Assembly (NCBI RefSeq): GCF_002240355.1
Contig: NZ_CP016353.1
Coordinates: 310,001-374,000 of the forward strand
Direction: 5' to 3'
Origin: Prauserella marina
GTDB taxonomy: Bacteria; Actinomycetota; Actinomycetes; Mycobacteriales; Pseudonocardiaceae
Length of the DNA: 64,000 bases
The notes beneath the pieces were generated by a model that was not told the DNA's origin, made no database searches, and saw only the letters and a list, made by a program, of their open reading frames with translations. This document shows positions 1 to 64,000 of the stretch, piece after piece (the first letter of the stretch is position 1; every line of letters starts with the position of its first letter). The position numbers were made by a program, and so were the translations under genes.

Positions 1-4
1 CGGA

Positions 5-409
5 ATGCCGGACCCCTCCGCGCTCTGGCCGCTGCTGCGCTCGACGGCAGGGGACGTCGTCGCCGTCGCGGGAGAGAAAACCGTCGAGGGCCGGTCGGCG
101 ATGGCTGAGGCGGGAGCACCGGCCTTGCTGCGTGCCGACGTTCTGGCCCGCGCGGCATTGCGCAGGCCACCCGCCGACAAGGGCAAGCGTATGTCGCTCG
201 CGGTCGCGGGAGCTGCCGCGTTGCTTGTCGCGGGCGGAGTCGTGATCTGGTCGGCGAGAACGGACCCGCCCGCGATACCGGCGTCGACGAGGGCCCCTTC
301 GCCTGCCACCACGACGGTCTCCGAGTGGGTTCGCGACGGCTCCGGCACGGGGGCACCCACTCGGCTCACTGTCACCGGATGTGGCGCGGCGCTCACGAGC
401 GACTGCTGA
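5..409 (+). CDS. Hypothetical single-pass membrane protein, 5' end probably outside window
   Basis: The frame is open to the left window edge, so the visible 134 residues may be only the C-terminal part. After about 60 soluble residues there is one hydrophobic segment (about residues 63-83), followed by a Pro/Thr/Ser-rich tail of about 50 residues that would lie outside the membrane, ending in two cysteines. This is a signal-anchor or tail-anchored layout. I recognise no family. It ends 23 bases before the lipoprotein gene at 433 on the same strand, so the two may be co-transcribed. No function is assigned. Confidence 0.55.
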   Translation: MPDPSALWPLLRSTAGDVVAVAGEKTVEGRSAMAEAGAPALLRADVLARAALRRPPADKGKRMSLAVAGAAALLVAGGVVIWSARTDPPAIPASTRAPSPATTTVSEWVRDGSGTGAPTRLTVTGCGAALTSDC

Positions 410-432
410 ACACCACGTACCGTGGAAAAACG

Positions 433-1587
433 ATGAAGCGTTTGTTGATGGCCGCCGCGATGGTCGGCCTCGTCGCCACGGGCTGTTCCTCGACGGGTTC
501 CGGCGAGGATCCCCCTCCGCAAGAGCCGCCGGAGCAGTCGGGAAGCGTCGGCTCCTCCGCTGCCCCCGAGGAGAGCACCCAGCCACCGCGAGGCCCTGAC
601 TGCACGTCGACGGTGGACGGGATGAGTCCGCGCGAACGGGTCGCCCAGCTCGTCGTCGTCGGCGTCGACGCCTCCGATCCGGCGGGCGCGGTCAGCCTCG
701 TCGGCAACGAGCAGGTCGGCGGCATTTTCATCGGCGGCAACGCGACCGCGTTGCTCAGCGACAACGTGCTGGCGGGTGTGCACGACGCCGCTCGTGTCCC
801 GGTCTCGGTCGCCATCGACGACGAGGGCGGCAGGGTCCAGCGCATCGACGAACTCGACGGCGACCTGCCCAGTGCGAGGGACATGGCCGCGACCATGACA
901 CCGGACGAGGTCCGCGATGTCGCCGAAGAGCGAGGAAAGGCGATGGCCGCACGCGGAGTGACCGTCGACTACGCACCCGACGTCGACCTCACCGACGAAC
1001 CGGCAGGCATGGCCATCGGCGATCGCTCGTTCAGTGCCGACCCCGACGTGGCGAGGGAGTACGCGCAAGCGTTCGCGGAAGGGCTCGCCGCTGCCGGGAT
1101 CGAGCCGGTGCTCAAGCATTTCCCCGGTCACGGCAACGCGAGCGGCGACTCGCACACCGGTGCCGTCACGACCCCGAACCTTCCCCAGTTGCGGGAGCAC
1201 GACCTCAAGCCGTACGAGAACATCGAGGAGTACGGCGACGTCGGCGTCATGGTGGGCCACCTGACCGTGCCCGATCTGACGGGTGACGAGCCCGCGTCCA
1301 TCGCCGCGCCCGCCTACGAGCTGTTGCGCGACGACTACGGGTTCTCCGGTCCGGTCGTCACCGACGACCTCGGGGCCATGCGCGCGATCACCGATCGATA
1401 CTCGCTTCCCGACGCGGTGCTGAAGGCCCTGCAAGCAGGCGCCGACCAGGCGCTGTGGTCCTCGGGTGGGCAGGTCGGGCCGGTGCTCGACCGGCTGGAG
1501 AGCGCTGTCGCGACAGGGGAACTGTCGCAACAGCGGGTCTCGGAATCGCTGGATCGGGTGTTGCGGGCCAAGAACGCCTGCGGCTGA
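433..1587 (+). CDS. Glycoside hydrolase family 3 lipoprotein (NagZ-like beta-N-acetylhexosaminidase)
   Basis: A 384-residue exported lipoprotein of the GH3 family, which hydrolyses beta-linked N-acetylglucosaminides of peptidoglycan fragments. The N-terminus MKRLL followed by a hydrophobic stretch and ATGC (Cys18) is a lipobox, then a Pro/Glu/Ser-rich linker of about 45 residues. The catalytic domain has the NagZ signature KHFPGHG (about 230-236) with DSH a few residues later, where the family carries its Asp-His acid/base pair. VVTDDLGAM (Asp311/312) matches the nucleophile loop. The length is normal for a secreted actinobacterial NagZ without a C-terminal domain. I chose ATG 433 because upstream codons in frame would destroy the signal peptide. 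Family is certain; the substrate is inferred from the KHFPGHG/DSH motif. Confidence 0.88.
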   Translation: MKRLLMAAAMVGLVATGCSSTGSGEDPPPQEPPEQSGSVGSSAAPEESTQPPRGPDCTSTVDGMSPRERVAQLVVVGVDASDPAGAVSLVGNEQVGGIFIGGNATALLSDNVLAGVHDAARVPVSVAIDDEGGRVQRIDELDGDLPSARDMAATMTPDEVRDVAEERGKAMAARGVTVDYAPDVDLTDEPAGMAIGDRSFSADPDVAREYAQAFAEGLAAAGIEPVLKHFPGHGNASGDSHTGAVTTPNLPQLREHDLKPYENIEEYGDVGVMVGHLTVPDLTGDEPASIAAPAYELLRDDYGFSGPVVTDDLGAMRAITDRYSLPDAVLKALQAGADQALWSSGGQVGPVLDRLESAVATGELSQQRVSESLDRVLRAKNACG

Positions 1588-1594
1588 GCCCGCT

Positions 1595-1630
1595 CGCGGA
1601 CCTCAGGGCCTCGCCGTCGTGAGGTCCGCG
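1595..1630. terminator. Bidirectional hairpin between the GH3 gene and the SsgA-like gene
   Basis: An 11-bp perfect stem, CGCGGACCTCA paired with TGAGGTCCGCG around a 14-base loop. It lies just after the GH3 stop and overlaps the stop codon (1603-1605) of the convergent SsgA-like gene, so it can serve both. There is no T-run, as is common in high-GC actinomycetes. Confidence 0.6.
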
Positions 1631-2013
1631 ATCACCGCGTCGATGTCGAGGTGCGCGCTCTCAGTTCCCTGTGGAACGAAATCCATCGTCGCGTCGACGA
1701 ACAGTTCCACCTCCTTGCGTTTGATCTCGACCACGGCGTAGCCGTCGGGTGATTCGAGCTCGAACACGAGGACTTCCTCGTCGGGGGAAAGGTCCGGTCT
1801 GATCCGGATGTCGCCGATGCCCGTCGGCTCGTCCAGTCCCTCGATGAGCAGGTCCCTCGCGAACTCCCACTCGATCCACTCGCCCGCGTCGATGCGGAAG
1901 GCGATGGCAATCGTGAAGGGATCCGCTGTCGTGTACGACAGCCTCGACAGCACAGGTGTGCTGCAACCGTTGAGGTGTACGAACTGGCTCTGGTGTACGG
2001 CGTCGCCCTGCAC
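1603..2013 (-). CDS. SsgA-like protein (SALP), sporulation/cell-division regulator family
   Basis: A 136-residue protein of the SsgA/SsgB family, small cytoplasmic proteins of morphologically complex actinomycetes that control septum-site selection and peptidoglycan maintenance; SsgB recruits FtsZ. The family fingerprints are clear: YTTADPF, WIEWEFARDLLIEG, DEPTGIGDIRIRP, and a C-terminal PQGTE...LDIDAVIADL. The length fits the usual 130-145 aa. The start is GTG 2013, preceded at 6 bases by GGGAG; a longer reading would add about 43 residues unlike the family. It is convergent with the GH3 gene. Which SALP subfamily (SsgA to SsgG) it belongs to cannot be decided by eye. A second, element-borne SALP lies at 25565. 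Confidence 0.88.
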   Translation of the reverse strand: MQGDAVHQSQFVHLNGCSTPVLSRLSYTTADPFTIAIAFRIDAGEWIEWEFARDLLIEGLDEPTGIGDIRIRPDLSPDEEVLVFELESPDGYAVVEIKRKEVELFVDATMDFVPQGTESAHLDIDAVIADLTTARP

Positions 2014-2370
2014 AGCACACTCCCGTCTTTCCGGGTCACACGCGGATACGTGCGGTCGTTCTGGTTGAGAGACTGCCACCTGGCCGCATCGTGATGCGCC
2101 GATCGGACGAATCACAACCCGATCAACTCCAAGTAGAGACAATTCGGCGCGGGTTCGCGATTTCTAGTCCAGGAGGGTGGCGTTCACTTCGCTGGTCGAC
2201 CGCCTTGATCGCGTCACTGTCGACGCCGCCGAACTCGTTCACTCGATCGAGTTCCTTTGCCTGGAAAGGCGGGGTGGACTAGTGACACGGCAAGGGGAGA
2301 AGGGTAGACAGCGTTCGGGCCGGTCTATTCGGCCCGACTCCCGGGGGACATATTTTGATGGAGGAACCGC
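2014..2370. other. Intergenic region upstream of two divergent genes
   Basis: About 357 bases between the SsgA-like gene (minus) and the Pro/Glu-rich membrane protein gene (plus). It must hold both promoters. I see no convincing hairpin, RNA gene or short reading frame, apart from the Shine-Dalgarno sequence GGAGG six bases before ATG 2371. Confidence 0.4.
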
Positions 2371-3108
2371 ATGGCGCCCACGGTTCTGCGTCGAACACCG
2401 CACGACGCCGAACTGCTCGATCGCACCGGCATCATCGGTGCGAGTTCGGGCCGGGGGCTCGGTTTCGCGAATGGCGTCGGCGCCGAAGATGACGAGCCGG
2501 CCCGTCGTGGCGTAAATCGTTCGGGCGCGGCGAGCATGGTCGCCGCTGTTCTGATGTTCGTCGTCGGTGTCGGTGCGGTTCTCGGTGTCGGACGTCCCGC
2601 GGATTTCGGTGGTACCTCGGGGCAGGAGCCGATCGTCGTCGCCGAACCCCCTCCCACTGAGCCGGCCGAGGAGCCAGCAGAGGACGTCGCGCCGCCACAA
2701 CCCGCGGAACCCCAAGTGACGCAAGAGGAACCGGTACCCGTGCCGGTCGAGCAGGAGCCGGAACCGGAGTTCACGCCGGTGTCGGTGCAGGAGCCCGAGC
2801 AGGAGTGGAGTGCTCCGGACATGCGGGCGGAACTGCCGAGGAGTGAGCAGGGCCGGCCCGATATGCGTGAGCAGCTGCGTGAACTGGTGCGGCCTGTCCG
2901 GGATTACTACGAGAAATCCCGGTACTCCGAGCGTTCCGGGTATGTCGACCGATCGGGCTCGGACGACTACTCCGGTCGTTACGCCGAATACGGCGACCCG
3001 GAAAACTATGACCGTTCGGATGACGATCTCGATCGCTACGCGCGGTATTCCGGTGATGACGACGGCGGTGAGCGTTGGGATGACGCGCACTGTCACCATG
3101 GTGAGTGA
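2371..3108 (+). CDS. Hypothetical membrane-anchored Pro/Glu-rich, Tyr/Asp-rich-tailed protein
   Basis: A 245-residue protein with a strong Shine-Dalgarno site (GGAGG, 6 bases before ATG). A basic cytoplasmic N-terminus of about 48 residues is followed by one membrane segment (about 52-73). A low-complexity region of alternating Pro, Glu and Val (about 88-135) looks like a wall-spanning stalk. The tail (about 170-245) is rich in Tyr, Asp, Ser and Arg with short repeats such as RYSERSGY and YSGRYAEYGD. This is the architecture of a surface-exposed actinobacterial protein. No known domain is recognised, so role and partners are unknown. Confidence 0.65.
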   Translation: MAPTVLRRTPHDAELLDRTGIIGASSGRGLGFANGVGAEDDEPARRGVNRSGAASMVAAVLMFVVGVGAVLGVGRPADFGGTSGQEPIVVAEPPPTEPAEEPAEDVAPPQPAEPQVTQEEPVPVPVEQEPEPEFTPVSVQEPEQEWSAPDMRAELPRSEQGRPDMREQLRELVRPVRDYYEKSRYSERSGYVDRSGSDDYSGRYAEYGDPENYDRSDDDLDRYARYSGDDDGGERWDDAHCHHGE

Positions 3109-3167
3109 CCCTATTCGGGTTAGCGGGCTGTCCGCATAGGACTGTCTGCCGTCTCTTGTGGATAGTC

Positions 3168-3414
3168 GCGGCGTTCGGTGCGGGGCGACGGATGGTGGTG
3201 GACGTCACCGCGGTCGCCGAGGTGCCGGAAGGCGTCGACCTCGCCGACGCTGCGTGGCTGCCGATGGCAGGTGTCGCGGTACCGCGCGGGCTGCGCATTC
3301 GGCAGGCGAGTGCTGATCACCGGGGCCACTGACGGTGTCGGCCGGTACGCGGTGCGGTTGGCGGCGCTGGGTGGCGCCAAGGCGATGAGTACGTTCGGGA
3401 CGTTCGCGAGGTAG
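3168..3414 (+). pseudogene. Relic of a zinc-type quinone oxidoreductase/alcohol dehydrogenase
   Basis: Two frames together recall the middle of an MDR-superfamily oxidoreductase. The first (from 3168) reads MVVDVTAVAEVPEGVDLADA followed by AWLPMAG, the segment preceding the cofactor domain. From about 3300 another frame reads RRVLITGATDGVGRYAVRLA, where GATDGVG is the NADPH-binding glycine motif. Both the N-terminal GroES-like domain and the C-terminal half are missing, and a frameshift separates the pieces. It is a decayed fragment, not a working gene. Confidence 0.7.
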
Positions 3415-3457
3415 GTCCCGACTTCTTCGCGCCCCTGCTGGATCTCGCACCTTCGGC

Positions 3458-3482
3458 GGATTGACCCCCAGGCGGTCAATCC
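3458..3482. promoter_or_regulatory. Hairpin/inverted repeat upstream of fabH
   Basis: A perfect 9-bp inverted repeat GGATTGACC...GGTCAATCC around 7 bases lies 190 bases before the fabH start and after the oxidoreductase relic. It could be the old terminator of the relic or an operator for the fabH-like gene; the sequence does not decide. Confidence 0.4.
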
Positions 3483-3673
3483 GGTTGTCCGTAACGGCTT
3501 CATGACCTTTGAATCGCCCATTAAGGCCGATTAGTGGCCGGATTGATACGGTCGGATCCTCTTATTGAGACGTAAGTCACATAGCTTTCCTCTACCCATT
3601 GGTAGCCCATAGAAGTTATCGGGGGTCGCGTTTCGCTCTCCCTTTCCCGATGCCGGCTCCTGGAGGAATGCAA

Positions 3674-4681
3674 GTGCCCACGCATGATCAGCGTGGTGCG
3701 GCGGTGCTCGCCGGCCTCGGAGGCTGGCTGCCACCGCGCATCGTCGACAACAACGAACTGACCCGGCGGCTTGACACCTCCGACGAGTGGATCAGGACGA
3801 GGACCGGTATCAGCCGCAGGCACGTCGTCGATCCCGGGATGTCCACAGTGGACATGGCGATCGAGGCGGGAAGGCGGGCACTGGATTCGGCGGGTTCCTC
3901 CGACGTCGACGCGGTCGTGCTGGCGACCGCGACGCCGGACCAGATCTGCCCGGCCAGCGCGCCCCAGGTCGCCAGTGGTCTCGGCCTCCGCGGTGTCGCG
4001 GCCTTCGACGTCAACGCGGTGTGCAGTGGCTTCGTCTACGCGCTCGCGACCGCGACGGGGCTCATCGCGGCGGGAGCGGCGCGCAGGGTGCTGCTGGTGG
4101 GCGCCGATGCCTTCACCACGCTGCTCAACCCCGACGACCGAGGAACCGTCCCCATATTCGGGGACGGCGCCGGTGCGGTGGTGCTGCGGGAAGGCAGCGC
4201 TGACGAACTCGGTGCCATCGGACCGTTCGACCTGCACAGCGACGGTGAGCTGGCCGACCTGCTCGTCGTACCGGCGGGCGGGTCGAGGAAGAAGGTCTCG
4301 GACAACCCCGACGACCGCTACTTCACCATGCAGGGACCCGCTGTGTTCCGGCACGCGACCGCACGCATGGCCGAGTCCGCTCGCGCGGTTCTCGACAAGG
4401 CGGGCTGGACCGTCGGCGACGTCGACCGGTTCATCGGTCACCAGGCGAACATCCGGATCCTCAGCGCGACGGCGAAGCAACTCGGCCTGCCCGCCGACAG
4501 TCTTGTCGTCAACATCGAGCACACCGGCAACACGAGCGCGGCTTCGATTCCGCTGGCCATGGTCGACGGCGTCAAGGACGGCGCCTTGCAGGTCGGCGAC
4601 CGGGTGCTGGTCAGCGCCTTCGGCGCCGGGCTCACCTGGGGGGCAACCGCTTTCCGGTGGCCTGAGATCACTCCCGGCTGA
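3674..4681 (+). CDS. fabH: Beta-ketoacyl-ACP synthase III (FabH-like)
   Basis: A 335-residue KAS III condensing enzyme, which starts fatty-acid synthesis by condensing an acyl-CoA with malonyl-ACP. The triad is visible: Cys in NAVCSGF (about 117), His in GHQAN (about 256) and Asn in HTGNTSAASIP (about 286). The N-terminal TSDEWIRTRTGI motif and the C-terminal GAGLTWGA are typical. Start GTG 3674 has GGAGG seven bases before it; the ATG at 3668 almost touches that site and is less likely. No fatty-acid genes flank it, so it may be a second, stand-alone paralogue supplying a special primer rather than the housekeeping FabH of a fab operon. Family is certain; housekeeping role is open. Confidence 0.9.
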   Translation: MPTHDQRGAAVLAGLGGWLPPRIVDNNELTRRLDTSDEWIRTRTGISRRHVVDPGMSTVDMAIEAGRRALDSAGSSDVDAVVLATATPDQICPASAPQVASGLGLRGVAAFDVNAVCSGFVYALATATGLIAAGAARRVLLVGADAFTTLLNPDDRGTVPIFGDGAGAVVLREGSADELGAIGPFDLHSDGELADLLVVPAGGSRKKVSDNPDDRYFTMQGPAVFRHATARMAESARAVLDKAGWTVGDVDRFIGHQANIRILSATAKQLGLPADSLVVNIEHTGNTSAASIPLAMVDGVKDGALQVGDRVLVSAFGAGLTWGATAFRWPEITPG

Positions 4682-4739
4682 GGCGTGTCTGATGATCCTC
4701 TGCCGCGCGGCAGGCAACGGGATCGTCAGACGCGCCTCA
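4679..4739. terminator. Bidirectional terminator overlapping two stop codons
   Basis: A long imperfect stem: TGAGGCGTGTCTGATGATC pairs with GATCGTCAGACGCGCCTCA (two G-T mismatches), with CTGCCGCGCGGCAG inside as a smaller hairpin. The structure begins in the fabH stop codon and ends in the stop codon of the convergent adenylate cyclase, so it insulates both. Confidence 0.8.
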
Positions 4740-6224
4740 GCGGCGGTCGGCCCAGGCGCCGGTCGGCTCCGGCCGCCCCCTGAGTACGACGGTGTCGTGC
4801 TGGTGCCAGCGCTCCCGCTCGCCGTCCGAACTCGCGGCGAGTACCGAATCGCTCGCGAGTATCCGGCCGGGCACCTGCTTCGCGTGCTCGGTGAGCCTCG
4901 CCGCCTCGTTGACGGCGTCGCCGATCACCGTGTACTCGAATCGGCTCGCCGTACCGAGCTGGCCCGCGAACGCAGGGCCTGCCGCGACGCCGATGCCGAG
5001 GTCGAGTTCGCCGGTCGAGGACACCTCGTCCCTGATCGCCCTCGCCGCCCTCAGCGCCGCGCCGGCGGGGTCGTGGTGACGCGTCGGCGCGCCGAACACG
5101 CACAGCGCGGCGTCACCCTGGAACTTGTTGACGAGGCCGCCCTGCGAGCCGACCGCGGCCACGACGGCCGCGAAGAGCTTGTTGAGCTTGCGGACGACCT
5201 CGTCGGCGGGAAGGGAGGCGGCCAGCGCTGTCGAATCGACGACGTCCACGAAGAGCGCGGTCACCTCGCGTACGTCGCCGGAAAGCGAGACGCCGTGTTC
5301 GAGCGCGTGCCTGACCACGTCGTCGCCGACGTGCCTGCCGAAGAGGTCGCGTAGCCGTTCCTGTTCCCTCAGCCCACTCGCGAGATCGTTCACCGAGTTC
5401 TGGAGCATCCCGATCTCGCCGGCGTCGTCGACGCCGACCGTGATGTCGGTGTGCCCTTTCGCGATCCTGCCGAGAACCCCGCGCAGCCTGTGCAGCGGCG
5501 AGGCCACCGAGCGGGCCAGCAGGGCCGTGGCGAGCGCGCCGAGCACGAGCCCGATCAGCGAGAGTGTCATGAGGCTGTTCGTGGGGTCGCCCCCGCCGAG
5601 ATAGGGCGGCAACACGATCAACAACACGCCGCACAGCGGAAGCCCACTGGCGAGTACCCAGGTCAGCAGCAGCCTGGTCAGCACGGTCACCGGCAGGGTC
5701 CCGCTCGGCGGAGCCACACGCAACGCCATGATCATCACCGGCCGCGCGACCCACTCGGCCGCGAGATGGGTCAGTGCGACGGTCGCGAGCCCACCGAGCA
5801 GGATCACCAGCGCGAGGCTCAGCGCGGCCAGCCACGAACCGAGTACGGCCGTCAGCGTTCCCAGCACGAGTGCCCCGGACGACCACAGCGTTCCCGTGAC
5901 GATCGCGAGGTCGGTCGGCAGCCGCAAGGCGCGTCTCGCCTCGTCGGGCGTCGGCTGCCTGCCCAGCACGAACCACACGGCCGTACGGCGTTGCAGCAGG
6001 CCCGCCCACACGGTGCCGACGAGGAACGAGAGCAGCACGTAGCCCGCCGCGCACACGCCGATGATCCACGCGTGCCTGCCGACGTCGGCCGGGATGCCCT
6101 GCAACACCAGCAGCAGCGCGATCAGGCCCGCGCCGCAGAAACTGGAGCCGAACCCGAGCACGGCGAAACCGATGCTGGTACGCAGCACCGTCCGCAATCG
6201 GGTGGACAACCTGGCCATCGGCAC
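4737..6224 (-). CDS. Class III adenylate cyclase with six membrane segments and HAMP domain
   Basis: A 495-residue integral membrane protein that makes cAMP from ATP. Residues 1-240 contain about six hydrophobic helices, 241-295 form a HAMP linker (SPLHRLRGVLGRIAKG), and 318-480 are the class III catalytic domain. Metal-binding Asp327 (FVDVVDST) and Asp371 (KFQGDAA), the Lys367 region that selects adenine, and the Asn439/Arg443 pair in DAVNEAARL that stabilises the transition state are all present, so it should be active as a homodimer. The layout matches the mycobacterial Rv1318c-Rv1320c group. The start is GTG 6224; ATG 6218 is equally possible. It stands alone, sharing a terminator with fabH. 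Confidence 0.9.
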   Translation of the reverse strand: MPMARLSTRLRTVLRTSIGFAVLGFGSSFCGAGLIALLLVLQGIPADVGRHAWIIGVCAAGYVLLSFLVGTVWAGLLQRRTAVWFVLGRQPTPDEARRALRLPTDLAIVTGTLWSSGALVLGTLTAVLGSWLAALSLALVILLGGLATVALTHLAAEWVARPVMIMALRVAPPSGTLPVTVLTRLLLTWVLASGLPLCGVLLIVLPPYLGGGDPTNSLMTLSLIGLVLGALATALLARSVASPLHRLRGVLGRIAKGHTDITVGVDDAGEIGMLQNSVNDLASGLREQERLRDLFGRHVGDDVVRHALEHGVSLSGDVREVTALFVDVVDSTALAASLPADEVVRKLNKLFAAVVAAVGSQGGLVNKFQGDAALCVFGAPTRHHDPAGAALRAARAIRDEVSSTGELDLGIGVAAGPAFAGQLGTASRFEYTVIGDAVNEAARLTEHAKQVPGRILASDSVLAASSDGERERWHQHDTVVLRGRPEPTGAWADRR

Positions 6225-6276
6225 GCCGTGATCGTATGCGCAACGACGGCCCCGATCGCCGTTCGAGGAGAACCCG

Positions 6277-6891
6277 CTAGGCCGCTTCGTCCTGAGCGCG
6301 CCGTTCGAGCCACATGGCGATGCCTCCGCCAGCCGCCGTGCCTGCCGCCATCGCGCCGAACAACATCAGCCACCAGACGTCGGTGAGGTGGCCCGCGATC
6401 GCGATCGCGGCGCCGACCGCGAAGACGCCGCCGACACCGGCCGTCTTGCCCGGGACGGCCGGGGCGCGCTTGCCGCTCTTCTTCGGGCGCTTCGATAGGG
6501 CGGGTGCCACCCAGAACGCCGCACAGGAGATCGCGAGCAGGATCACGCCGGTGTCGCGCCACGCCCTGTCGATCTCGACCAAGCCGTAGACCAGGGCGGC
6601 GAACCCGCCGACGAAGGCGAAGCCGAAGGGAGTCGCCTTCCAGCCGCCGAGCAGGTACAACCCGGCGCAGGCCGCGATCAGCAGCCCCAGGCCGATCAGG
6701 CCGAGCATCACGCCGAGCGCGACCGGGATCATGTAGTCGGAGGGGTAGATTTCCCCGGCGCCGAGCATGCCCGCGCCCATACCGAGAACCGGGCCAGCGA
6801 TGACGAGCCCGACGCAGATCCTGGTCAGCTTCTTTTCGAAGCTGGTGGTGTCCGCGGGCCGCTGCCCACGCCGTGCCGAACCGGATGTCAT
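6277..6891 (-). CDS. Hypothetical four- to six-helix membrane protein
   Basis: A 204-residue protein with a clear Shine-Dalgarno site (GGAGGAG, 4 bases before ATG). Hydrophobic segments lie at about residues 24-47, 55-78, 81-105, 117-133, 153-167 and 171-189, separated by a basic loop of Lys and Arg (about 134-145). It has no recognisable motif. It lies 52 bases upstream of the adenylate cyclase on the same strand and may be transcribed with it. Function unknown. Confidence 0.7.
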   Translation of the reverse strand: MTSGSARRGQRPADTTSFEKKLTRICVGLVIAGPVLGMGAGMLGAGEIYPSDYMIPVALGVMLGLIGLGLLIAACAGLYLLGGWKATPFGFAFVGGFAALVYGLVEIDRAWRDTGVILLAISCAAFWVAPALSKRPKKSGKRAPAVPGKTAGVGGVFAVGAAIAIAGHLTDVWWLMLFGAMAAGTAAGGGIAMWLERRAQDEAA

Positions 6892-7026
6892 CGCGCTCCT
6901 CCGCCGTGCCGCGAGCCGGGCAATGTGGTCGCGGCTACCCGGCGCGAGGAGAATACCTCCACGAAGGCGGGCTTCCGGTCACGTTCGGCAAAGGCTGTCG
7001 CCGAGGCCATCGGGCCGGGTGAGTCG

Positions 7027-7992
7027 CTAGGAGGCTTTGCGTCGGGATTTCGGCGGTCCTCCCGCCTCGGTGATCGCGTCGATCAGCTGCTCGCGGTTCA
7101 TCTTCGAACGGCCCTTGACCCCCAGTTCGCGGGCCATGTCGTCGAGGTCGCTCTTCGACAGATCGTGCAACTCGGGGCCGGGGCTCTTCTTCTTGGCCGA
7201 ACCGCCCTTCTTGCCCTTGCGGCTCTCGACGCTGCGGGAGAGGGCTTCGAAGAGGTCGACCACCTTGGTCGCCTCCGGCGGCTGCTCGGCAGGGGTCACC
7301 GTGCGGCCCGCGCGTTTGTCGTCGATGAGCTGTTTGACCCGCTCGGTGTAGGTGTCGTGATAGTCCTCCGGCCGCCATTCCTCGGCCATCGACTCGATGA
7401 GGCTCACCGCCATGTCCAGTTCCTTGGCCTGGGACTGCTTCTTGGCAGGCAGCTTGCTGATCTCCTTCGACGGCTCCCTGATGTCCTCCGGGAAGAGCAG
7501 GGTGTTGAGCACGAGCACGCCATCGCCTGACCGCACCGCCGCGATGTATTCCTTGCCTCTCATGACGAATCGCGCGACACCTGCCCTGTTCGTCTTGCCC
7601 ATCGCGTCGATGAGCAACGAGTACGCCTTGCCGAATTCCTCTTTCGCGGGCGCGAGCCAGTAGGTCTTCTGGAAGTAGACGGGGTCGATTTGTTCGAGGT
7701 CGACGAACGCGTCGATGTCGATCGTGCGGGAGCGACCTGGCGCGATCTCGTCGAGTTCCTGCTGCTCGACGATGACGTATTCGTCGCCGCCGAGGTCGTA
7801 GCCCTTGACGATGTCGGTGTAGGGGACTTCGTCACCGGTGCGCTCGTTGACCCTGCGGTAGCGAATCCGGTCGGAGGTGCCGCGCTGGAACTGCCGGAAG
7901 TGGATGGTGTGGTCTTCCGTCGCGCTGTACAGCTCCACCGGAACGGTCACAAGGCCGAAGTTGAGCGCACCACTCCAGATCGCTCGTGCCAC
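7027..7992 (-). CDS. ku: Non-homologous end-joining protein Ku
   Basis: A 321-residue bacterial Ku that binds DNA double-strand ends as a homodimeric ring and recruits LigD. It starts VARAIWSGALNFGLV, the classic Ku opening, with GGAG five bases before GTG 7992. The beta-barrel core covers about 1-255. The C-terminus is extended, with a Lys-rich stretch (RKGKKGGSAKKK) and a SAP-like helix pair (DLSKSDLDDMARELGVKG, then MNREQLIDAI), which in related Ku proteins bind DNA. It is the last gene of a four-gene operon with the split LigD functions and starts 8 bases after the polymerase gene. Confidence 0.95.
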   Translation of the reverse strand: MARAIWSGALNFGLVTVPVELYSATEDHTIHFRQFQRGTSDRIRYRRVNERTGDEVPYTDIVKGYDLGGDEYVIVEQQELDEIAPGRSRTIDIDAFVDLEQIDPVYFQKTYWLAPAKEEFGKAYSLLIDAMGKTNRAGVARFVMRGKEYIAAVRSGDGVLVLNTLLFPEDIREPSKEISKLPAKKQSQAKELDMAVSLIESMAEEWRPEDYHDTYTERVKQLIDDKRAGRTVTPAEQPPEATKVVDLFEALSRSVESRKGKKGGSAKKKSPGPELHDLSKSDLDDMARELGVKGRSKMNREQLIDAITEAGGPPKSRRKAS

Positions 7993-8000
7993 GGTTACTC

Positions 8001-8876
8001 CTAGGTCAGCTTGTCCAGTGCGGCGGTAGCCGAGCCGGGGTGGGCGTCGATCTCGTCCCACGGATCCGTCTTCCTCGCGAGCCTTCGCCGCATGCTGTCG
8101 ATGTCGAAGCCGTCGGGACTGATCCTGCTCAGCTCCTGCCAGTCGAGCGGCGCGGCGACGGGCGCGCCTTTCCTTGCCCGCAACGAGTACGGGGTGATGA
8201 ACGTCTGCCCGTAACCGTTGCGGTTCGTGTCGAGGAAGATCCGGTTTCCGCGCTTTTCCTTGCGCTGCGCCGTCGTCAGCCGTTCCGGATCGGCTTCGGC
8301 GAGCCGGTCGGCGACGGCTCTGGCGAGTTCGCGCACGGTGTCGAAGTTCTCCTCGGCGTCGAGCGGGGCGACGACGTGGTAGCCCCTTCCGCCCGTTGCT
8401 TGCACGAACGGGGTGAGGCCGAGCTCGCCGAACAGGTCCCTCGTCCTTCTCGCCACGCCGCGCAGTTCGGAGAGCGAGGTGCCGTCGGGTGGGTCGAGGT
8501 CGAGCACGATGTGGTCGGGGTTGTCCAGGTTGTCCACAGTGGATAGCCAGACGTGGAACTCGATGGTGGCCTGGTTCGCCAGGTACACCAGCGTTCGCGC
8601 GTCGTCGCACACCACGTGGTGCACGTCGCCTTCCTTGCCGCGCGCCGGAATTGCTTCCACCCGCAGCCAATCGGGGAAGTGATTGCTCGCTTCCTTCTGG
8701 AACCAGCCCTCGCCTTCGATCCCGTCGGGATAGCGGCGCAGCGTCAGCGGCCTTCCTCGCAGGTGGGGCAGCATCGTTTCGGCGATGTCGTCGTAGTAGC
8801 CCACGACGTCGCCTTTGCTGACGCCGCTCGGGTAGAAGAGCTTGTCCGGGTTGCTGACCAGGGACGAAGGGCTCAT
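8001..8876 (-). CDS. ligD: LigD-type polymerase/primase domain as a separate gene
   Basis: A 291-residue archaeo-eukaryotic primase-type polymerase that fills gaps at double-strand breaks, preferring ribonucleotides, and works with Ku and ligase. The metal-binding DLDPP motif lies in HIVLDLDPPDG, and the conserved segments GGRGYHVVAPL and RIFLDTNRNGYGQTF, with the opening LVSNPDKLFYPSG, are diagnostic. In mycobacterial LigD this is the N-terminal domain of a larger polypeptide; here it is free-standing. ATG 8876 overlaps the stop of the ligase gene by ATGA, giving translational coupling, and Ku follows after 8 bases. Confidence 0.93.
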   Translation of the reverse strand: MSPSSLVSNPDKLFYPSGVSKGDVVGYYDDIAETMLPHLRGRPLTLRRYPDGIEGEGWFQKEASNHFPDWLRVEAIPARGKEGDVHHVVCDDARTLVYLANQATIEFHVWLSTVDNLDNPDHIVLDLDPPDGTSLSELRGVARRTRDLFGELGLTPFVQATGGRGYHVVAPLDAEENFDTVRELARAVADRLAEADPERLTTAQRKEKRGNRIFLDTNRNGYGQTFITPYSLRARKGAPVAAPLDWQELSRISPDGFDIDSMRRRLARKTDPWDEIDAHPGSATAALDKLT

Positions 8877-9811
8877 GGCACCTCCCGCACCACCTCGTGT
8901 GCCGCCTTGTCGTTGCGCAGGCCGGTGAATCGAGGGTGCCGCAGTCGCCCGTCTCCGGTCCACTCGCTGAACCGGACCTGCACCACCATTTCCGGGCGAA
9001 CCCAATGCGCTCTCGGTTCCCTGACCTGGTCGACGAACGGTGATTCCTCGACGGCGAGGTCGTCGAGCCTGCCGCGAAGGTCGCGCAACGTCGCGTCGCC
9101 GTAACCGGTGCCGACCTTGCCCGCGTAGCGGAGATCGGAGCCGGAGTAGTAGCCGATCAGCAGCGCGCCGAAGCCCGCTCGCGCGCCGGAGGGGTCGGTG
9201 AACCCGCCGACGACGAACTCCTGATCGCTGACGCACTTGAACTTCAGCCAGTCACGCGAGCGGCCACTCGTGTAGCGCGCGTCGGCCCGCTTCGCGATGA
9301 GCCCTTCCCAGCCGCGTTCGCACGCCTGCTGCAGAAACCGCTCGCCAGCGCCGACCCTGTGCATCGAGAGCCGGAGCGGGTCGTGGAAGTCGAAAGCCTG
9401 CCGCAGCAGTTCCTTGCGCCGGCGCAGCGGAAGCCGGGTCGCGTCCTGGCCGTCGTACTCAAGCAGGTCGAAAAGGTAGTAGACAACGGGAATCCCGGTC
9501 GCCTTCGCCTTCGCGGGATCGTTGACGTGGATGCGCGGCTGGAGTTTGGCGAAGCTCGTCTGGTCGCCGTCGAACGCGACGATCTCGCCGTCGGCCACGA
9601 AGCTTTCCCCTCCCTGCTCCGCGAGCGCGGTCACCAGCTCGGGGTAGCTCGCGTCGGCGCTGCGGTGATTGCGCGACCACAGGTGTGGTTCTTCGCCTGC
9701 CTCGCGCACGCACAATGCTCTGACCCCGTCGAGCTTGCGCTCGAAGATCCAGTCGGGGTCGGAGAAATACTGGTCGGTGAGCGTTGCCAGCATCGGTTCG
9801 CGCCACTTCAA
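8873..9811 (-). CDS. ligD: ATP-dependent DNA ligase (LigD ligase domain) as a separate gene
   Basis: A 312-residue ATP-dependent DNA ligase that seals ends in non-homologous end joining. The adenylated Lys is in ERKLDGVRAL (KxDG motif), preceded by PMLATLTD. The nucleotidyltransferase core (about 1-200) includes FVADGEIVAFD and GLIAKRADARY, and an OB-fold domain follows, ending in RPEMVVQVRFSEWT. I placed the start at TTG 9811, which overlaps the upstream stop as TTGA; an internal ATG (9793) would still keep the KxDG region. It ends ATGA-coupled to the polymerase gene. This is the C-terminal module of fused LigD proteins. Confidence 0.92.
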   Translation of the reverse strand: MKWREPMLATLTDQYFSDPDWIFERKLDGVRALCVREAGEEPHLWSRNHRSADASYPELVTALAEQGGESFVADGEIVAFDGDQTSFAKLQPRIHVNDPAKAKATGIPVVYYLFDLLEYDGQDATRLPLRRRKELLRQAFDFHDPLRLSMHRVGAGERFLQQACERGWEGLIAKRADARYTSGRSRDWLKFKCVSDQEFVVGGFTDPSGARAGFGALLIGYYSGSDLRYAGKVGTGYGDATLRDLRGRLDDLAVEESPFVDQVREPRAHWVRPEMVVQVRFSEWTGDGRLRHPRFTGLRNDKAAHEVVREVP

Positions 9812-10380
9812 GCCAGGTCCCTGTTGGTCTTGCCGCTCAGCACCGACTCGGGCTGCGTCTTGGCAGGCTTGCGCCGCCGGTCCGCGCCCTCGTCGTTTTT
9901 CTTGATGAGCAACCACTGTTCCTGCCTTGGGCTCATCCTCGTGCGGACGAGATCGAAGGCACCGTGCAGTTTCTCGCCTTCCAGCCACACATGGAGTGTG
10001 CCGCTGTCGAGTGCCTGCTCCGCGGATTCCTCGCCAAGCGGCTCGAACGTCCCCGTGTCCCAGACGATCACGGTCCCCGCGCCGTACTCGTCGTTCGGAA
10101 TACGTCCCTCGAAACGCGCGTAGTCCAGGGGATGGTCCTCGGTGCGGATGGCGAGCCGCTTGTCGCCGGGGTCGAGGGACGGCCCCTTCGGGATCGACCA
10201 CGACACGAGCACACCGCCGATCTCCAGCCGGAAGTCGAAGTGCAGGCTCGAAGCGTCGTGGCGTTGGATCACGAACCGGGGTTCGTCCCCGCCATGTTCG
10301 GCAGCGCCGGAAGGCTCACCGGAACGACGCAGGTCGCGTTTGGCGCGATACGTGGCCAGTGTGTCCTTCCGCGTGCTCAT
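9808..10380 (-). CDS. LigD 3'-phosphoesterase (PE) domain protein
   Basis: A 190-residue 3'-phosphoesterase that trims 3'-phosphate and 3'-ribonucleotide ends before ligation. It carries FVIQRHDASSLHFDFRLE, with the His and Asp residues that bind manganese, followed by WSIPKGPS and EDHPLDYARFEG, all typical of the domain. The N-terminus is basic. It is the first gene of the end-joining operon (PE, ligase, polymerase, Ku), and its stop overlaps the ligase start. In mycobacteria it is the middle domain of LigD. Confidence 0.92.
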   Translation of the reverse strand: MSTRKDTLATYRAKRDLRRSGEPSGAAEHGGDEPRFVIQRHDASSLHFDFRLEIGGVLVSWSIPKGPSLDPGDKRLAIRTEDHPLDYARFEGRIPNDEYGAGTVIVWDTGTFEPLGEESAEQALDSGTLHVWLEGEKLHGAFDLVRTRMSPRQEQWLLIKKNDEGADRRRKPAKTQPESVLSGKTNRDLA

Positions 10381-10435
10381 GCGCGCCGGTTACCCGGCCT
10401 GTGAGCAGCCGAAACGACCTCGGAAGCAGTACGCC

Positions 10436-11239
10436 TCAACCCTCTTCCGGGTGTTCGACGAGGCCATCACGCAACCTGTCGAGCGTGCGGGCGAGCAGCC
10501 GGGACACGTGCATTTGCGAAATGCCGATGCGCTCGGCGATCTGGGTTTGCGTCATGTTGTGCACGAAGCGCAACGCGAGAATGGTTCGTTCCCGCTCCGG
10601 CAACTCCCGCACCAGTGGTTGCAAGGTCTCGTGGTTCTCGACGCCTTCGAGTCCCGCGTCGTCGACACCGAGCGTGTCACCGAGGGCAAGGTTTTCGGTG
10701 TCGCCGGCGAGTACCTCGTCGAGCGACATCGAGTGGTAGGCGTTGCCCGCTTCGAGCCCCTCGTAGACCTCCTCCGGCGTCAGCCCCAGTTGCTGGGCGA
10801 TCTCGCTCGGGGTCGGTGCCCTGCCCAGCTTCTGCGAGAGTTGCGTACTCGCGTTGTTGATCGAGAGGTGCAGCTCTTTGAGCCTGCGGGGAACCCTGAT
10901 GACCCAGCCGGTGTCCCGGAAGTGACGGCGTACCTCGCCCATCACCGTCGGCACGGCGTAGGAGAGGAAATCGGAGCCCCGGTCGGGGTCGAACCGGTCG
11001 ACCGCGTTGATCAGCCCGACTCTCGCGACCTGCACCAGGTCTTCCTTGGCCACGCCCCTGCCGGAGAACCGTTGAGCGATGTGCTCCGCGAGCGGCAGGT
11101 GCCCCGTGACGAGCTCGTCACGCAACCGGGATCGGCGCGGATGGTCGTCTGCGAGCTTGACGAACTCCTCGAAAAGGGGGGTGAGGTGTCCGTAGTCGTC
11201 CGAGGGGCTTCGTGAGGAATGCGTGGTCGATTCGGTCAC
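10436..11239 (-). CDS. SigF/SigB-type RNA polymerase sigma factor
   Basis: A 267-residue group 3 sigma factor of the SigB/SigF family for general stress or development. Region 2 (PLAEHIAQRFSGRG, DLVQVARVGLINAVDRFDP, YAVPTVMGEVRRHFRD), region 3 (IRVPRRLKELH to APTPSEIAQQLGL) and region 4 (LPERERTILALRFVHNMTQT then QIAERIGISQMHVSRLL) are all present. GTG 11239 overlaps the stop of the upstream anti-sigma gene as GTGA, the usual coupling of RsbW-type regulators to their sigma factor. No anti-anti-sigma gene is adjacent, so release from RsbW is probably controlled elsewhere. Confidence 0.92.
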   Translation of the reverse strand: MTESTTHSSRSPSDDYGHLTPLFEEFVKLADDHPRRSRLRDELVTGHLPLAEHIAQRFSGRGVAKEDLVQVARVGLINAVDRFDPDRGSDFLSYAVPTVMGEVRRHFRDTGWVIRVPRRLKELHLSINNASTQLSQKLGRAPTPSEIAQQLGLTPEEVYEGLEAGNAYHSMSLDEVLAGDTENLALGDTLGVDDAGLEGVENHETLQPLVRELPERERTILALRFVHNMTQTQIAERIGISQMHVSRLLARTLDRLRDGLVEHPEEG

Positions 11240-11733
11240 GTAAAAGCCGGCTTCCGTTTGGCGAGTTCGATGTGGACCCAGTTGCGCTGACCGTTGTTGC
11301 CGCCCTGCTCCACCCACGAGGACGCGGTGTCGGCCAGCGTCGTCAGCACTCGCCAGCCGAAGGAGGCCGTGCTCGGGGCGTCACTCGACGAGGAGCTGAC
11401 GGCGCCACTGAACCGCAGTTCCGAGTCGTTGATCGTGAACCGGCAGACCATCGTGCTGCGTGGATCGGCACGGGTGATGAGGGTCGAACACGCTTCGTCG
11501 ACGGCGAGGCGGAGGTCCGCGATCGCATCGAGGTCGAAGTCGGCTCTCATCGCGATGCTCGCCGCGACGGAACGGATGATGGGCAGGTGGACCAGGTTGG
11601 CCCCGAGCCGTAGCTCGATGTCGTCCTGGGCGCCGACGTCGTGCGACGGCGGCTCTTTTTCGGTCACTTTCACCTCAGTGTGTTGCCGGCCGTTCAACGT
11701 TTCCCCGCTTAGCGTAGTCAATTGTTCACTCAT
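11236..11733 (-). CDS. rsbW: RsbW/UsfX-type anti-sigma factor (GHKL ATPase fold)
   Basis: A 165-residue anti-sigma factor that sequesters the following sigma factor. It has a non-conserved N-terminal extension of about 35 residues and then a histidine-kinase-like ATPase fold. The N-box DLRLAVDEACSTLI is clear, and the middle segment LGANLVHLPIIRSVAASIA matches the family. The C-terminal G-boxes are degenerate (SFGWRVLTTLAD), as often in actinobacterial RsbW/UsfX. Its start overlaps the 3' end of the baeRF gene by 8 bases and its stop overlaps the sigma start, so all three are one operon. Confidence 0.9.
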   Translation of the reverse strand: MSEQLTTLSGETLNGRQHTEVKVTEKEPPSHDVGAQDDIELRLGANLVHLPIIRSVAASIAMRADFDLDAIADLRLAVDEACSTLITRADPRSTMVCRFTINDSELRFSGAVSSSSSDAPSTASFGWRVLTTLADTASSWVEQGGNNGQRNWVHIELAKRKPAFT

Positions 11734-12823
11734 GCCGGAGTATTGCGCCGAAACCCTCGGTCAGCCCGAGAGTCTCGCCGGTGTGGACGATGTCGGCGTC
11801 GGTGGCGATCGCGGCGAACACGAGCGCCTCGTCTGCCCGCTGTGGGATCACGATGTCGGAGCCGACGGCTTCGAGCGCGTCCGCTCGCGTCGCCACGAGC
11901 GTTGCCTGTTCTCCTTTCACGACGTCGATGTCGGCGGGACTGTCGAAGAGCAGAGTCTCCACATTGGCCTCGCGCAGTGCGCTCGTCGTGGCTTCGAGAC
12001 CCTGCACCGCGAGTCCCCTCGGCCTGCCGAGCGCGGTACGAAAACGTTCGGCGGTCTCGTCTCGCCGTGCTTGCTTCGTACGCTGGAGCAACAGGCGTAC
12101 CTGATCTTTCAGTTCGCCGTGATCCGCGCCTTTGTGCCTGCCACCGCCGGTCACCTCCGTCGCGATCCCTCGAACGCGTTCGGGTAGCGCGTCGTGCAGG
12201 TGTCTCCGGGACTGGGTTTCGCCCGCGATGATCACCAGCGTCGCGCCTGCCTTTCTCGCGGCCTCGGTGACGTACTCGGCAGCCTTTTCGATGTTCTGCT
12301 TCGTCGTCTCGTCGGCGCGGGCCTGCATGTCGTGGTGGGCGGGGCCGCCGCCGCGCACCTTGTGCACGGGGTGGTCGGAGCCCTCGACGGTGCGCTCGTC
12401 GACGATGTCACCCTGCTCGTCGACGGTGGTGACGTCGGCGCCGATGCTGTCGACGACGGCGAGTACGTAGGTCGGTGGCCGCTCGCCGAATTCGGCGAGC
12501 GGAACCAGATAGGGCAGCGCGGACAGCCGGGCCACCGCGTGCGTTGGTGGCTGATCGAGTTGCCGGTCGACGAGTACCCGGTCGCCCGCGGCGATCATGG
12601 CTCTGCCGCCACGGCCCTCGGGTGGGGGTCCCTCTCTGATGCCCGCTTCGAGCGCGTCGAGGGTGGCCGCCTCGGCGCCCTGCCCCTCCAGTTGCTCGCG
12701 GACCTCGCGCCAGCGCAGTTCCAGCAGCTTCGCCGCGTCGGCCGTGTCGTGTGTGTCGTCGAAGTACACGGAGGCGAACGGACCGTCTGTCGTGACCAGC
12801 TCGCGCAACCTCGTCGTGTCCAC
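11726..12823 (-). CDS. Rv2629-like bacterial eRF1-domain (baeRF) protein
   Basis: A 365-residue protein related to Mycobacterium tuberculosis Rv2629, of the bacterial archaeo-eukaryotic release-factor (baeRF/Vms1-like) group thought to act on stalled or hibernating ribosomes. Its N-terminal half ends in the basic motif RGGGPAHHD, followed by ETTKQNIEKAA. The second half has an L7Ae-like alpha/beta segment with VIIAGETQSRRHLHDALPE and VETLLFDSP. GGAGG lies 7 bases before GTG 12823. It is the first gene of the RsbW-sigma operon and overlaps rsbW by 8 bases, suggesting a stress-time translation role. Family from recall; precise activity is inferred. Confidence 0.75.
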   Translation of the reverse strand: MDTTRLRELVTTDGPFASVYFDDTHDTADAAKLLELRWREVREQLEGQGAEAATLDALEAGIREGPPPEGRGGRAMIAAGDRVLVDRQLDQPPTHAVARLSALPYLVPLAEFGERPPTYVLAVVDSIGADVTTVDEQGDIVDERTVEGSDHPVHKVRGGGPAHHDMQARADETTKQNIEKAAEYVTEAARKAGATLVIIAGETQSRRHLHDALPERVRGIATEVTGGGRHKGADHGELKDQVRLLLQRTKQARRDETAERFRTALGRPRGLAVQGLEATTSALREANVETLLFDSPADIDVVKGEQATLVATRADALEAVGSDIVIPQRADEALVFAAIATDADIVHTGETLGLTEGFGAILRHE

Positions 12824-12966
12824 TCAAGTACCTCCCTCGCGCGGTTCCGGCGAGGGCTACCCCGTGTGGCGGAAGTGAAACGTCGAGGCGGAGGGGACCG
12901 TGATACTGAACACTGTATACGCTCCCTGTGCGGGCGAGGTTCCCGCCGAGTGCTTATGGTCCGAGC

Positions 12967-13758
12967 GTGATCTGGTGGCATGCGGTTCTCATCGCCCTCG
13001 CGGGCGTATGGGCGGGAACGATCAACACGGTGGTCGGCTCCGGCACACTCGTGACGTTTCCCGTGCTCGTCGCCTTCGGCTACTCGCCGGTGACGGCGAC
13101 GACCTCGAACGCGATCGGGCTCGCCCCCGGCACGATCAGCGGGGCCATCGGTTACCGGCACGAGCTTCGCGGCGAGTTCCGCAGGCTGCTCGCCTTCGTC
13201 CCGGCGTCGATGCTCGGTGCCGTCTGCGGCACCATCCTGCTGCTCTCGCTTCCCCCTGACGCGTTCGAACGGGTCGTTCCCGTGCTCGTCGGGCTCGCCG
13301 TCGTGCTGGTGATCATTCAGCCGAAGGTGTCGAGGTGGGTACTCGCCCGCAGGGCGGTGAAGGTCGAGGCCAACGGAGGCAAGGAGGGCTCAGGCAGGAG
13401 CACCCAGGTCCTGTTGATCACGGCCGTCTTCGTCATCGGCATCTACGGCGGGTACTTCACGGCCGCGCAGGGCGTGATGCTGATGGCGGTCATGGGCATG
13501 CTGCTCAACGAGTCGATCCAGCGGCTCAACGGCATCAAGAACGTGCTCGCGGCCGTCGTCAACGTCGTCGCGGGCACGGTCTACGCGTTCGTCGCGCCGG
13601 TGAGCTGGCCGGTCGTCGCGCTGCTCGCGGGTGGTTCGGTCGTCGGCGGATATCTCGGCGCGCGCATCGGGCGGAAACTCTCGCCAACGGTGCTTCGCGG
13701 CGTGATCGTCGTCGTCGGTGTCGCCGCCATCATCCAGCTTGTCCTTCGACAACTGTGA
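12967..13758 (+). CDS. TauE/SafE-family membrane transporter
   Basis: A 263-residue permease with about eight membrane segments, of the TauE/SafE family linked to export or import of sulfonates, sulfite or other organic anions. The duplicated family motif is seen as GTINTVVGSGTLVTFPVL near the N-terminus and GGYFTAAQGVMLMAVMG in the second half. The loop SNAIGLAPG is also typical. Start GTG 12967 is chosen because upstream residues are hydrophilic and unlike the family; there is no strong Shine-Dalgarno site. It is divergent from the baeRF operon. The substrate cannot be read from the sequence. Confidence 0.85.
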   Translation: MIWWHAVLIALAGVWAGTINTVVGSGTLVTFPVLVAFGYSPVTATTSNAIGLAPGTISGAIGYRHELRGEFRRLLAFVPASMLGAVCGTILLLSLPPDAFERVVPVLVGLAVVLVIIQPKVSRWVLARRAVKVEANGGKEGSGRSTQVLLITAVFVIGIYGGYFTAAQGVMLMAVMGMLLNESIQRLNGIKNVLAAVVNVVAGTVYAFVAPVSWPVVALLAGGSVVGGYLGARIGRKLSPTVLRGVIVVVGVAAIIQLVLRQL

Positions 13759-13821
13759 TTCCTGCCCGGAATCGGGCAGAAAACTTGAACCAACGGCGCG
13801 CGGCTTGCAGGCTCGGAAGTC

Positions 13822-14088
13822 ATGACCCCGTTGCCTCCCGAACTCGTCAGGCATGTCGCCGTGTCGACCGGCCTGCCGTCGGTGACGGCGGAACGGGTCA
13901 TCGCCGACGTCATCGCCTACTTCGCGGAAACGAAGGACGAGTTCGTGAGGCGGCGCCACCGCGAGCTGAAACAACGCGGATTCACCAACGATCACATCTG
14001 GACGGCGCTTGCCGCCGAGCTGGCTTCCCGCCCCTTCGCGGCGGGCGAGCTCTCGGCGCGGCAGCTTCGCCGTATCGTCTACGGGTAG
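13822..14088 (+). CDS. Small hypothetical protein upstream of glmS
   Basis: An 88-residue soluble, mostly helical protein with charged segments (RRRHRELKQRGFTND). It ends 7 bases before glmS with the glmS Shine-Dalgarno site directly after its stop, so the two are almost surely co-transcribed. I recognise no domain. It has no signal peptide or cysteines. A link to amino-sugar synthesis is suggested only by position. Confidence 0.7.
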   Translation: MTPLPPELVRHVAVSTGLPSVTAERVIADVIAYFAETKDEFVRRRHRELKQRGFTNDHIWTALAAELASRPFAAGELSARQLRRIVYG

Positions 14089-14095
14089 GAGCACC

Positions 14096-15927
<1,832 letters not shown>

Positions 15928-15928
15928 A

Positions 15929-16987
15929 TCAGCGCTCGAAGGCGCGGGCCGCTTCGAGAAAGAGGTCGTTCTCGTCGGGGGTGCTGACCGTGACGCGCAC
16001 CCCGTCACCCGCGAAGGGCCGGACGACGACCTTGCGGTCGAGCGCGTGCTCCGCGAAGGCCACCGTGCGCTCGCCGAGCGGAAGCCAGACGAAGTTCGCG
16101 TGCGTCTCCGGCACCTCGAAACCGGCCTCGATCAACGCCGTCCGCACCCTGCCGCGTTCCTCGACGATGCGGGAACACCTGGTCAGCAGCTCGTCTTTCG
16201 CGCCGAGCGAGGCGATCGCCGCGGTCTGGGCGAGCGTGTTGACGCTGAACGCCACGTACACCTTGCGCAACGCCGTGACGACGTCCTCGTGGCCGACCGC
16301 GTAGCCGACTCGCAGTCCCGCGAGCCCGTACGCCTTCGAGAAGGTTCGCAAAACGGCTACGTTGGGCCGGTCCGCGACGAATTCGAGTCCGTCGGGGATC
16401 TCCTCGTCGGTGACGAACTCGCGGTAGGCCTCGTCGAGCACGACGAGCACGTCGGAGGGAACCGCGTCGAGGAAGCTCGCCAGCTCCCGCCTGCGCACGG
16501 CCGTTCCCGTCGGGTTGTTCGGATTGCACACGAAGATCAGCCTGGTCTTCGGGGTGATCGCGGCCAGCATCGCGGCGAGATCGTGGGTGTGGGTCCCGTC
16601 GAGCGGCACCTTGATCGAGGTCGCGTTGCCCACCTGCGTGACGATCGGGTACGCCTCGAACGAGCGCCACGCGTACAGCACCTCCTCGCCGGGCGCACAC
16701 ATCGCCTGCACGAGCTGCTGGCACAACGACACCGACCCGCAGCCGATCGCGATGCGCGACTCGGGGACCTTCAGCTCGTCCGCCAACCGGGCCGTCAATG
16801 CCTGCGACCCCATGTCCGGATACCGGTTGACCTCTTGCAACGCGTGCGAGATCGCGTCGGCGACGCTCGGCAACGGGCCGCCTGGCACCTCGTTGCTCGC
16901 GAGCTTGATCGCGCCGGGCACCGACCGCCCGGGGACGTAGGCCGGCAGTGCTGCGAGGTCGGCCCTCGGGTTGATGGGGGCGGACAT
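15929..16987 (-). CDS. Histidinol-phosphate/aromatic aminotransferase (HisC/Pat)
   Basis: A 352-residue fold-type I PLP aminotransferase. The Schiff-base Lys218 is in [23 protein letters not shown] and DEAYREF bind cofactor and substrate, and the substrate Arg lies near [20 protein letters not shown] is 6 bases before ATG. Its opening ([20 protein letters not shown]) and length fit the actinobacterial Pat branch, which transaminates aromatic 2-oxo acids, as well as HisC. It is not in a his operon, which favours the aromatic enzyme. It is convergent with glmS, 6 bases apart. Confidence 0.88.
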
Positions 16988-17092
16988 GTGCGGCTCCTCG
17001 GAAGTCGAACGGGTTCGCCACCCAACTTATCTCGCCCGATATCCGCAACCTCACGTTGACTGAGGGTCAGGTGTCGGTGGTTGAGTAGAGAG

Positions 17093-17743
17093 ATGACGCA
17101 GACCCGCACCGAGGACTACGAGCACACAGACGGCAGAGCAGTCCGCCTCTCGTTCACCGAACCGGAAGGCGTCGTGAGGGGCGGCCTCGTCGTTCTCCAT
17201 GAAGCAGGTGGCATCACGGACGCGGTGCGGTTGCTGGTGGCGGGTCTCGCGGGCGAAGGCTGGCTCGCCGTCGCGCCGCACATCGACGAAGACGGAAACC
17301 CGCTCAACGGAGCGGACGTGCTCGCCGCGACGGACACCACGCTCGCCTGGCTCGTCGAGCGCGGCATCAGCGGTGACCTGCTCGGCGTCGTCGGCTTCGA
17401 CCTCGGTGCCACGGCTGCGCTCGTCGTCGCGGCCAACCGCACGCTGGGGGCCGCGGTCAGCGTGGGAGGGCGTGGCATCGACAAGCCGGTCTCCGACGAG
17501 CTGCCTGCCCTTGTCGACATCGCGGGCAGCCTCACCAGCCCGTGGCTCGGCATCTACGGCGACTCGGGAGGCGAATCCGACGCGGCACAGGTAGAGCGGC
17601 TCAGGGACGCGGCGGCGGAGGCGAAGGTCGCGACCAACGTCGTTCGCTACGCGGGAGCCAACCACCGCTTCGACGCCGATCCAGCCGCCGCTGCCGAAGC
17701 ATGGCAGCGCACGCTCTCCTGGTTCGACGCGCACTTGCGCTGA
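17093..17743 (+). CDS. Dienelactone-hydrolase-family protein with Asp at the nucleophile position
   Basis: A 216-residue alpha/beta hydrolase of the dienelactone hydrolase group: VVLHEAGG near the N-terminus, the nucleophile elbow VVGFDLGATAAL, an acidic residue in GDSGGESD and the catalytic-type His in ANHRFD. The family normally has Cys in the elbow (G-x-C-x-G); here the position is Asp (about residue 103). It could use an Asp nucleophile like haloalkane dehalogenases or have lost activity. Start ATG 17093 is favoured over TTG 17081. It lies 45 bases upstream of acetoacetyl-CoA synthetase on the same strand. Substrate unknown. Confidence 0.82.
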   Translation: MTQTRTEDYEHTDGRAVRLSFTEPEGVVRGGLVVLHEAGGITDAVRLLVAGLAGEGWLAVAPHIDEDGNPLNGADVLAATDTTLAWLVERGISGDLLGVVGFDLGATAALVVAANRTLGAAVSVGGRGIDKPVSDELPALVDIAGSLTSPWLGIYGDSGGESDAAQVERLRDAAAEAKVATNVVRYAGANHRFDADPAAAAEAWQRTLSWFDAHLR

Positions 17744-17788
17744 GTTCGATCGAGGAAATGGCGGCCGTCGTAGCCTAGGGTCGTTGGC

Positions 17789-19768
17789 ATGAGCGCCGAA
17801 GCCGACGTCCCCGAAGTGTTGTGGCGGCCGGATCCGCACCGGGTTTCCGGAGCCAGAATCGAAGGCTTTCGCGAATGGCTGAGTGCTGAACGCGGGGTCG
17901 ACCTTGCCGATTACACACAGTTGTGGGAATTCTCAACGAATTCGATCGACGAGTTCTGGTCCGCTGTCACGGAATACCTCGGGGTGCGATGGCGCAAGGC
18001 GCCCGATGAAGTGCTTTCCGGCTTGGAGTTGCCTGGCGCGCGGTGGTTTTCCGGTGCGGAGCTGAACTACGCGGAGCACGCGCTCACCGGTGGTGTCGGC
18101 GGAGCCCAGAAAGCCGACGACGAACTTGCCGTCATCTTTCACAGGGAAGACGGCGTCAGTGAGCAGCTTACGTTCGGCGCGTTGCGGCGGCGGGTCGCGG
18201 CCGCGCGAGCGAGTTTGCGGTCACTCGGTGTCGGCAAGGGCGACCGGGTCGTCGCGCTGGCGCCCAACTGTCCGCAGACGCTGGTTGCTTTTCTCGCGGC
18301 GGCAAGCCTCGGTGCCGTGTGGTCGTCGTGCTCTCCCGACTTCGGCGTGAGCGCGGTGGCCGATCGGTTCACCCAGATCGAGCCGAAGGTACTCGTCGCC
18401 GTAAACGGATACGTCTACAATGGACGATCGTTCGACGTAAGACCGACCGTCGAACAGCTCAGGTCGAGGTTGCCCGAGCTTTCCGCGACCGTGCTCGTCG
18501 ACTACGTCGGAAGCGGGACCCTGCCAGGAGTCCGTGACTGGGACGCGCTGCTGGCCGAACACGCGGATGCCGAGCTCGCCTTCGATCCCGTCGAGTTCGA
18601 CCATCCGTTGTGGGTGCTGTACTCGTCGGGGACCACCGGCCTCCCTAAGGGCATCGTTCAGGGGCACGGCGGCATCACCGTCGAGCACCTGAAGGCGCTG
18701 GCGCTGCAATGCGATCTGGGACAGGGAGAGCGGTTCTTCTGGTTCACCACCACCGGCTGGATGATGTGGAACTTCCTCATCTCCGGTCTGCTCGTCGGCT
18801 CGACGGTCGTGCTGTACGACGGAAGTCCGGGGCATCCGGACCTCAACGTGTTGTGGCGGCTCGCCGAGCAACATCGGATCACGTATTTCGGTACCTCGGC
18901 GCCTTTCGTGCAGAGTTGCCTCAAGCAGCGCTTGCGTCCCGCCGAACGGTTCGACCTCTCCTCGGTGCGCGCGCTCGGCTCGACCGGCGCGCCGCTCAGT
19001 GTCGAGGGGTTCCGGTGGATTGCCGAGTCTGTCGGCAAGCAGGTGCAGATCTGTTCCGTTTCGGGTGGGACCGACCTGTGCACCGCGTTCGTCGGTTCAG
19101 CGCCGACGGTGCCGGTGTGGCTGGGTGAGCTGTCCTGTCGCTGTCTTGGTGCCGCCGTAGAGGCGTACGACGAGAACGGCAACCCGGTGACCGACCAGGT
19201 CGGCGAGTTGATGATCACCAAACCGATGCCGTCGATGCCGGTGTTCTTCTGGAACGACGAAGACGGAAGCAGGCTGCGGGAGGCGTACTTCGAGGACTTT
19301 CCTGGCGTGTGGCGGCACGGCGACTGGATCAAGATCACGAGCAGGGGATCGGCCGTCATCTACGGTCGCAGCGATTCGACCCTCAACAGGGGCGGGGTGC
19401 GCATGGGCACCTCGGAGTTCTACCGCGTCGTCGAGGGCTTCGACGAGGTGCTGGACTCGCTCGTCATCGACACGTCGGCGGGAGCGGAGGGCGAGCTGTT
19501 GTGCTTCCTGGTCCTCGCGAGAGGAGCGAGTATGGCCGAACTCGAACCGGCCTTGCGCGGGGAACTGAGGGCGGCGCTGTCGCCTCGGCACGTCCCCGAC
19601 CGGTTCGTCATCGTCGACGACATCCCGCGCACCCTCAACGGCAAGAAGTGCGAGGTGCCGGTCAAGAAGATCCTGCGAGGGGTCGACCCCGAGAAGGCGG
19701 TCAGCCGCGACGCGCTCGCCAATCCCGCCTCGCTGGCCCCGTTCGTCGCGCTCGCAGACCGGAAATGA
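17789..19768 (+). CDS. aacS: Acetoacetyl-CoA synthetase
   Basis: A 659-residue ANL-superfamily ligase that converts acetoacetate, ATP and CoA into acetoacetyl-CoA, linking ketone-body-like intermediates to lipid and polyhydroxybutyrate metabolism. The phosphate-binding loop YSSGTTGLPKGIV, FFWFTTTGWMMWN, the GRSDSTLNRGGVRMGTSE hinge region and the catalytic Lys in TLNGKKCEVPVKKIL are all present. Length and the tail match AacS, about 650 residues, rather than acetyl-CoA synthetase. It is the last chromosomal protein gene before the two tRNA genes. Confidence 0.92.
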   Translation: MSAEADVPEVLWRPDPHRVSGARIEGFREWLSAERGVDLADYTQLWEFSTNSIDEFWSAVTEYLGVRWRKAPDEVLSGLELPGARWFSGAELNYAEHALTGGVGGAQKADDELAVIFHREDGVSEQLTFGALRRRVAAARASLRSLGVGKGDRVVALAPNCPQTLVAFLAAASLGAVWSSCSPDFGVSAVADRFTQIEPKVLVAVNGYVYNGRSFDVRPTVEQLRSRLPELSATVLVDYVGSGTLPGVRDWDALLAEHADAELAFDPVEFDHPLWVLYSSGTTGLPKGIVQGHGGITVEHLKALALQCDLGQGERFFWFTTTGWMMWNFLISGLLVGSTVVLYDGSPGHPDLNVLWRLAEQHRITYFGTSAPFVQSCLKQRLRPAERFDLSSVRALGSTGAPLSVEGFRWIAESVGKQVQICSVSGGTDLCTAFVGSAPTVPVWLGELSCRCLGAAVEAYDENGNPVTDQVGELMITKPMPSMPVFFWNDEDGSRLREAYFEDFPGVWRHGDWIKITSRGSAVIYGRSDSTLNRGGVRMGTSEFYRVVEGFDEVLDSLVIDTSAGAEGELLCFLVLARGASMAELEPALRGELRAALSPRHVPDRFVIVDDIPRTLNGKKCEVPVKKILRGVDPEKAVSRDALANPASLAPFVALADRK

Positions 19769-19849
19769 CCTGGTCAGCGGGAAGATTGGGGGTGCTGTAT
19801 CGGGGTGGGAGGGACCTGTGTACGCTGTTTAAGCAGTGGTCGTGACCTG

Positions 19850-19939
19850 GGAGGCTTCGCCTAGTCTGGTCTATGGCGCCGCACTGCTAATGCGGTTGGG
19901 GGTAACCCCCCCTCCCGGGTTCAAATCCCGGAGCCTCCG
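19850..19939 (+). tRNA. tRNA-Ser (anticodon GCT)
   Basis: A 90-base class II tRNA. The acceptor GGAGGCT pairs with AGCCTCC (19932-19938), discriminator G. The anticodon stem CCGCA/TGCGG encloses CTGCTAA with anticodon GCT (19986 is outside; the anticodon is 19886-19888), reading AGC/AGT serine codons. A long variable arm (GGGGG/CCCCC) and a T-arm with TTCAAAT follow. CCA is not encoded. Confidence 0.93.
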
Positions 19940-19994
19940 CCGGTGCTCGGCCTAGCTGAGCATCACTCGACTCCGGTCGAGAACAACTGAACAT

Positions 19995-20070
19995 GCGCCC
20001 GTAGCTCAACGGATAGAGCATCTGACTACGGATCAGAAGGTTAGGGGTTCGAATCCCTTCGGGCGCGCCA
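19995..20070 (+). tRNA. tRNA-Arg (anticodon ACG), integration site of the element
   Basis: The acceptor GCGCCCG pairs with CGGGCGC (20060-20066), discriminator G and encoded CCA. The anticodon loop CTACGGA carries ACG, whose A would be deaminated to inosine to read CGT, CGC and CGA. Its last 44 bases without the final CA are repeated exactly at 41267, so the element integrated here and restored the tRNA 3' end. Confidence 0.95.
20025..20068 (+). repeat. attL core, 44-bp direct repeat in tRNA-Arg
   Basis: Runs from the anticodon loop to base 68 of the tRNA 3' end; identical to 41267-41310. Starting upstream of the anticodon and ending next to the CCA end is typical of tyrosine-integrase sites in actinobacterial tRNA genes. 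Confidence 0.93.
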
Positions 20071-20072
20071 AC

Positions 20073-20102
20073 AAGAAACCCGCTGTCACCAGCGGGTTTC
20101 TT
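20073..20102 (+). terminator. Rho-independent terminator after tRNA-Arg
   Basis: AAGAAACCCGCTG pairs with CAGCGGGTTTCTT around the 4-base loop TCAC, a perfect 13-bp stem ending in T-rich sequence. It follows the tRNA within 3 bases and sits just inside the element. Confidence 0.85.
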
Positions 20103-20181
20103 GCATTTCGGGAGAGCTGAGCGCTCAAGTTGTTGATCTTTGGGCACAGTTTGGGGCACAGCGGTTGCTAGCTTTGTGTCC

Positions 20182-21558
20182 ATGGGGGCGGCAGGACGAG
20201 GCAGGGCCAGTCAGCGAGGGAACATCGAGCGGCGGTCTTCCGGGTTCCGGGTTCGTGTGTCCGCGGGCAACGATCCTGTGACTGGTGACCGCCTGCTGTT
20301 GAGGGAGACGGTGCCGATCAGCCCGCCGGGCGACCGCAAGGCCGAGCAGGCGGCGTACCGGGAGGCTCAGAAGGTCCTGACCCGCCTGCAGGGTGAGGCT
20401 GACGATCTGAAGGTGGCGCGTACGAAGTCGACGTTCGGCGCGTTGCTTGACCGTTGGCTGCCGCAGCACGAGATCGATCCGACGACGCGGATGAACTACG
20501 AGTCCGCGATCCGTCAGTACATCCGTCCGGAGCTTGGTGACGTTCCGCTGTTGCTGCTCACTCGAGACGCGTCTGAAAGGCTTGAGCGCTTCTACGCTGA
20601 TCTTCGCCGCTGCAGCAAGCGGTGTAGCGGCCGGCCTTTCGTCGAGCACCGGGTTGATGGGCCACACGAGTGTCGTGAGGTGCAGCATCGTCGTCCTCCG
20701 GGGCGGCGGCCGGCGGCGGGCTATCCGGAGCACGACTGCGAGGAGGTTGGCTGCAAGGTCCTTGAGTGTCAGCAGCATGTCTGCACGCCGTACTCGGCAT
20801 CGAGCGTTCGCCAGGTGCACGCGATTATCAGCGGTGCTTTGAGTGCTGCCGTGCGATGGGGCTGGATTGCCTACAACCCGGCGCCCGCGGTGCGGTTGCC
20901 GGTGAAGCGCCGGCCACAGCCGCGGCCGCCGTCGTCCACCGATATGGCCCGCATCGTCGAGGCTGCGTACAGGGATGCCGAGTGGTGGGGCACATATGTG
21001 TGGCTGTCAGCTGTTATCGGTGCCCGCCGTGGTGAAGTCGTTGCCCTGCAGTGGGAAGACATCGACATGGACACAGGCATCGTCGTTCTCGACGAGAACT
21101 ACGTGCGCGGCCCTGACGGCATGATCGTGAAGGACACCAAGACCCATCAGGGACGCCGCGTTTCCGTTGACGAGGACACGGTCACTTTGCTGCAGCAGCA
21201 CCGATCGGCGTCGGCCACACAGCTGCGACGTCTGGGTGTGGAGTTGACCGGCCAGACCTGGCTGTTCTCGGCGAAGCCTGATCTGAGCCAGCCGCGCGAC
21301 CCGAGTTCGCTGACGCGTCGGTACTCGCGGCTGGTGGCCGAGCTTGGGATCGACACCCAGCTCAAACAGCTCCGCCACTACTCGGCCACGGAGCTTCTCA
21401 CTGCGGGAGTGGACCTGCGCACTGTCGCCGGCCGCCTCGGGCATGGTGATGGAACAACAACATTGCGGCACTACGCCGCTTGGGTCGGTGCGGCGGACCA
21501 GGCCGCAGCGAGCATGATCGGCAAACGGATGCCGAAGCTGCCGACGTCATTTTCATAG
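20182..21558 (+). CDS. int: Tyrosine recombinase (integrase) of the element
   Basis: A 458-residue site-specific recombinase that integrates and excises the element at tRNA-Arg. An N-terminal AP2-like arm-binding region is followed by a core-binding domain (about 75-145) with a Cys/His-rich insertion (about 148-212: RRCSKRC, ECREVQH, ECQQHVC), common in actinobacterial integrases and probably zinc-binding. The catalytic domain has Arg in GARRGEVVAL (about 282), Arg-His in LKQLRHYSATEL (Lys replaces the first His of the HxxR box), LGHG and the Tyr nucleophile in LRHYAAW (about 431). ATG 20182 is chosen over an upstream TTG. It overlaps the convergent phosphatase gene by 6 bases. Confidence 0.93.
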   Translation: MGAAGRGRASQRGNIERRSSGFRVRVSAGNDPVTGDRLLLRETVPISPPGDRKAEQAAYREAQKVLTRLQGEADDLKVARTKSTFGALLDRWLPQHEIDPTTRMNYESAIRQYIRPELGDVPLLLLTRDASERLERFYADLRRCSKRCSGRPFVEHRVDGPHECREVQHRRPPGRRPAAGYPEHDCEEVGCKVLECQQHVCTPYSASSVRQVHAIISGALSAAVRWGWIAYNPAPAVRLPVKRRPQPRPPSSTDMARIVEAAYRDAEWWGTYVWLSAVIGARRGEVVALQWEDIDMDTGIVVLDENYVRGPDGMIVKDTKTHQGRRVSVDEDTVTLLQQHRSASATQLRRLGVELTGQTWLFSAKPDLSQPRDPSSLTRRYSRLVAELGIDTQLKQLRHYSATELLTAGVDLRTVAGRLGHGDGTTTLRHYAAWVGAADQAAASMIGKRMPKLPTSFS

Positions 21559-22362
21559 GTCGGTGAGGATGACTGCGGCCAACGCTTTGTCGTCGGCGAC
21601 CTTGGCGCGCGGATTTTCCTTGCCGTGAGAGTCATCCTCGGTTTCCCAACTGGCGCACCGCTGCAACAAAGTTGCGAGTCCCTTGGAATCGAGCCCCGCG
21701 ATGTTGGGCCAGTCGTCAAGGCCAAGGTGAGTGATCGGACCGTACGCTCCGTCAGTAGCGAGCAGTGCCCAGCTGATGCTGCGAGCGTCTAGGGTCCGGA
21801 CAAGGGCGTTGCGTGCCGCTTCTGGATCTGCCTCAGCGATCCAGTAACCACCTGGCTGGTTCCGTTGCCTGCGTTGGCTTAGCTGCAGCCTTTTGAGCAG
21901 TTCACGATGTTGGTCGTCGTACCCATGCCCCTGGGCGAGACGTTCGCGGTACTCGCGATGCTCGGCGATGCCGAGTTCGGCAATGCGGTTGTCGCACAGG
22001 CGACTCGTTACATCGTCGCGCCCGTAGTAGATCGCGCTATCCCCGAGCGCAAAGAGGTCGACAGTGTTCTCCCGCCGCCGAACAATGCTGACTGTGCTCG
22101 ACGGCGACGCGCCGGGAACCAGCCGGAGGGTGTGGGCAGTTGCCGAGATCGATTCTGCGACGACGTCAGCGGTATCGCGCTGGGGCCATTCGGCCAAAGT
22201 TCGGACCAGGTACTGGCCCAACGTGTCTACGTAAGCCTCGGTGGGCACATCGACTGGCACGAATGCACTGGCACCGTCGAGGACGATCGTGGTCTGGTCG
22301 GTCACGAACACGCGGTCCTGGCTGCGCTCAGATCCCGGCCATTGAGCCTTCGCTACCTGCAT
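21553..22362 (-). CDS. PP2C-like Ser/Thr protein phosphatase
   Basis: A 269-residue PP2C-fold protein, metal-dependent phosphatases acting on phospho-Ser/Thr. The motif order is right: an early basic motif and QDRVFV, LDGAS (about 29), FALGDSAIYY (about 104), LATDGAY (about 199) and DDKALAAVIL at the C-terminus. The metal-binding Asp residues are in place, so activity is likely. It lies 3 bases downstream of an HTH protein, which suggests a regulatory pair. No kinase gene is present on the element, so its substrate may be a host protein or the HTH partner. Convergent with int. Confidence 0.8.
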   Translation of the reverse strand: MQVAKAQWPGSERSQDRVFVTDQTTIVLDGASAFVPVDVPTEAYVDTLGQYLVRTLAEWPQRDTADVVAESISATAHTLRLVPGASPSSTVSIVRRRENTVDLFALGDSAIYYGRDDVTSRLCDNRIAELGIAEHREYRERLAQGHGYDDQHRELLKRLQLSQRRQRNQPGGYWIAEADPEAARNALVRTLDARSISWALLATDGAYGPITHLGLDDWPNIAGLDSKGLATLLQRCASWETEDDSHGKENPRAKVADDKALAAVILTDL

Positions 22363-22365
22363 CGG

Positions 22366-23199
22366 TTACCAACCGTACGGGCCTGCAACGAGTTCACTGC
22401 CAGTGATGGTCGTTTCGTCTGAGGCAAAGGTGCAGCGAACGGCCATGCTGAACGAAGTGTCACCTAGCTTGTTGTAAAGCTCGCGCACGTTCGACGTCAG
22501 GTAATGCAGCACGCCACTCGATCCGACTGCGGTGATGCCCGCAACGTGCACGACGACTCGATCGCCCATGCGATGGCGCGCGAAGTAGCCGAAGTCAGCA
22601 GGGCTGGGCGGGTCCTCAAGTCGCGGCGAGTAGTACTGCTCGCCGCTCACGTGGTCCTCGATTCGCCAGCGCCCATCTTCCTTTGCGAAGCCGAGCTTGG
22701 AGTCGTTCTCGAGTAGGTGGCCTGCAACCGGAGCTGACCTCGGTCCGCAGATGATCACGGCGTCGCCGTCTGGCAGCTTTTCGAGCTCTGGCTCGATGGA
22801 GAAGCGCTCGCTGGCGAGTGACAGGCTCGTCAAGACGGTTTCGGCTTGCTCTTGCGCGAGAGCGTCTGACGCGTCGATGTAGGTCCGCATGCGGTGATCG
22901 GTTCCCCGACGGAGTGGAACGCCAACCTGAACAGGCCCGACACCGAAGAAGGCACGCTCAGGTCCTGGAGCAGAGCTCCGAATCTGCGTTATTCGTCCCT
23001 TCGAGATGCCCAGAGCTGCGGCGATCTCGGTGTAGCTCAGGTGCTTCTCGCGGTGCGCTTGCTCGATGGCCGCTTTGCGCAGCCGCGCCAGCTCGGTCGC
23101 CCGCTGTTGGTAGTGGGTCAGCAGCTTTGACGCGCGGCGGGCACGGCTCACCGGGTCAGGCTCCCGGAGCACTGAGTCGAAGTCGTCGACGTCCGCCAT
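22366..23199 (-). CDS. HTH regulator with C-terminal sensor-like domain, partner of the PP2C protein
   Basis: A 277-residue protein. Residues 1-75 form a helical region and a helix-turn-helix (LSYTEIAAALGISKGRITQI) of sigma-region-4/MarR-like type. The rest is an alpha/beta domain with VIICGPRSAPVAGHLL (about 148-163), RWRIEDHVSGEQYYSP, a YFARHRMGDRVVVHVAGI strand region and GSSGVLHYLTSNV. I have seen similar HTH-plus-CGPR proteins in actinobacterial mobile elements but cannot name the domain; the glycine-rich loop may bind a nucleotide. Start ATG 23199 is chosen; a longer start is possible. It is divergent from the xis operon, with palindromes in between that it could bind. Confidence 0.72.
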   Translation of the reverse strand: MADVDDFDSVLREPDPVSRARRASKLLTHYQQRATELARLRKAAIEQAHREKHLSYTEIAAALGISKGRITQIRSSAPGPERAFFGVGPVQVGVPLRRGTDHRMRTYIDASDALAQEQAETVLTSLSLASERFSIEPELEKLPDGDAVIICGPRSAPVAGHLLENDSKLGFAKEDGRWRIEDHVSGEQYYSPRLEDPPSPADFGYFARHRMGDRVVVHVAGITAVGSSGVLHYLTSNVRELYNKLGDTSFSMAVRCTFASDETTITGSELVAGPYGW

Positions 23200-23207
23200 G
23201 TCCGGGA

Positions 23208-23312
23208 GTTTAGAGGGGCTTGACTCGTGCCGCGAGAGGCGCCTAGAGTGCCGTTTATCCCCCCTAAACAACATCGACACCAAACGCGCCGCATCGGTTT
23301 AGGGGGGCTAAA
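23208..23312. promoter_or_regulatory. Divergent control region with TTTA-C6/G6-TAAA palindromes
   Basis: Between the HTH gene (minus) and the xis operon (plus) lie two facing operators: TTTATCCCCCCTAAAC (23254-23269) and GTTTAGGGGGGCTAAAT (23297-23313). Together they form an 11-bp perfect inverted repeat (CCCCCCTAAAC/GTTTAGGGGGG, 27 bases apart). A related half-site GTTTAGAGGGG is at 23208. Placement suggests autoregulation by the HTH protein and control of the transfer operon. Confidence 0.65.
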
Positions 23313-23343
23313 TCAACCGAAGCGGCTGGCTGGGAGGCCACAG

Positions 23344-23619
23344 GTGGAACACGCAATGACTTCGGCGGGCGCGGGACCGGACCGGCCGGCACCTGTCTTC
23401 TACAACGTCGCGGAAGCAGCCGACCTGCTGCGTTTGGACCAGTCGACCCTGTACCGCCACCTGCGGAGTGGGCGCTTTCCGGCAGTAAAGATCGGCGGCC
23501 GCTATGTCGTGCCACGCGTCGTGCTTGAGCGGTTGATCACGGACGTCCTTGCGGTCGGCACATGCCTGGACATTGCCGATTGGGCTGAGCGTTCGGGCTT
23601 TGCCGGGGGTGCGGCATGA
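23344..23619 (+). CDS. xis: Excisionase-like HTH protein
   Basis: A 91-residue protein with a MerR-type winged helix (HTH_17 excisionase family): FYNVAEAADLLRLDQSTLYR followed by HLRSGRFPAVKIGGRYVVPR. Such proteins bend DNA at att sites to drive excision, or activate transfer genes. GGGAGG is 6 bases before GTG 23344; ATG 23356 is an alternative. Its stop overlaps the start of the coupling ATPase (ATGA), making it the first gene of the transfer operon, so it may serve as regulator as well as excisionase. Confidence 0.82.
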   Translation: MEHAMTSAGAGPDRPAPVFYNVAEAADLLRLDQSTLYRHLRSGRFPAVKIGGRYVVPRVVLERLITDVLAVGTCLDIADWAERSGFAGGAA

Positions 23620-25565
23620 ACGGGTTGAGGAGTGTGGCGCTGGGCGCCGGCTTGATCGCGGTGGGCCTGCTGCTTCGCGGTGCGTCGGGTGAGCTGGCGC
23701 TGTACTGGCCGTGGCCGATCGCTGCGGGCGTTGTGGTGCTTCTCGTGTGCGCGGTGGCGTCGGTCCGGAATGAGGCGTTGCCTCGCGCGGCACTGGCCGG
23801 CGCCGGGTTGACTGGGCTGGGCGCGTGGTTTGCGGGTTGGGTTCCCGCGAACACTCCGGGCCACTCGTACTGGCCGTGGGCTCTGATCAGCGGCGTGGTG
23901 TTGCTGGTCGGTGCTGCGGTGGTGTGGTCGCGGCAGCGCGGTGGTTCGGCGGGTCTGGTGAATCGCTGGTCGCGCCGGTCGCGCCGCAATGATGGAGTTG
24001 CGTCCTGGTGGTCGATCCTGCGGTCGGCGTCGCGGTTCGCGGTGCGCCGCAAGGCGACCGTGTTGCGGCCGAGCTTGCAGGGTCTGACGTCGTGGCAGCG
24101 GCTGCGGGTACCGACGCGGGAGCTGGCTACGCCGGTGGCCCGGGTCGGTGGGTTGCGGGTGTGGTCGACGGTCGAGGACGTCACTCTTCGTCTGGGTGGT
24201 CCTCGCACGGGTAAGACGGGCGAGCTGGCCGGCCGGATTCTCGACGCGCCGGGTGCGGTGATCGCCACGAGCACCCGCACCGATCTGGTTGAGGTCACTG
24301 GTCCTGTGCGCAGGTTGCGGGGCCCGGTGCACGTGTTCAACCCCAGCGATGTGGGCGATGGCTCGTTGCCCTCGACGATCACGTTCGACCCGTTGTCGGG
24401 GTGCGAGGCCCCGGCGGCGGCGACGAGCCGCGCTGCGGATCTGATCGCCGGTGTCGCCGCTCCTGGTGATGGCGGGGACCGGGAGTACTGGGCCGGGCAG
24501 GCCCGACGGGTGCTGGCCGCGCTGCTGCACGCCGCCGCCCTGGGCGGGGCCACGATGCGCGACGTGCTTGCGTGGGTGGCGGACCCGGACGGTGCGGCGA
24601 ACGAGGTGCAGCGGTTCCTGCGCCGCTCGCCGGAACCGGCCTACGAGTCGGACGCGCTGCAGTTTCTGGGCACCAACGAGCGGACGCGGTCGTCGATCTG
24701 CGCCACGATCATGCCCTCGCTGGGCTGGCTGACCGATGAGAAGGCCGCCAAGGCCGCGGCTTCGGGCTCGTTCGATGTCGCCGAGCTGCTGGCGAACCGG
24801 GGCACGGTGTACATGCTGGGCGCCGAGGACGCGCAGGTCGCGCCGTTGGTGACGGCTCTGACCGGGCACATCGCGCGTGAGGCCCGGCGGATCGCGGGAT
24901 CGCAGCCCGGCGGGCGACTGGATCCGCCGTTGACGTTGGCGCTGGATGAGGCGGCGCTGATCTGCCCGTTGCCGTTGGACAACTGGACCGCGGACATGGG
25001 TGGCCGCAACGTGACCATCCACATCGCCGCGCAGTCTCGTGCGCAGCTGCGGAAGCGCTGGGGCGACACCGGTGCTGGGGCGATCCTGAACAACGCCGCC
25101 ACGGTGCTGATCTTCGGCGGAGCCCGCGATGCCGACGACCTCAACGCCTATTCGACGTTGACAGGGGAGCGGGACGAGCGGGTGGAGACCCGCGACACCG
25201 ACGGCACCGTGACTTCGGTGACCACCAGGCGGGTGCCGGTGCTCTCCCCGGGTCAGTTCGCGCAGCTTCCCGCCGGCCGGGTGGTGATCATCCGCCGTGG
25301 TCTGGCCCCGGCGGTCGGTCGGGTGCAGATGGCGTGGAAGCGCCGCGACGTGAAGGCCGCCCGCCGCGCCAACGTCTGGGCTGACCGGCTGGAGCGCTGG
25401 GGCCAGGGCTGGCAGCGCTTCGCTGACCGCGCCGAGGAGTGGGCCAGCCAGGACAAATACGCCGGTGTCCGGCAGAAGCTCGGCGTCCACCTCGACGTCG
25501 ACCGCCGCCACACCACCGCCAGCGGCACGCGCGTGCACGCCGATGTGGACGGAGGTGGCCGGTGA
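23616..25565 (+). CDS. VirD4/TraG-type coupling ATPase
   Basis: A 649-residue type IV coupling protein, which links the relaxase-DNA complex to the transfer channel and pumps DNA. Residues 1-110 contain about four membrane segments. The ATPase has Walker A GGPRTGKTGE (about 194-203), Walker B LALDEAALI (about 441-449), and downstream a TraM-recognition-type region with MGGRNVTIHIAAQSRAQL. The C-terminus is basic and coiled. This class moves single-stranded DNA, unlike the TraB translocases of most actinomycete AICEs. It is ATGA-coupled to xis, and its stop overlaps the next start (TGATG). No VirB4 partner is visible. Confidence 0.88.
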   Translation: MNGLRSVALGAGLIAVGLLLRGASGELALYWPWPIAAGVVVLLVCAVASVRNEALPRAALAGAGLTGLGAWFAGWVPANTPGHSYWPWALISGVVLLVGAAVVWSRQRGGSAGLVNRWSRRSRRNDGVASWWSILRSASRFAVRRKATVLRPSLQGLTSWQRLRVPTRELATPVARVGGLRVWSTVEDVTLRLGGPRTGKTGELAGRILDAPGAVIATSTRTDLVEVTGPVRRLRGPVHVFNPSDVGDGSLPSTITFDPLSGCEAPAAATSRAADLIAGVAAPGDGGDREYWAGQARRVLAALLHAAALGGATMRDVLAWVADPDGAANEVQRFLRRSPEPAYESDALQFLGTNERTRSSICATIMPSLGWLTDEKAAKAAASGSFDVAELLANRGTVYMLGAEDAQVAPLVTALTGHIAREARRIAGSQPGGRLDPPLTLALDEAALICPLPLDNWTADMGGRNVTIHIAAQSRAQLRKRWGDTGAGAILNNAATVLIFGGARDADDLNAYSTLTGERDERVETRDTDGTVTSVTTRRVPVLSPGQFAQLPAGRVVIIRRGLAPAVGRVQMAWKRRDVKAARRANVWADRLERWGQGWQRFADRAEEWASQDKYAGVRQKLGVHLDVDRRHTTASGTRVHADVDGGGR

Positions 25566-25993
25566 TGTCTGTGATCACGGTGGAGTACGTCGCCCAGGCC
25601 CGGCGGCACCAGCAGGGCTGCGAGGTCGAGGACCTGGGATCGCGGCGGGTGCGCCTGTCCTACGACCCGGACGACCCCTACGCCGTCGCGCTGGAGGTCT
25701 TCCACACCGATGCCTGGGCGCGGTGGGTGTTCGCCCGCTCGTTGCTTGTCCACGTGCCCAGCCGCGGTAAAGGTCTCGGCGCCGTGCACGTCTGCCCTGC
25801 GCCCGGAATGCCGCGTCAGCGGGTGTCGATCATCCTGCGCACTGCCCCCGGGGTCGGGTTCGAGCTGGTGTTGCGCCGCGCCGAGGTCGACGCGGCGGTG
25901 GACCGCTTCGACCACGTCGTGGCGATCGGCAGCGAATCCGAGTACATCGACTGGGAGACCGAGCTGGCCGCCCTGGGCGGGGGTGAGGCGTGA
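25565..25993 (+). CDS. Element-borne SsgA-like protein
   Basis: A 142-residue member of the SsgA-like family. It aligns by eye with the chromosomal copy (1603-2013) over its whole length: LSYDPDDPYAV, then ARWVFARSLLVHVPSRGKGLGA for VEWxFARDLLxEG...GxGD, an LRTAPGVGFELVLRRAEVDA segment, and the acidic end YIDWETELAAL for LDIDAVIADL. Host SsgA proteins steer septum formation during sporulation. It overlaps the coupling ATPase (TGATG) and the next gene (TGATG), so it is made together with the transfer apparatus. A role in septum positioning, wall remodelling during transfer or delaying host sporulation is inferred. Confidence 0.82.
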   Translation: MSVITVEYVAQARRHQQGCEVEDLGSRRVRLSYDPDDPYAVALEVFHTDAWARWVFARSLLVHVPSRGKGLGAVHVCPAPGMPRQRVSIILRTAPGVGFELVLRRAEVDAAVDRFDHVVAIGSESEYIDWETELAALGGGEA

Positions 25994-26658
25994 TGGCCGG
26001 CGACAAGGGCAAGGACCAGACCTTCGCCAGTACCGCCGCCGTTGCCGGGTTGGCCCGTGAGGTCGAGGGCCTGCGCAAGGCGGTCGAGCCGGTGACGGCG
26101 CTGTCGAACCAGATCGATGAGCTCGCCCGCGTGGTGCAGTACCTGGCCGCTCGCCAGGCCGGGCCCGGCCCTGCGGCGGGGTGCACGCCGTCGTGGCTGG
26201 ACATGCCCACCGAACCGGCCGCGACGCGGGAGGCGCTGGAAGAGCTGGCGTGGTGGATGCGGTTGGTGTTCCTGCGCTATGCCGATGCCGCGCAGAACCT
26301 TCCGGAGTGCTGGCTCTGGCATCCCGACATCGTCGAGGAACTGCTGTGGCTGATGCATGCGTGGCTGGCCGCCTACCGCGACGAGAAGGCCACCGTGGCA
26401 CGGGCGGGGGACTGGCACGACCGCTACCGGCCCGGTGTGGTGCGGAGGATCAAGACGCTGGGCGGTAACTGCTCGCTGGAGAACCACCAGCAGCGCGGCA
26501 ACCACACCGGCAGCCCCGTCGTGCCCCTGACCGAGGCCATGGCACCGATCAGCGCGTGGTGGGCCACGCACCGCGAGCAGGCCGCGCCGGAGCCTGAGGA
26601 CGAGCACTACGCGGCGGCGGCCACGGTGCAACGGCGCGCGGGTGGTGGTCGGCGATGA
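25993..26658 (+). CDS. DUF4913-like protein of the transfer operon
   Basis: A 221-residue soluble protein. Residues 15-55 form a likely coiled coil (LAREVEGLRKAVEPVTALSN). The core (about 80-160) has the pattern typical of DUF4913 proteins found beside actinobacterial transfer genes: the segment NLPECWLWHPDIVEELLWLM, then WLAAYRDE and DWHDRYRPGVVRRI. The tail is Ala/Arg-rich. No catalytic motif is seen. Coupled on both sides (TGATG from the SsgA-like gene, ATGA to the GGDEF gene). Role unknown; constant association with coupling ATPases suggests a structural transfer factor. Confidence 0.72.
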   Translation: MAGDKGKDQTFASTAAVAGLAREVEGLRKAVEPVTALSNQIDELARVVQYLAARQAGPGPAAGCTPSWLDMPTEPAATREALEELAWWMRLVFLRYADAAQNLPECWLWHPDIVEELLWLMHAWLAAYRDEKATVARAGDWHDRYRPGVVRRIKTLGGNCSLENHQQRGNHTGSPVVPLTEAMAPISAWWATHREQAAPEPEDEHYAAAATVQRRAGGGRR

Positions 26659-27251
26659 CCACGACCGTGCTGGTTGCCGTGCTCGCTGCCGTGTGGCTGG
26701 TGCCGGTGTTCGTCGCGCGCTATTGGTGGCGGCGGACCGCGTTCGACCAGCTGACCGGCCTGCCCAACCGTTCCCGACTCGAGGCGCTGGCCGGCCGTGC
26801 TCGTCGCGGCCGGTCGGTGGGCGTGCTGTTGCTGGATGTGGACCGCTTCAAGCAGGTCAACGACACCCATGGCCACCGGGTCGGCGATGCCCTGCTGGCC
26901 GCGTTCGCCCACCGCCTGCACGCCGCGACCACTCGGCGCGAGGTCGCGGTGCGACTGCACGGTGACGAGTTCGCCGTCTGGCTTGGCGCCACCCGGTCCG
27001 ATGCCGCCGCCCGGCGGGCGGCCGAGATCGCGGAGGCGCTGTCCCGCCCGGTGACGGTGGCGGGCCGCGAGTTGGTGATGACCGCCAGCGTCGGTCACGC
27101 CACGGGCCCCGGCGGTACCCCGATCGCCGAGTTGCTGCACGCCGCCGACACCGCCATGTACGCGGTCAAGCGCGCCCGCCACGTCGTCCCCGGCTTGCCG
27201 ACGACCGAGTCGGCGCCGCGGTTGCGTGATCACGGAAAGGACGCCGCCTGA
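26655..27251 (+). CDS. Membrane-anchored GGDEF-domain protein (probable diguanylate cyclase)
   Basis: A 198-residue protein with one N-terminal membrane helix (about 4-22) directly followed by a GGDEF domain. The start DQLTGLPNRSRLE, the metal/substrate motif LLLDVDRFKQVNDTHGH, GDALL and the signature RLHGDEFAVW are present; the first Gly of GG(D/E)EF is His, a substitution that may keep or weaken activity. ADTAMYAVKRA closes the domain. The RxxD inhibitory site is absent. It would make c-di-GMP, which in Streptomyces binds BldD and blocks sporulation. No EAL domain is nearby. It is coupled by ATGA to DUF4913 and by TGATG to DUF2637. Confidence 0.88.
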   Translation: MTTTVLVAVLAAVWLVPVFVARYWWRRTAFDQLTGLPNRSRLEALAGRARRGRSVGVLLLDVDRFKQVNDTHGHRVGDALLAAFAHRLHAATTRREVAVRLHGDEFAVWLGATRSDAAARRAAEIAEALSRPVTVAGRELVMTASVGHATGPGGTPIAELLHAADTAMYAVKRARHVVPGLPTTESAPRLRDHGKDAA

Positions 27252-28162
27252 TGAACACGACCAGCACGAGCACCGAGAGCCCGAGGTCCGGGTGGGCTGT
27301 GTGGGGGCTGTGGCTTCCGGGCTTGCTCGTGGCCCTCGGTGCGGGTGTGGCCACCGCGCACGGCCTCTATGAGGTCGCGGCAGCGGCCGCGGTGCCGACC
27401 GTGATCGCGTGGCTGTACCCGCTGATCACCGACGGCCTGGCCCTGGTCGCCTACGTCGCCACCGCCCGGCTGACCGGGTCGGCACGGCGCTACGCGTGGG
27501 CCGTGGTGGTGCTGGCCGCCGGGCTGTCCGGTCTGGCGCAGGCCAGCTACCTCGCCGGGGGAGTCGGGGATGCCTCCCCGCTGCTGCGCTTCGGCGTCGG
27601 CGCGTGGCCCGCGGTCGCGGCCGCGATCGTGGCGCACCTGCTGTTCCTCATCGCCGCCGACCGTCCGACCGTGAACAACTCGACGGCCGAGAACTCCGGC
27701 GAGCGTCCGGTCGCCCCGGCGGCCGAGAGCGCGCCCGCGTCCAACACCGCTGTGTTGTCCACGTCGGATGATCGGCCGACCGTTCAGCTTCCCGCCGTTG
27801 AGCCCGAACGCGTTCAGACCTCGGCTGTTCAGCCGGGTGTTCACCGCGAGCGCGTCCAGCCTGTTCAGCCGTCGCGTCCGGTCGAGGCCCCGTCGGCGTC
27901 GTCGCCAGGTGTTCAGTCGCGGCCGTCCGGCGCGGCGCGGCGGGTGGAGGCCAAGCGGGCGCAGGCCCCGGCGCGCGAGCGCGCCGACGAGGCCGCCCAG
28001 CGCTACACCATCGAGCACAACGGCTTGCCCACGGTCACCCAGCTCATGGAACTGGCCGAGGTATCCCGAGGCACAGCAGGCGAGGCCCTCAAAGCCCTGC
28101 GAGACAAGCCCGCACCCCTACACCTGGTCCACGAGCACGACCAGCAGAAGGCCACCTCATGA
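27251..28162 (+). CDS. DUF2637-type membrane protein with C-terminal helix-turn-helix
   Basis: A 303-residue protein. Residues 15-135 contain four membrane helices of the DUF2637/Spd-like type (AVWGLWLPGLLVALGAGVAT, WLYPLITDGLALVAYVA, RYAWAVVVLAAGLSGLA and a fourth). A long Pro/Val/Gln/Ser-rich linker (about 140-235) leads to a basic segment and a winged-helix-like end (GLPTVTQLMELAEVSRGTAG then EALKALRDK). Spd proteins assist plasmid spread between hyphal compartments. It is the last gene of the coupled operon. The combination of membrane domain and DNA-binding end could tether element DNA at the membrane. Confidence 0.78.
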   Translation: MNTTSTSTESPRSGWAVWGLWLPGLLVALGAGVATAHGLYEVAAAAAVPTVIAWLYPLITDGLALVAYVATARLTGSARRYAWAVVVLAAGLSGLAQASYLAGGVGDASPLLRFGVGAWPAVAAAIVAHLLFLIAADRPTVNNSTAENSGERPVAPAAESAPASNTAVLSTSDDRPTVQLPAVEPERVQTSAVQPGVHRERVQPVQPSRPVEAPSASSPGVQSRPSGAARRVEAKRAQAPARERADEAAQRYTIEHNGLPTVTQLMELAEVSRGTAGEALKALRDKPAPLHLVHEHDQQKATS

Positions 28163-28397
28163 CCGCGACCACCAGCACAGCACCAGCCGCCAGAACTCTT
28201 TCCAACTACACGACCATGTCCACGACTCAGCACAGCAGCACAGTCACCCTCACGACGACTCCAGTAGAAGAGCAGAACGACAGAGCACACCTAGGCATCA
28301 CGATCAGATGGGCCGGTGCGCCGTGGCCGGCGCCCGGGACACGACCCGCGTTGTTGATCTCCGTTCAGGGTGAGTTGATCTTGGTCGGGTGGTCAGG
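28163..28397. other. Gap before the relaxase gene, possible cis transfer region
   Basis: About 235 bases with noticeably lower GC in the first half than the flanking genes. An 81-codon frame (28159-28404) fills it and starts with an ATGA overlap, but its composition (Thr/Ser-rich, no motif) and its overlap with the relaxase start make it doubtful. A short GC-rich dyad lies near 28310-28345. Since MobF nicking sites often lie near their relaxase gene, an oriT here is possible, though the palindrome at 33441 is a better candidate. Confidence 0.35.
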
Positions 28398-31300
28398 ATG
28401 CTGACGATTTCGACGGGCTACTCGGTCGACTACCTCACAAACGAGGTCGCCGCGGGGCGGGAGAACTACTACACCGGCGCGGTCGCGGCGGGGGAGCCGC
28501 CGGGCCGCTGGTATGGCGCCGGCGCGGAAAAGCTCGGTCTCACGGGGCTGGTCGACGAGCAGGACATGACCGCGCTCTACGAGCGCTTCGTCGACCCGCG
28601 TGACGAGTTCTTCCGCGACCCCGCCCGGTGGGGTGGGGCGTCCACTCTGGGCCACACCGGACGCAAGTATCAGAGCGAGGAGGAGCTGTACGCGGCCGCG
28701 CTGGAACGCGAACCGGACGCCAGTCCTGAACGCCGGGCCGAACTCCGGTTGGACGCGGGCAAGCGCGTCCGGAAGAACGTGCCCTTTCTGGACGCGACGT
28801 TCAGCGTTCAGAAGTCGGTGACCGTCCTGCACACCGCGTTCGAAGCTCAGCAGGTCGCCGCCGAACACGCCGCCGAACACGCGGCCGCCGCGCTGAACAC
28901 GGCCGCACCGGACGAGGTCGCGGAACTCGAGCGGCAGCGCGATGAGGCGTTGTGGGCGGCAGAGTCGTGGCGCGCGCACCGCGACGCGGTCGAGGACGCC
29001 ATCTGGGCGGGCAACCGCGCCGCCCTGGACTACCTGTCCGAGCACGCCGGCTACTCGCGGATCGGGCACCACGGCGGCGCCGCCGGGCGGTTCATCGACG
29101 CGCACGACTTCGTGGTGGCCTCGTTCTTCCAGCACGACTCCCGCAACCACGACCCGCAGCTGCACATCCACAACGCGATCCTCAACCGCGTCGAGGGCGC
29201 CGACGGCCAGTGGCGAACGCTGGACTCGAAGGCGATCCACAAATTCCGGGCCGCGGCCGCCGCGGTCGCCGAACGCACGACTGAGGAACACCTCGCCCAC
29301 GCCCTCGGGGTGCGCTTCGCCGCGCGCCCGGACGGCAAGGCCCGCGAGGTCGTCGGCATCAGCCCCGAGGTGATGGAGCTGTTCAGCTCCCGTCGCCGGG
29401 CGATCACCGCCCGCACGCGCGAGCTGGTCGAGGCGTTCGAGACCAAGTTCGGCCGGGAGCCCAACACCCTGGAGCTGGACCGGCTGCAGCGTCAGGCAAC
29501 CTTCGCCACCCGTAACGCCAAGTCCCACGAGGGCGAGACCGTCGAGGCCCGGCTGGAGCGGTGGGACCGGCAGTTGCGCGCCGAGGTCGCCGGCGGCCTC
29601 GCCCAGGTCGCCAAGGATGTCCTGCACCACAGCAGTGAACAAGCCGAGCCCGTGGCGTGGGCGCCGAACGAAGTGCTGGCCACCGCGCTGGCTGATGTCC
29701 AGTCCAAGAAGGCCGGGTGGACGTCGCCGGACCTGACCCGGGCGATCAGCGACGCACTGCCCGACCAGCTCGGCGACCTCACCGGGCAGGACATGGCGCG
29801 CCTGCTGGACACGCTCACCGAGCAGGGCCTGGAGTTGGCGGTGCCACTGGACGCCGAACGCCCCGGCACGGCCGAACTGCCGGACGAACTGCGACTGGCG
29901 AACGGGGTCTCGGTGTACGAGGCGCCGGGCAAGCGCCTGTACGCCACCCCGGAGCACGTGCACACCGAACGCGCCCTCGTCGCCTCGACCGCCCGCGCCG
30001 AGGCACCCGCGCTGGTCGCGTCCGCGATCGAGCGTTTCCTGACCGGGATCGCCGAGTCCGGCATCGAACTCGGCGCCGATCAGGCCGCCGCGGTGCGCGG
30101 CGTGCTCAACTCCGGCGCCAGCGTCGAATCCCTCGTCGGCCCCGCGGGCACCGGTAAGTCCTTTGTGGTGGGCACGCTGGCCAAGGCCTGGCAAGACCCC
30201 ACGCTGTGGGAGGGCCGGCAGCGCACGGTCGTGGGTCTGGCGTCCAGCCAGATCGCCACCGACGTCCTCGCCGGCGAAGGCCTCACCGCTCGCAACATCA
30301 CCCAATGGCTCGGTGCGCAGCGACGACTGGCCGACGGCGGCCGCGCCCTCGACGATGTCCAGTGGCAGTTGGCCGCGGGCGATCTGGTGGTGGTCGACGA
30401 GTCGGCGATGGCCAATACCGCCGACCTCGCCGCGATCCACCAGCACGTCACCGCCGCCGGCGCCAAGCTGCTGCTGACCGGAGACCACCGCCAACTCGCC
30501 GCTGTCGGCGCCGGGGGCGGTATGCACCTCATGGCCGACGCGGGTGCGGCCTACGAACTCGTCGAGGCCCGCCGCTTCGCCGCCGAGTGGGAACGCACCG
30601 CGTCCCTGCGTCTGCGCGACGGCGACGAGACCGTGCTCGGCGACTACCACAAACACGGCCGCCTGCTCGACGGCGGAACCCTGGAGCAGGCCGAAGCCTC
30701 CGCGGCCCGCGCCTGGCTCGCCGACACCCTCGACGGGCACCGTTCGCTGCTGATCGTCGACACCAACGAGCAAGCCGCCCGCCTCTCGGCCGACCTGCGC
30801 GCCGAACTCGTGCGGCTCGGCAAGGTCGCCGAGCAAGGGGTGCCGCTGGGACTGCAGGGCACCTACGCCGGGACCGGTGACCTCATCCAGGCACGCCTCA
30901 ACGGCTGGGACTTGGCCGGATACGAGGGCAACCGGCGCGGCCCGATCAACCGCGAGCAGTACCGCGTCCTCGCCACCCGCGACGACGGCGGCCTCGTCGT
31001 CGCCCCCATCCTCGGCCGCGACTCAGCGGGGGAGCAGCTCGGCGAACGAATGACCCTGCCCGGCGGCTACGTCGCCGAGCACGTCGCGTTGGGCTACGCC
31101 TCCACCGTCCACAGCGGCCAAGGCCTGACCGTGGACCGCAGCCACACCGTCATCACCGCCAACACCAGCGCCGAAGCCCTCTACGTCGGCATGTCCCGCG
31201 GCCGCCACGGCAACACCGCGCACGTCACCACCCGCGCTGTGCCCGTCGACGCACCCGACGGGGCGGCTCTCGACGCCGTGCACCGCGCCCCCGCCGCCGT

Positions 31301-32831
31301 GCTCGCCGGAGCCTTCGACACCGCCGACCCGCAACAGTCCGCACTCGCCGCGGCCATCGAGTCGACACAGGAGACCGAGGCCATCCGCACGCCCGCCGAA
31401 CTGCTGGCCGACGCCACCGAACTCGCCACCGCCGGGCGCACCGCCCGCTGGCTGGACCAGCTCGTCGACACCGGCCACCTCACCGCCGAGCAGCGCGCCC
31501 GCATCGCCGTCGAAGACGGCGGCCCCACCCTGTCCCGACTGCTGCGCCGCGCCGAACTCGCCGGCCATGACCCCCGCCAGGTGCTCACCGATGCCGTCGC
31601 CAGCCACCCACTCACCGGGGCACGACAGCTGACCAACGTGCTGCACCACCGCATCGCCACCGGCACCACCCTGGACCCCACCGGCGACAGCTACACCGAC
31701 TGGCTGCCCCAGGTCGACGATCCCCAGTGGCGGACCTACCTGCAGTCGCTGGCCGGGGCCGCCGACCAGCGGCGGGAGGGCCTGGCCGCCGAGCAGGCCG
31801 AACAGCCGGACCAATGGGTCGTTGAAGCTTTCGGTGCCCCGCCCGAAGAACCGGCCGCGGTCGACGCCTGGAAGGCCAAGGTCGGGATCGTCGCCGCGCA
31901 CCGCGAGCTGACCGGCCACGACGACCCCGAGACCGCGCTCGGCGCGGCACCCAAGGCCGGACAGGTCGAGACCTACGCGTCGTGGCGCGCCGCCTGGCGC
32001 ACGCTGGGTCGCCCCGAGTCCGGTCGCGACGAGCTGGAAATGTCCGACGGCCAGCTGCTCATGCGAGTACGCGCCCACGAGCGCGAGGCCACATGGGGAC
32101 CGGGTTATGTCGCCGACGAACTCGCCGGCACCCGTCAGGCCACCGAGACCCAACGCCAGGCCGCCGCGATGCGCCGGGCCGAAGCCCAAGCCGCCACCGA
32201 GGAGGCCGAGCGGGAACGGCTCACCCGCGAGGCCGACGATGCCGAGGCCCTGGCCGAGGTGCTCGACCAGCGTGCCCGCCAGCTCGCCGAGGCCGACGAC
32301 GTCCGGGCGCTGTGGTTGGCGCACACCGCCGAAACCCGCGCCGCCGCCGACCGTGCCAACGCCGAACTGTCGGCCCGCCACGTCGACGACACCGAGCCCG
32401 AACCTGTCGTCACCGCCGAGGAATGGCTAGCCGCCCACGCCGAGGACACCCAGATCGAGGACCAGCACCGCGAGGTCACCGACGAGCAAGACCTGGCCGA
32501 GGTCACCGAGCAGCGCAGCGCCGACGTCGCCGCGATCGAGCAGGAACCGCACCCCGACGCCGCCGAAACCGAGGTCGCCGATCTTCGCGACAGCGCCGTC
32601 AACGAAGAAGTGCCGGAGCACCACGACGCGGTGCGGGTGCCCACCGCGGAGGAAACCGCCGACACCGTCGCCCGCGCACAGCGGGCACTGCTGGAAATCG
32701 AACAACGCCAGCAACTCGACCAGCAGCACGCCGCCGAACTCGCTGTGAGCGCCGAACTGGCTCGACGGCACGCCGAGGACGGCGCTGTCGAACAGCAGGC
32801 AGCCGAGGACGATGCGGCGCTGATGCGATGA
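28398..32831 (+). CDS. MobF-family conjugative relaxase with RecD-like helicase
   Basis: A 1,477-residue TrwC/TraI-type relaxase that nicks oriT, stays bound to the 5' end and unwinds the strand for transfer. The N-terminal domain starts MLTISTGYSVDYL and has the active-site tyrosines in DYL and ENYYTG (about 12, 26, 27), the RWYGAGAEKLGL segment, and the metal-binding His triad in HDFVVASFFQHDSRNHD and LHIHNAI (about 255-257). The helicase has Walker A GPAGTGKS (about 581-588), VVVDESAM, LLTGDHRQLAAVG and the RecD2-like YASTVHSGQGLTVDR. The last 350 residues are an acidic Glu/Ala-rich coiled coil. ATG 28398 gives the standard MobF opening. Confidence 0.93.
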   Translation: MLTISTGYSVDYLTNEVAAGRENYYTGAVAAGEPPGRWYGAGAEKLGLTGLVDEQDMTALYERFVDPRDEFFRDPARWGGASTLGHTGRKYQSEEELYAAALEREPDASPERRAELRLDAGKRVRKNVPFLDATFSVQKSVTVLHTAFEAQQVAAEHAAEHAAAALNTAAPDEVAELERQRDEALWAAESWRAHRDAVEDAIWAGNRAALDYLSEHAGYSRIGHHGGAAGRFIDAHDFVVASFFQHDSRNHDPQLHIHNAILNRVEGADGQWRTLDSKAIHKFRAAAAAVAERTTEEHLAHALGVRFAARPDGKAREVVGISPEVMELFSSRRRAITARTRELVEAFETKFGREPNTLELDRLQRQATFATRNAKSHEGETVEARLERWDRQLRAEVAGGLAQVAKDVLHHSSEQAEPVAWAPNEVLATALADVQSKKAGWTSPDLTRAISDALPDQLGDLTGQDMARLLDTLTEQGLELAVPLDAERPGTAELPDELRLANGVSVYEAPGKRLYATPEHVHTERALVASTARAEAPALVASAIERFLTGIAESGIELGADQAAAVRGVLNSGASVESLVGPAGTGKSFVVGTLAKAWQDPTLWEGRQRTVVGLASSQIATDVLAGEGLTARNITQWLGAQRRLADGGRALDDVQWQLAAGDLVVVDESAMANTADLAAIHQHVTAAGAKLLLTGDHRQLAAVGAGGGMHLMADAGAAYELVEARRFAAEWERTASLRLRDGDETVLGDYHKHGRLLDGGTLEQAEASAARAWLADTLDGHRSLLIVDTNEQAARLSADLRAELVRLGKVAEQGVPLGLQGTYAGTGDLIQARLNGWDLAGYEGNRRGPINREQYRVLATRDDGGLVVAPILGRDSAGEQLGERMTLPGGYVAEHVALGYASTVHSGQGLTVDRSHTVITANTSAEALYVGMSRGRHGNTAHVTTRAVPVDAPDGAALDAVHRAPAAVLAGAFDTADPQQSALAAAIESTQETEAIRTPAELLADATELATAGRTARWLDQLVDTGHLTAEQRARIAVEDGGPTLSRLLRRAELAGHDPRQVLTDAVASHPLTGARQLTNVLHHRIATGTTLDPTGDSYTDWLPQVDDPQWRTYLQSLAGAADQRREGLAAEQAEQPDQWVVEAFGAPPEEPAAVDAWKAKVGIVAAHRELTGHDDPETALGAAPKAGQVETYASWRAAWRTLGRPESGRDELEMSDGQLLMRVRAHEREATWGPGYVADELAGTRQATETQRQAAAMRRAEAQAATEEAERERLTREADDAEALAEVLDQRARQLAEADDVRALWLAHTAETRAAADRANAELSARHVDDTEPEPVVTAEEWLAAHAEDTQIEDQHREVTDEQDLAEVTEQRSADVAAIEQEPHPDAAETEVADLRDSAVNEEVPEHHDAVRVPTAEETADTVARAQRALLEIEQRQQLDQQHAAELAVSAELARRHAEDGAVEQQAAEDDAALMR

Positions 32832-32840
32832 CGCCGACGG

Positions 32841-33254
32841 TCAGCCGCGCGTGCTCTCCGGGACGGTGATCGGGGCGGGGCCGGTGCGACGCCAGGCCCA
32901 CGCCAATGTCGCCACCACCGCCTCCAGCCAGCCCGGCTGACTGAGCACGCGCGGCGGCACCGGCCGACGGAACAGCATCGCCTCCGCCGCCTGGCACTCC
33001 GCCGCGATCAACTCCTCATAGGCAGACCCGGAACGACGGGTCACCGGAGCCTTCGCCATCTCCCGACCACCGGTGATATTCGGAACAGAGGCGCCGGCCA
33101 GCCAGCGGCAAGTCGCCACCACACCGAACGTGCCCCAGCTCTGATCCTCGGCCAGCTGGCGCTCGGCGGCCACCCACACCCGGGCGAACTCGACCACCGG
33201 CACACGCACATTGCGCGCCGGGATCCGGTCCAGATCAGCGCCCGTCAACTCCAC
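32841..33254 (-). CDS. Hypothetical protein convergent with the relaxase
   Basis: About 137 residues. It contains DRIPARNVRVPVVEFARVWV, AAERQLAEDQSWGTFGVV, CRWLAGASVP and PRVLSQPGWLEAVVATLAWAW, with a Trp-rich C-terminus. No known fold is recognised. The start is uncertain: GTG 33254 gives a natural N-terminus, but the frame stays open for 160 more codons of doubtful sequence. The stop is 9 bases from the relaxase stop. It would be transcribed against the transfer operon, from the region holding the palindromes at 33318-33513. A small regulator or entry-exclusion factor is possible but unsupported. Confidence 0.55.
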   Translation of the reverse strand: MELTGADLDRIPARNVRVPVVEFARVWVAAERQLAEDQSWGTFGVVATCRWLAGASVPNITGGREMAKAPVTRRSGSAYEELIAAECQAAEAMLFRRPVPPRVLSQPGWLEAVVATLAWAWRRTGPAPITVPESTRG

Positions 33255-33317
33255 ACCTCGATGGTGCCACCCACCACCGACAACGCAGCAGCTCCAGACG
33301 GTGGGACAGCACTGCGA

Positions 33318-33360
33318 CCCGACCTCTGCGGTCGGGAAACCGGGCCGACCTCCGGTCGGC
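33318..33360. repeat. Two tandem hairpins sharing the stem CCGACC/GGTCGG
   Basis: CCCGACC-TCTGC-GGTCGGG (33318-33336) and GCCGACC-TCC-GGTCGGC (33344-33360), 7 bases apart. Shared stems point to repeated protein-binding sites or paired terminators in the region between divergent genes. Confidence 0.6.
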
Positions 33361-33440
33361 GCAGCTCTCTTCATACGCGACAAACGTAGCCACTCACCTC
33401 GTCTGCGGCACACAAGTCCGGTTACCACGACGGCACCTCC

Positions 33441-33513
33441 CCAGCAAGGGGTCCGAAACATCTTGGCCGCAAAAAGCGCGCGGCCAACATCTTTCGGCCT
33501 GATCCCTTGCTGG
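33441..33513. repeat. Long imperfect palindrome, candidate oriT or strand-initiation hairpin
   Basis: The 30-base left arm begins CCAGCAAGGGGTCCG and ends CTTGGCCGC; the 34-base right arm is its near-complement, GCGGCCAACATC to CCCTTGCTGG. The nine-base loop is AAAAAGCGC. About 26 bases pair, with a 3-base bulge and three mismatches. It is the longest palindrome I found in the window and lies in a non-coding stretch, 680 bases after the relaxase gene, as expected of an oriT or single-strand origin. A terminator is less likely because no gene ends here. Confidence 0.6.
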
Positions 33514-33637
33514 CGAGCCTCCGCCGACGTGGTCGCCCTCGCCCGCGGGCAGGCACCGGAAAAGCACCGGCGCAGCCCGCAGGCCCAAGGGCCGCGGACA
33601 CGCAAACCCCAACGACCGACCACGAAGGGAACGTCGA

Positions 33638-33853
33638 ATGGCTCGCACCAAGACCACCGACAAAGTCGCCGCCGAGTCGTGCGGAATGACCGTCGAGCAG
33701 TGGCAGCAAGCGCAACAGCAGGCCAAGACAGCACGGACGCGGGGCCGCCGACCCACCGGCACCGCAGGGGCCGACCCGAAACTCGCCACCTGGGGCCCGG
33801 TCGAGAACCAGATGGCGATGTTCACCGACGAGGAGACGGCGGGTGAGGCGTGA
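33638..33853 (+). CDS. Small hypothetical basic protein, first of the methyltransferase operon
   Basis: A 71-residue protein: a basic N-terminus (MARTKTTDKVAAESCG), a Gln/Ala-rich helix (TVEQWQQAQQQAKTARTRG) and an acidic end. No domain is known. ATG 33638 is preceded by a GAAGGGA stretch. Its stop overlaps the next start (TGATG), as do all genes of this operon. It could be a small DNA-associated protein. The preceding 380 bases hold the palindromes. Confidence 0.6.
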   Translation: MARTKTTDKVAAESCGMTVEQWQQAQQQAKTARTRGRRPTGTAGADPKLATWGPVENQMAMFTDEETAGEA

Positions 33854-34296
33854 TGGGCACCGTCTACTGCGGACCGTTTGCCGAGGCGGTTGGCTACCAC
33901 GACCACGAGGGATACTCGGCGCGGATCCTGCCGGATGGCACCGAGACCGCCATCTGGACGTACGAGACCCGTGAGTTCGTCGGCTACCGTGCCCACTGCG
34001 AGTGCGGCTGGCGTGGTCGGCACCGCTACGCGGCCACCGACGAAGGTGAGCAGCTCGCCGACGAGGAATGGGATCGTGACCACCTCCGTCCTCTCATCGA
34101 TGCTGAAGCCCAGCGGTACACCGTGCCCGCGTCAAGGCTGCTCGACTTCACCCGCGAGCTGCGTGAGTCGCTGACCACCACGGACGACGAGCAGGGCAGG
34201 CCGATGCTGACCGCCCACTGCCAAGGCGTACTTCACGCTGCCGAGCAGCTGGAACGGTTCCTGGACGACCTCGCCCAGAACGGGGGTGAGCTGTGA
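33853..34296 (+). CDS. Hypothetical protein with a Cys-x-Cys motif
   Basis: A 147-residue acidic protein. The middle has HCECGWRGRHRY, a CxC site with nearby His residues like half of a zinc ribbon. The C-terminal third is helical (ASRLLDFTRELRESL, GVLHAAEQLERFLDDLAQ). Proteins of this kind occur upstream of methyltransferases in actinobacterial elements, but no activity is known to me. TGATG overlaps on both sides show tight coupling to the small basic protein and to the methyltransferase. Confidence 0.65.
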   Translation: MGTVYCGPFAEAVGYHDHEGYSARILPDGTETAIWTYETREFVGYRAHCECGWRGRHRYAATDEGEQLADEEWDRDHLRPLIDAEAQRYTVPASRLLDFTRELRESLTTTDDEQGRPMLTAHCQGVLHAAEQLERFLDDLAQNGGEL

Positions 34297-35873
34297 TGTT
34301 CAGCCTCTATGACGAGTTCGCCGGATTCGGTGGCAGTTCCCAGGGCGCGGCCGCGGTGCCGGGGGTGGAGTTGATGCTGGCCGCGAACCATCACCCGCTC
34401 GCGGTGGACGTGCACGCGATGAACTTCCCGAGCGCGGATCACTACTGCGGGGACATCGCGAAAGCCGACATCGCCAAGTTCCCTCGTGCGGACCTGTTCT
34501 GGTCCTCGCCGTCGTGCCCGCCGTGGACCGACGCCCGCGGCGTGCGGCGGGACTTCGACCGCTCCACCCAGGGCGTGCTGTTCGACATGAACACAGGCCC
34601 CGTGGCCACCGACCCGAACGTCGCTCGAGCACGTGCGTTGATGGAAGAGGTGCCCCGCTACCTGCAGGCCATGCGCCGCAAAGGCCGGCCCGTGCTGGGC
34701 GGGGTGGTGGAGAACGTGGTGCAGGTCCGCAAGTGGGACCAGTTCACCCGGTGGCGTCGCGAAATCGAGGCCGAGGGCTACCGCACCCGGCTGGTCGCGC
34801 TGAACGCCATGCACGTCACCGCCCCCGTCACGGGGAGGGTCGCCCAGTCCCGCAACCGGTTCTTCATGCCGTTCTGGCTGGCCGAGCTCGGCCGCGACCC
34901 CGACTGGGACAAATGGCTCCGCCCTCGCGCGCACTGCCCGACCTGCGACCAGACCGTGAACGCGGTGCAGGTGTTCAAACAGCAGCGCACCGACATGGGC
35001 GTCTACGGCGCCCGCAACGGCCAGTACGTCTACCGCTGCCCGCAGCGCAGCTGCCGCCACCAGGCAGTCGAGCCCGACGTGCTGCCCGCCGCGAGCGTCA
35101 TCGACTGGACACTGCCACCCGGCCAGCGCATCGGTGACCGCGTCGACGCCAAGGGCCGCCCGGACCCGCTCGCCCCCGCGACGCTGGCGCGTATCGAGGC
35201 CGGCCTCACCCGCCACGCACGGCAGTCGCTGCTCGCGCCGGCCGGGGGCACCTGGCGGCAGGCAGCGACCTCGCTCGACGAGCCGCTGCCCACCCGCACC
35301 ACACGCGAAACCGACGGTCTCGTGGTCCCGCCGCTGGTCGTTCCGGTCGCCAAACGAGCTGGCGTCGACACCGCCACCACCACAGGGCAGCCGCTGCGCA
35401 CCCAGACCTGCCGCCGCGAAACCGCCCTCGTCATCCCACCGTTTCTGTCCCTGCTGCGCGGGGGAGGCTCAAAGACCGCCGCGTATCCGCTCACCGGCCC
35501 CATGCCCACCGTGTCCGCACAGGGCAACCACCACGCCTTGGTCCACCCACCGGCAGCCGAGAACGCCGCTCTGCTCGCCTACTACTCCAACGGCCCCGCG
35601 CGGCCGGTGGCCGAGCCTCCCGGGACGCTGACCACCCGAGATCGCTACGGGCTGATCAACGGCACACCACCGGTCGAGTCCTGCACCTTCCGCATGCTCG
35701 CCACCCACGAAATCGCCGCCGGCATGGGCTTCGACCCCGACTACCAGGTCAAAGGCTCCAAACGCGACCAGGTCCGCGGCTACGGCAACGCCGTCCCACC
35801 CGCCATGTCCGAAGTCCTCATCTCCGCCCTCGTCGAGGCCATCAGCGGAGAACCACTCACCCCCGCCGCCTAA
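34296..35873 (+). CDS. C5-cytosine DNA methyltransferase with Cys-rich insertion
   Basis: A 525-residue DNA (cytosine-5) methyltransferase. AdoMet motif I is DEFAGFGGSSQG at the N-terminus. The catalytic Cys74 is in SSPSCPPWTD, where the classical Pro-Cys pair is Ser-Cys. Motif VI is VVENV (Glu139), motif VIII QSRNRFF (184-190), and motif X is GYGNAVPPAMSEVL near the end. A zinc-ribbon-like insertion follows motif VIII (CPTCDQT, then CPQRSCRH), and a long target-recognition region precedes motif X. No restriction endonuclease is adjacent, so it is an orphan that may protect transferred DNA from host restriction or mark element DNA. Coupled by TGATG. Confidence 0.88.
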   Translation: MFSLYDEFAGFGGSSQGAAAVPGVELMLAANHHPLAVDVHAMNFPSADHYCGDIAKADIAKFPRADLFWSSPSCPPWTDARGVRRDFDRSTQGVLFDMNTGPVATDPNVARARALMEEVPRYLQAMRRKGRPVLGGVVENVVQVRKWDQFTRWRREIEAEGYRTRLVALNAMHVTAPVTGRVAQSRNRFFMPFWLAELGRDPDWDKWLRPRAHCPTCDQTVNAVQVFKQQRTDMGVYGARNGQYVYRCPQRSCRHQAVEPDVLPAASVIDWTLPPGQRIGDRVDAKGRPDPLAPATLARIEAGLTRHARQSLLAPAGGTWRQAATSLDEPLPTRTTRETDGLVVPPLVVPVAKRAGVDTATTTGQPLRTQTCRRETALVIPPFLSLLRGGGSKTAAYPLTGPMPTVSAQGNHHALVHPPAAENAALLAYYSNGPARPVAEPPGTLTTRDRYGLINGTPPVESCTFRMLATHEIAAGMGFDPDYQVKGSKRDQVRGYGNAVPPAMSEVLISALVEAISGEPLTPAA

Positions 35874-35914
35874 CACCAACCGCCGCAACTCGTCCGGAAG
35901 GGAGGCGAACCGCG

Positions 35915-35989
35915 ATGTGCGCCGAGGGCTGCTACAAGCACTACGACAAGGCCACCGGCACGTGGATCTGCTGTAAGTGTGGTCACTAG
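35915..35989 (+). CDS. 24-residue Cys-rich micropeptide
   Basis: The reading frame is MCAEGCYKHYDKATGTWICC followed by KCGH and a stop. AGGGAGG lies 9 bases before the ATG. Five Cys and two His in 24 residues, arranged C-x3-C near the start and CCKC plus His at the end, can form one small zinc site. It lies 41 bases after the methyltransferase and directly before the operon terminator, so it is the last cistron. The spacing, Shine-Dalgarno site and non-random composition support translation; function unknown. Confidence 0.5.
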   Translation: MCAEGCYKHYDKATGTWICCKCGH

Positions 35990-36000
35990 CGAAACAAGGG

Positions 36001-36040
36001 GCGGGACGGGCCAGGGACTAGCTGGCCCGTCCCGCTTTGT
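36001..36040. terminator. Terminator of the methyltransferase operon
   Basis: GCGGGACGGGCCAG pairs perfectly with CTGGCCCGTCCCGC (14 bp, 7-base loop GGACTAG), followed by TTTGT. It also serves the convergent DUF5710 gene. The core is repeated at 36996. Confidence 0.9.
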
Positions 36041-36064
36041 CAGGTTAGACAGGCTCGGCCTTGT

Positions 36065-36772
36065 TCAGCGCCGGGCTCTGGCCCGTAGCTCGCTTTCGGC
36101 AATGCCTGCTCGACTGCCTGCCTTCGGCGGCTTGGCCAGCGTGATCCCCGCGTTCGTGAGCATCGTCAGGTCAAGATACCAATCCATACGTGATCGCTGC
36201 GCCCACACCTCGAACGCGGCACTGACGTGCTCACGCGCCTGCGGAACACTCATACCGGTCACCGCGCAGAGATGCTCGAACGCTGAGGCCTCTTGCCCTT
36301 TGACCTGGGCGAGCCCGTAATGAGTCGTCCGATGGCAGTCCGAGCACAGGCAGATCAGACGCATCAATTTCTGGGTTCGGGTGGCTGAATCGAAGGACCA
36401 GCGTTCGTGTGCCTCCAACCAGCGCCGGATCTCGCGGTCTTCGCCTCGCTCACACGCCTCACATCGCTGCTGCGCGCGGCCCAAGAGCATCCGACGAACC
36501 CGCTCCCAATCCCGCTCGGTGATGCAGTACCGAACGTTGGTGAACCAACACGAACTCGGGACCAAATCTACGAACAACCCTGATCCGAAGCCCCGGTCCT
36601 CGCCGGGCAGGAGCTGCGGCACGTCCGGGCGAGCCGCCCACCGCTCCAACTCCGTCATCCCCGGCCTGGGCGCGTACCAGCGCTTCGCCGCCGGATCCCA
36701 GCGCGCCCCGGCTGCTTTCGCCGGGTCTTTCTCCCGATAGGGAACGTCCAGCCAGATTCGGTCCTCCGCCAC
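36065..36772 (-). CDS. DUF5710/HNH-like zinc protein
   Basis: A 235-residue protein. Residues 5-34 are a DUF5710 module (IWLDVPYREKDPAKAAGARW, then DPAAKRWYAP), a short domain that in many proteins accompanies DNA-processing modules. The middle (about 95-150) resembles an HNH-type zinc nuclease: CEACERGEDREIRRWLEAHE, WSFD, then LICLCSDCHRTTHYG with two CxxC-like pairs and a His-rich end. Catalytic competence is uncertain. GGAGG is 4 bases before GTG 36772. It lies between two matching terminators as an independent cassette and may be a defence or restriction-type cargo gene. Confidence 0.75.
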   Translation of the reverse strand: MAEDRIWLDVPYREKDPAKAAGARWDPAAKRWYAPRPGMTELERWAARPDVPQLLPGEDRGFGSGLFVDLVPSSCWFTNVRYCITERDWERVRRMLLGRAQQRCEACERGEDREIRRWLEAHERWSFDSATRTQKLMRLICLCSDCHRTTHYGLAQVKGQEASAFEHLCAVTGMSVPQAREHVSAAFEVWAQRSRMDWYLDLTMLTNAGITLAKPPKAGSRAGIAESELRARARR

Positions 36773-36995
36773 CAGTCCTCCAGGCTCAGGCGTTACAGGC
36801 TCCTAGCCCAAGATGCCGCCACCCACCGACGAAAAATGCGAGTAACGGACATCGCTAACTAAATGGACTAATCCACTAACAGGTTGTAATTGGTGGCTGC
36901 TTGCGATGCTGGGTGCACTGAACACGCGAGTGCAGCCGCTGGCGTCATGTCGTCTGGCCGGCAACTTGCCGCCAGCACGGACACTGACCGAATAT

Positions 36996-37030
36996 GAGGG
37001 ACGGGCCAGCTGATGACTGGCCCGTCCCTC
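36996..37030. terminator. Second copy of the GGGACGGGCCAG hairpin
   Basis: GAGGGACGGGCCAG pairs with CTGGCCCGTCCCTC around CTGATGA. The 12-bp core stem is identical to that at 36001-36035. It can end transcription of the minus-strand gene at 37075-37680. Confidence 0.85.
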
Positions 37031-37074
37031 TGCAACTCGGGGCTTTAGCGATCGACTCGGACGTGGTGCACTGG

Positions 37075-37680
37075 CTATGGTTGTTGCGCGGTGAGAGCGG
37101 ATACAGCCATGTGCTTGAGTTCCCTAGGGCTGAGCGCGCCGTTGACGCCCTCAGCTTGAGCGATGACAACAGTGTTGTGGTCGACCTTCGAAGCGTAATA
37201 GAGGCCGGTGAACGTTGTGCCGTCAGTGAGCTCGTCGAGGTTGCCGGTTCCATCGCGGTCGATTAGCTGACGGAGCTGGTGGGCGGTCGTCGATGTGGGC
37301 ATGGTTGTCCAGGAGACTGAGATGGCGGCCTTGGCTCGTTGCTGTGTTTCGCCGTAGAAAAGACTGCGGGCGAGTCTGGTGCAAGGACGTTCGCTGAGGA
37401 ACCGTGATGTCTGGCCATAGGCGTGGCCGTTGCAGGACACTGAGACCTCGGACTTGATCGTGCGGTATTCGATCCCGCCAGTGGTCCAGGACGTTCCTGA
37501 CTGGGTCTGAACGTTGTCGGTCGATCGCTGGTTGGCTAGCCCGGCGACACCGAGGATGGCTATCACAAGCGCAATAAGACCCACGGGACTGTTGCCTGTT
37601 TTCCCAGTTCCGGGGTTGCGCCGCGTGTAGGAGCGGACACGGCTACCGCTGCGCACGTGGGTTTTGACGTGGTGAACCAA
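37075..37680 (-). CDS. Hypothetical single-pass membrane protein
   Basis: A 201-residue protein with a basic N-terminus (VHHVKTHVRSGSRVRSYTRR), one membrane helix (about 33-49, VGLIALVIAILGVAGLA) and an extracytoplasmic domain of about 150 residues containing two Cys (SVSCNGHAYG, ERPCTRLA) that could form a disulphide. No family is recognised. CGGAGA is about 8 bases before TTG 37680. GC content is lower than in the transfer genes. A surface role such as exclusion is only a guess. Confidence 0.6.
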   Translation of the reverse strand: MVHHVKTHVRSGSRVRSYTRRNPGTGKTGNSPVGLIALVIAILGVAGLANQRSTDNVQTQSGTSWTTGGIEYRTIKSEVSVSCNGHAYGQTSRFLSERPCTRLARSLFYGETQQRAKAAISVSWTTMPTSTTAHQLRQLIDRDGTGNLDELTDGTTFTGLYYASKVDHNTVVIAQAEGVNGALSPRELKHMAVSALTAQQP

Positions 37681-37814
37681 GAGCTTGTCTCCGAAATCTC
37701 GTGTAGTCCGGCCGGAGCTCGAACTTCCGGCCGGTCCGGGGCTTTCGCGGGACTTGCTGAGCGCACAGCGGGCTAGACGCCATCTGTGCCGGTGGTTCGA
37801 AACGCGAGGGGGTT

Positions 37815-38447
37815 CTAGGCTGCGAGGTGCCAGTGCCGGACGTAGCCGGAGGCCATGGATCGGACCAGAGCGTCAAGGCTTCGTCGGTTGGTCCGAGCGC
37901 CGAGCTTGTATCGACGCGCATGCCTCGTGTCGTAAACGACGGCCGTTGCCCCAGGCAGAATTTCCGGAATGAGCGCGTCCATGAGGTGCAGCAGGACGTC
38001 AGCGACCTCCTGCGACAGCTCGGGTTTCTTACAGTAGGGAGCGACGAGAAACTTGGTGTCGTCGCGCAGACGTAGTCCGAGCATGTGCCGCAGCACGATC
38101 GACAGGTCACCATCCCGCCACGCCGCCTGGGCGACAGGCACACCGGTAGCACCGCGGGGGAGAAGTCGGAGGAACCCGTCCGACGCACTCCGGTAGGCGA
38201 CTGGCTTGCTGAGTTCACGACCTTGCGCCGCCTTGGCGACGACTCGGTCGAGAACGGTGGAACGGTCAGGAGAGCTAACCGCCCGCCGGAAGCCGGCGAG
38301 CAGCGGAGCGTAGTACGCCACGGCGCGGGCGTCCGGGTCGAGATACCGGCGCTTCTGCTCGGTCACCATGGCCATGGTTCGACGTGGCCCGGCGAGGGCG
38401 TAGTCGAGCCACTGGAGTCCACCAATCGTCACAGAGGGGCTGCTCAA
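37815..38447 (-). CDS. Hypothetical protein of the element
   Basis: A 210-residue soluble, basic, largely helical protein. Start TTG 38447 is favoured by AGGAG at 5 bases; the frame continues upstream without good signals. Features include RRTMAMVTEQKRRYLDPDAR, an Arg-rich N-terminal third, and LVAPYCKKPELSQEVADVLL. Pairs of Trp and His occur at the C-terminal end (GYVRHWHLAA). No known motif or membrane segment is seen. It lies 134 bases upstream of the membrane protein gene on the same strand. Unknown function. Confidence 0.6.
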   Translation of the reverse strand: MSSPSVTIGGLQWLDYALAGPRRTMAMVTEQKRRYLDPDARAVAYYAPLLAGFRRAVSSPDRSTVLDRVVAKAAQGRELSKPVAYRSASDGFLRLLPRGATGVPVAQAAWRDGDLSIVLRHMLGLRLRDDTKFLVAPYCKKPELSQEVADVLLHLMDALIPEILPGATAVVYDTRHARRYKLGARTNRRSLDALVRSMASGYVRHWHLAA

Positions 38448-39002
38448 GCGTGCTCCTATTCTTCTGTGGAGCACCGCGTGGCCCGGATCACCGGGTTCCA
38501 CCGCCTCGGTTGGGTGATTAGGTCTTGCGCCCACCCGATCGGCCGACTAACGTCATGAGTGTCAAGTTACTAGTTAGCCGTACGGTGCTGGACTGTGTTT
38601 ACAGTCCATTTCCAAAGCTACACGATCGCCGCAGCTTCTAACAAGCTCGCGGCGATTTTCTATGAGATCTTCACCCGATCGTCGGAGCGGTTGGCGGGCG
38701 CGAGTGCCTGGGTGAAGTTCGGTCATAGTCCTCAATGGCGAGTTATCTTTGACAGTTTGATCTTGCATACCTGCAGGTCAGCAGTAGTTAAGTGAGCCGT
38801 AGTCGGCGAGCTCATCCCTTCTGCTCAAGGCCTGGCCGGCCGGTGCGGTCGATCGCGGCGCTCACCCAGCAAGTCCGCCCGCCATAAACGCGCTACATCG
38901 GAAGTCCTGTTCGGCGGTGATCGTCTAGGTCAGCCATATCAAGAGCGCTAGGGCATCGCTGAGGGGACGAGCTGTGCACCCTTGGCGCTGGTCTCCGAAC
39001 GC
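38448..39002. other. Intergenic stretch of lower GC
   Basis: About 555 bases between minus-strand genes. It is AT-richer than average around 38560-38790 and contains only short frames without Shine-Dalgarno sites (for example 38595-38795 plus). It probably holds the promoter for the 38447 gene and otherwise appears to be decayed sequence. I see no hairpin with a T-run and no RNA gene. Confidence 0.4.
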
Positions 39003-39793
39003 TCACGCGTTCGCGGGAAACGCCCATGGCGTACGCCACCAACCACGCTCAACAGACCACACGACGGCTCCGTGAGTACTCATCGAACCAGCGACCCACA
39101 GGTGCTCAATACCCTGCGGAAGAGACGGAGCTGGTTGCTTGAGAAGGGCATCCCTCCCTCGTTGCTCCAGCAGGGCGTGCACCGCAAAGTCGCTTCCGAC
39201 GGTCGCCCAGATGAACATGTGGCGTTCAGCTGCATCCTTGTGAGCAAGCAGTTTCCTCGCCTTACTCTGATGTCGAGACATCACACCGTGCGCCCAGTCG
39301 GCTAATGAGACAGCTCCGGCGAACCCTGACCATCCCGCGGCGCGAAGATAAACTTTGCCCGGAGCCACACCGTCCGCGACATACGCCATCTGCACTCGGA
39401 GGAAACCGGCCTGTTCGCAGAGCGCCGCAGCTTTGCCCGGACGAGTCTTGCAGGTGTCGGCGACGTCCTCCTGCTCGAGGCGAACCAGCAGGGAAGCTCC
39501 TCTCGCACGCGACGAAGGTTCGCTTCGTGTCGGAGAACTGCAATCCATCCGCGCGACAAGCCCTCAACCGACAGTGAGTGTCCGGTCTTCGTCAAAGCAT
39601 CCCAAATCTCGTTGAAGGCACGATCATGATCGGCCACTATCTCCATCGCGCCCACCCGCCCGTCCGGATAGCGAATGAGCGCGTCTACCATCCCCGCCTG
39701 CGAGTTGTCGTCGTGACACATCACAGGTACGCCTAATGCCTGGGAGACGATCTCTCGTGCAATCCGTTCATCCATGCGCTCCTGCTGCGTCAT
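39003..39793 (-). pseudogene. Frameshifted hypothetical gene
   Basis: Two overlapping minus-strand frames make one plausible protein of about 262 residues. The first, from ATG 39793, reads MTQQERMDERIAREIVSQAL and continues to RHEANLRRVREELP. At about 39485-39495 the natural sequence moves to another frame, LLVRLEQEDVADTCKT, ending STHGAVVWSVERGWWRTPW. The junction is a single-base change at GAGCTTCCCTGCTGG. The first part contains MVDALIRYPDGRVGAMEIV, which resembles the Asp/Glu strand pattern of restriction-like nucleases, but the similarity is weak. Either a true pseudogene or a sequencing error. Confidence 0.6.
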
Positions 39794-40054
39794 ACCCCGC
39801 CTATCGCGCTACGCAGTGAAGTGCTACAGGAACTCGACCGACTGGGCTCCCGAAGCAGTGCGTGCGGCGGTCTTCGAAGCACGAGTTGAGGTCCGCCTGG
39901 AGGTGTCCAACGTGCGTGCCGCTGGGACCCATGATGGGCGAAAACCAGGCGTTCAGATCCGGTCAGTAGCTGGTCTACCGGTGCATTTGCAAGGCGGGTG
40001 TGCAGTTTGCAGGTGAGCCTCGCGCAGCCACAAGCTGGGCGGCCGTTGGCCCGC
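39794..40054. other. Short gap with no supported gene
   Basis: 260 bases between two minus-strand genes. A plus-strand frame of 80 codons here shows no motif and no Shine-Dalgarno site. No repeat or hairpin of note. Confidence 0.4.
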
Positions 40055-40869
40055 CTACCGTCGACGGCCGGAGCCGGGTGAGCCTCCCTGTACAAACGTC
40101 ACTCGTGGTCGTGGTGATCGCGGTGCGTCGTATCGCGCGTATGTCTTTGTGGGGACGAACTTCCGCTTGCCGTCTCTGCGCTTCAAGAAGGTTCGCAAGG
40201 CCTGACGCACCCCATCGAGGGTGGAGAAGCCCGTGAGCTCAAGAATCTTCCGTCGCAGCTGCTGCGTCTTCGCCTTTTCCCTAGTCGTTGGGCTTCGCCC
40301 ACGTAGGGAATTCAGCTCTGCCAGGAGCTTCTCAACCGTGGCCGCCTTGTTATCGTCGAATGCTGGCGCGACCTTTCTGCCGATTGGAGCTGATGCCGGC
40401 TTCGCATTCTGATCACCGGGTTTGAGTGGCGCTCTCGACAGATCCTGAGATGCATCGCGCGCGATGAACGACACGTTATGCCGGGTGAGTCGCCGGGCTG
40501 CATCGGTAGCCCCGCTGATCGTACTCATGCCGGTCACTCGGCACAGCCACTTTTGCACCGTCGCCAGGTCCGCGTCGCGGGCCGGTGAGACTGGCTTCCC
40601 AATCAGCTCGTCGTATGTATTGACCAGCCACATGATGTCGTCGCGCCGACGCTCGTCAAGCACCCGAACCTCCAATTGAGGCAACTGCTCTGGCGGAGTT
40701 TGACAATGCCACACGTCACCGACAACCAGGTCGAGAACGAGGCCCGCTCGCGGCCGTCGTCGGTACAACGTAGTCCTAGCCAATAACGTGCCGTAGCAAC
40801 AGACGCAAGGACGTCGTAGTCGGCCCGGCGCGGCGGTAGATGACTGTCGGTGCTCGCCTCTACTCTCAC
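40055..40869 (-). CDS. Hypothetical basic protein, probably frameshifted near its N-terminus
   Basis: The C-terminal part (from about 40740 leftwards) is a convincing basic protein: LPQLEVRVLDERRRDDIMWL, YDELIGKPVS, then two similar modules, VQKWLCRVTGMSTISGATDA and LRRKILELTGFSTLDGVRQA, suggesting an internal duplication of a short DNA-binding-like helix pair. It ends in Arg/Lys. The likely N-terminus, VRVEASTDSHLPPRRADYDV and onward from GTG 40869, is in another frame that joins near 40740-40765. GTG 40714 is an alternative start without a frameshift. Function unknown. Confidence 0.45.
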
Positions 40870-40873
40870 CGTT

Positions 40874-41101
40874 ATGACGGCAAACCCCTACGAATGGACT
40901 CCGACTGGGCTGCCCCGGTACCGCTCGGGCCGCGCTCCTGCGTTTCTGCAGACGGAGGCTCAACTCGCTGGTATGGGGCTGGAGCCCGGTGGTGACGTGA
41001 GAGCGTACGTCGATTCGCAGTACGAACCGGTTCGGCTGTATCTGATCACGGAGGCGAGGCTTAGCGACCCGGCGGTATGGCCTCCCCAACGCTCTCAATG
41101 A
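40874..41101 (+). CDS. Short protein resembling the N-terminus of RRQRL-motif zinc proteins
   Basis: A 75-residue protein from ATG 40874: MTANPYEWTPTGLPRYRSGR and then APAFLQTEAQLAGMGLEPGG. The pattern GLPxYxxGxAPAxLxTxxQLxxxGLxPGG recalls the start of RRQRL-motif zinc-binding proteins frequent in actinobacterial mobile elements. The zinc-binding C-terminal part is not present, so this is a short variant or a truncated copy. The start faces the minus-strand GTG 40869, leaving 4 bases. It is the last gene before attR. Family assignment is from memory. Confidence 0.5.
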   Translation: MTANPYEWTPTGLPRYRSGRAPAFLQTEAQLAGMGLEPGGDVRAYVDSQYEPVRLYLITEARLSDPAVWPPQRSQ

Positions 41102-41266
41102 ACCGCGTAAGCCACGCCTCCGGGTGCGGCCGACAGAGCCCAGCGGCGACGCGTGGGCACGAATCTGGGCACGAACTAGTCACCGGAGGTTCCGACTATG
41201 CCTAGTTTGGTGCCCAGGATTCCACAGAAACCCCAGTTGAACAGGTATGAGTAGGGAAGCGCTGCC

Positions 41267-41310
41267 ACTACGGATCAGAAGGTTAGGGGTTCGAATCCCT
41301 TCGGGCGCGC
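41267..41310 (+). repeat. attR core, 44-bp direct repeat of tRNA-Arg
   Basis: Exact copy of 20025-20068, covering the anticodon loop to the acceptor end of tRNA-Arg but with unrelated sequence before it, so it is not a functional tRNA. Marks the right end of the element. Confidence 0.93.
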
Positions 41311-41375
41311 ATATTGGCTGGTAGAGAAGGTGTGGAGTGAGGGTCGCAAGATCATTTCCACACCTTTCCCGCACT

Positions 41376-41535
41376 TTATGAACTTTCTTCTCCGATCACG
41401 CTGAGCAACTTGGCGACCTTCGGGCTGGCCTGCTTGCGCCCGAAGTAGGTGTCCTGCGTCATGCTCACCCGCTTGTGCCCGAGCTGGTCGGCGATCTCCC
41501 GCACGGTCAGCCCCGCGTCGTCGAGCAGCGTTACT
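41376..41535 (-). pseudogene. 3' remnant of a second tyrosine integrase
   Basis: Reading leftwards, the frame gives VTLLDDAGLTVREIADQLGH, KRVSMTQDTYFGRK and ends with a TAA at 41376-41378. LGH plus the Tyr of DTYFG are the last catalytic elements of a tyrosine recombinase. The HxxR box and everything upstream are missing; similarity stops at about 41535. It is unlike the element integrase (LRHYAAW), so it belongs to a different element. The stop is 66 bases from the attR core. Confidence 0.85.
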
Positions 41536-41906
41536 GGCCGCGATGGCCACTGTGTTCAGAGTTTCTTTACTTGTTCAAGGCGGGCGCCTGCGGCGAGGAC
41601 AGCAGGGAGCGCTGAACAAGAGAAAAGAACATGTCCTCGCCGGACGGCCAGGCTCCGGGATGGCCGGGGAACGTAGCCGCGGTGCGGTGGGCAGGGTGGG
41701 CGCTTGGTGGTCATCCGTCGCCTGACTGATGGCTATCACACCGCGCCAGGACCGCGAGCCTGGCACATTCGGCCGACGGTTGGCGAGCACAGGTCGCGGC
41801 CCCGACACGGCGTGATCGAGACGCAATCAGGCGACGGGATGACCACTAAGTGGACAGCAGTGGTCTGGGGTGTCCAGGCGAACCTGAAGCCGGTATATTT
41901 CCCGGC
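41536..41906. other. Intergenic stretch after the integrase remnant
   Basis: About 370 bases with no supported gene; short frames here lack Shine-Dalgarno sites and family features. It probably includes the promoter of the gene at 41907. No repeat of note. Confidence 0.4.
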
Positions 41907-42533
41907 ATGAAATCGTTACCCAGTGAGGATGAAGTCCGAGAAGACCTCGGTGACAAGGTGATGGAGGGCTTTTCTTACGCCGTCGACCACACACGCGCTG
42001 ACCTGGCAGAGTACCGAGGTATCCGGCCAGACTGGGTATCTCAGCACAGCGAGCGTGGACTGGCGAACTGGTTGCATGACCGACTGTGGCAACACTTGAT
42101 CGTGGCGCTCGATCCTCTGCCCGAAGTGCACGTCACAGATGGCGGGGTAACGCGAGAACTGACCGTAGGGCACCGCTATCGTTTGCGGGCAAAGCGGCAC
42201 GACGAGGCTGGCATGGTTCAGACTTACCCGACACAAACAGCGTTGGCTTTCATGCTTCAACGGCCCGAAGAGCCCACGTTCGAGGGATTCGAAGAAGTTC
42301 GGTTGCTCGTCGGGTATGCCTGGGATCGTGAGACGCGGAACGTCGGTGCCGGTCTGCTGTCGCTTCGCGCTGATCGCGAAAAAATCATATGGCAGATCGA
42401 GCTGCCGCCATCTCAGAGCGGTGGAATCGCCCCACCTGTCGGTACACCACTGCCGCCTACGCAGCCACAGGCACCCGAAATTCAGGTTGGCGAGGGCGAC
42501 GAGGAACAGAATTCAGGAGCAGGATCAGCATGA
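41907..42533 (+). CDS. Hypothetical protein coupled to an XRE/ImmA protein
   Basis: A 208-residue soluble protein from ATG 41907. It contains MEGFSYAVDHTRADLAEYRG, RGLANWLHDRLWQHL, VGHRYRLRAKRHDE, YPTQTALAFM and VGYAWDRETRNVGAGLLSLR, with a Pro-rich tail. The same layout followed by an XRE/ImmA protein recurs in actinobacterial genomes as far as I recall. No catalytic motif stands out. Its stop overlaps the next start by ATGA, so the two work together: this protein may be the effector or the substrate cleaved or stabilised by the metallopeptidase partner. Function unknown. Confidence 0.72.
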   Translation: MKSLPSEDEVREDLGDKVMEGFSYAVDHTRADLAEYRGIRPDWVSQHSERGLANWLHDRLWQHLIVALDPLPEVHVTDGGVTRELTVGHRYRLRAKRHDEAGMVQTYPTQTALAFMLQRPEEPTFEGFEEVRLLVGYAWDRETRNVGAGLLSLRADREKIIWQIELPPSQSGGIAPPVGTPLPPTQPQAPEIQVGEGDEEQNSGAGSA

Positions 42534-43573
42534 TCGAGTTCGGCGAGGTGCTGGTAACAGCGCGTCGCGCACGTGGACTCACGCAGGAACAGCTCGCAGA
42601 GAAAGCTCAGGTTACTCAGGCCGCGCTCTCTCGCTACGAGAACGACCTGCGTGAGCCCGACGACGAGATACTTGAACGGTTGGCTGAACCGCTCGGTGTG
42701 ACCGCAGCTTTTCTGAAGTCGGCGGGCCAGGTGCGTGGGGGTATGGCTTTGGAGGCCCACATGCGTCGCCGCCAGACCGCCAAGCCCACTGTATGGCGGC
42801 AGCTCGAAGCCAAGCTCAATATGTACCGGATGCATGCACGGCTTGTGTACGAGGATGTTGCCGTCCTGGCCGAGCAGTCAGTGCCAAGACTTGATCCTTT
42901 CGAGGTGTCGCCCGAGGCGGCGGCGCGGATGGTTCGTATGCAATGGCGTATGCCGCTCGGTCCTGTGCGCAACTTGACTCGTTGGATTGAAGCAGCGGCT
43001 TGTGTGGTCATCGAAGAGGACTTTGGAACGGCACGAGTTGATGGTTTGTCCCAGTGGGTTGACGACTACCCCGTGATCCTGATCAACCGGCGTTCTCCTA
43101 CAGACCGTAAGCGCTTGACTCTGGCGCACGAGCTCGGCCACCTGGTCCTGCATTCAGTGGACGTCTCGCAGGACATGGAAGCAGAGGCCAACAACTTTGC
43201 TGCTGAGTTCTTGACACCAGCGGATCTGATTAGACCGCAGCTGCGTACCGTGACAACTGGTCGGCTCCACGATCTGAAACGGGAGTGGGGCGTGTCCATG
43301 CAGGCGCTGGTGGAGCGGTCGTACCAACTTCGGACGATCAAGGCCACGCAAAGGACCAACCTGTACAAGTCGTTCAGTGCGAAAGGCTGGCGTATCAAAG
43401 AACCACTGAGCGAGGAACTTGCCCCCGAGGTACCCCAGCTTGTGAGCGCGATCGGGCAGGCTCTGGCGGGTAAGGGATATAGCGCATCAGACGTCGCCCG
43501 CCTGGCTGGGTTCTCTGCGGAGACCGCGAATCATCCCTTCAGCCCGCCGAGTCACAGGCTCCGCGCCGTGTAG
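42530..43573 (+). CDS. XRE-family HTH protein with ImmA/IrrE metallopeptidase domain
   Basis: A 347-residue two-domain protein. Residues 5-62 are an XRE helix-turn-helix (RARGLTQEQLAEKAQVTQAA then LSRYENDLREP). Residues about 100-260 are an ImmA/IrrE (COG2856) zinc metallopeptidase with HExxH at 200-204 in LTLAHELGHLVLH and Glu residues downstream (MEAEANNFAAEFL). In ICEBs1, ImmA cleaves the repressor ImmR; fused XRE-ImmA proteins occur in toxin-antitoxin, phage and stress modules. It is ATGA-coupled to the 208-aa protein. Likely a self-contained regulatory or defence pair left from an old element. Confidence 0.88.
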   Translation: MIEFGEVLVTARRARGLTQEQLAEKAQVTQAALSRYENDLREPDDEILERLAEPLGVTAAFLKSAGQVRGGMALEAHMRRRQTAKPTVWRQLEAKLNMYRMHARLVYEDVAVLAEQSVPRLDPFEVSPEAAARMVRMQWRMPLGPVRNLTRWIEAAACVVIEEDFGTARVDGLSQWVDDYPVILINRRSPTDRKRLTLAHELGHLVLHSVDVSQDMEAEANNFAAEFLTPADLIRPQLRTVTTGRLHDLKREWGVSMQALVERSYQLRTIKATQRTNLYKSFSAKGWRIKEPLSEELAPEVPQLVSAIGQALAGKGYSASDVARLAGFSAETANHPFSPPSHRLRAV

Positions 43574-43751
43574 AGCGTGTACCGAGACCGTACGGAGAAG
43601 CACGGGAGCCGCAGTCGTCGATTGATTTGCCACGAAACAGCTGTAACCGATGCGGAAAGACGGCAAGCGACATAGACGCCATGCCCCGAATGTCCCAGTT
43701 GACCTGGCATGTTGATCGACACCGCCAAGTGTTGGTGGTCATGAAAGTGAC

Positions 43752-43765
43752 ATCAGAAGGTTAGG
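43752..43765 (+). repeat. 14-bp partial copy of the tRNA-Arg att core
   Basis: ATCAGAAGGTTAGG is identical to 14 bases of the 44-bp att core (20032-20045 and 41274-41287). A chance match of this length in the window is improbable. It lies just where the second accessory block changes character and may be an eroded distal att site. Confidence 0.5.
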
Positions 43766-44036
43766 ATTCTGGGCGGTCGCCGCGCTCTGTCTGGTTCGCG
43801 CGGTCTTGTGAGACGCGGAAGAGTTCCCCCGCAGTGGTGATCAGCATCCGGGCGGCAGTGTCGAGCTCTTGGTGTTGGTACGGCCGTCCGGAGGAATGCA
43901 GGCGTAGGAGGCCGTCGATGGTCAGGCGGCATCGTCGGTCGATCCAGGCATCCTCGTGTTGGTCGTAGACGGCGAACATGGCTGCCAGGACTTCCGGGAG
44001 GTCACGTACGTTGCGTGGCGGCTTCCGCCTGGTCAT
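43761..44036 (-). CDS. Small hypothetical protein
   Basis: A 91-residue charged protein from ATG 44036: MTRRKPPRNVRDLPEVLAAM, then FAVYDQHEDAWIDRRCRLTI, ARMLITTAGELFRVSQDRAN and an acidic/basic end. It has no known domain or signal peptide. The gene is convergent with the XRE/ImmA gene and divergent from the DUF6247 gene. Its stop codon overlaps the 14-bp att remnant, so its 3' end may have been altered by an insertion event. Confidence 0.55.
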   Translation of the reverse strand: MTRRKPPRNVRDLPEVLAAMFAVYDQHEDAWIDRRCRLTIDGLLRLHSSGRPYQHQELDTAARMLITTAGELFRVSQDRANQTERGDRPES

Positions 44037-44111
44037 GCGGTCCCCGAATAAGGTCAAGGGACGCCTGTTCAACAGGGCATCGTCACGTGGACCATGGGTT
44101 ATCGTGTGTGC

Positions 44112-44438
44112 ATGACTGCTGCCGCTGCTCATGGCGGCCCGCAGCCGGGGCGGGAACGCTTCGACTCACCTCTGGCCATCCGGGCTGCGCTGTTGCCCGA
44201 GGAGGTCGCAGCGTTCGACACGGCGTGTCAGCAGGCGTTGCGGAACGCGTCGGAGACGTTGAGCCTGGAGGCGCTTCAGTCGACACTGGCCAACTGGCGA
44301 CGCATTGCGCGGATGACGCAGGCCGACCCTGCCGCGCACCGCAGGATGCTCCAGCAGGCTGCGCGCACGCGGCGAACCGGGCAGCCACCCGAGAATGGGA
44401 CCGACTGGCAGCAGTTGCGGACCGAGCTGGGCGTTTGA
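44112..44438 (+). CDS. DUF6247-family antitoxin-like protein
   Basis: A 108-residue protein from ATG 44112. The core SPLAIRAALLPEEVAAFDTA, NASETLSLEALQSTLANWRR and AHRRMLQQAA matches DUF6247 proteins as I remember them. They are found directly upstream of small RelE-like proteins in actinomycetes. The stop overlaps the next frame by TTGA. The pairing suggests an antitoxin, but this is inference. The partner gene is frameshifted, so this may now be an orphan. Confidence 0.72.
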   Translation: MTAAAAHGGPQPGRERFDSPLAIRAALLPEEVAAFDTACQQALRNASETLSLEALQSTLANWRRIARMTQADPAAHRRMLQQAARTRRTGQPPENGTDWQQLRTELGV

Positions 44439-44700
44439 CCCCTTCCGTGGCTTATCGCATCGTGACGGACCCGCAGGTCCGTGACCAGATCCGCGCCATT
44501 CCTGTCGACGCGCTCCCCTCACTGGCCGACGCGATGGGCGTCCTCGAACTGACTCCGTGGAACGGACGCCCTACAACGAGGCGGACCCGGACGGCTGGAT
44601 GCGGCAACTCGACTTCGCCGACGAGCGCGGGTTGATTACGTACCTCGTCCTCGAAGACCAAGATCGGGTCGACGTGCTGAACGTGACCTGGTTCGGCTGA
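44435..44700 (+). pseudogene. Frameshifted RelE-like toxin partner
   Basis: From TTG 44435 or GTG 44447 the frame reads VAYRIVTDPQVRDQIRAIPV and ELTPWNGRP; at about 44570 one base appears lost, and the second frame continues YNEADPDGWMRQLDFADERG, LITYLVLEDQDRVDVLNVTW and a stop at 44700. Joined, this is a protein of about 88 residues with the strand-rich ending typical of RelE/ParE-like partners of DUF6247. The frameshift removes the conserved C-terminal half, so the toxin is probably inactive. Confidence 0.75.
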
Positions 44701-44806
44701 TCGACACCAATCAACAGCAAAGACGACATTCCGCCACGGTCAATGGTCGTCATTCACTTCGCGAACATCGCAGGTGCGGGTACATGTTGACCGTCCATAG
44801 AAGACA

Positions 44807-45022
44807 CTAGCAATCGTGCCGTCGTAATCCTTCGCGTAGTAGGTCGTCGGCTCGTTCGGCGATGCTGATGCCGTCGCCGGGGGCGCTTGCGAAGAAGGCG
44901 GGTGGCCAGGGGTGCGCGTCGACGGGGTGGAGGTGTTTGCGCATGTCCGATAGCGCTTGGGGGATCTGTTCGTCGGGCAGTTCCCGCACCAGGCGCATGA
45001 GTTCGTCGCGGTCAGCGCTCAT
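44807..45022 (-). CDS. Small antitoxin-like hypothetical protein
   Basis: A 71-residue protein from ATG 45022: MSADRDELMRLVRELPDEQI, then PWPPAFFASAPGDGISIAER and ADDLLREGL. Short proteins with a PWPPAFF segment and a C-terminal ERxDDLLxEG helix are common in actinomycetes and are sometimes encoded near PIN-type toxins, suggesting an antitoxin; no toxin gene is adjacent here. Strand-isolated between the broken toxin and the DesR-like regulator. The family is not formally recognised. Confidence 0.6.
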   Translation of the reverse strand: MSADRDELMRLVRELPDEQIPQALSDMRKHLHPVDAHPWPPAFFASAPGDGISIAERADDLLREGLRRHDC

Positions 45023-45128
45023 GCCGTCAGCGTACGGTGCACGACCTGATCTCGGTGGTCCTGGGCGGCGTCAGGGCTCCTGACGGTCGCCGCGTTCTGC
45101 CAGACGAGCCTGGAGGAGAGCGGGGAGA

Positions 45129-45791
45129 CTACCGGCCGGGGTGGACCGCGCCGGTCTCGTAGGCCAGGACCACCGCCTGTACGCGATCGCGGCAGTCCAG
45201 TTTCATCAGCACGTTGCCGACATGCGTCTTTACCGTCGACGCGCTCAGCACCAGCCCGTCCGCGATCTCGTTGTTCGACAGGCCCTTCGCGACCAGCAGG
45301 AAGATCTCACGTTCGCGGTCGGTGAGGTTCCGCAGCGGGTCGGGACCCGGGGGTGGTGTGGCCGACACCTTCGCGAACTCGGCGATCAGCCTTCTCGTGA
45401 CAGTCGGCGCGACCAGTCCGTCGCCGCTCGCGATGACGCGGACCGCCGTTACCAGGTCGTCCGGTTCGGTATCTTTCAAGAGGAATCCGCTCGCGCCCGC
45501 GCGCAGGGCCGCGAAGACGTAGTCGTCCAGGTCGAATGTCGTGATCACCAGCACCGGCAACGGATCCGGCACGTGCGCACCCGCCAGTCGCCGTGTCGCG
45601 GAGATGCCGTCCGAGCCCGGCATCCGCACGTCCATCAGTACCACGTCCGGTACGCGCGCGCGGGCCACGGTCACCGCGTCATCGCCGTTCGCGGCCTCAC
45701 CCACCACCTCGATGTCGCCCTCCGACTCCAGGATGGTGCGGAAACCCGCCCGCACCACCGCTTGGTCGTCGGCGACCACCACGCGGATCAC
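45129..45791 (-). CDS. NarL/DesR-type response regulator
   Basis: A 220-residue two-component regulator. The receiver domain (1-120) has [14 protein letters not shown], phospho-acceptor Asp in [10 protein letters not shown], Thr in LVITTFD and Lys in FLLKDTEP. The C-terminal LuxR-type HTH is [20 protein letters not shown] followed by [21 protein letters not shown] lies 5 bases before GTG 45791, and GTGA overlaps the kinase stop, so kinase and regulator are coupled. With the kinase and the DUF418 membrane protein upstream it forms a three-gene operon that probably senses membrane or envelope state. Confidence 0.93.
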
Positions 45792-47059
45792 GCACGCTCC
45801 TCGCGGGCCGCGGGCAGCCGCGCGGAGATCCGCCACCCACCCCCGGTGGCCGGGCCCGCGGACAGCTCACCGCCGCAGTGGCGGAGGCGCTCGCGCATGC
45901 CGACGATGCCGTATCCGCCGCTGTCACCGTTCCCCGGCGCGGCAGGGGGTCCGTTGTGGACGGTCAGATGCACCTCTGCGGCGCGGTGCTCGACGGTCAC
46001 CACCACCTCCGCGCCGGGCGCGTGCTCGCGTGCGTTGGTGAGCGCTTCCTGCACCAAGCGGTACGCGGCGACGTCCGCGGCGGGGGACAGGCAGGCCCGG
46101 GTGCCGGTGGTGTGCAGGGCGACCGCCATCCCGGTGTCGCGCGCCTTGGCCACGAGCGTGTCCACTCCGGACAGCGTGGGCTGCGGCGGTGCCACGTCGC
46201 TGTCGGGACAGTCGGGAGAGCCAGGGAGTTCCTGGGGCTCGCGCATGATCCCCACCAGCTCCCGCATGGCGGTCAGCGTACGGCGGCCCTGCGCGCGGAT
46301 CGAGCTCAGGGCGTGCCGCGCCTGTTCCGGGTCCCGGTCGACCAGGCGGTCCGCGGCGCCCGCCTGCACCACGATCGCGGACAGGTCATGCGCCGCGACA
46401 TCGTGCAGCTCCCGCGCGATGCGGGTCCGCTCCTCGGCGGCAGCCGCCGCAGCCCGCAGCTCACGCTCGCCCTCCAGCCGCGTCACCCGCGCCGCCAGCT
46501 CGGCGGCATAGGCGCGGGTCGTGCGGACGTAAAGGCCGATGAGACCCGGGATGGCGAGACTCGCGAGCGAGGCGAGTGTGAGGTCGAGCGGCGAGCCGTC
46601 CTGGTTTCCCCAGAACGTCGCCACGAGGTGGGTTCGCCCGCCGAGCGCGGTCGCAACGACCCCGCCGGCCGCGTGCGCGGCCGCGGCCACGGCCAGCACC
46701 ACCACCGCGGTCCTGCGCGGGAACAGCGTGGCAACCGTGTACGCGCAGACGAGCACACTCACCCCGGTGAAGGTGTACGCGGCTGGCAGCCCGGTCGCGC
46801 CCACCACGACGAGCACCGCCAGCGCGAGCGCCGCCCGAGGTGTCCTGCGGCGCAGCGCGATCGCCGCGAAGTCCAGTGTGGACGCGGCGGTGGCCCCGGC
46901 GACCACCCAGGCCGGCGAGGGCAGGTGACCGTCGCCCAACCACAGCGCGAGGGGAATGCGCGTGAGGCCGAGCATCGCCAGCACGACCGCGGCGACGGTG
47001 TCACGGCCGACGGGCGTGCGCCCGCCGAGCCGCGCCGCGAACCACCGCCACCAAGTCAT
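45788..47059 (-). CDS. DesK-type sensor histidine kinase
   Basis: A 423-residue HPK7-family kinase. Residues 1-165 have about five membrane helices with almost no external loop, so it senses within the membrane. The dimerisation domain has the phospho-acceptor His in [12 protein letters not shown]; the ATPase domain has the N-box [15 protein letters not shown] and the G-box [22 protein letters not shown] 47059 overlaps the DUF418 stop (ATGA) and its own stop overlaps the regulator start (GTGA). Signal unknown. Confidence 0.92.
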
Positions 47060-48054
47060 GCCGCCCCTGCCTCCCGGTGGATCGGGATGCGCCGCCAGTA
47101 CGTGACCGTGCGCCACAGCCACTCCAACGGACCATAGCTGAACCGCCGCAGCCACAATGGGCTCCAGACTGCCTGCACCACGAGGATCGCGGTGCCGAGC
47201 AGGGCCGCGGTGCCCCAGTCGTCCGAGCCGCGCAAGCCCAGCACCGCGCCGAAAACCACGAACAGCGCGGTCGCGGAGAGGTAGTTCGTCAGCGCCATCC
47301 TGCCCATCGGCGCGAATACCGCCTGCAACACCGGGCCCGCGGGGCCGCGCAGCAGCACCAGGAACGCCGCCGCGTACGCCCCGGCCATCGACATCGAGAA
47401 GACGAGCCCGAGCCACCGCCCGGCCAGCTCACCGCCAGTCTCGGCGACCACCAGCAGGTAGGAAGTGATCGCGACTACCGCGAAGACCGCCACCGCGGCC
47501 GCCAACGCCGTGGTGAGCCGTTCGAGCGCCTCGACGAGACCGGCCTGCGCGAGCGCGAAGCCCAGAACGAACAGCCCGGGCAGGATGCCGAAGCCGCCGA
47601 CCCCGGCGAGGACCCCCGCGACCGTCAGCACCGCGCCGACCCACAGGTTCACGCGGGCGGGTGCGTAGCTCAGCGGCAGCAACACGAGCAGCCCGGTGAT
47701 CGCGAACGGCAGCAGCACCTCGCCCGGTTGCAGCAGGTGGTGCAGCACACCCAGCACGCTGAGCGCCGCGAGCCTGCGTGCCATCGGCACCCGCGGACGG
47801 TCCGTGCGGCGCGTCGCCGAACGCAGGAAGAGCCCGAAGCCGAGCCCGAACAACAGGTAGAAGATGGGGTAGAAGCGACCGAGGACGAACAGCCGCACCC
47901 CGTCCGGGGCACGGCCGAGGTCGTTCATCATCTCCATCGTCTGCGGGATGTTGATGAAGATGATTCCGCACAGGGCGAAGCCGCGGAGAGCGTCCAGGGC
48001 CGAGATGCGCCGGGTAGTCGGAGCCGCGCCCGTCGCGGTCGTCGATGCCGTCAT
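47056..48054 (-). CDS. DUF418/YeiB-type membrane protein
   Basis: A 332-residue membrane protein with about eight to ten helices. The opening RRISALDALRGFALCGIIFI with NIPQ is the heparan-N-acetyltransferase-like start seen in DUF418 proteins, and the C-terminal GRMALTNYLSATALFV and WLRRFSYGPLEWLWRTVTYW are the DUF418 signature. It may be an acyltransferase or transporter for a membrane-linked substrate. The start is ATG 48054 by homology-like pattern; an upstream GTG preceded by GGGGGAGG is possible. First gene of the DUF418-kinase-regulator operon. Confidence 0.85.
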   Translation of the reverse strand: MTASTTATGAAPTTRRISALDALRGFALCGIIFINIPQTMEMMNDLGRAPDGVRLFVLGRFYPIFYLLFGLGFGLFLRSATRRTDRPRVPMARRLAALSVLGVLHHLLQPGEVLLPFAITGLLVLLPLSYAPARVNLWVGAVLTVAGVLAGVGGFGILPGLFVLGFALAQAGLVEALERLTTALAAAVAVFAVVAITSYLLVVAETGGELAGRWLGLVFSMSMAGAYAAAFLVLLRGPAGPVLQAVFAPMGRMALTNYLSATALFVVFGAVLGLRGSDDWGTAALLGTAILVVQAVWSPLWLRRFSYGPLEWLWRTVTYWRRIPIHREAGAA

Positions 48055-48378
48055 ACCGGCATCGTCGTCGCCGGAGGCGCCCACCACCTCCCCCTGAGTG
48101 CCCGGATCGGACCGGTACCAGGGGAGGAGGTGCCCGGCCGGCCGCCGAGGCCGTGAGTGGCACAGACGCTCTGTTGAACCAGCCCTACAGTCACTTTGCC
48201 TTCGTGCCCTCCCCGCTTCCTGGGGAGGTGGCCTTGTCGTCGGCGACTTGATGCCCGCGTAGACCACCTCTGCCGAACCCTCAGTTGCTGGTGCATCCGT
48301 CAAGATGCACGGAGTATTTGTGCATCTGGTGAGATGCTTTGCGTCGGGCTCCGGGTATCGCGCTGCGCTTCGGCCCCG
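48055..48378. other. Intergenic control region with terminator-like hairpin
   Basis: 324 bases between the UvrA-like gene 3' end and the DUF418 start, both minus strand. It has a hairpin CCTCCCC/GGGGAGG (48208-48228, 7-base loop), likely ending the UvrA-like transcript, and the tandem palindromes at 48291-48337. It must also carry the DUF418 operon promoter. No gene is supported. Confidence 0.5.
48291..48337. promoter_or_regulatory. Two tandem GTGCATC-N6-GATGC palindromes
   Basis: GTGCATC-CGTCAA-GATGCAC (48291-48310) and GTGCATC-TGGTGA-GATGC (48320-48337), centres 29 bp apart. Equal half-sites with constant 6-base spacing and different spacer sequence are the mark of a repeated dimeric-regulator site. 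Confidence 0.55.
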
Positions 48379-50613
48379 TCATGCCTCCAGCGCTTGGCAG
48401 GTGGGGGTTCGCTGACCCGCGTAGTCGGCGACACGGCCTTCGAAAAGCACCGCCCCACCGTGCCTTCCCGGGCCGGGGCCCAGGTCGACCAGCCAATCGG
48501 CCTGCCTGACGACCTCCAGGTTGTGCTCGATGACCACCACCGTGTCGCCCTGCTCCACGAGGCGATCCAAGACGTGCAGCAGCGTGTCGATGTCGGTCAT
48601 GTGCAGTCCGGTCGTCGGCTCGTCGAGCACGTACGTGGTCGCCTGCCGCTTCCGCCCGAGTTCCCTGGCGATCTTGACGCGCTGGCATTCGCCTCCCGAC
48701 AACGTGCTCAGCGATTGCCCCAGCCGCAAATATCCAAGACCGACCTCGGCGAGCTTGCGCAGCGCTCCGGCGATTTCCCTGTCGGGGAGCCGTTCGATGG
48801 CGCTGTCGATGGTCAGATCGTCGACGTCGGCAATGGACAATCCGCTGACGGTGTATGCGAGGACTTCTCGCGTGAATCGCTTGCCGTCACAGGTGTCGCA
48901 GACGGTTTCCTGACCGTCCATGAACGCGAGATCGGTGTGGATGACGCCGAGCCCCTTGCAATCGGGGCACGCTCCTGCCGAGTTGGCGCTGAAGAGACTC
49001 GCCGCGACGTTGTTGTGCCTGGCGAACAGCTTGCGGATCGCCGGTGCGATGCCGGTGTAGGTGATGGGAGTCGAGCGGCGGTTCGTGCTGACCGGTTTCT
49101 GGTCGATGACGGTCGCGTCGTGCTGGGCGACCAACTCGTTGGCAAGGCTGGACTTTCCGGAACCGGCGACACCGGTCAGCACGGTCAGCACTCCCTTCGG
49201 CAACCGCACGGTGACGTTCCTCAGGTTGTTGCGGTTGGCATTGGCGACGGTGAGGTGCCCGTTCGCGCCGCGCGGAGTCTGCTTGGTCCGCGGTCGCCTC
49301 GCCAGTGCGTTCCCTGTCGGCGTACCGGATCCGGCCAGCTCGCTGAACGGCCCCTGAAAAACGAGCTGCCCGCCGGCCGACCCCGCCGATGGCCCGATCT
49401 CGACGATCTGGTCCGCGTGCGCCATGACGGCTGGATCGTGCTCGACGACGAGGACGTGGTTGCCACTGTCGCGCAGCCGCTCCAGCAACGTGATCATCGA
49501 ATCGACATCGGTGGGGTGCAGCCCGACGGTCGGTTCGTCCACGACATAGGTCATTTCGGTGAGGCTGGAGCCGAGGTGCTTCACCGTCTTGATCCGCTGC
49601 GACTCCCCGCCGGACAGCGTGGGCGTCGACCGCGCGAGGCTGAGGTAGCCGAGCCCGATCGTGATCATCGCCTCCAGCCGGGCGGTGAGCGCCGCGACGA
49701 CGGGGGCGACGCGGGCGTCGGTGATCCCACCGACGACGTCGAGCAGTTCGGTGATCTCCATGCGTGTCAGCTCGCCGATGGTGTGGCCGAGCACCGTCGC
49801 CATTCGCGCCGCCTTGTTGAGCCGGTCGCCCTCGCATTCCTCGCAGGTCGCCGCTCTGGTGAAGCGACGGATGGTGTCCTGTTTGCGCTCGGAAAGGTTG
49901 TCGGAGGTGTGCAGGTAGATTCGCTCGAAGCGCTCCGCGACGCCTTCGTAGCCCTTCGGCGGCTTGTTGCCCAGCTTGGCCGCGACCTCACCTCCGTACA
50001 GCAGGGCCTCGCGCTCGGCGGCGCTCCACTCCCGCAGCGGGGTGTCGACGTCGAAGGTGCCGATGTCGGCGTACTGCGCGTACCAGTAGCCACCGTTGCC
50101 GAAGCCGGGAAGCAGGATCGCGCCTTCCGCGAGCGATTTGTCGACGTCGAGGAAGCGGTCGACCGCGCTCACCACCACCTCGCCGAGCCCCGAGCAGCTC
50201 GGGCACATCCCCGCCGGTTCGTTGAACGAGAAGTGGGTCGACTCCCCGACGAACGGTTCGCCGATCCGGGAGAACAGCAGCCGCAGGTAGGTGAAGGCAT
50301 CGGTGACCGTGCCGACGGTCGACCGGGAGTTGCCGCCGATCCTGCGCTGGTCGATGACGACGACCGGAGTCAGCCCCGCGATGTGCTCGACGTCAGGGCG
50401 GGCCCACTTCGGCAGCCGGTTCCTCGCGAACGGCGGGAACGTCTCGTTGAGCTGGTAGCCCGCCTCGGCGGCGATCGTGTCGAACACGAGCGACGACTTG
50501 CCCGAACCGGAGACGCCGACGAAGACGATCAACTGATTGCGAGGGATGTCGATGTCGACACCGGCGAGGTTGTTCGTGCGCGCTCCGCGCAGGGCGATGG
50601 CTGGGTTCGTCAT
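48379..50613 (-). CDS. UvrA-like ABC-type ATPase (class II UvrA/DrrC-like)
   Basis: A 744-residue UvrA paralogue, shorter than housekeeping UvrA (about 950). It has two ABC ATPase halves: Walker A GVSGSGKSSL and GVAGSGKSSL, signature LSGGESQRI and LSGGECQRV, and Walker B VVDEPTVGLHPTD and VLDEPTTGLHMTD. Zinc pairs CPSCSGLG, CEECEGDR, CPDCKGLG and CDTCDG are present. The UvrB-binding domain of true UvrA seems missing. Relatives give self-resistance to DNA-damaging antibiotics or repair special lesions. The WYL regulator gene starts divergently 61 bases away and probably controls it. Confidence 0.9.
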   Translation of the reverse strand: MTNPAIALRGARTNNLAGVDIDIPRNQLIVFVGVSGSGKSSLVFDTIAAEAGYQLNETFPPFARNRLPKWARPDVEHIAGLTPVVVIDQRRIGGNSRSTVGTVTDAFTYLRLLFSRIGEPFVGESTHFSFNEPAGMCPSCSGLGEVVVSAVDRFLDVDKSLAEGAILLPGFGNGGYWYAQYADIGTFDVDTPLREWSAAEREALLYGGEVAAKLGNKPPKGYEGVAERFERIYLHTSDNLSERKQDTIRRFTRAATCEECEGDRLNKAARMATVLGHTIGELTRMEITELLDVVGGITDARVAPVVAALTARLEAMITIGLGYLSLARSTPTLSGGESQRIKTVKHLGSSLTEMTYVVDEPTVGLHPTDVDSMITLLERLRDSGNHVLVVEHDPAVMAHADQIVEIGPSAGSAGGQLVFQGPFSELAGSGTPTGNALARRPRTKQTPRGANGHLTVANANRNNLRNVTVRLPKGVLTVLTGVAGSGKSSLANELVAQHDATVIDQKPVSTNRRSTPITYTGIAPAIRKLFARHNNVAASLFSANSAGACPDCKGLGVIHTDLAFMDGQETVCDTCDGKRFTREVLAYTVSGLSIADVDDLTIDSAIERLPDREIAGALRKLAEVGLGYLRLGQSLSTLSGGECQRVKIARELGRKRQATTYVLDEPTTGLHMTDIDTLLHVLDRLVEQGDTVVVIEHNLEVVRQADWLVDLGPGPGRHGGAVLFEGRVADYAGQRTPTCQALEA

Positions 50614-50674
50614 ATCCGCAGGCTATGGCGAGATGTGGCCGGATATTGGCCGCGATTGGTGCGAGGATGAGGCG

Positions 50675-51643
50675 ATGGCCGACGTCACCGAACGCATGCT
50701 GGCGCTGCTGTCGACCTTGCAGACCGGCCGGTCGTTCAGCGGAGACGAACTGACGAGGCGGTTGAGCGTCAGCCCGCGAACGCTCCGCCGCGACATCGAC
50801 CGGCTGCGTGGCTACGGCTATCCCGTCGAGACCCAGCCGGGGCCTGGCGGCTTCTACCGGCTCGCCGCGGGGAGGACGATGCCGCCGCTCGTGCTCGACG
50901 ACGACGAGGCCGTCGCCACCCTGCTCGCGCTCGCGTCGCTCGCCGCGGTCGGAGCGGCGGAGGACGGTGGCATCGACGATGCCGCGACCCGGGCGTACGG
51001 CAAGCTGGACCAGTTCCTTCCTGCCCGGCTGCGCCCGCGCGTTTCCTCGATCCGCGCCAGCCTCGAAGCGAGTCCGCAACCAGCGCCCAGCGTGACGGCG
51101 AAACAGCTCGGCGTTGTCGCCGAGGCCATCGCCAGGAGAGACACCGTGACGTTCGGCTACACGAACGCGGCAGGTGAGTCGACGGCGCGGAGGGTCGAAC
51201 CGTATCGGCAGGTGCATCACCTGCTGCGGTGGTACCTGTTCGGCTGGGACGTCGATCGCGACGATTGGCGGGTGTTCCGGCTCGACCGGCTCACCGGGCT
51301 CGCCCGCACCGGCGCCACCTTCACCGCGCGCCCGCTTCCTGCCGATTCGGCGACGGAATACCTGCGGCAGGGGCTCAACAGGGGCAAGCAGCGCGTCGTG
51401 CTCGTCGTGGAAGCCCCGGTCGCCGAGGTAGCCGATGCGGTGAAGTTCCAGGACGCCGAGATCCAGGCCGTCGACGAGGAGCGCACGAGAGTCGTCGTCG
51501 CCGTGGATACGTGGCAGTGGCTCGTCCTGCACCTCGCTTTCCTCGACGCGGACTTCCGGATCGAGTCGGGAGCTGTCTTCGCGAGCGCGTGCCGATACTT
51601 CGCCGACCGATTACTCGCCGCCACGGAGGATCGCGAACAGTGA
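50675..51643 (+). CDS. HTH-WYL transcriptional regulator
   Basis: A 322-residue regulator. The N-terminal winged helix has RSFSGDELTRRLSVSPRTLR and RDIDRLRGYGYPVE; the central part contains MPPLVLDDDEAVATLLALA; the WYL domain has RVEPYRQVHHLLRWYLFGWD and WRVFRLDRLTGL, and a C-terminal extension follows. WYL proteins sense single-stranded nucleic acid or nucleotides and often regulate DNA-damage genes; here the divergent neighbour is the UvrA-like ATPase. GAGG is close before ATG 50675. Confidence 0.9.
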   Translation: MADVTERMLALLSTLQTGRSFSGDELTRRLSVSPRTLRRDIDRLRGYGYPVETQPGPGGFYRLAAGRTMPPLVLDDDEAVATLLALASLAAVGAAEDGGIDDAATRAYGKLDQFLPARLRPRVSSIRASLEASPQPAPSVTAKQLGVVAEAIARRDTVTFGYTNAAGESTARRVEPYRQVHHLLRWYLFGWDVDRDDWRVFRLDRLTGLARTGATFTARPLPADSATEYLRQGLNRGKQRVVLVVEAPVAEVADAVKFQDAEIQAVDEERTRVVVAVDTWQWLVLHLAFLDADFRIESGAVFASACRYFADRLLAATEDREQ

Positions 51644-51722
51644 CCGCGAGCCGGTCCACAGTGGATCTTCATGACGGTTCAGGGCGTGCGGCAGGGAGGT
51701 GAGTCTGCGTAGCCTCGACGGC

Positions 51723-51998
51723 ATGTGCCGAAACATCACCATCCTTCGCGGACTGGAGCCCTCCGCCACGTCGGAGGAGATCGAGGCCGCCGCGCGGCAG
51801 TACGTGCGCAAGATCAGCGGTGTCCAGAGCGTTTCAGACGCCACGCGTGAGCCGTTCGAGACGGCGGTCGCCGAGATCACGGCCATCTCGACGAGGCTGC
51901 TCGGCGAGTTGCCCGCGCGGCGCCAGCCGCCGACGACCGTGCCGCCGCTGCGCAGGCCCGAGGTCCAAGCCAGGATCGCGGCCAAACAACAGCGGTAG
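51723..51998 (+). CDS. DUF2277-family protein
   Basis: A 91-residue small protein opening MCRNITILRGLEPSATSEEI, the hallmark of DUF2277, with AARQYVRKISGV, TREPFETAVAEI and a Pro/Arg-rich tail. Function unknown; members often occur alone in actinobacterial and proteobacterial genomes. ATG 51723 is chosen because MCRNI is the conserved start. It is convergent with the MscS gene, 5 bases apart. Confidence 0.85.
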   Translation: MCRNITILRGLEPSATSEEIEAAARQYVRKISGVQSVSDATREPFETAVAEITAISTRLLGELPARRQPPTTVPPLRRPEVQARIAAKQQR

Positions 51999-52003
51999 GA
52001 CCC

Positions 52004-52942
52004 TCAGCCCTGCCTGGCCGCGCCCGCGCCCTCCGTGGGAAGTACCGGGTGCGCGACCCGGATGCCCGCCTGGTCGAGGCTGCCTTTGAGATGCGCGCGC
52101 AACGCCCTGCCCAGCGCCCACTGCTCGCCGGGCTGGGTTGTCACCATGATGCGCACGGTGACCGCTCCGTTGCCGATGCCGACGACGCCCGCGATGCTCG
52201 GCTGTTCGAGTATCTTCGCGGCGTTGCGCTGTTCCTGGGCGAATTCGTCGATGCTGCGCTGGATGATGTCCTGAGCGTGATCGACGTCGACCGAGTAGTC
52301 GAGTGGAAGCTCGATGACGGCGTTGGCCCAGTCCTGGTTCATGTTGCAGACCCGCATGATCTCGCCGTTGCGAACGTGCCAGAGCCCGCCGTCGAGATCG
52401 CGGATCTTCGTGATGCGCAGGGTGACCGCCTCCACGGTGCCGACCGCGTCGCCGACGTCGACGACATCGCCGACCCCGTACTGGTCCTCCATCATCATGA
52501 ACATTCCGGCAAGGAAGTCCTGCACGAGGCTTTGCGCTCCGAAGCCGATGGCGAGGCCGACGACGCCCGCGCTCGCGATGATCGGGCCGATGTTGATTCC
52601 GACCTGGCTGAGCACGGTGACGAACGCGATGCCGAGAATGAGAAAGGTCGAGATGCTCTTGAGTACCGAGGCGATGGTTTCCGCGCGCTGCCGCTGACGT
52701 TCGGTGCGGCTGACCGCGTCGGGGCCGGCCTGCTTGACGATCCTGCTGGCTACTTTGGACTTGGTCAGCCGTTCCCTCGACTTGACCATGCGCCTGGCGA
52801 GTTGGTCGATGACCCTGCCGACGACGGCACGGAGCACGAGTGCCACCACGATGATGATGGCGATGTTGAGCGTGCCGGAGATCAGTCCGCTCGAATTTTC
52901 ACTGAACCAGTCGCCGACGGGGTTCGCCATGATCATCGACAC
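52004..52942 (-). CDS. MscS-family mechanosensitive ion channel
   Basis: A 312-residue small-conductance mechanosensitive channel that opens under hypo-osmotic stress. Helix 1 is at about 20-42. A basic loop of about 50 residues leads to helices 2 and 3 (TFLILGIAFVTVLSQVGI, then IIASAGVVGLAIGFGAQSLV), where the Gly/Ala-rich TM3 lines the pore, followed by the beta domain (GVGDVVDVGDAVGTVEAVTL). The C-terminal alpha/beta part is normal. GTG 52942 has GGAGGG 6 bases before it, better than the GTG at 52960. Stand-alone gene. Confidence 0.9.
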   Translation of the reverse strand: MSMIMANPVGDWFSENSSGLISGTLNIAIIIVVALVLRAVVGRVIDQLARRMVKSRERLTKSKVASRIVKQAGPDAVSRTERQRQRAETIASVLKSISTFLILGIAFVTVLSQVGINIGPIIASAGVVGLAIGFGAQSLVQDFLAGMFMMMEDQYGVGDVVDVGDAVGTVEAVTLRITKIRDLDGGLWHVRNGEIMRVCNMNQDWANAVIELPLDYSVDVDHAQDIIQRSIDEFAQEQRNAAKILEQPSIAGVVGIGNGAVTVRIMVTTQPGEQWALGRALRAHLKGSLDQAGIRVAHPVLPTEGAGAARQG

Positions 52943-53036
52943 TGCTGGCCCTCCTTCCACACCGGATTACGGTCTCTCGCGAGGGTGCCTCAAGCGAGAA
53001 CGCGAATCACCGCGCCGGGGCTACGGGTGGCAAGAC

Positions 53037-53636
53037 TCACGGGCGCATGCCGCGCAGCGAGCGCGTCATGAGGTCGAACCATTCGTCCCTCACCCGTTGT
53101 TTGTCGGCTTCGGCCGCACCGGCCAGCGCCAGCCCCGCTCCGCCGAGCATCCAGAAGAAGAACTGGGTCGTGGTTTCCCGCGCCTTGCGTTCGAGGTGTC
53201 CCGCTTCCATGAGCAGTTCGATGAACCGCTCCACGACGCCGTAGGCGTAGTGCTCCTCGATTTCCTTCCACCGCTGGTGGCCGAGCGCGGTCGGAGCTTC
53301 CTGCCAGCAGAGCTTGCTGTAGACGGGTTCGCATGCCCTGTCGAGGAACGCGCCGAGCGCCTGTAGCGCGGCTTCGAGGGGGTTGCTCGCCGTCGCGGCT
53401 TTCTCCACCGCCGCCATGGCCGCCCTTTCCTGTTCGATGAGCACCGCTTCGAACAGCGCGAGTTTGCCCGTGAAGTGGTGGTACACCGCGCCTCTCGTCA
53501 CCTGCGTCGCCACGGCGACGTCCTCAAGTGAGGTTCCGTTGTAGCCGCGCTCGGCGAACAGCGTGGTCGCTTCGTCGAGCAGCGCGGCCCTTGTCGCTTC
53601 CGAGTACATCTCGCGGCGGCTCTTGACAGGAGGCAT
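53037..53636 (-). CDS. TetR-family transcriptional repressor
   Basis: A 199-residue repressor with the N-terminal HTH region RAALLDEATTLFAERGYNGT, SLEDVAVATQVTRGAVYHHF and TGKLALFEAVL. The C-terminal ligand domain (LGAFLDRACEPVY, CWQEAPTALGHQRWKEIE) is of a common actinobacterial type. It is divergent from the cytochrome P450 gene, with a 19-bp palindrome in between, so it most likely represses both genes until a P450 substrate-like ligand binds. Confidence 0.93.
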   Translation of the reverse strand: MPPVKSRREMYSEATRAALLDEATTLFAERGYNGTSLEDVAVATQVTRGAVYHHFTGKLALFEAVLIEQERAAMAAVEKAATASNPLEAALQALGAFLDRACEPVYSKLCWQEAPTALGHQRWKEIEEHYAYGVVERFIELLMEAGHLERKARETTTQFFFWMLGGAGLALAGAAEADKQRVRDEWFDLMTRSLRGMRP

Positions 53637-53650
53637 ACGCTGAGCCTAAC

Positions 53651-53669
53651 CACATACACCGTGTATGTG
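53651..53669. promoter_or_regulatory. TetR operator, perfect palindrome
   Basis: CACATACAC-C-GTGTATGTG, perfect 9-base half-sites around one base, 15 bases upstream of the tetR start and 67 before the P450 start. Position between divergent genes and symmetry fit the TetR repressor site. Confidence 0.8.
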
Positions 53670-53735
53670 ACCAACAAGGTGCAGGTGAATCTGACGGGCC
53701 GCACCGACGGGCCCGGCGACCCGAGGGAGCCCGAA

Positions 53736-54995
53736 ATGACGAGCGCGAGGAGCACGAGTACACCGCCCGCCCAGGAGTCACCGCTGTTCAACCCCTTCGA
53801 GGACGGTTTCGTCGAGAATCCCTACCCGCAGTACGCCGTGCTGAGAGAGACGGCGCCCGTCTACGAGCATCCGCTCGGTTTCTGGGTGGTGGCCAGATAT
53901 GAGGACGTCTCCGCGCTGCTGCGGTCGGGGGCGTCCGTCGAGGTTCGCAATCTCGCCCCGGCGACGGGGCCGCTGGCCGCGCTACAGCAGCAGGTGTTCG
54001 GGGAGCGCTCTCCTCGCATGGACGGTCTGTCCATGTTGGACAGAGATCCGCCCGATCACACCCGGCTGCGCAGGCTGGTCTCCAAGGCGTTCACGCCGAG
54101 ATCGGTGGAGGCGCTGCGGCCACGGGTCACCGAACTCGTCGACACGATGCTCGACAAGGCCGCCGAGCAGCGCGGAGCCGTCGACTTCGTGTCCTCGTTC
54201 GCTTTCCCGCTTCCGTTCGCGGTGATCGCCGAGATGCTCGGCACCCCGCCGACCGACCACGAGCGAGTGCGAGAGCTGAGCGGGCTCATCGTGCGCTCGC
54301 TCGAACCGGTACTCGATCCCGAGTTGATGCGCGCCATCGACGCGGCGGACGAGGAACTGCGAGGCATCGTGGGCGAGATGATCGCGTGGAAGCGCAAGAA
54401 TCCAGCCGACGATCTGCTCACCGCGTTGATCCAGGCCGAAGAGGGCGGCGACGTGCTCGACGACGAGGAACTGGTCGCCCAAGCGCTGCTGCTCTACATC
54501 GCGGGCCACGAAACCACGGTCAACCTGCTGGCAGGCGGAATGCTCGCGTTGCTGCGAGAGCCAGGTCAGTGGTCGCTGCTCAAGAACAAGCCCGAACTGG
54601 TGCCAGGCGCGGTCGAGGAACTGTTGCGTTACGACAGCCCCGTCCAGCAGAGCAGAAGGATCACGACGGAGCCGGTCGTCGTCGGCGGGACCGAGATCCC
54701 GGCGGGAGTCTTCGTGTTGACGTTGCTGGCTTCGGCCAACCGCGACGAGCGTTACTGGGGAGAAGACGCGGAAGAGTTGAGGGTGGAAAGGGAAGGGGCA
54801 CGCCACCACGTTTCCTTCGGTGCCGGCGTGCACCACTGTCTCGGCGCCTCGCTCGCGAGGCTTGAGGCAGGGATCGCGTTCGAACGACTCGCGGTTCGCT
54901 TCCCTGGCCTCGCGCTCGCTGGAGAGGTGACCTGGAACGGAAGGATCAACCTGCGTGGTCCGGCCGAGTTGCCGGTTGCGCTCGCAGGCGGCTGA
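53736..54995 (+). CDS. Cytochrome P450
   Basis: A 419-residue soluble bacterial P450. The I-helix is LLYIAGHETTVNLL, the K-helix ExxR is in AVEELLRYDSPVQ, and the heme-binding loop FGAGVHHCLGASLAR has the Cys ligand at about 367. GGGAG is 6 bases before ATG 53736, so an earlier in-frame start at 53661 inside the operator is rejected. It hydroxylates an unknown substrate with host ferredoxin and reductase; none are encoded nearby. Controlled by the divergent TetR gene. Confidence 0.93.
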   Translation: MTSARSTSTPPAQESPLFNPFEDGFVENPYPQYAVLRETAPVYEHPLGFWVVARYEDVSALLRSGASVEVRNLAPATGPLAALQQQVFGERSPRMDGLSMLDRDPPDHTRLRRLVSKAFTPRSVEALRPRVTELVDTMLDKAAEQRGAVDFVSSFAFPLPFAVIAEMLGTPPTDHERVRELSGLIVRSLEPVLDPELMRAIDAADEELRGIVGEMIAWKRKNPADDLLTALIQAEEGGDVLDDEELVAQALLLYIAGHETTVNLLAGGMLALLREPGQWSLLKNKPELVPGAVEELLRYDSPVQQSRRITTEPVVVGGTEIPAGVFVLTLLASANRDERYWGEDAEELRVEREGARHHVSFGAGVHHCLGASLARLEAGIAFERLAVRFPGLALAGEVTWNGRINLRGPAELPVALAGG

Positions 54996-55335
54996 CGGCG
55001 GTTCGTACTTCGGAAAGCCGGGTCGGCCACGACTCCGTGATGGCTTTCCACGCCGCTCGCAACGAGACCTGTTCGGCGAGCACCAGTAGCGGACCTTCGC
55101 CCCAGCGGGAAGCGACCACCGTGCCGACCCTGTCTTCTTCGGCAGGGCTCGGCGCGCCGCCGGGGAGGAAGTCGATGGTCAGCGAGGCTTCGGTGCCCGT
55201 CACGTCGTCGGTGATGCCGTTCATCGCAGCCTGGTAACCCCTGAGGTTGTTGCGGCTGGTGGGATCGGCGGGGAATGCGCAGTCGGGGAAGGCGGCGTTG
55301 TAGGCCTCCACGGACGCGAAACGGTGCGGGTTCAC
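54946..55335 (-). CDS. Hypothetical protein, possibly leaderless and under MerR control
   Basis: A 129-residue soluble protein from GTG 55335: VNPHRFASVEAYNAAFPDCA, RNNLRGYQAAMNGITDDVTG, RWGEGPLLVLAEQVSLRAAW. No known domain. Its last 50 bases overlap the 3' end of the convergent P450 gene. No Shine-Dalgarno site precedes the GTG; a TAGGAT box 8 bases upstream suggests transcription starts at or near the start codon. The MerR-type dyad and the divergent MerR gene suggest induced expression. Confidence 0.65.
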   Translation of the reverse strand: MNPHRFASVEAYNAAFPDCAFPADPTSRNNLRGYQAAMNGITDDVTGTEASLTIDFLPGGAPSPAEEDRVGTVVASRWGEGPLLVLAEQVSLRAAWKAITESWPTRLSEVRTAVSRLRAQPATRPDHAG

Positions 55336-55380
55336 GGGCCCGAATCCTACCTTAACGTTAGGGAAAGGTACTCGACACGA
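55326..55380 (-). promoter_or_regulatory. MerR-type promoter with elongated spacer
   Basis: On the minus strand TCGAGT (-35-like) and TAGGAT (-10-like) are 20 bases apart, longer than the usual 17-18. The spacer holds the dyad TACCTT-N11-AAGGTA (55348-55370). Such over-long spacers are the hallmark of MerR-activated promoters. The -10 box is 8 bases before GTG 55335. Confidence 0.6.
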
Positions 55381-55507
55381 CAGCTTCGGCCGACGTCGGA
55401 CGATGTCCACTGTGGACGACAAGTGCGGAGCGGTATTCGCTGAGCACGCACAGCCACCGAGCCTGTACCGTTTATGGCACCGGCAAGGCGGAAGCGAGGT
55501 TGTCGCG

Positions 55508-55924
55508 GTGGTCGAGCACATGCAGATCGGCGAGGTTGCCGCCCGCACAGGTCTGTCATTGCGCACCATCCGCTACTACGAAGAGGTCGGGGTCGTCACA
55601 CCGAGCGCGCGAAGCCAGGGCGGTTTCCGGCTCTACACCGAGCCGGATCTGGCTCGGCTCAATCTGGTCAGGAGAATGAAGCCGCTCGGTTTCCTCCTCG
55701 ACGAGGTACGGGAACTGCTCGACCTGCTCTATCCGGAGCCGTCCGAAGGCGCGTGCCCTACCGCGGTTCGCGAGGACCAGCGGGAACGACTCAGGGAGTT
55801 CAGCGTCGTCGCCGAGGAACGCTGCGCCGAACTACGAGACACCCTGCGCACCGCCGAAGCGTTCGCGGCGACGTTGAGGGAACGGCTCGGCGAGCCGCCG
55901 CCGCGCACCGCGCGGGCGGGGTGA
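55508..55924 (+). CDS. MerR-family transcriptional regulator
   Basis: A 138-residue MerR protein: QIGEVAARTGLSLRTIRYYE, EVGVVTPSARSQGGFRLYTE, then KPLGFLLDEVRELLDLLYP and a long coiled-coil dimerisation helix. A single Cys in GACPTAV and another in EERCAEL give no classical metal site, so the signal is probably organic or redox. GAGG is 8 bases before GTG 55508; ATG 55520 is an alternative. Divergent from the 129-aa protein whose promoter has a MerR dyad. Confidence 0.9.
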   Translation: MVEHMQIGEVAARTGLSLRTIRYYEEVGVVTPSARSQGGFRLYTEPDLARLNLVRRMKPLGFLLDEVRELLDLLYPEPSEGACPTAVREDQRERLREFSVVAEERCAELRDTLRTAEAFAATLRERLGEPPPRTARAG

Positions 55925-55986
55925 GGTACCTCGGCGCACTTCGCGGGAGAGTAAAGTCCACTCTCTATGGGTAAATTCAGGGGTGG

Positions 55987-57579
55987 ATGGACGGCGTGGT
56001 AGAGGTAGTGCGGGAAGCGACGAGGCGACGCTCGTTCGCTGTGATCAGCCATCCCGACGCGGGAAAGTCCACCCTCACCGAGGCGCTGGCGCTGCACGCG
56101 AAGGTCATCTCGGAGGCGGGCGCGGTCCACGGCAAGTCGGGAAGGCAGGGCGTCGTCTCCGACTGGATGGAGATGGAACGCGCTCGCGGCATCTCCATCA
56201 CCTCGGCCGCGCTCCAGTTCTCCTATCGCGACACTGTGATCAACCTGCTGGACACCCCTGGCCACGCGGACTTCTCCGAGGACACCTACCGCGTGCTGTC
56301 CGCCGTGGACTCGGCGGTGATGCTGCTCGACGCCGCGAAAGGTCTCGAACCGCAGACACTCAAGCTGTTCGACGTCTGTCGGCACAGGGGCATCCCCGTC
56401 ATCACCTTCATCAACAAGTGGGACCGGCCCGGTCGCGAAGCGCTCGAACTGTGCGACGAGATCGTGGAACGCATCGGACTACAGCCAATGCCGTTGACCT
56501 GGCCGGTGGGTTCGGCTGGGCATTTTCGCGGTGTCGCCGACCTTTCCGACGGCTCGTTCGTGCGTTACCACCGGACTGTCGGCGGTGCGACGGCCGCGAC
56601 GGAGGAACGGCTGGACGCGGAGACCGCTCAGGCCGCCGAGGGCGCAGAGTGGGCGCAGGCCGTCGAGGAATCCGAACTGCTCGCGGCTTCCGGCGGCGAA
56701 TTCGTGCCAGAGCGCTTCTTCGAGGCGACGGCGACCCCCGTGCTCTTCGGTGCGGCCGTACTGAACTTCGGGGTCCGGCACCTGCTCGACCTCCTCGTCG
56801 ACCTCGCCCCCGCCCCGGCGCCGAGGGCGGACGCCGACGGCGACATCCGCCCGCTGGACGCCGAGTTCTCCGCGTTCGTGTTCAAGGTGCAGACCGGCAT
56901 GGACCCCGCGCACCGCGACCAGGTCGCGTTCGCGAGGGTGTGCTCAGGCATGTTCGAGCGAGGCATGGTCGTCACCAACGCGACCACCAAAAAGCCGTTC
57001 GCGACCAAGTACGTCCAGCAGGTTTTCGGGCAAAAGCGCTCGACGGTCGACATCGCCTACCCCGGCGACGTCATCGGCCTCGTCAACGCGTCGGCGTTGC
57101 GCGTGGGGGACACCCTGTACTCGGGCAAACCCGCCGTGCGTTTTCCAGGTCTTCCCAGCTTCGCGCCCGCGTTCTTCGCCGTCGCGCGGCCCGCGGATCT
57201 CAGCAGGGCCAAGCAGTTCCGCAAGGGAGTCGAGCAGCTTTCCTCGGAAGGGGTCGTGCAGTTGCTCCGTTCCGACCTGCGCGGTGACGCCGCCCCGGTG
57301 TTCGCGGCGGTCGGTCCCATGCAGTTCGAGGTGGCGGCGCACCGGCTTGAACACGAGTTCTCCTCGCCGGTGCGACTCGACCGGCTTTCCTACAGCGCGG
57401 TGCGCAGACTGGGCGATTCCCGGCAGCGCAATCTCGTCGACTCCGGTCGGCGCAGCGAGGTGCTGACGCGCTCGGACGGAACTGAGCTGGCGCTGTTCGA
57501 GGATGAGATGTCCATGCGCATCCTGTTGCGCCAGCACCCCGAACTCGAACTGGAGCCGTTGGTCGCGACGGGCCAGTGA
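55987..57579 (+). CDS. prfC: Peptide chain release factor 3
   Basis: A 530-residue translational GTPase that removes RF1/RF2 from the ribosome after termination. Motifs: G1 SHPDAGKSTLTE, effector region RARGISITSAALQF, G3 DTPGHADFSEDTYR, G4 NKWDRPG. Domains II and III follow (VFKVQTGMDPAHRD, AVGPMQFEVAAHRLEHEF). The length is normal. AGGGGTGG precedes ATG 55987. RF3 is not universal in actinomycetes, so its presence is worth noting. Stand-alone gene, convergent with a 47-aa gene. Confidence 0.95.
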   Translation: MDGVVEVVREATRRRSFAVISHPDAGKSTLTEALALHAKVISEAGAVHGKSGRQGVVSDWMEMERARGISITSAALQFSYRDTVINLLDTPGHADFSEDTYRVLSAVDSAVMLLDAAKGLEPQTLKLFDVCRHRGIPVITFINKWDRPGREALELCDEIVERIGLQPMPLTWPVGSAGHFRGVADLSDGSFVRYHRTVGGATAATEERLDAETAQAAEGAEWAQAVEESELLAASGGEFVPERFFEATATPVLFGAAVLNFGVRHLLDLLVDLAPAPAPRADADGDIRPLDAEFSAFVFKVQTGMDPAHRDQVAFARVCSGMFERGMVVTNATTKKPFATKYVQQVFGQKRSTVDIAYPGDVIGLVNASALRVGDTLYSGKPAVRFPGLPSFAPAFFAVARPADLSRAKQFRKGVEQLSSEGVVQLLRSDLRGDAAPVFAAVGPMQFEVAAHRLEHEFSSPVRLDRLSYSAVRRLGDSRQRNLVDSGRRSEVLTRSDGTELALFEDEMSMRILLRQHPELELEPLVATGQ

Positions 57580-57586
57580 CGCCTGC

Positions 57587-57730
57587 CTACTCCCTGCCTC
57601 GCACGATGGTGGGCGCGTACTCGTCGTCGTCGGCAAGCTCGGCCGCGACCGCCTCGTCAGCGGGATCCGTGCGGTCCACACTGTCCACTGTGGCGGGTTC
57701 GGCCTCATGGCGCGTCGTGGTGCTCTGCAT
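57587..57730 (-). CDS. Small acidic protein of 47 residues
   Basis: The frame from ATG 57730 reads MQSTTTRHEAEPATVDSVDR, then TDPADEAVAAELADDDEYAP and TIVRGRE. GGGAGG lies 5 bases before the start. The sequence is strongly acidic and probably disordered, without Cys or hydrophobic segments. The strong ribosome-binding site and isolated position between genes support real translation. Unknown function; short acidic proteins of this type sometimes bind RNA polymerase or basic partners, but nothing here shows that. Confidence 0.6.
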   Translation of the reverse strand: MQSTTTRHEAEPATVDSVDRTDPADEAVAAELADDDEYAPTIVRGRE

Positions 57731-57827
57731 GACGTCCTCCCAATTTCCTTCCCACCGGGTCTATCGCGAGCAGACCCGGGGAGTTACCGCCATGAGCGGT
57801 CGATGACCGTCCTGTCACGTGACGTGG

Positions 57828-58697
57828 TCACCGCAGTGGGGTTCCCGAGGTCAGGCCGACCGGATTGTGCTCGGGCAGCACGCCGCTCGATCGCACCGCT
57901 TCCGCGATCGGTGCCAGCAGCTCGGCCAGCCGCTCGGTGTCCGTGCCGCCGAGTGCCTGCCACGGTGACAGGGCCGCGTCGTCGGTGCGGCGCTCGATCT
58001 CGTCGTGTGCGGCCCTTCCCGCTTCGGTGAGCCGGTCGGCGACGTTCAGCCACCCGCGAGCGCGCAGCTCGGCGGTGCCGTGCGCCCATTCCTCCTCACT
58101 CCAGCGCCGGACCGTCCGCTGGGTTTCGGAGTCGGCCTCGCCGACGTGAGCTTTCAGCAACATCGCTTCGACAGGGCCGACATCGGCGGCGACGAGCGCG
58201 GCGACATGACCGTCGCCGCGATGTTCGCGCAGCGTGGTCAACGCCTGCCACAGCGCGAGAATCGGCTGGTCGGGCCGGTCGAGTGCCTGGTTGGCCGCGG
58301 CGAGCACCCTGCCTCGCGAATCGGCTGACTCGGCCGCGCGCCAGGCGAGGTCCGCGGCCTCGGCGATACCGTCGCTGTCGGCGGCTTCCCCGAGGATGCG
58401 CCGCAGCGCGGCCCCCGCACCCGTGAGCCGCGCGTCCAGCGCGTCCTGAGGGCTCGTCCGGTTCCAGGCATCAGGCAACGCCCTCGCGACGCGGTCGTCG
58501 TGGAAGACGTAGAAGCAGCTCGTCACGACGGCGGGCGGTACCTGGCCGAGCGGCGCGGCCCGCATCGCGAAGTAACCCATGTAAAAGCCTTGCATGCCAA
58601 TGGTATCGGCGGCGGCGCGTGCTTCCGGTGAGAAATACGTGACGTCGTGTACCGGTTCGTAAAACTCCCACAGCGCTCGTGCCGTACGCCTGTGCAT
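57828..58697 (-). CDS. SCO6745-family protein
   Basis: A 289-residue helical protein. The opening ARALWEFYEPVHDVTYFSPE, FYMGYFAMRAAPLGQVPPAV, a midpoint AWRAAESADSRGRVLAAANQ and the C-terminal RGWLNVADRLTEAGRAAHDE match the actinobacterial SCO6745 family as I recall it. The C-terminal half resembles a winged helix (WLNVADRLTEAGRAAHDEIE). Function unknown. ATG 58697 has no strong Shine-Dalgarno site. Divergent from the DHFR-like gene. Confidence 0.78.
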   Translation of the reverse strand: MHRRTARALWEFYEPVHDVTYFSPEARAAADTIGMQGFYMGYFAMRAAPLGQVPPAVVTSCFYVFHDDRVARALPDAWNRTSPQDALDARLTGAGAALRRILGEAADSDGIAEAADLAWRAAESADSRGRVLAAANQALDRPDQPILALWQALTTLREHRGDGHVAALVAADVGPVEAMLLKAHVGEADSETQRTVRRWSEEEWAHGTAELRARGWLNVADRLTEAGRAAHDEIERRTDDAALSPWQALGGTDTERLAELLAPIAEAVRSSGVLPEHNPVGLTSGTPLR

Positions 58698-58837
58698 CGC
58701 ATCCTCCTCGGTGCCGCGCCAAGCTTAGCGATCTTTGCCCGAGCCGGGCCAGAACTTGATTCGGCTCCGAGCGATGAGTTTCCCGGTGACGGCCGGTCTG
58801 ACTCCACAGCATCGGTTGAACCACAAGGAGAAGTGCC

Positions 58838-59410
58838 ATGGGAAAGCTGTACTCGTTCATCGCGGTCAGCGCGGACGGCTACCACGAGGCGCCGGGAGGG
58901 GACATCGGCTGGCATCACGTCGACGAGGCGTTCGACCGGTTCTCGGTCGAACAGCTCGATGCCACCGGTGCGCTTGCCTTCGGCAGGGTGACCTATGAGC
59001 TGATGGCCTCCTTCTGGCCGACGGAACTCGCGGCAAAGGAGGATCCCGAGGTCGCGGGACGCATGAACGCGAAGCCGAGACTCGTCGTGTCGACGACCCT
59101 GCCGAAGGCGGAGTGGGAGGGCACGCGCATCGTTCGCGACGACCTTCCCGGTGCTTTCGCGGCGCTGCGGCGCGAGTTGGCCGACGGGGACAGTAAGGAC
59201 ATCGGCATCTTCGGCAGCTCGGTGCTGACCGCTCACCTGCTTGCCGAGGGGGTGCTCGACGAGTTACGGCTCATGGTCATGCCGGTGGTGCTCGGGGCTG
59301 GAACGCCGGTGCTTGCCGGGCTGCCTTCTCCCGCGCGCCTCGATCTCGTGGCGACAAGGTCGTTCGAGTCGGGCAACGTGTTGCACACCTACCGGCCCCA
59401 GCGGTCCTGA
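58838..59410 (+). CDS. Dihydrofolate-reductase-like (RibD C-terminal) protein
   Basis: A 190-residue Rossmann-like reductase of the DHFR/RibD-C superfamily: KLYSFIAVSADGYHEAPGGD, ALAFGRVTYELMASFWP, KPRLVVSTTLPKAEW, IGIFGSSVLTAHLLAEGVLD, ELRLMVMPVVLGAGTP. The nucleotide-binding GSS loop and the GRxTYE motif are present. Such stand-alone proteins are common in actinomycetes; the substrate is not known, and a role in riboflavin or folate synthesis should not be assumed. AAGGAG is 7 bases before ATG. Confidence 0.88.
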   Translation: MGKLYSFIAVSADGYHEAPGGDIGWHHVDEAFDRFSVEQLDATGALAFGRVTYELMASFWPTELAAKEDPEVAGRMNAKPRLVVSTTLPKAEWEGTRIVRDDLPGAFAALRRELADGDSKDIGIFGSSVLTAHLLAEGVLDELRLMVMPVVLGAGTPVLAGLPSPARLDLVATRSFESGNVLHTYRPQRS

Positions 59411-59496
59411 ATGGGCATCTCGATGTCCTGAGTGCGGATCTCGGCGTCCTGGGCGGGGGACTCGCGGGTGATGCGAGACTGCTGGCGGGAGGCTCG

Positions 59497-61002
59497 ATGC
59501 GACCGACAGTGCAGTGGTTGTTGAACCGCGGCGAGCTGGGCCTGCGTTCGCTGGTCGACGCCGACCTGGCTCGCCCCATCAGGTGGGTTCACGCCAGCGA
59601 GCTCGCAGACCCGACACCGTTTCTCTCCGGTGGCGAACTACTGCTCACCACGGGCCTCGACCCGTTGGAGTGGGCCGACTACGTCCCGCGGCTCACGGAG
59701 AGGGGAATCGCGGCGCTCGGGTTCGGCGTCGGCTTCGGGCACTCCGAGGTACCCGCCGCGCTGGTGGCCGCTGCGCGTGCGCACGAGCTGCCGCTCATCG
59801 AGGTCCCCAAACCGACCCCGTTCATCGCTATCGGCGAAGCCGTCGCCGAGGCGATCGCGAGAGCGCAGGAAGACGCGCTGGCCACCGCGTTGACGACGCA
59901 ACGGGAATTGATCACGGCCGCGCTGTCCTCCGGCGGCCCCAGTGCTGTCGTCGGCGAGCTGGCGAAGGCACTCGAAGGCTGGGTGCTGCTGCTCGACGAG
60001 TCGGGGACGACCCTGCACAGCGCGCCGCACGGCGCGAGGAAGCACGCCGCGAGCGTGCGGACCGACCTCGGCAAGCTCGCGCCGGGATCGCCGCTGCACG
60101 CGGCTTCGCTCGCGATCAGGGACGACCAGGTCGCCGTCCTTCCCATCGGAACGAAGGGCGGCGTCGCCGGCTACCTCGCGGCAGGGCGACCGAGCCCGCT
60201 TCGCGCGGCGGAGCATTCCGTGCTGGCCAGCGCCGTCGGGCTGCTCGCGCTCGACCTGGCCGGTCAGCAGCAGTCGAGGGAGGCGAGCAGGAACGCCAAT
60301 CTCGCGGTGCTGAGGCTCGTCGTCGCCGGGCACGCCGACCTCGCCGAGGCCGCGGCCGACACGCTTGGCGTCCCGCTGCCGGAGGGGACGGTGAGGGTCG
60401 CGATGCTCAGTTGCGAACCCGGCGACCTGCCCGTCTTGCTCAGGGAAGCCGAACGACACCACGGTCTCGACCAGTGCGGTGCGCTCGTCGCGCGCTACGA
60501 CCGGCACAGCGTCGTCGTGCTGCTCCCCGTCGCCGAAGGCGACCTCCAGGCGGTGGAGGAGGTCCTGCACAAGGTCGCCGGATCGAGGGGCGTCGCGAGC
60601 GAGGGAGCTTTGCTACCGGATGTGCCCGACGCGTTCCGCAGGACGAGGTCGGTCTTCTTCGGGACGACCCGAGGTACCGAACGACTCGTGCTCGCGAGGG
60701 ACATCGCGACGGCCGGACTGCTCGCGCAACTCGATCATCCCGGCGCCCGTGGCTGGGCCGACGCGATGTTCGAACCGCTCGAACGGCACGCGACCAGGTC
60801 CAAACTGGATCTGATCTCCACGCTGAGGGTCTTCCTCGGCAACAACGGGCACGTCGACGCGTCGGCGACGGCGCTGGGCATCCACCGGCACACTCTTCGG
60901 TACCGGTTGCGGCGCATCACCGAACTGCTCGACGCCGACCTCGACGATCCGACGGCGAGGGCCGAGTTGTGGCTCGCGCTGCGGATGCGGGAAGCGAGCT
61001 GA
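59497..61002 (+). CDS. PucR-family transcriptional activator of the 5-oxoprolinase genes
   Basis: A 501-residue regulator. The N-terminal PucR domain (about 10-120: LARPIRWVHASELADPTPFL, GELLLTTGLD) is followed by a GAF-like and a GGDEF-like CdaR-type middle region and the PucR C-terminal HTH (LISTLRVFLGNNGHVDASAT, ALGIHRHTLRYRLRRITELL). It usually activates catabolic genes in response to a substrate. GGGAGG is 4 bases before ATG. It lies 4 bases upstream of pxpB in the same direction, so pyroglutamate is the likely signal. Confidence 0.9.
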   Translation: MRPTVQWLLNRGELGLRSLVDADLARPIRWVHASELADPTPFLSGGELLLTTGLDPLEWADYVPRLTERGIAALGFGVGFGHSEVPAALVAAARAHELPLIEVPKPTPFIAIGEAVAEAIARAQEDALATALTTQRELITAALSSGGPSAVVGELAKALEGWVLLLDESGTTLHSAPHGARKHAASVRTDLGKLAPGSPLHAASLAIRDDQVAVLPIGTKGGVAGYLAAGRPSPLRAAEHSVLASAVGLLALDLAGQQQSREASRNANLAVLRLVVAGHADLAEAAADTLGVPLPEGTVRVAMLSCEPGDLPVLLREAERHHGLDQCGALVARYDRHSVVVLLPVAEGDLQAVEEVLHKVAGSRGVASEGALLPDVPDAFRRTRSVFFGTTRGTERLVLARDIATAGLLAQLDHPGARGWADAMFEPLERHATRSKLDLISTLRVFLGNNGHVDASATALGIHRHTLRYRLRRITELLDADLDDPTARAELWLALRMREAS

Positions 61003-61006
61003 CCCG

Positions 61007-61894
61007 GTGAGCACCGTCATCGAAAGGGTCGACGGCAAAGGAGGAAGGCCGTCAGCGACCTACCGGCAGGCAGGTGAGCAGTACGTGCTCGTGGAGTACG
61101 GCGAGCATGAACTTGATCTGCGGTTGAACTTCTTCGTGGTGGGAGCGCTCGGCGCGCTCACCGACGACCCGCCGCCGGGGTTCGCCGAGGCCGCGGCGGG
61201 GTTGCGCTCGATACTCGTGCGGTTCGATCAAGGGCAGGCCAACCGGGCCGAGGTGGTCGCGCATCTCGTCGCGCTGCACGAGCGGCAGCCGGAGATCTCG
61301 GAACTGACCGTGCCGAGCAGGCGCGTCGTGTTGCCCATCGCCTTCGACGATTCGGCGACGAGAAAGGCCGTGCACAGGTATGTGACGACGATCAGGGGCG
61401 ACGCGCCCTACACCGGGGAGGACGGCAACATCGGCTACCTCGTCGAGCAGAACGGCCTCAGCGGCCCGGAAGCGCTCTACGAGGCCATTCTCGGCACCGA
61501 GTGGTGGGCCGCTTTCAACGGCTTCTCTCCTGGACTGCCGTTCCTGTTCTCGCTCAGCGGGCCCGCCCTTTCGGCGCCGAAGTACAACCCGACGAGGGCG
61601 TGGACTCCTTCCGGCGCGGTGGGCATCGGCGGTCCGTGCGTCGCGATCTATCCCGTCGATTCGCCAGGTAGTTTCCAGCTCTTCGGCCGCACCCTTCCCG
61701 TCTACGACCCGCTCGGCAGCAACGAGGTCTTCGTCAGGGATCCGTTTCTGCTCAGGGCGGGTGACCGCGTGGTGTTCACCAGGGTCGACGAGGAGGAACT
61801 GCTCGCCGCACGCAGATCGGTGTTCGACGGCAGCTACGGCTACCGGGTGGAGGACGCGCCGCTGACCATCGCCGACTACCTGGGGTCGCGATGA
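61007..61894 (+). CDS. pxpB: 5-oxoprolinase subunit B (KipI-like)
   Basis: A 295-residue carboxyltransferase-type protein. PxpB with PxpC and PxpA hydrolyses 5-oxoproline (pyroglutamate) to glutamate with ATP. Family patterns: LVEYGEHELDLRLNFFVVGA, VLPIAFDD, FNGFSPGLPFLFSL, GAVGIGGPCVAIYPVDSPGS, FQLFGRTLPVYDP. An N-terminal extension of about 20 residues precedes the domain. It starts 4 bases after the PucR gene and overlaps pxpC by ATGA, so the three form one operon. Confidence 0.92.
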   Translation: MSTVIERVDGKGGRPSATYRQAGEQYVLVEYGEHELDLRLNFFVVGALGALTDDPPPGFAEAAAGLRSILVRFDQGQANRAEVVAHLVALHERQPEISELTVPSRRVVLPIAFDDSATRKAVHRYVTTIRGDAPYTGEDGNIGYLVEQNGLSGPEALYEAILGTEWWAAFNGFSPGLPFLFSLSGPALSAPKYNPTRAWTPSGAVGIGGPCVAIYPVDSPGSFQLFGRTLPVYDPLGSNEVFVRDPFLLRAGDRVVFTRVDEEELLAARRSVFDGSYGYRVEDAPLTIADYLGSR

Positions 61895-62877
61895 CGGAGT
61901 CGGCGCTGGAGATACTCGACGCGGGTACCCAGGTGAGCGTGCAGGAGTACCCGGGCAGGGTGGGATTGCAGTCGATGGGGGTCTTTCCTTCGGGGCCCTT
62001 CGACAGTCTTGCCTTCCGGATCGCCAACGTGCTGGTCGGCAACGAACCAGGCTGCGCGGCGCTGGAGATTCCCGCGGGCCGCTTCACGGCGAGGGCACAC
62101 TTCACCGGCCTCATCGCCATGTGCGGCGCCGAAGGCGCCTCGCCGACGCTGGGCGGCGCGCCGCTGCCGCTGTGGGAGAGCGTCGAGGTGCGCCCGGGCG
62201 ACATCGTGTCGGCCGGAAGTACGAAGGGCAGGGGATTCCGGCTCTACCTCGCGGTTTCCGGCGGCGGGTTCGACGTGCCCACGGTGCTCGGCTCGCGCGC
62301 ACTGCACACCGGCGGTGCCATCGGAGGGCTGGAAGGCAGGGAGCTCATCCGAGGCGACGTGCTGGCCACCTCGGCGGAACCGGGACCGCGACTGCGCCTC
62401 CCGCAGGTGTTGCGGCCCGCGTACCACCGGCATTGGGAGCTGGAGGTACTGCGTGGTCCACACGCCGACCCGGAATTCCTCACCGCGCGGGATTGGCGGG
62501 ATTTCACGTCACTCACCTGGCGGGTGAACCTGACCTCGAACCGGCTCGCGGTACCGCTCAACCGCCACCGGTTCGCGTGGGCGAGAAGTGACGGCGGGGT
62601 AGCGGGCGACCATCCGTCCAATGTGCTCGACGGCAGCTTCCCGTTCGGCGGGGTGATCGTCAACGGCGACGTGCCGACCATCCTCGGCCCCGACGGAGCG
62701 ACGTCAGGCGGATTCACCGTCGTCGCCACGCTCGCCCGCGCGAGTCTGTGGAAGGCAGGCCAACTGCGGCCGGGCACCGACACGGTGCGGTTCAGGGAAA
62801 TCGACATCGACGAGGCCGGTGCGCTCGCCCGCCTTGTCGAGTATCCGCTGGACCCGAGGCACCTCGAACGCCTTTAA
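61891..62877 (+). CDS. pxpC: 5-oxoprolinase subunit C (KipA-like)
   Basis: A 328-residue biotin-dependent carboxyltransferase-like protein, partner of PxpB. Patterns: VSVQEYPGRVGLQSMGVFPS, GPFDSLAFRIANVLVGN, LEIPAGRF, YLAVSGGGFDVPTVLGSRAL, and the C-terminal GGFTVVATLARASLWKAGQL. ATGA overlap with pxpB fixes the stoichiometric coupling. Its TAA stop overlaps the TAA of the convergent pxpA by 2 bases, which is unusually tight. Confidence 0.92.
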   Translation: MTESALEILDAGTQVSVQEYPGRVGLQSMGVFPSGPFDSLAFRIANVLVGNEPGCAALEIPAGRFTARAHFTGLIAMCGAEGASPTLGGAPLPLWESVEVRPGDIVSAGSTKGRGFRLYLAVSGGGFDVPTVLGSRALHTGGAIGGLEGRELIRGDVLATSAEPGPRLRLPQVLRPAYHRHWELEVLRGPHADPEFLTARDWRDFTSLTWRVNLTSNRLAVPLNRHRFAWARSDGGVAGDHPSNVLDGSFPFGGVIVNGDVPTILGPDGATSGGFTVVATLARASLWKAGQLRPGTDTVRFREIDIDEAGALARLVEYPLDPRHLERL

Positions 62878-63641
62878 CGCCCGGAAAGCACCTCGCGCAT
62901 GGGGGCGATGCGCACACCCTCGGCTGCGAACCGCTCCCTGATCGCCGTGGCGATCTCGACCGCGTTGGGCCGGTCGCCGTGCACACAGATGGTGTCGGCA
63001 TCGACGTCGAGCCAGGTTCCCGAGGTCGAGGCGACCCTGCCCTCGACGATGCCGAACGCCTTGTCGGCGCACGCCCTGGGATCCTTTGGCAGCGGGTCGG
63101 GTTCGATGATGATGTTGCCTTCCTCGTCGTATTCGAGGTCGGCGAACGCTTCCCTCGCGACGCGCGACCCCCGCGCGGCGACCCGGTCGGCGGTCGGACC
63201 GGCGAGCAGCACCGTGATCAGTTCGGGGGACACCGAGGCGACCGCCTCGGCGACCGCGTCGGCGACGGCGGGATCGCGCATGGTCAGGCCATAGAACGCG
63301 CCATGCGGTTTGACGTGCGTGATCTCGGCGCCGATCGCGTCGGCGAAGCCGCGCAACGCGCCGTACTGGTACAGGCACGCGTCGGCGGCCTCGCTCGGGG
63401 AGAGCGCGAGCGCCCTGCGCCCGAAACCGGCGAGGTCGGGAAGGCCGGGGTGGGCGCCGAGCGCGGTACCGGCCTCGGCGGCAAGCCGCGTCGACGTGCG
63501 CATCGTCGCCGGGTCGCCCGCGTGCCAGCCACAGGCGACGTTGACGGAGCTGACCAGCGGCAACAGTGCCTCGTCATTGCCGAGCCGCCAGCGCCCGAAG
63601 CTCTCTCCCGCGTCGGCGTTCAGATCGATCACCGTCTTCAT
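62874..63641 (-). CDS. pxpA: 5-oxoprolinase subunit A (LamB/YcsF family)
   Basis: A 255-residue protein opening [19 protein letters not shown], with [16 protein letters not shown] (metal-binding-type His/Asp), [30 protein letters not shown] and [15 protein letters not shown], all diagnostic of PxpA. Classical actinobacterial clusters have pxpA on the same strand; here it is convergent with pxpBC, so it needs a separate promoter. An inverted repeat (63683-63719) lies 40 bases before the start and may be its operator. Confidence 0.93.
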
Positions 63642-63682
63642 CTCTTCACCCTGCGGTGTCAGAGCGGGCGCGGCAATTCATC

Positions 63683-63719
63683 GGTTTGGACAATGGCGGG
63701 CAGGGTCGCTGTCCAAACC
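63683..63719. promoter_or_regulatory. Inverted repeat upstream of pxpA
   Basis: GGTTTGGACA and TGTCCAAACC form a perfect 10-bp inverted repeat separated by 17 bases, 42 bases upstream of the pxpA start. It may be an operator for the PucR regulator or another dimeric protein; half-site separation fits binding to two turns on the same face. Confidence 0.5.
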
Positions 63720-63784
63720 GGCCAATAGGCGCGGGGCGCGGCCGAGGTGAAGGTGTTCCAAACCCGCAACATCGAGGAGGGTGG

Positions 63785-64000
63785 CTCGAGGAGGCGCCCG
63801 CCGCCGATCTTGGTGACACGCTCCGCGCCGCGATCACGTCGGCCGCGGTCCGGCTCGCGGAATACGTCGGCTATCGCAACGCGGGCACCGTCGAGTTCCT
63901 GCTCGCTCCGGACGGCGAGTTCTACTTCATGGAGATGAACACCAGGATCCAGGTCGAACACCCGGTCACCGAGGTCGTCACGGGCGTCGACCTGCTCGCC
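63785..64000 (+). pseudogene. Biotin carboxylase fragment lacking its N-terminal half, runs off the window
   Basis: From 63785 the frame gives [60 protein letters not shown] and continues to the edge. These are the metal-binding and bicarbonate-loop residues (the Glu of FYFMEMN, the Arg and Gln-Glu of RIQVEHP) of AccC-type biotin carboxylase, which carboxylates biotin with ATP. The preceding 240 residues (N-terminal Rossmann domain and ATP-grasp glycine loop) are absent: immediately upstream is unrelated sequence in this frame. It is probably a 5'-truncated relic; whether the C-terminus is intact lies outside the window. Confidence 0.75.

Follow-up and report, generated by a model that had tools for sequence, protein, structure and literature searches.

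An SsgA-like protein gene in the transfer operon of an integrative element of Prauserella marina, with relatives beside two kinds of DNA pump

The element and its transfer operon

Within the window, by which we mean the whole 64,000-nucleotide stretch of DNA that was analysed, we found an element of Prauserella marina that is bounded by a 44-bp exact repeat corresponding to the 3' part of tRNA-Arg(acg) (Table 1). Integrase, flanking tRNA repeats, coupling ATPase and relaxase are all present, which makes it an integrative mobilisable or conjugative element with a MobF relaxase and bears out the original prediction of an integrative element. A Pfam scan of 17 element ORFs showed neither a VirB4-like protein nor an FtsK match, and the pump is a VirD4/TraG-type coupling protein (T4CP). 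An assignment of the element to the AICEs, the integrative and conjugative elements of actinomycetes whose TraB is of the FtsK/SpoIIIE type, was rejected on account of this pump.

Table 1. Features of the element, in window coordinates
Feature	Position	Strand	Evidence
Left repeat	20025-20068	+	inside tRNA-Arg(acg) 19995-20070
Tyrosine integrase	20140..21558	+	Phage_integrase 9.7e-17
Excisionase-like HTH_17 protein	23344..23619	+	HTH_17 2.3e-14; 4-base overlap with T4CP gene
VirD4/TraG-type coupling ATPase (T4CP), 649 aa	23616..25565	+	TraG-D_C 7.1e-22, T4SS-DNA_transf 7.2e-20
SsgA-like protein (SALP), 142 aa	25565..25993	+	PF04686 1.3e-14; SsgB fold; 1-base overlaps on both sides
Conserved transfer-operon gene, weakly DUF4913-like	25993..26658	+	homologue in 40/40 fetched T4CP loci
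GGDEF (diguanylate cyclase-like) protein	26655..27251	+	PF00990 5.7e-38; HGDEF replaces GGDEF
SpdB-like membrane protein	27251..28162	+	DUF2637 0.0047, below cut-off; homologue in 35/40 loci
MobF (TrwC-type) relaxase-helicase, 1480 aa	28389..32831	+	TrwC 4.1e-48; NCBIfam MobF 161.8 bits, cut-off 100
Right repeat	41267-41310	+	44 bp identical to left repeat

A related element in genome G233 has the same kind of integrase and directly concerns the same site, since it follows the same tRNA-Ser(gct)/tRNA-Arg(acg) pair. Host SsgA-like proteins (SALPs) of one clade are encoded about 18 kb before this tRNA pair in the window (1603-2142, minus strand) and about 13 kb before it in G233 (G233:C33). Because a same-clade host SALP precedes the pair in both genomes, the integration site of the element seems to be kept across two genera. 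Adjoining the integrase gene is a gene for a PP2C-like phosphatase (21553-23199, minus strand) beside one for a sigma/HTH-type DNA-binding protein, and a C5 cytosine methylase gene (34293-35873) lies within the element downstream of the relaxase gene.

All neighbours from the excisionase-like gene through the SpdB-like gene overlap by 1 or 4 bases, as read from the sequence. The SALP gene is preceded at a short distance by GGAGG and overlaps both of its neighbours by one base (TGATG at 25563-25567 and 25991-25995), just as had been predicted, and the Pfam matches of the preceding gene agree with its prediction as a VirD4-type ATPase. The naming of the following gene as DUF4913 fared less well: neither the window gene nor its homologue in locus L061 had a DUF4913 match in Pfam at E up to 0.1, and the homologue in L067 matched DUF4913 at 0.0038, below the curated cut-off. 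The GGDEF protein of the same transfer operon is short and carries an N-terminal hydrophobic stretch and an HGDEF motif.

The element SALP, one of three SALPs found in a search of its own genome, matched the SsgA family PF04686 with E=1.3e-14 and 54.3 bits against a curated cut-off of 25, and chance similarity was set aside on this score. The predicted structure has the alpha+beta fold of SsgB and aligns with solved SsgB across residues 1-137. The original prediction of an SsgA-family pattern from end to end is therefore true for the fold, while the Pfam match spans residues 29-124 (positions 3-98 of the 98 in the profile). Orthology with SsgA, SsgB or SsgD was likewise rejected, as was a simple copy of either of the last two: the protein scored 39.1 against 185 bits for the SsgD equivalog, the only one of SsgA, SsgB and SsgD for which NCBIfam has a model, and it stands apart from the SsgB rows in the tree described below. 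A V-x2-G-x-E motif is invariant in both the 7-row and the 16-row SALP alignments and, judging from motif and spacing, is probably the counterpart of the SsgB loop.

SALP genes beside two kinds of DNA pump

A T4CP search in 297 genomes of the host's family found matches in 83 of them at E up to 1e-40, with at least 150 rows. Forty regions were fetched at length from the 149 other T4CP rows listed; the T4CP of G056, after which the contig stops, was left out. A SALP gene lies behind the T4CP gene in six of the 40 loci (L061, L065, L067, L068, L069 and L070), which represent five genomes and three genus codes and, together with the window, give seven T4CP-linked SALPs. The TGATG junction of the window recurs in L061, L065, L067 and L070, and the likely SALP start lies 5 bases past the T4CP stop in L068 and about 280 bases past it in L069. 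Besides the DUF4913-like and SpdB-like (DUF2637) homologues counted in Table 1, a relaxase homologue was found in 36 of the 40 loci, with no match in L052, L069, L070 and L086.

The region between the T4CP gene and the DUF4913-like gene is a variable slot. Where a SALP gene is present it takes the first place in this slot, which in other loci holds genes for an SSB (L062), a C5 methylase (L052) or a GGDEF protein (L059), unknown genes, or nothing. Since 34 of the 40 fetched elements do without a SALP, it is dispensable for T4CP elements of this kind; since its distribution on the T4CP tree requires at least three gains or losses, it is also recurrently kept. Many long proteins without Pfam match are also encoded in the slot among loci L052-L091.

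A profile built from the seven T4CP-linked SALPs and searched against the same 297 genomes scored these seven at 159-199 bits and all other matches at no more than 108. Up to 14 candidates were scored per genome and the 150 best SALP rows form the list, so that weaker pump-side SALPs can be missed. Among the next 19 best matches (E 1.6e-30 to 6.0e-24), all of which were opened, 15 have an FtsK/SpoIIIE-type gene downstream on the same strand; PF01580 was above cut-off in both of the two FtsK-type members run against Pfam. A conserved gene of unknown family sits between SALP and pump in 11 of these 15 loci, and a GntR-type regulator is encoded near 10 of the 15 SALPs. Integrase and tRNA lie within the fetched stretch in two FtsK-linked loci (G217 and G241), and the remaining ones are probably AICE-like. 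The other four of the 19 (G233:C21, G241:C82, G058:C23 and G026:C48) group with host SALPs; the G058 SALP, 12 kb from an FtsK-type gene, was scored as not linked.

Two further linked SALPs were found in G230 (G230:C1:3655790) and in G049. The latter is encoded upstream of a protein with no Pfam match and a TraB match of 1.3e-17 and 63.6 bits (equivalog cut-off 800), and was treated as transfer-linked on the strength of this TraB-like match. In total, 7 T4CP-linked and 17 FtsK/TraB-linked SALPs were thus recorded. At least 11 of 89 FtsK-type pump rows of 300 bits or more have a listed SALP within 10 kb, and most of these pumps, including one in the window's own genome, have no SALP among the matches listed. 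Two AICE-like stretches, L146 and L147 (in G084 and G145, compared as L099/L100), are 96% identical over 7 kb, SALP included; this identity in genomes of two genus codes indicates recent horizontal transfer.

The recurrence beside coupling ATPases that had been predicted was thus found in the host's family, but it did not extend to the wider class: T4CP matches occurred in 40 of 246 class genomes, and none of the 29 loci fetched from these had a SALP within about 1.5 kb of the T4CP. Across the family and class genomes searched, the pairing was found in the host's family only. With a threshold of E 1e-24, the seven-SALP profile found the window's own SALP alone in 394 class genomes. A 16-row profile, run on 296 class genomes with a threshold of E 1e-22, matched 152 of them, its matches other than the window's own having scores like those of host SALPs (at most 115 bits). 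The element SALP further matched 12 plasmid records and one phage record. Four SALP places among the 12 matched plasmids were opened (one of them unannotated); up to a distance of about 7.8 kb, none has an ORF like the T4CP or FtsK98, and none of the 60 T4CP-matching plasmid records listed, out of 63, is shared with these 12. The phage record (MT838510.1, 5.2 kb, Bacteriophage sp., human faeces) contains a SALP-like stretch of 34% identity and is possibly misnamed.

Phylogeny and constraint

For a first SALP tree of 57 rows, flanks of at least 4.8 kb on each side were tested for a T4CP or FtsK98-like ORF. Such an ORF was found on the same strand beside 19 SALPs and was absent for 38, among them the SALP of G049 and the SsgB of G262, which has an FtsK-type gene on the opposite strand 5.4 kb away. 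Four more linked rows were added to give a 61-row tree, in which one branch parts 24 transfer-linked SALPs (G049 included) from 37 others with support of 90/82; this falls short of the 95/80 that the tool itself sets as a mark, the tool flags long branches and a small number of columns, and the value is not decisive. The tree test is also not independent of row choice, because the best matches to element SALPs supplied 15 of the 24 linked SALPs.

In AU tests, a single clade of the 23 linked rows without G049 had p 0.16, and a single clade of the seven T4CP-linked SALPs (p 0.09) was not rejected. A single clade of the T4CPs of SALP-linked loci was rejected (p 9.6e-12). The T4CP-linked SALPs form two groups in the tree, one of the window and G020 and one of the other five, each of which adjoins FtsK-linked SALPs. 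The SALP of G022 groups with one from a record named as Lentzea, and on this ground the host's family searched here is probably Pseudonocardiaceae.

Values of dN/dS for the T4CP-linked SALPs were 0.50 (window-L061) and 0.26 (L065-L067), against 0.40 and 0.14 for the T4CPs of the same pairs over 550 C-terminal codons; four pairs of FtsK-linked SALPs gave 0.07, 0.27, 0.59 and 0.60. The SALPs are under constraint, less tightly than the T4CP, and their sequences drift faster.

Interpretation and comparison with known systems

SsgB is reported to recruit FtsZ to septum sites, and misplaced septa have been linked to its substitutions V115G, G118V and E120G (PMC8061694). Transfer and spread in the mycelium are described as involving TraB and Spd proteins, and intramycelial transfer as requiring Spd membrane proteins (PMC12857230, PMC4170104). 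We tentatively favour, with confidence a little short of even, the reading that the element SALP is a site or licence factor for the DNA pump, which comes from a mobile-element branch of SALPs and is made together with the transfer ATPase. Localisation, partners and effect on transfer can be proposed as follows. Like host SALPs, it might recognise places where the cell divides or the wall grows, or the host proteins SsgA, SsgB or FtsZ, and might bring the membrane-bound pump together with SpdB-like proteins to newly remodelled wall or to cross-walls, at which DNA would pass between or along hyphae. In favour of this reading we count the TGATG coupling to the T4CP gene, the recurrence beside two kinds of pump, the repeated gains or losses on the T4CP tree, the branch that sets the linked SALPs apart, dN/dS below 1, the SsgB fold with its V-x2-G-x-E loop and the SpdB-like partner in 35 of the 40 loci. 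Against it we count the 34 fetched T4CP elements without a SALP, the lack of any SALP at the 29 T4CP loci from other families, the indecisive tree with its many rows chosen by similarity, and the faster drift of the SALPs relative to the T4CP. The roles originally put forward, which were transfer sites positioned at septa, a remodelled wall or delayed sporulation, are hypothetical as well. In more general terms, and more tentatively still, the mobile elements of mycelial actinomycetes may own a SALP subfamily that is a conjugation part for VirD4/MobF and FtsK-type pumps alike and, controlled by the element, links transfer to sites at the septum or in the wall.

The main rival, which we regard as rather unlikely, is a modulation of host development: the element SALP would compete with or supplement host SALPs, sporulation septation would be postponed or altered, and the host would stay open to transfer. 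The GGDEF enzyme that this operon also encodes would add to the effect via c-di-GMP and BldD. Its gene is indeed part of the chain of coupled genes, two places behind that of the SALP, BldD-c-di-GMP is reported to repress sporulation genes with targets including ftsZ, ssgA and ssgB, and overexpression of a diguanylate cyclase is reported to yield a bald strain (PMC4151990). The GGDEF protein is, however, only putatively active in view of its HGDEF motif, and among the window and the 40 fetched loci it occurs together with a SALP in the window only, its homologues in four related loci (L055, L058, L059 and L066) being found in none of the six SALP loci. This explanation also leaves the tie of the SALP to the pump itself unexplained.

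A further explanation, which we consider improbable, is a passenger: the transfer operon would have acquired a host SALP gene in a slot that tolerates insertions, and the protein would have no role in transfer. The varied contents of the slot and the many elements that do without a SALP fit a passenger well, but a SALP is always first in the slot where present, its dN/dS is below 1, and two separate T4CP-linked groups stand together with the FtsK-linked SALPs in the tree. Still less probable, in our estimate, is a nucleic-acid binder, a protein of Whirly-like fold that would handle ssDNA or RNA in transfer. A shared fold shows no function, the sequences of the seven T4CP-linked SALPs give acidic proteins (pI 4.5-6.0, compared with 4.2-9.4 for the FtsK-linked ones), and FtsK-like TraB is described as moving dsDNA (PMC12857230).

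Little is understood of the way in which conjugative DNA gets into walled, multinucleate hyphae and spreads there: TraB and Spd have been described, but not the factor that positions them. The recurrence of a division-site family next to the pumps of two unrelated systems of transfer offers a concrete gene to delete, and it would mean that mobile elements possess a means of their own to influence the septation or development of the host. In searches of open-licence full texts we found no paper that links SALPs with conjugation, integrative elements, FtsK or conjugative plasmids, in keeping with the original statement that no such role in conjugation was described. The element SALP is a known protein family in a new setting.

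Plasmid-borne SALPs are already on record: that of pPSED02 from Pseudonocardia dioxanivorans resembles the present case in being on an extrachromosomal element, yet the paper describes it as a fusion with wbl, in a passage that names no transfer context, and the comparison here is by description only (PMC3814722). With SsgB (PDB 6SLC, 6SUJ, 3CM1) and host SALPs the element SALP shares membership of PF04686, the SsgB fold and the V-x2-G-x-E loop. Unlike SsgB, it is borne by an element, coupled to a transfer ATPase and placed on a separate side of the tree, with 26-29% identity to the SsgB structures. With AICEs the window element shares a tyrosine integrase at a tRNA, an SpdB-like protein and a SALP near the pump (17 cases), but the pump of AICEs is of FtsK type and that of the window element a VirD4-type T4CP, accompanied by a MobF relaxase.
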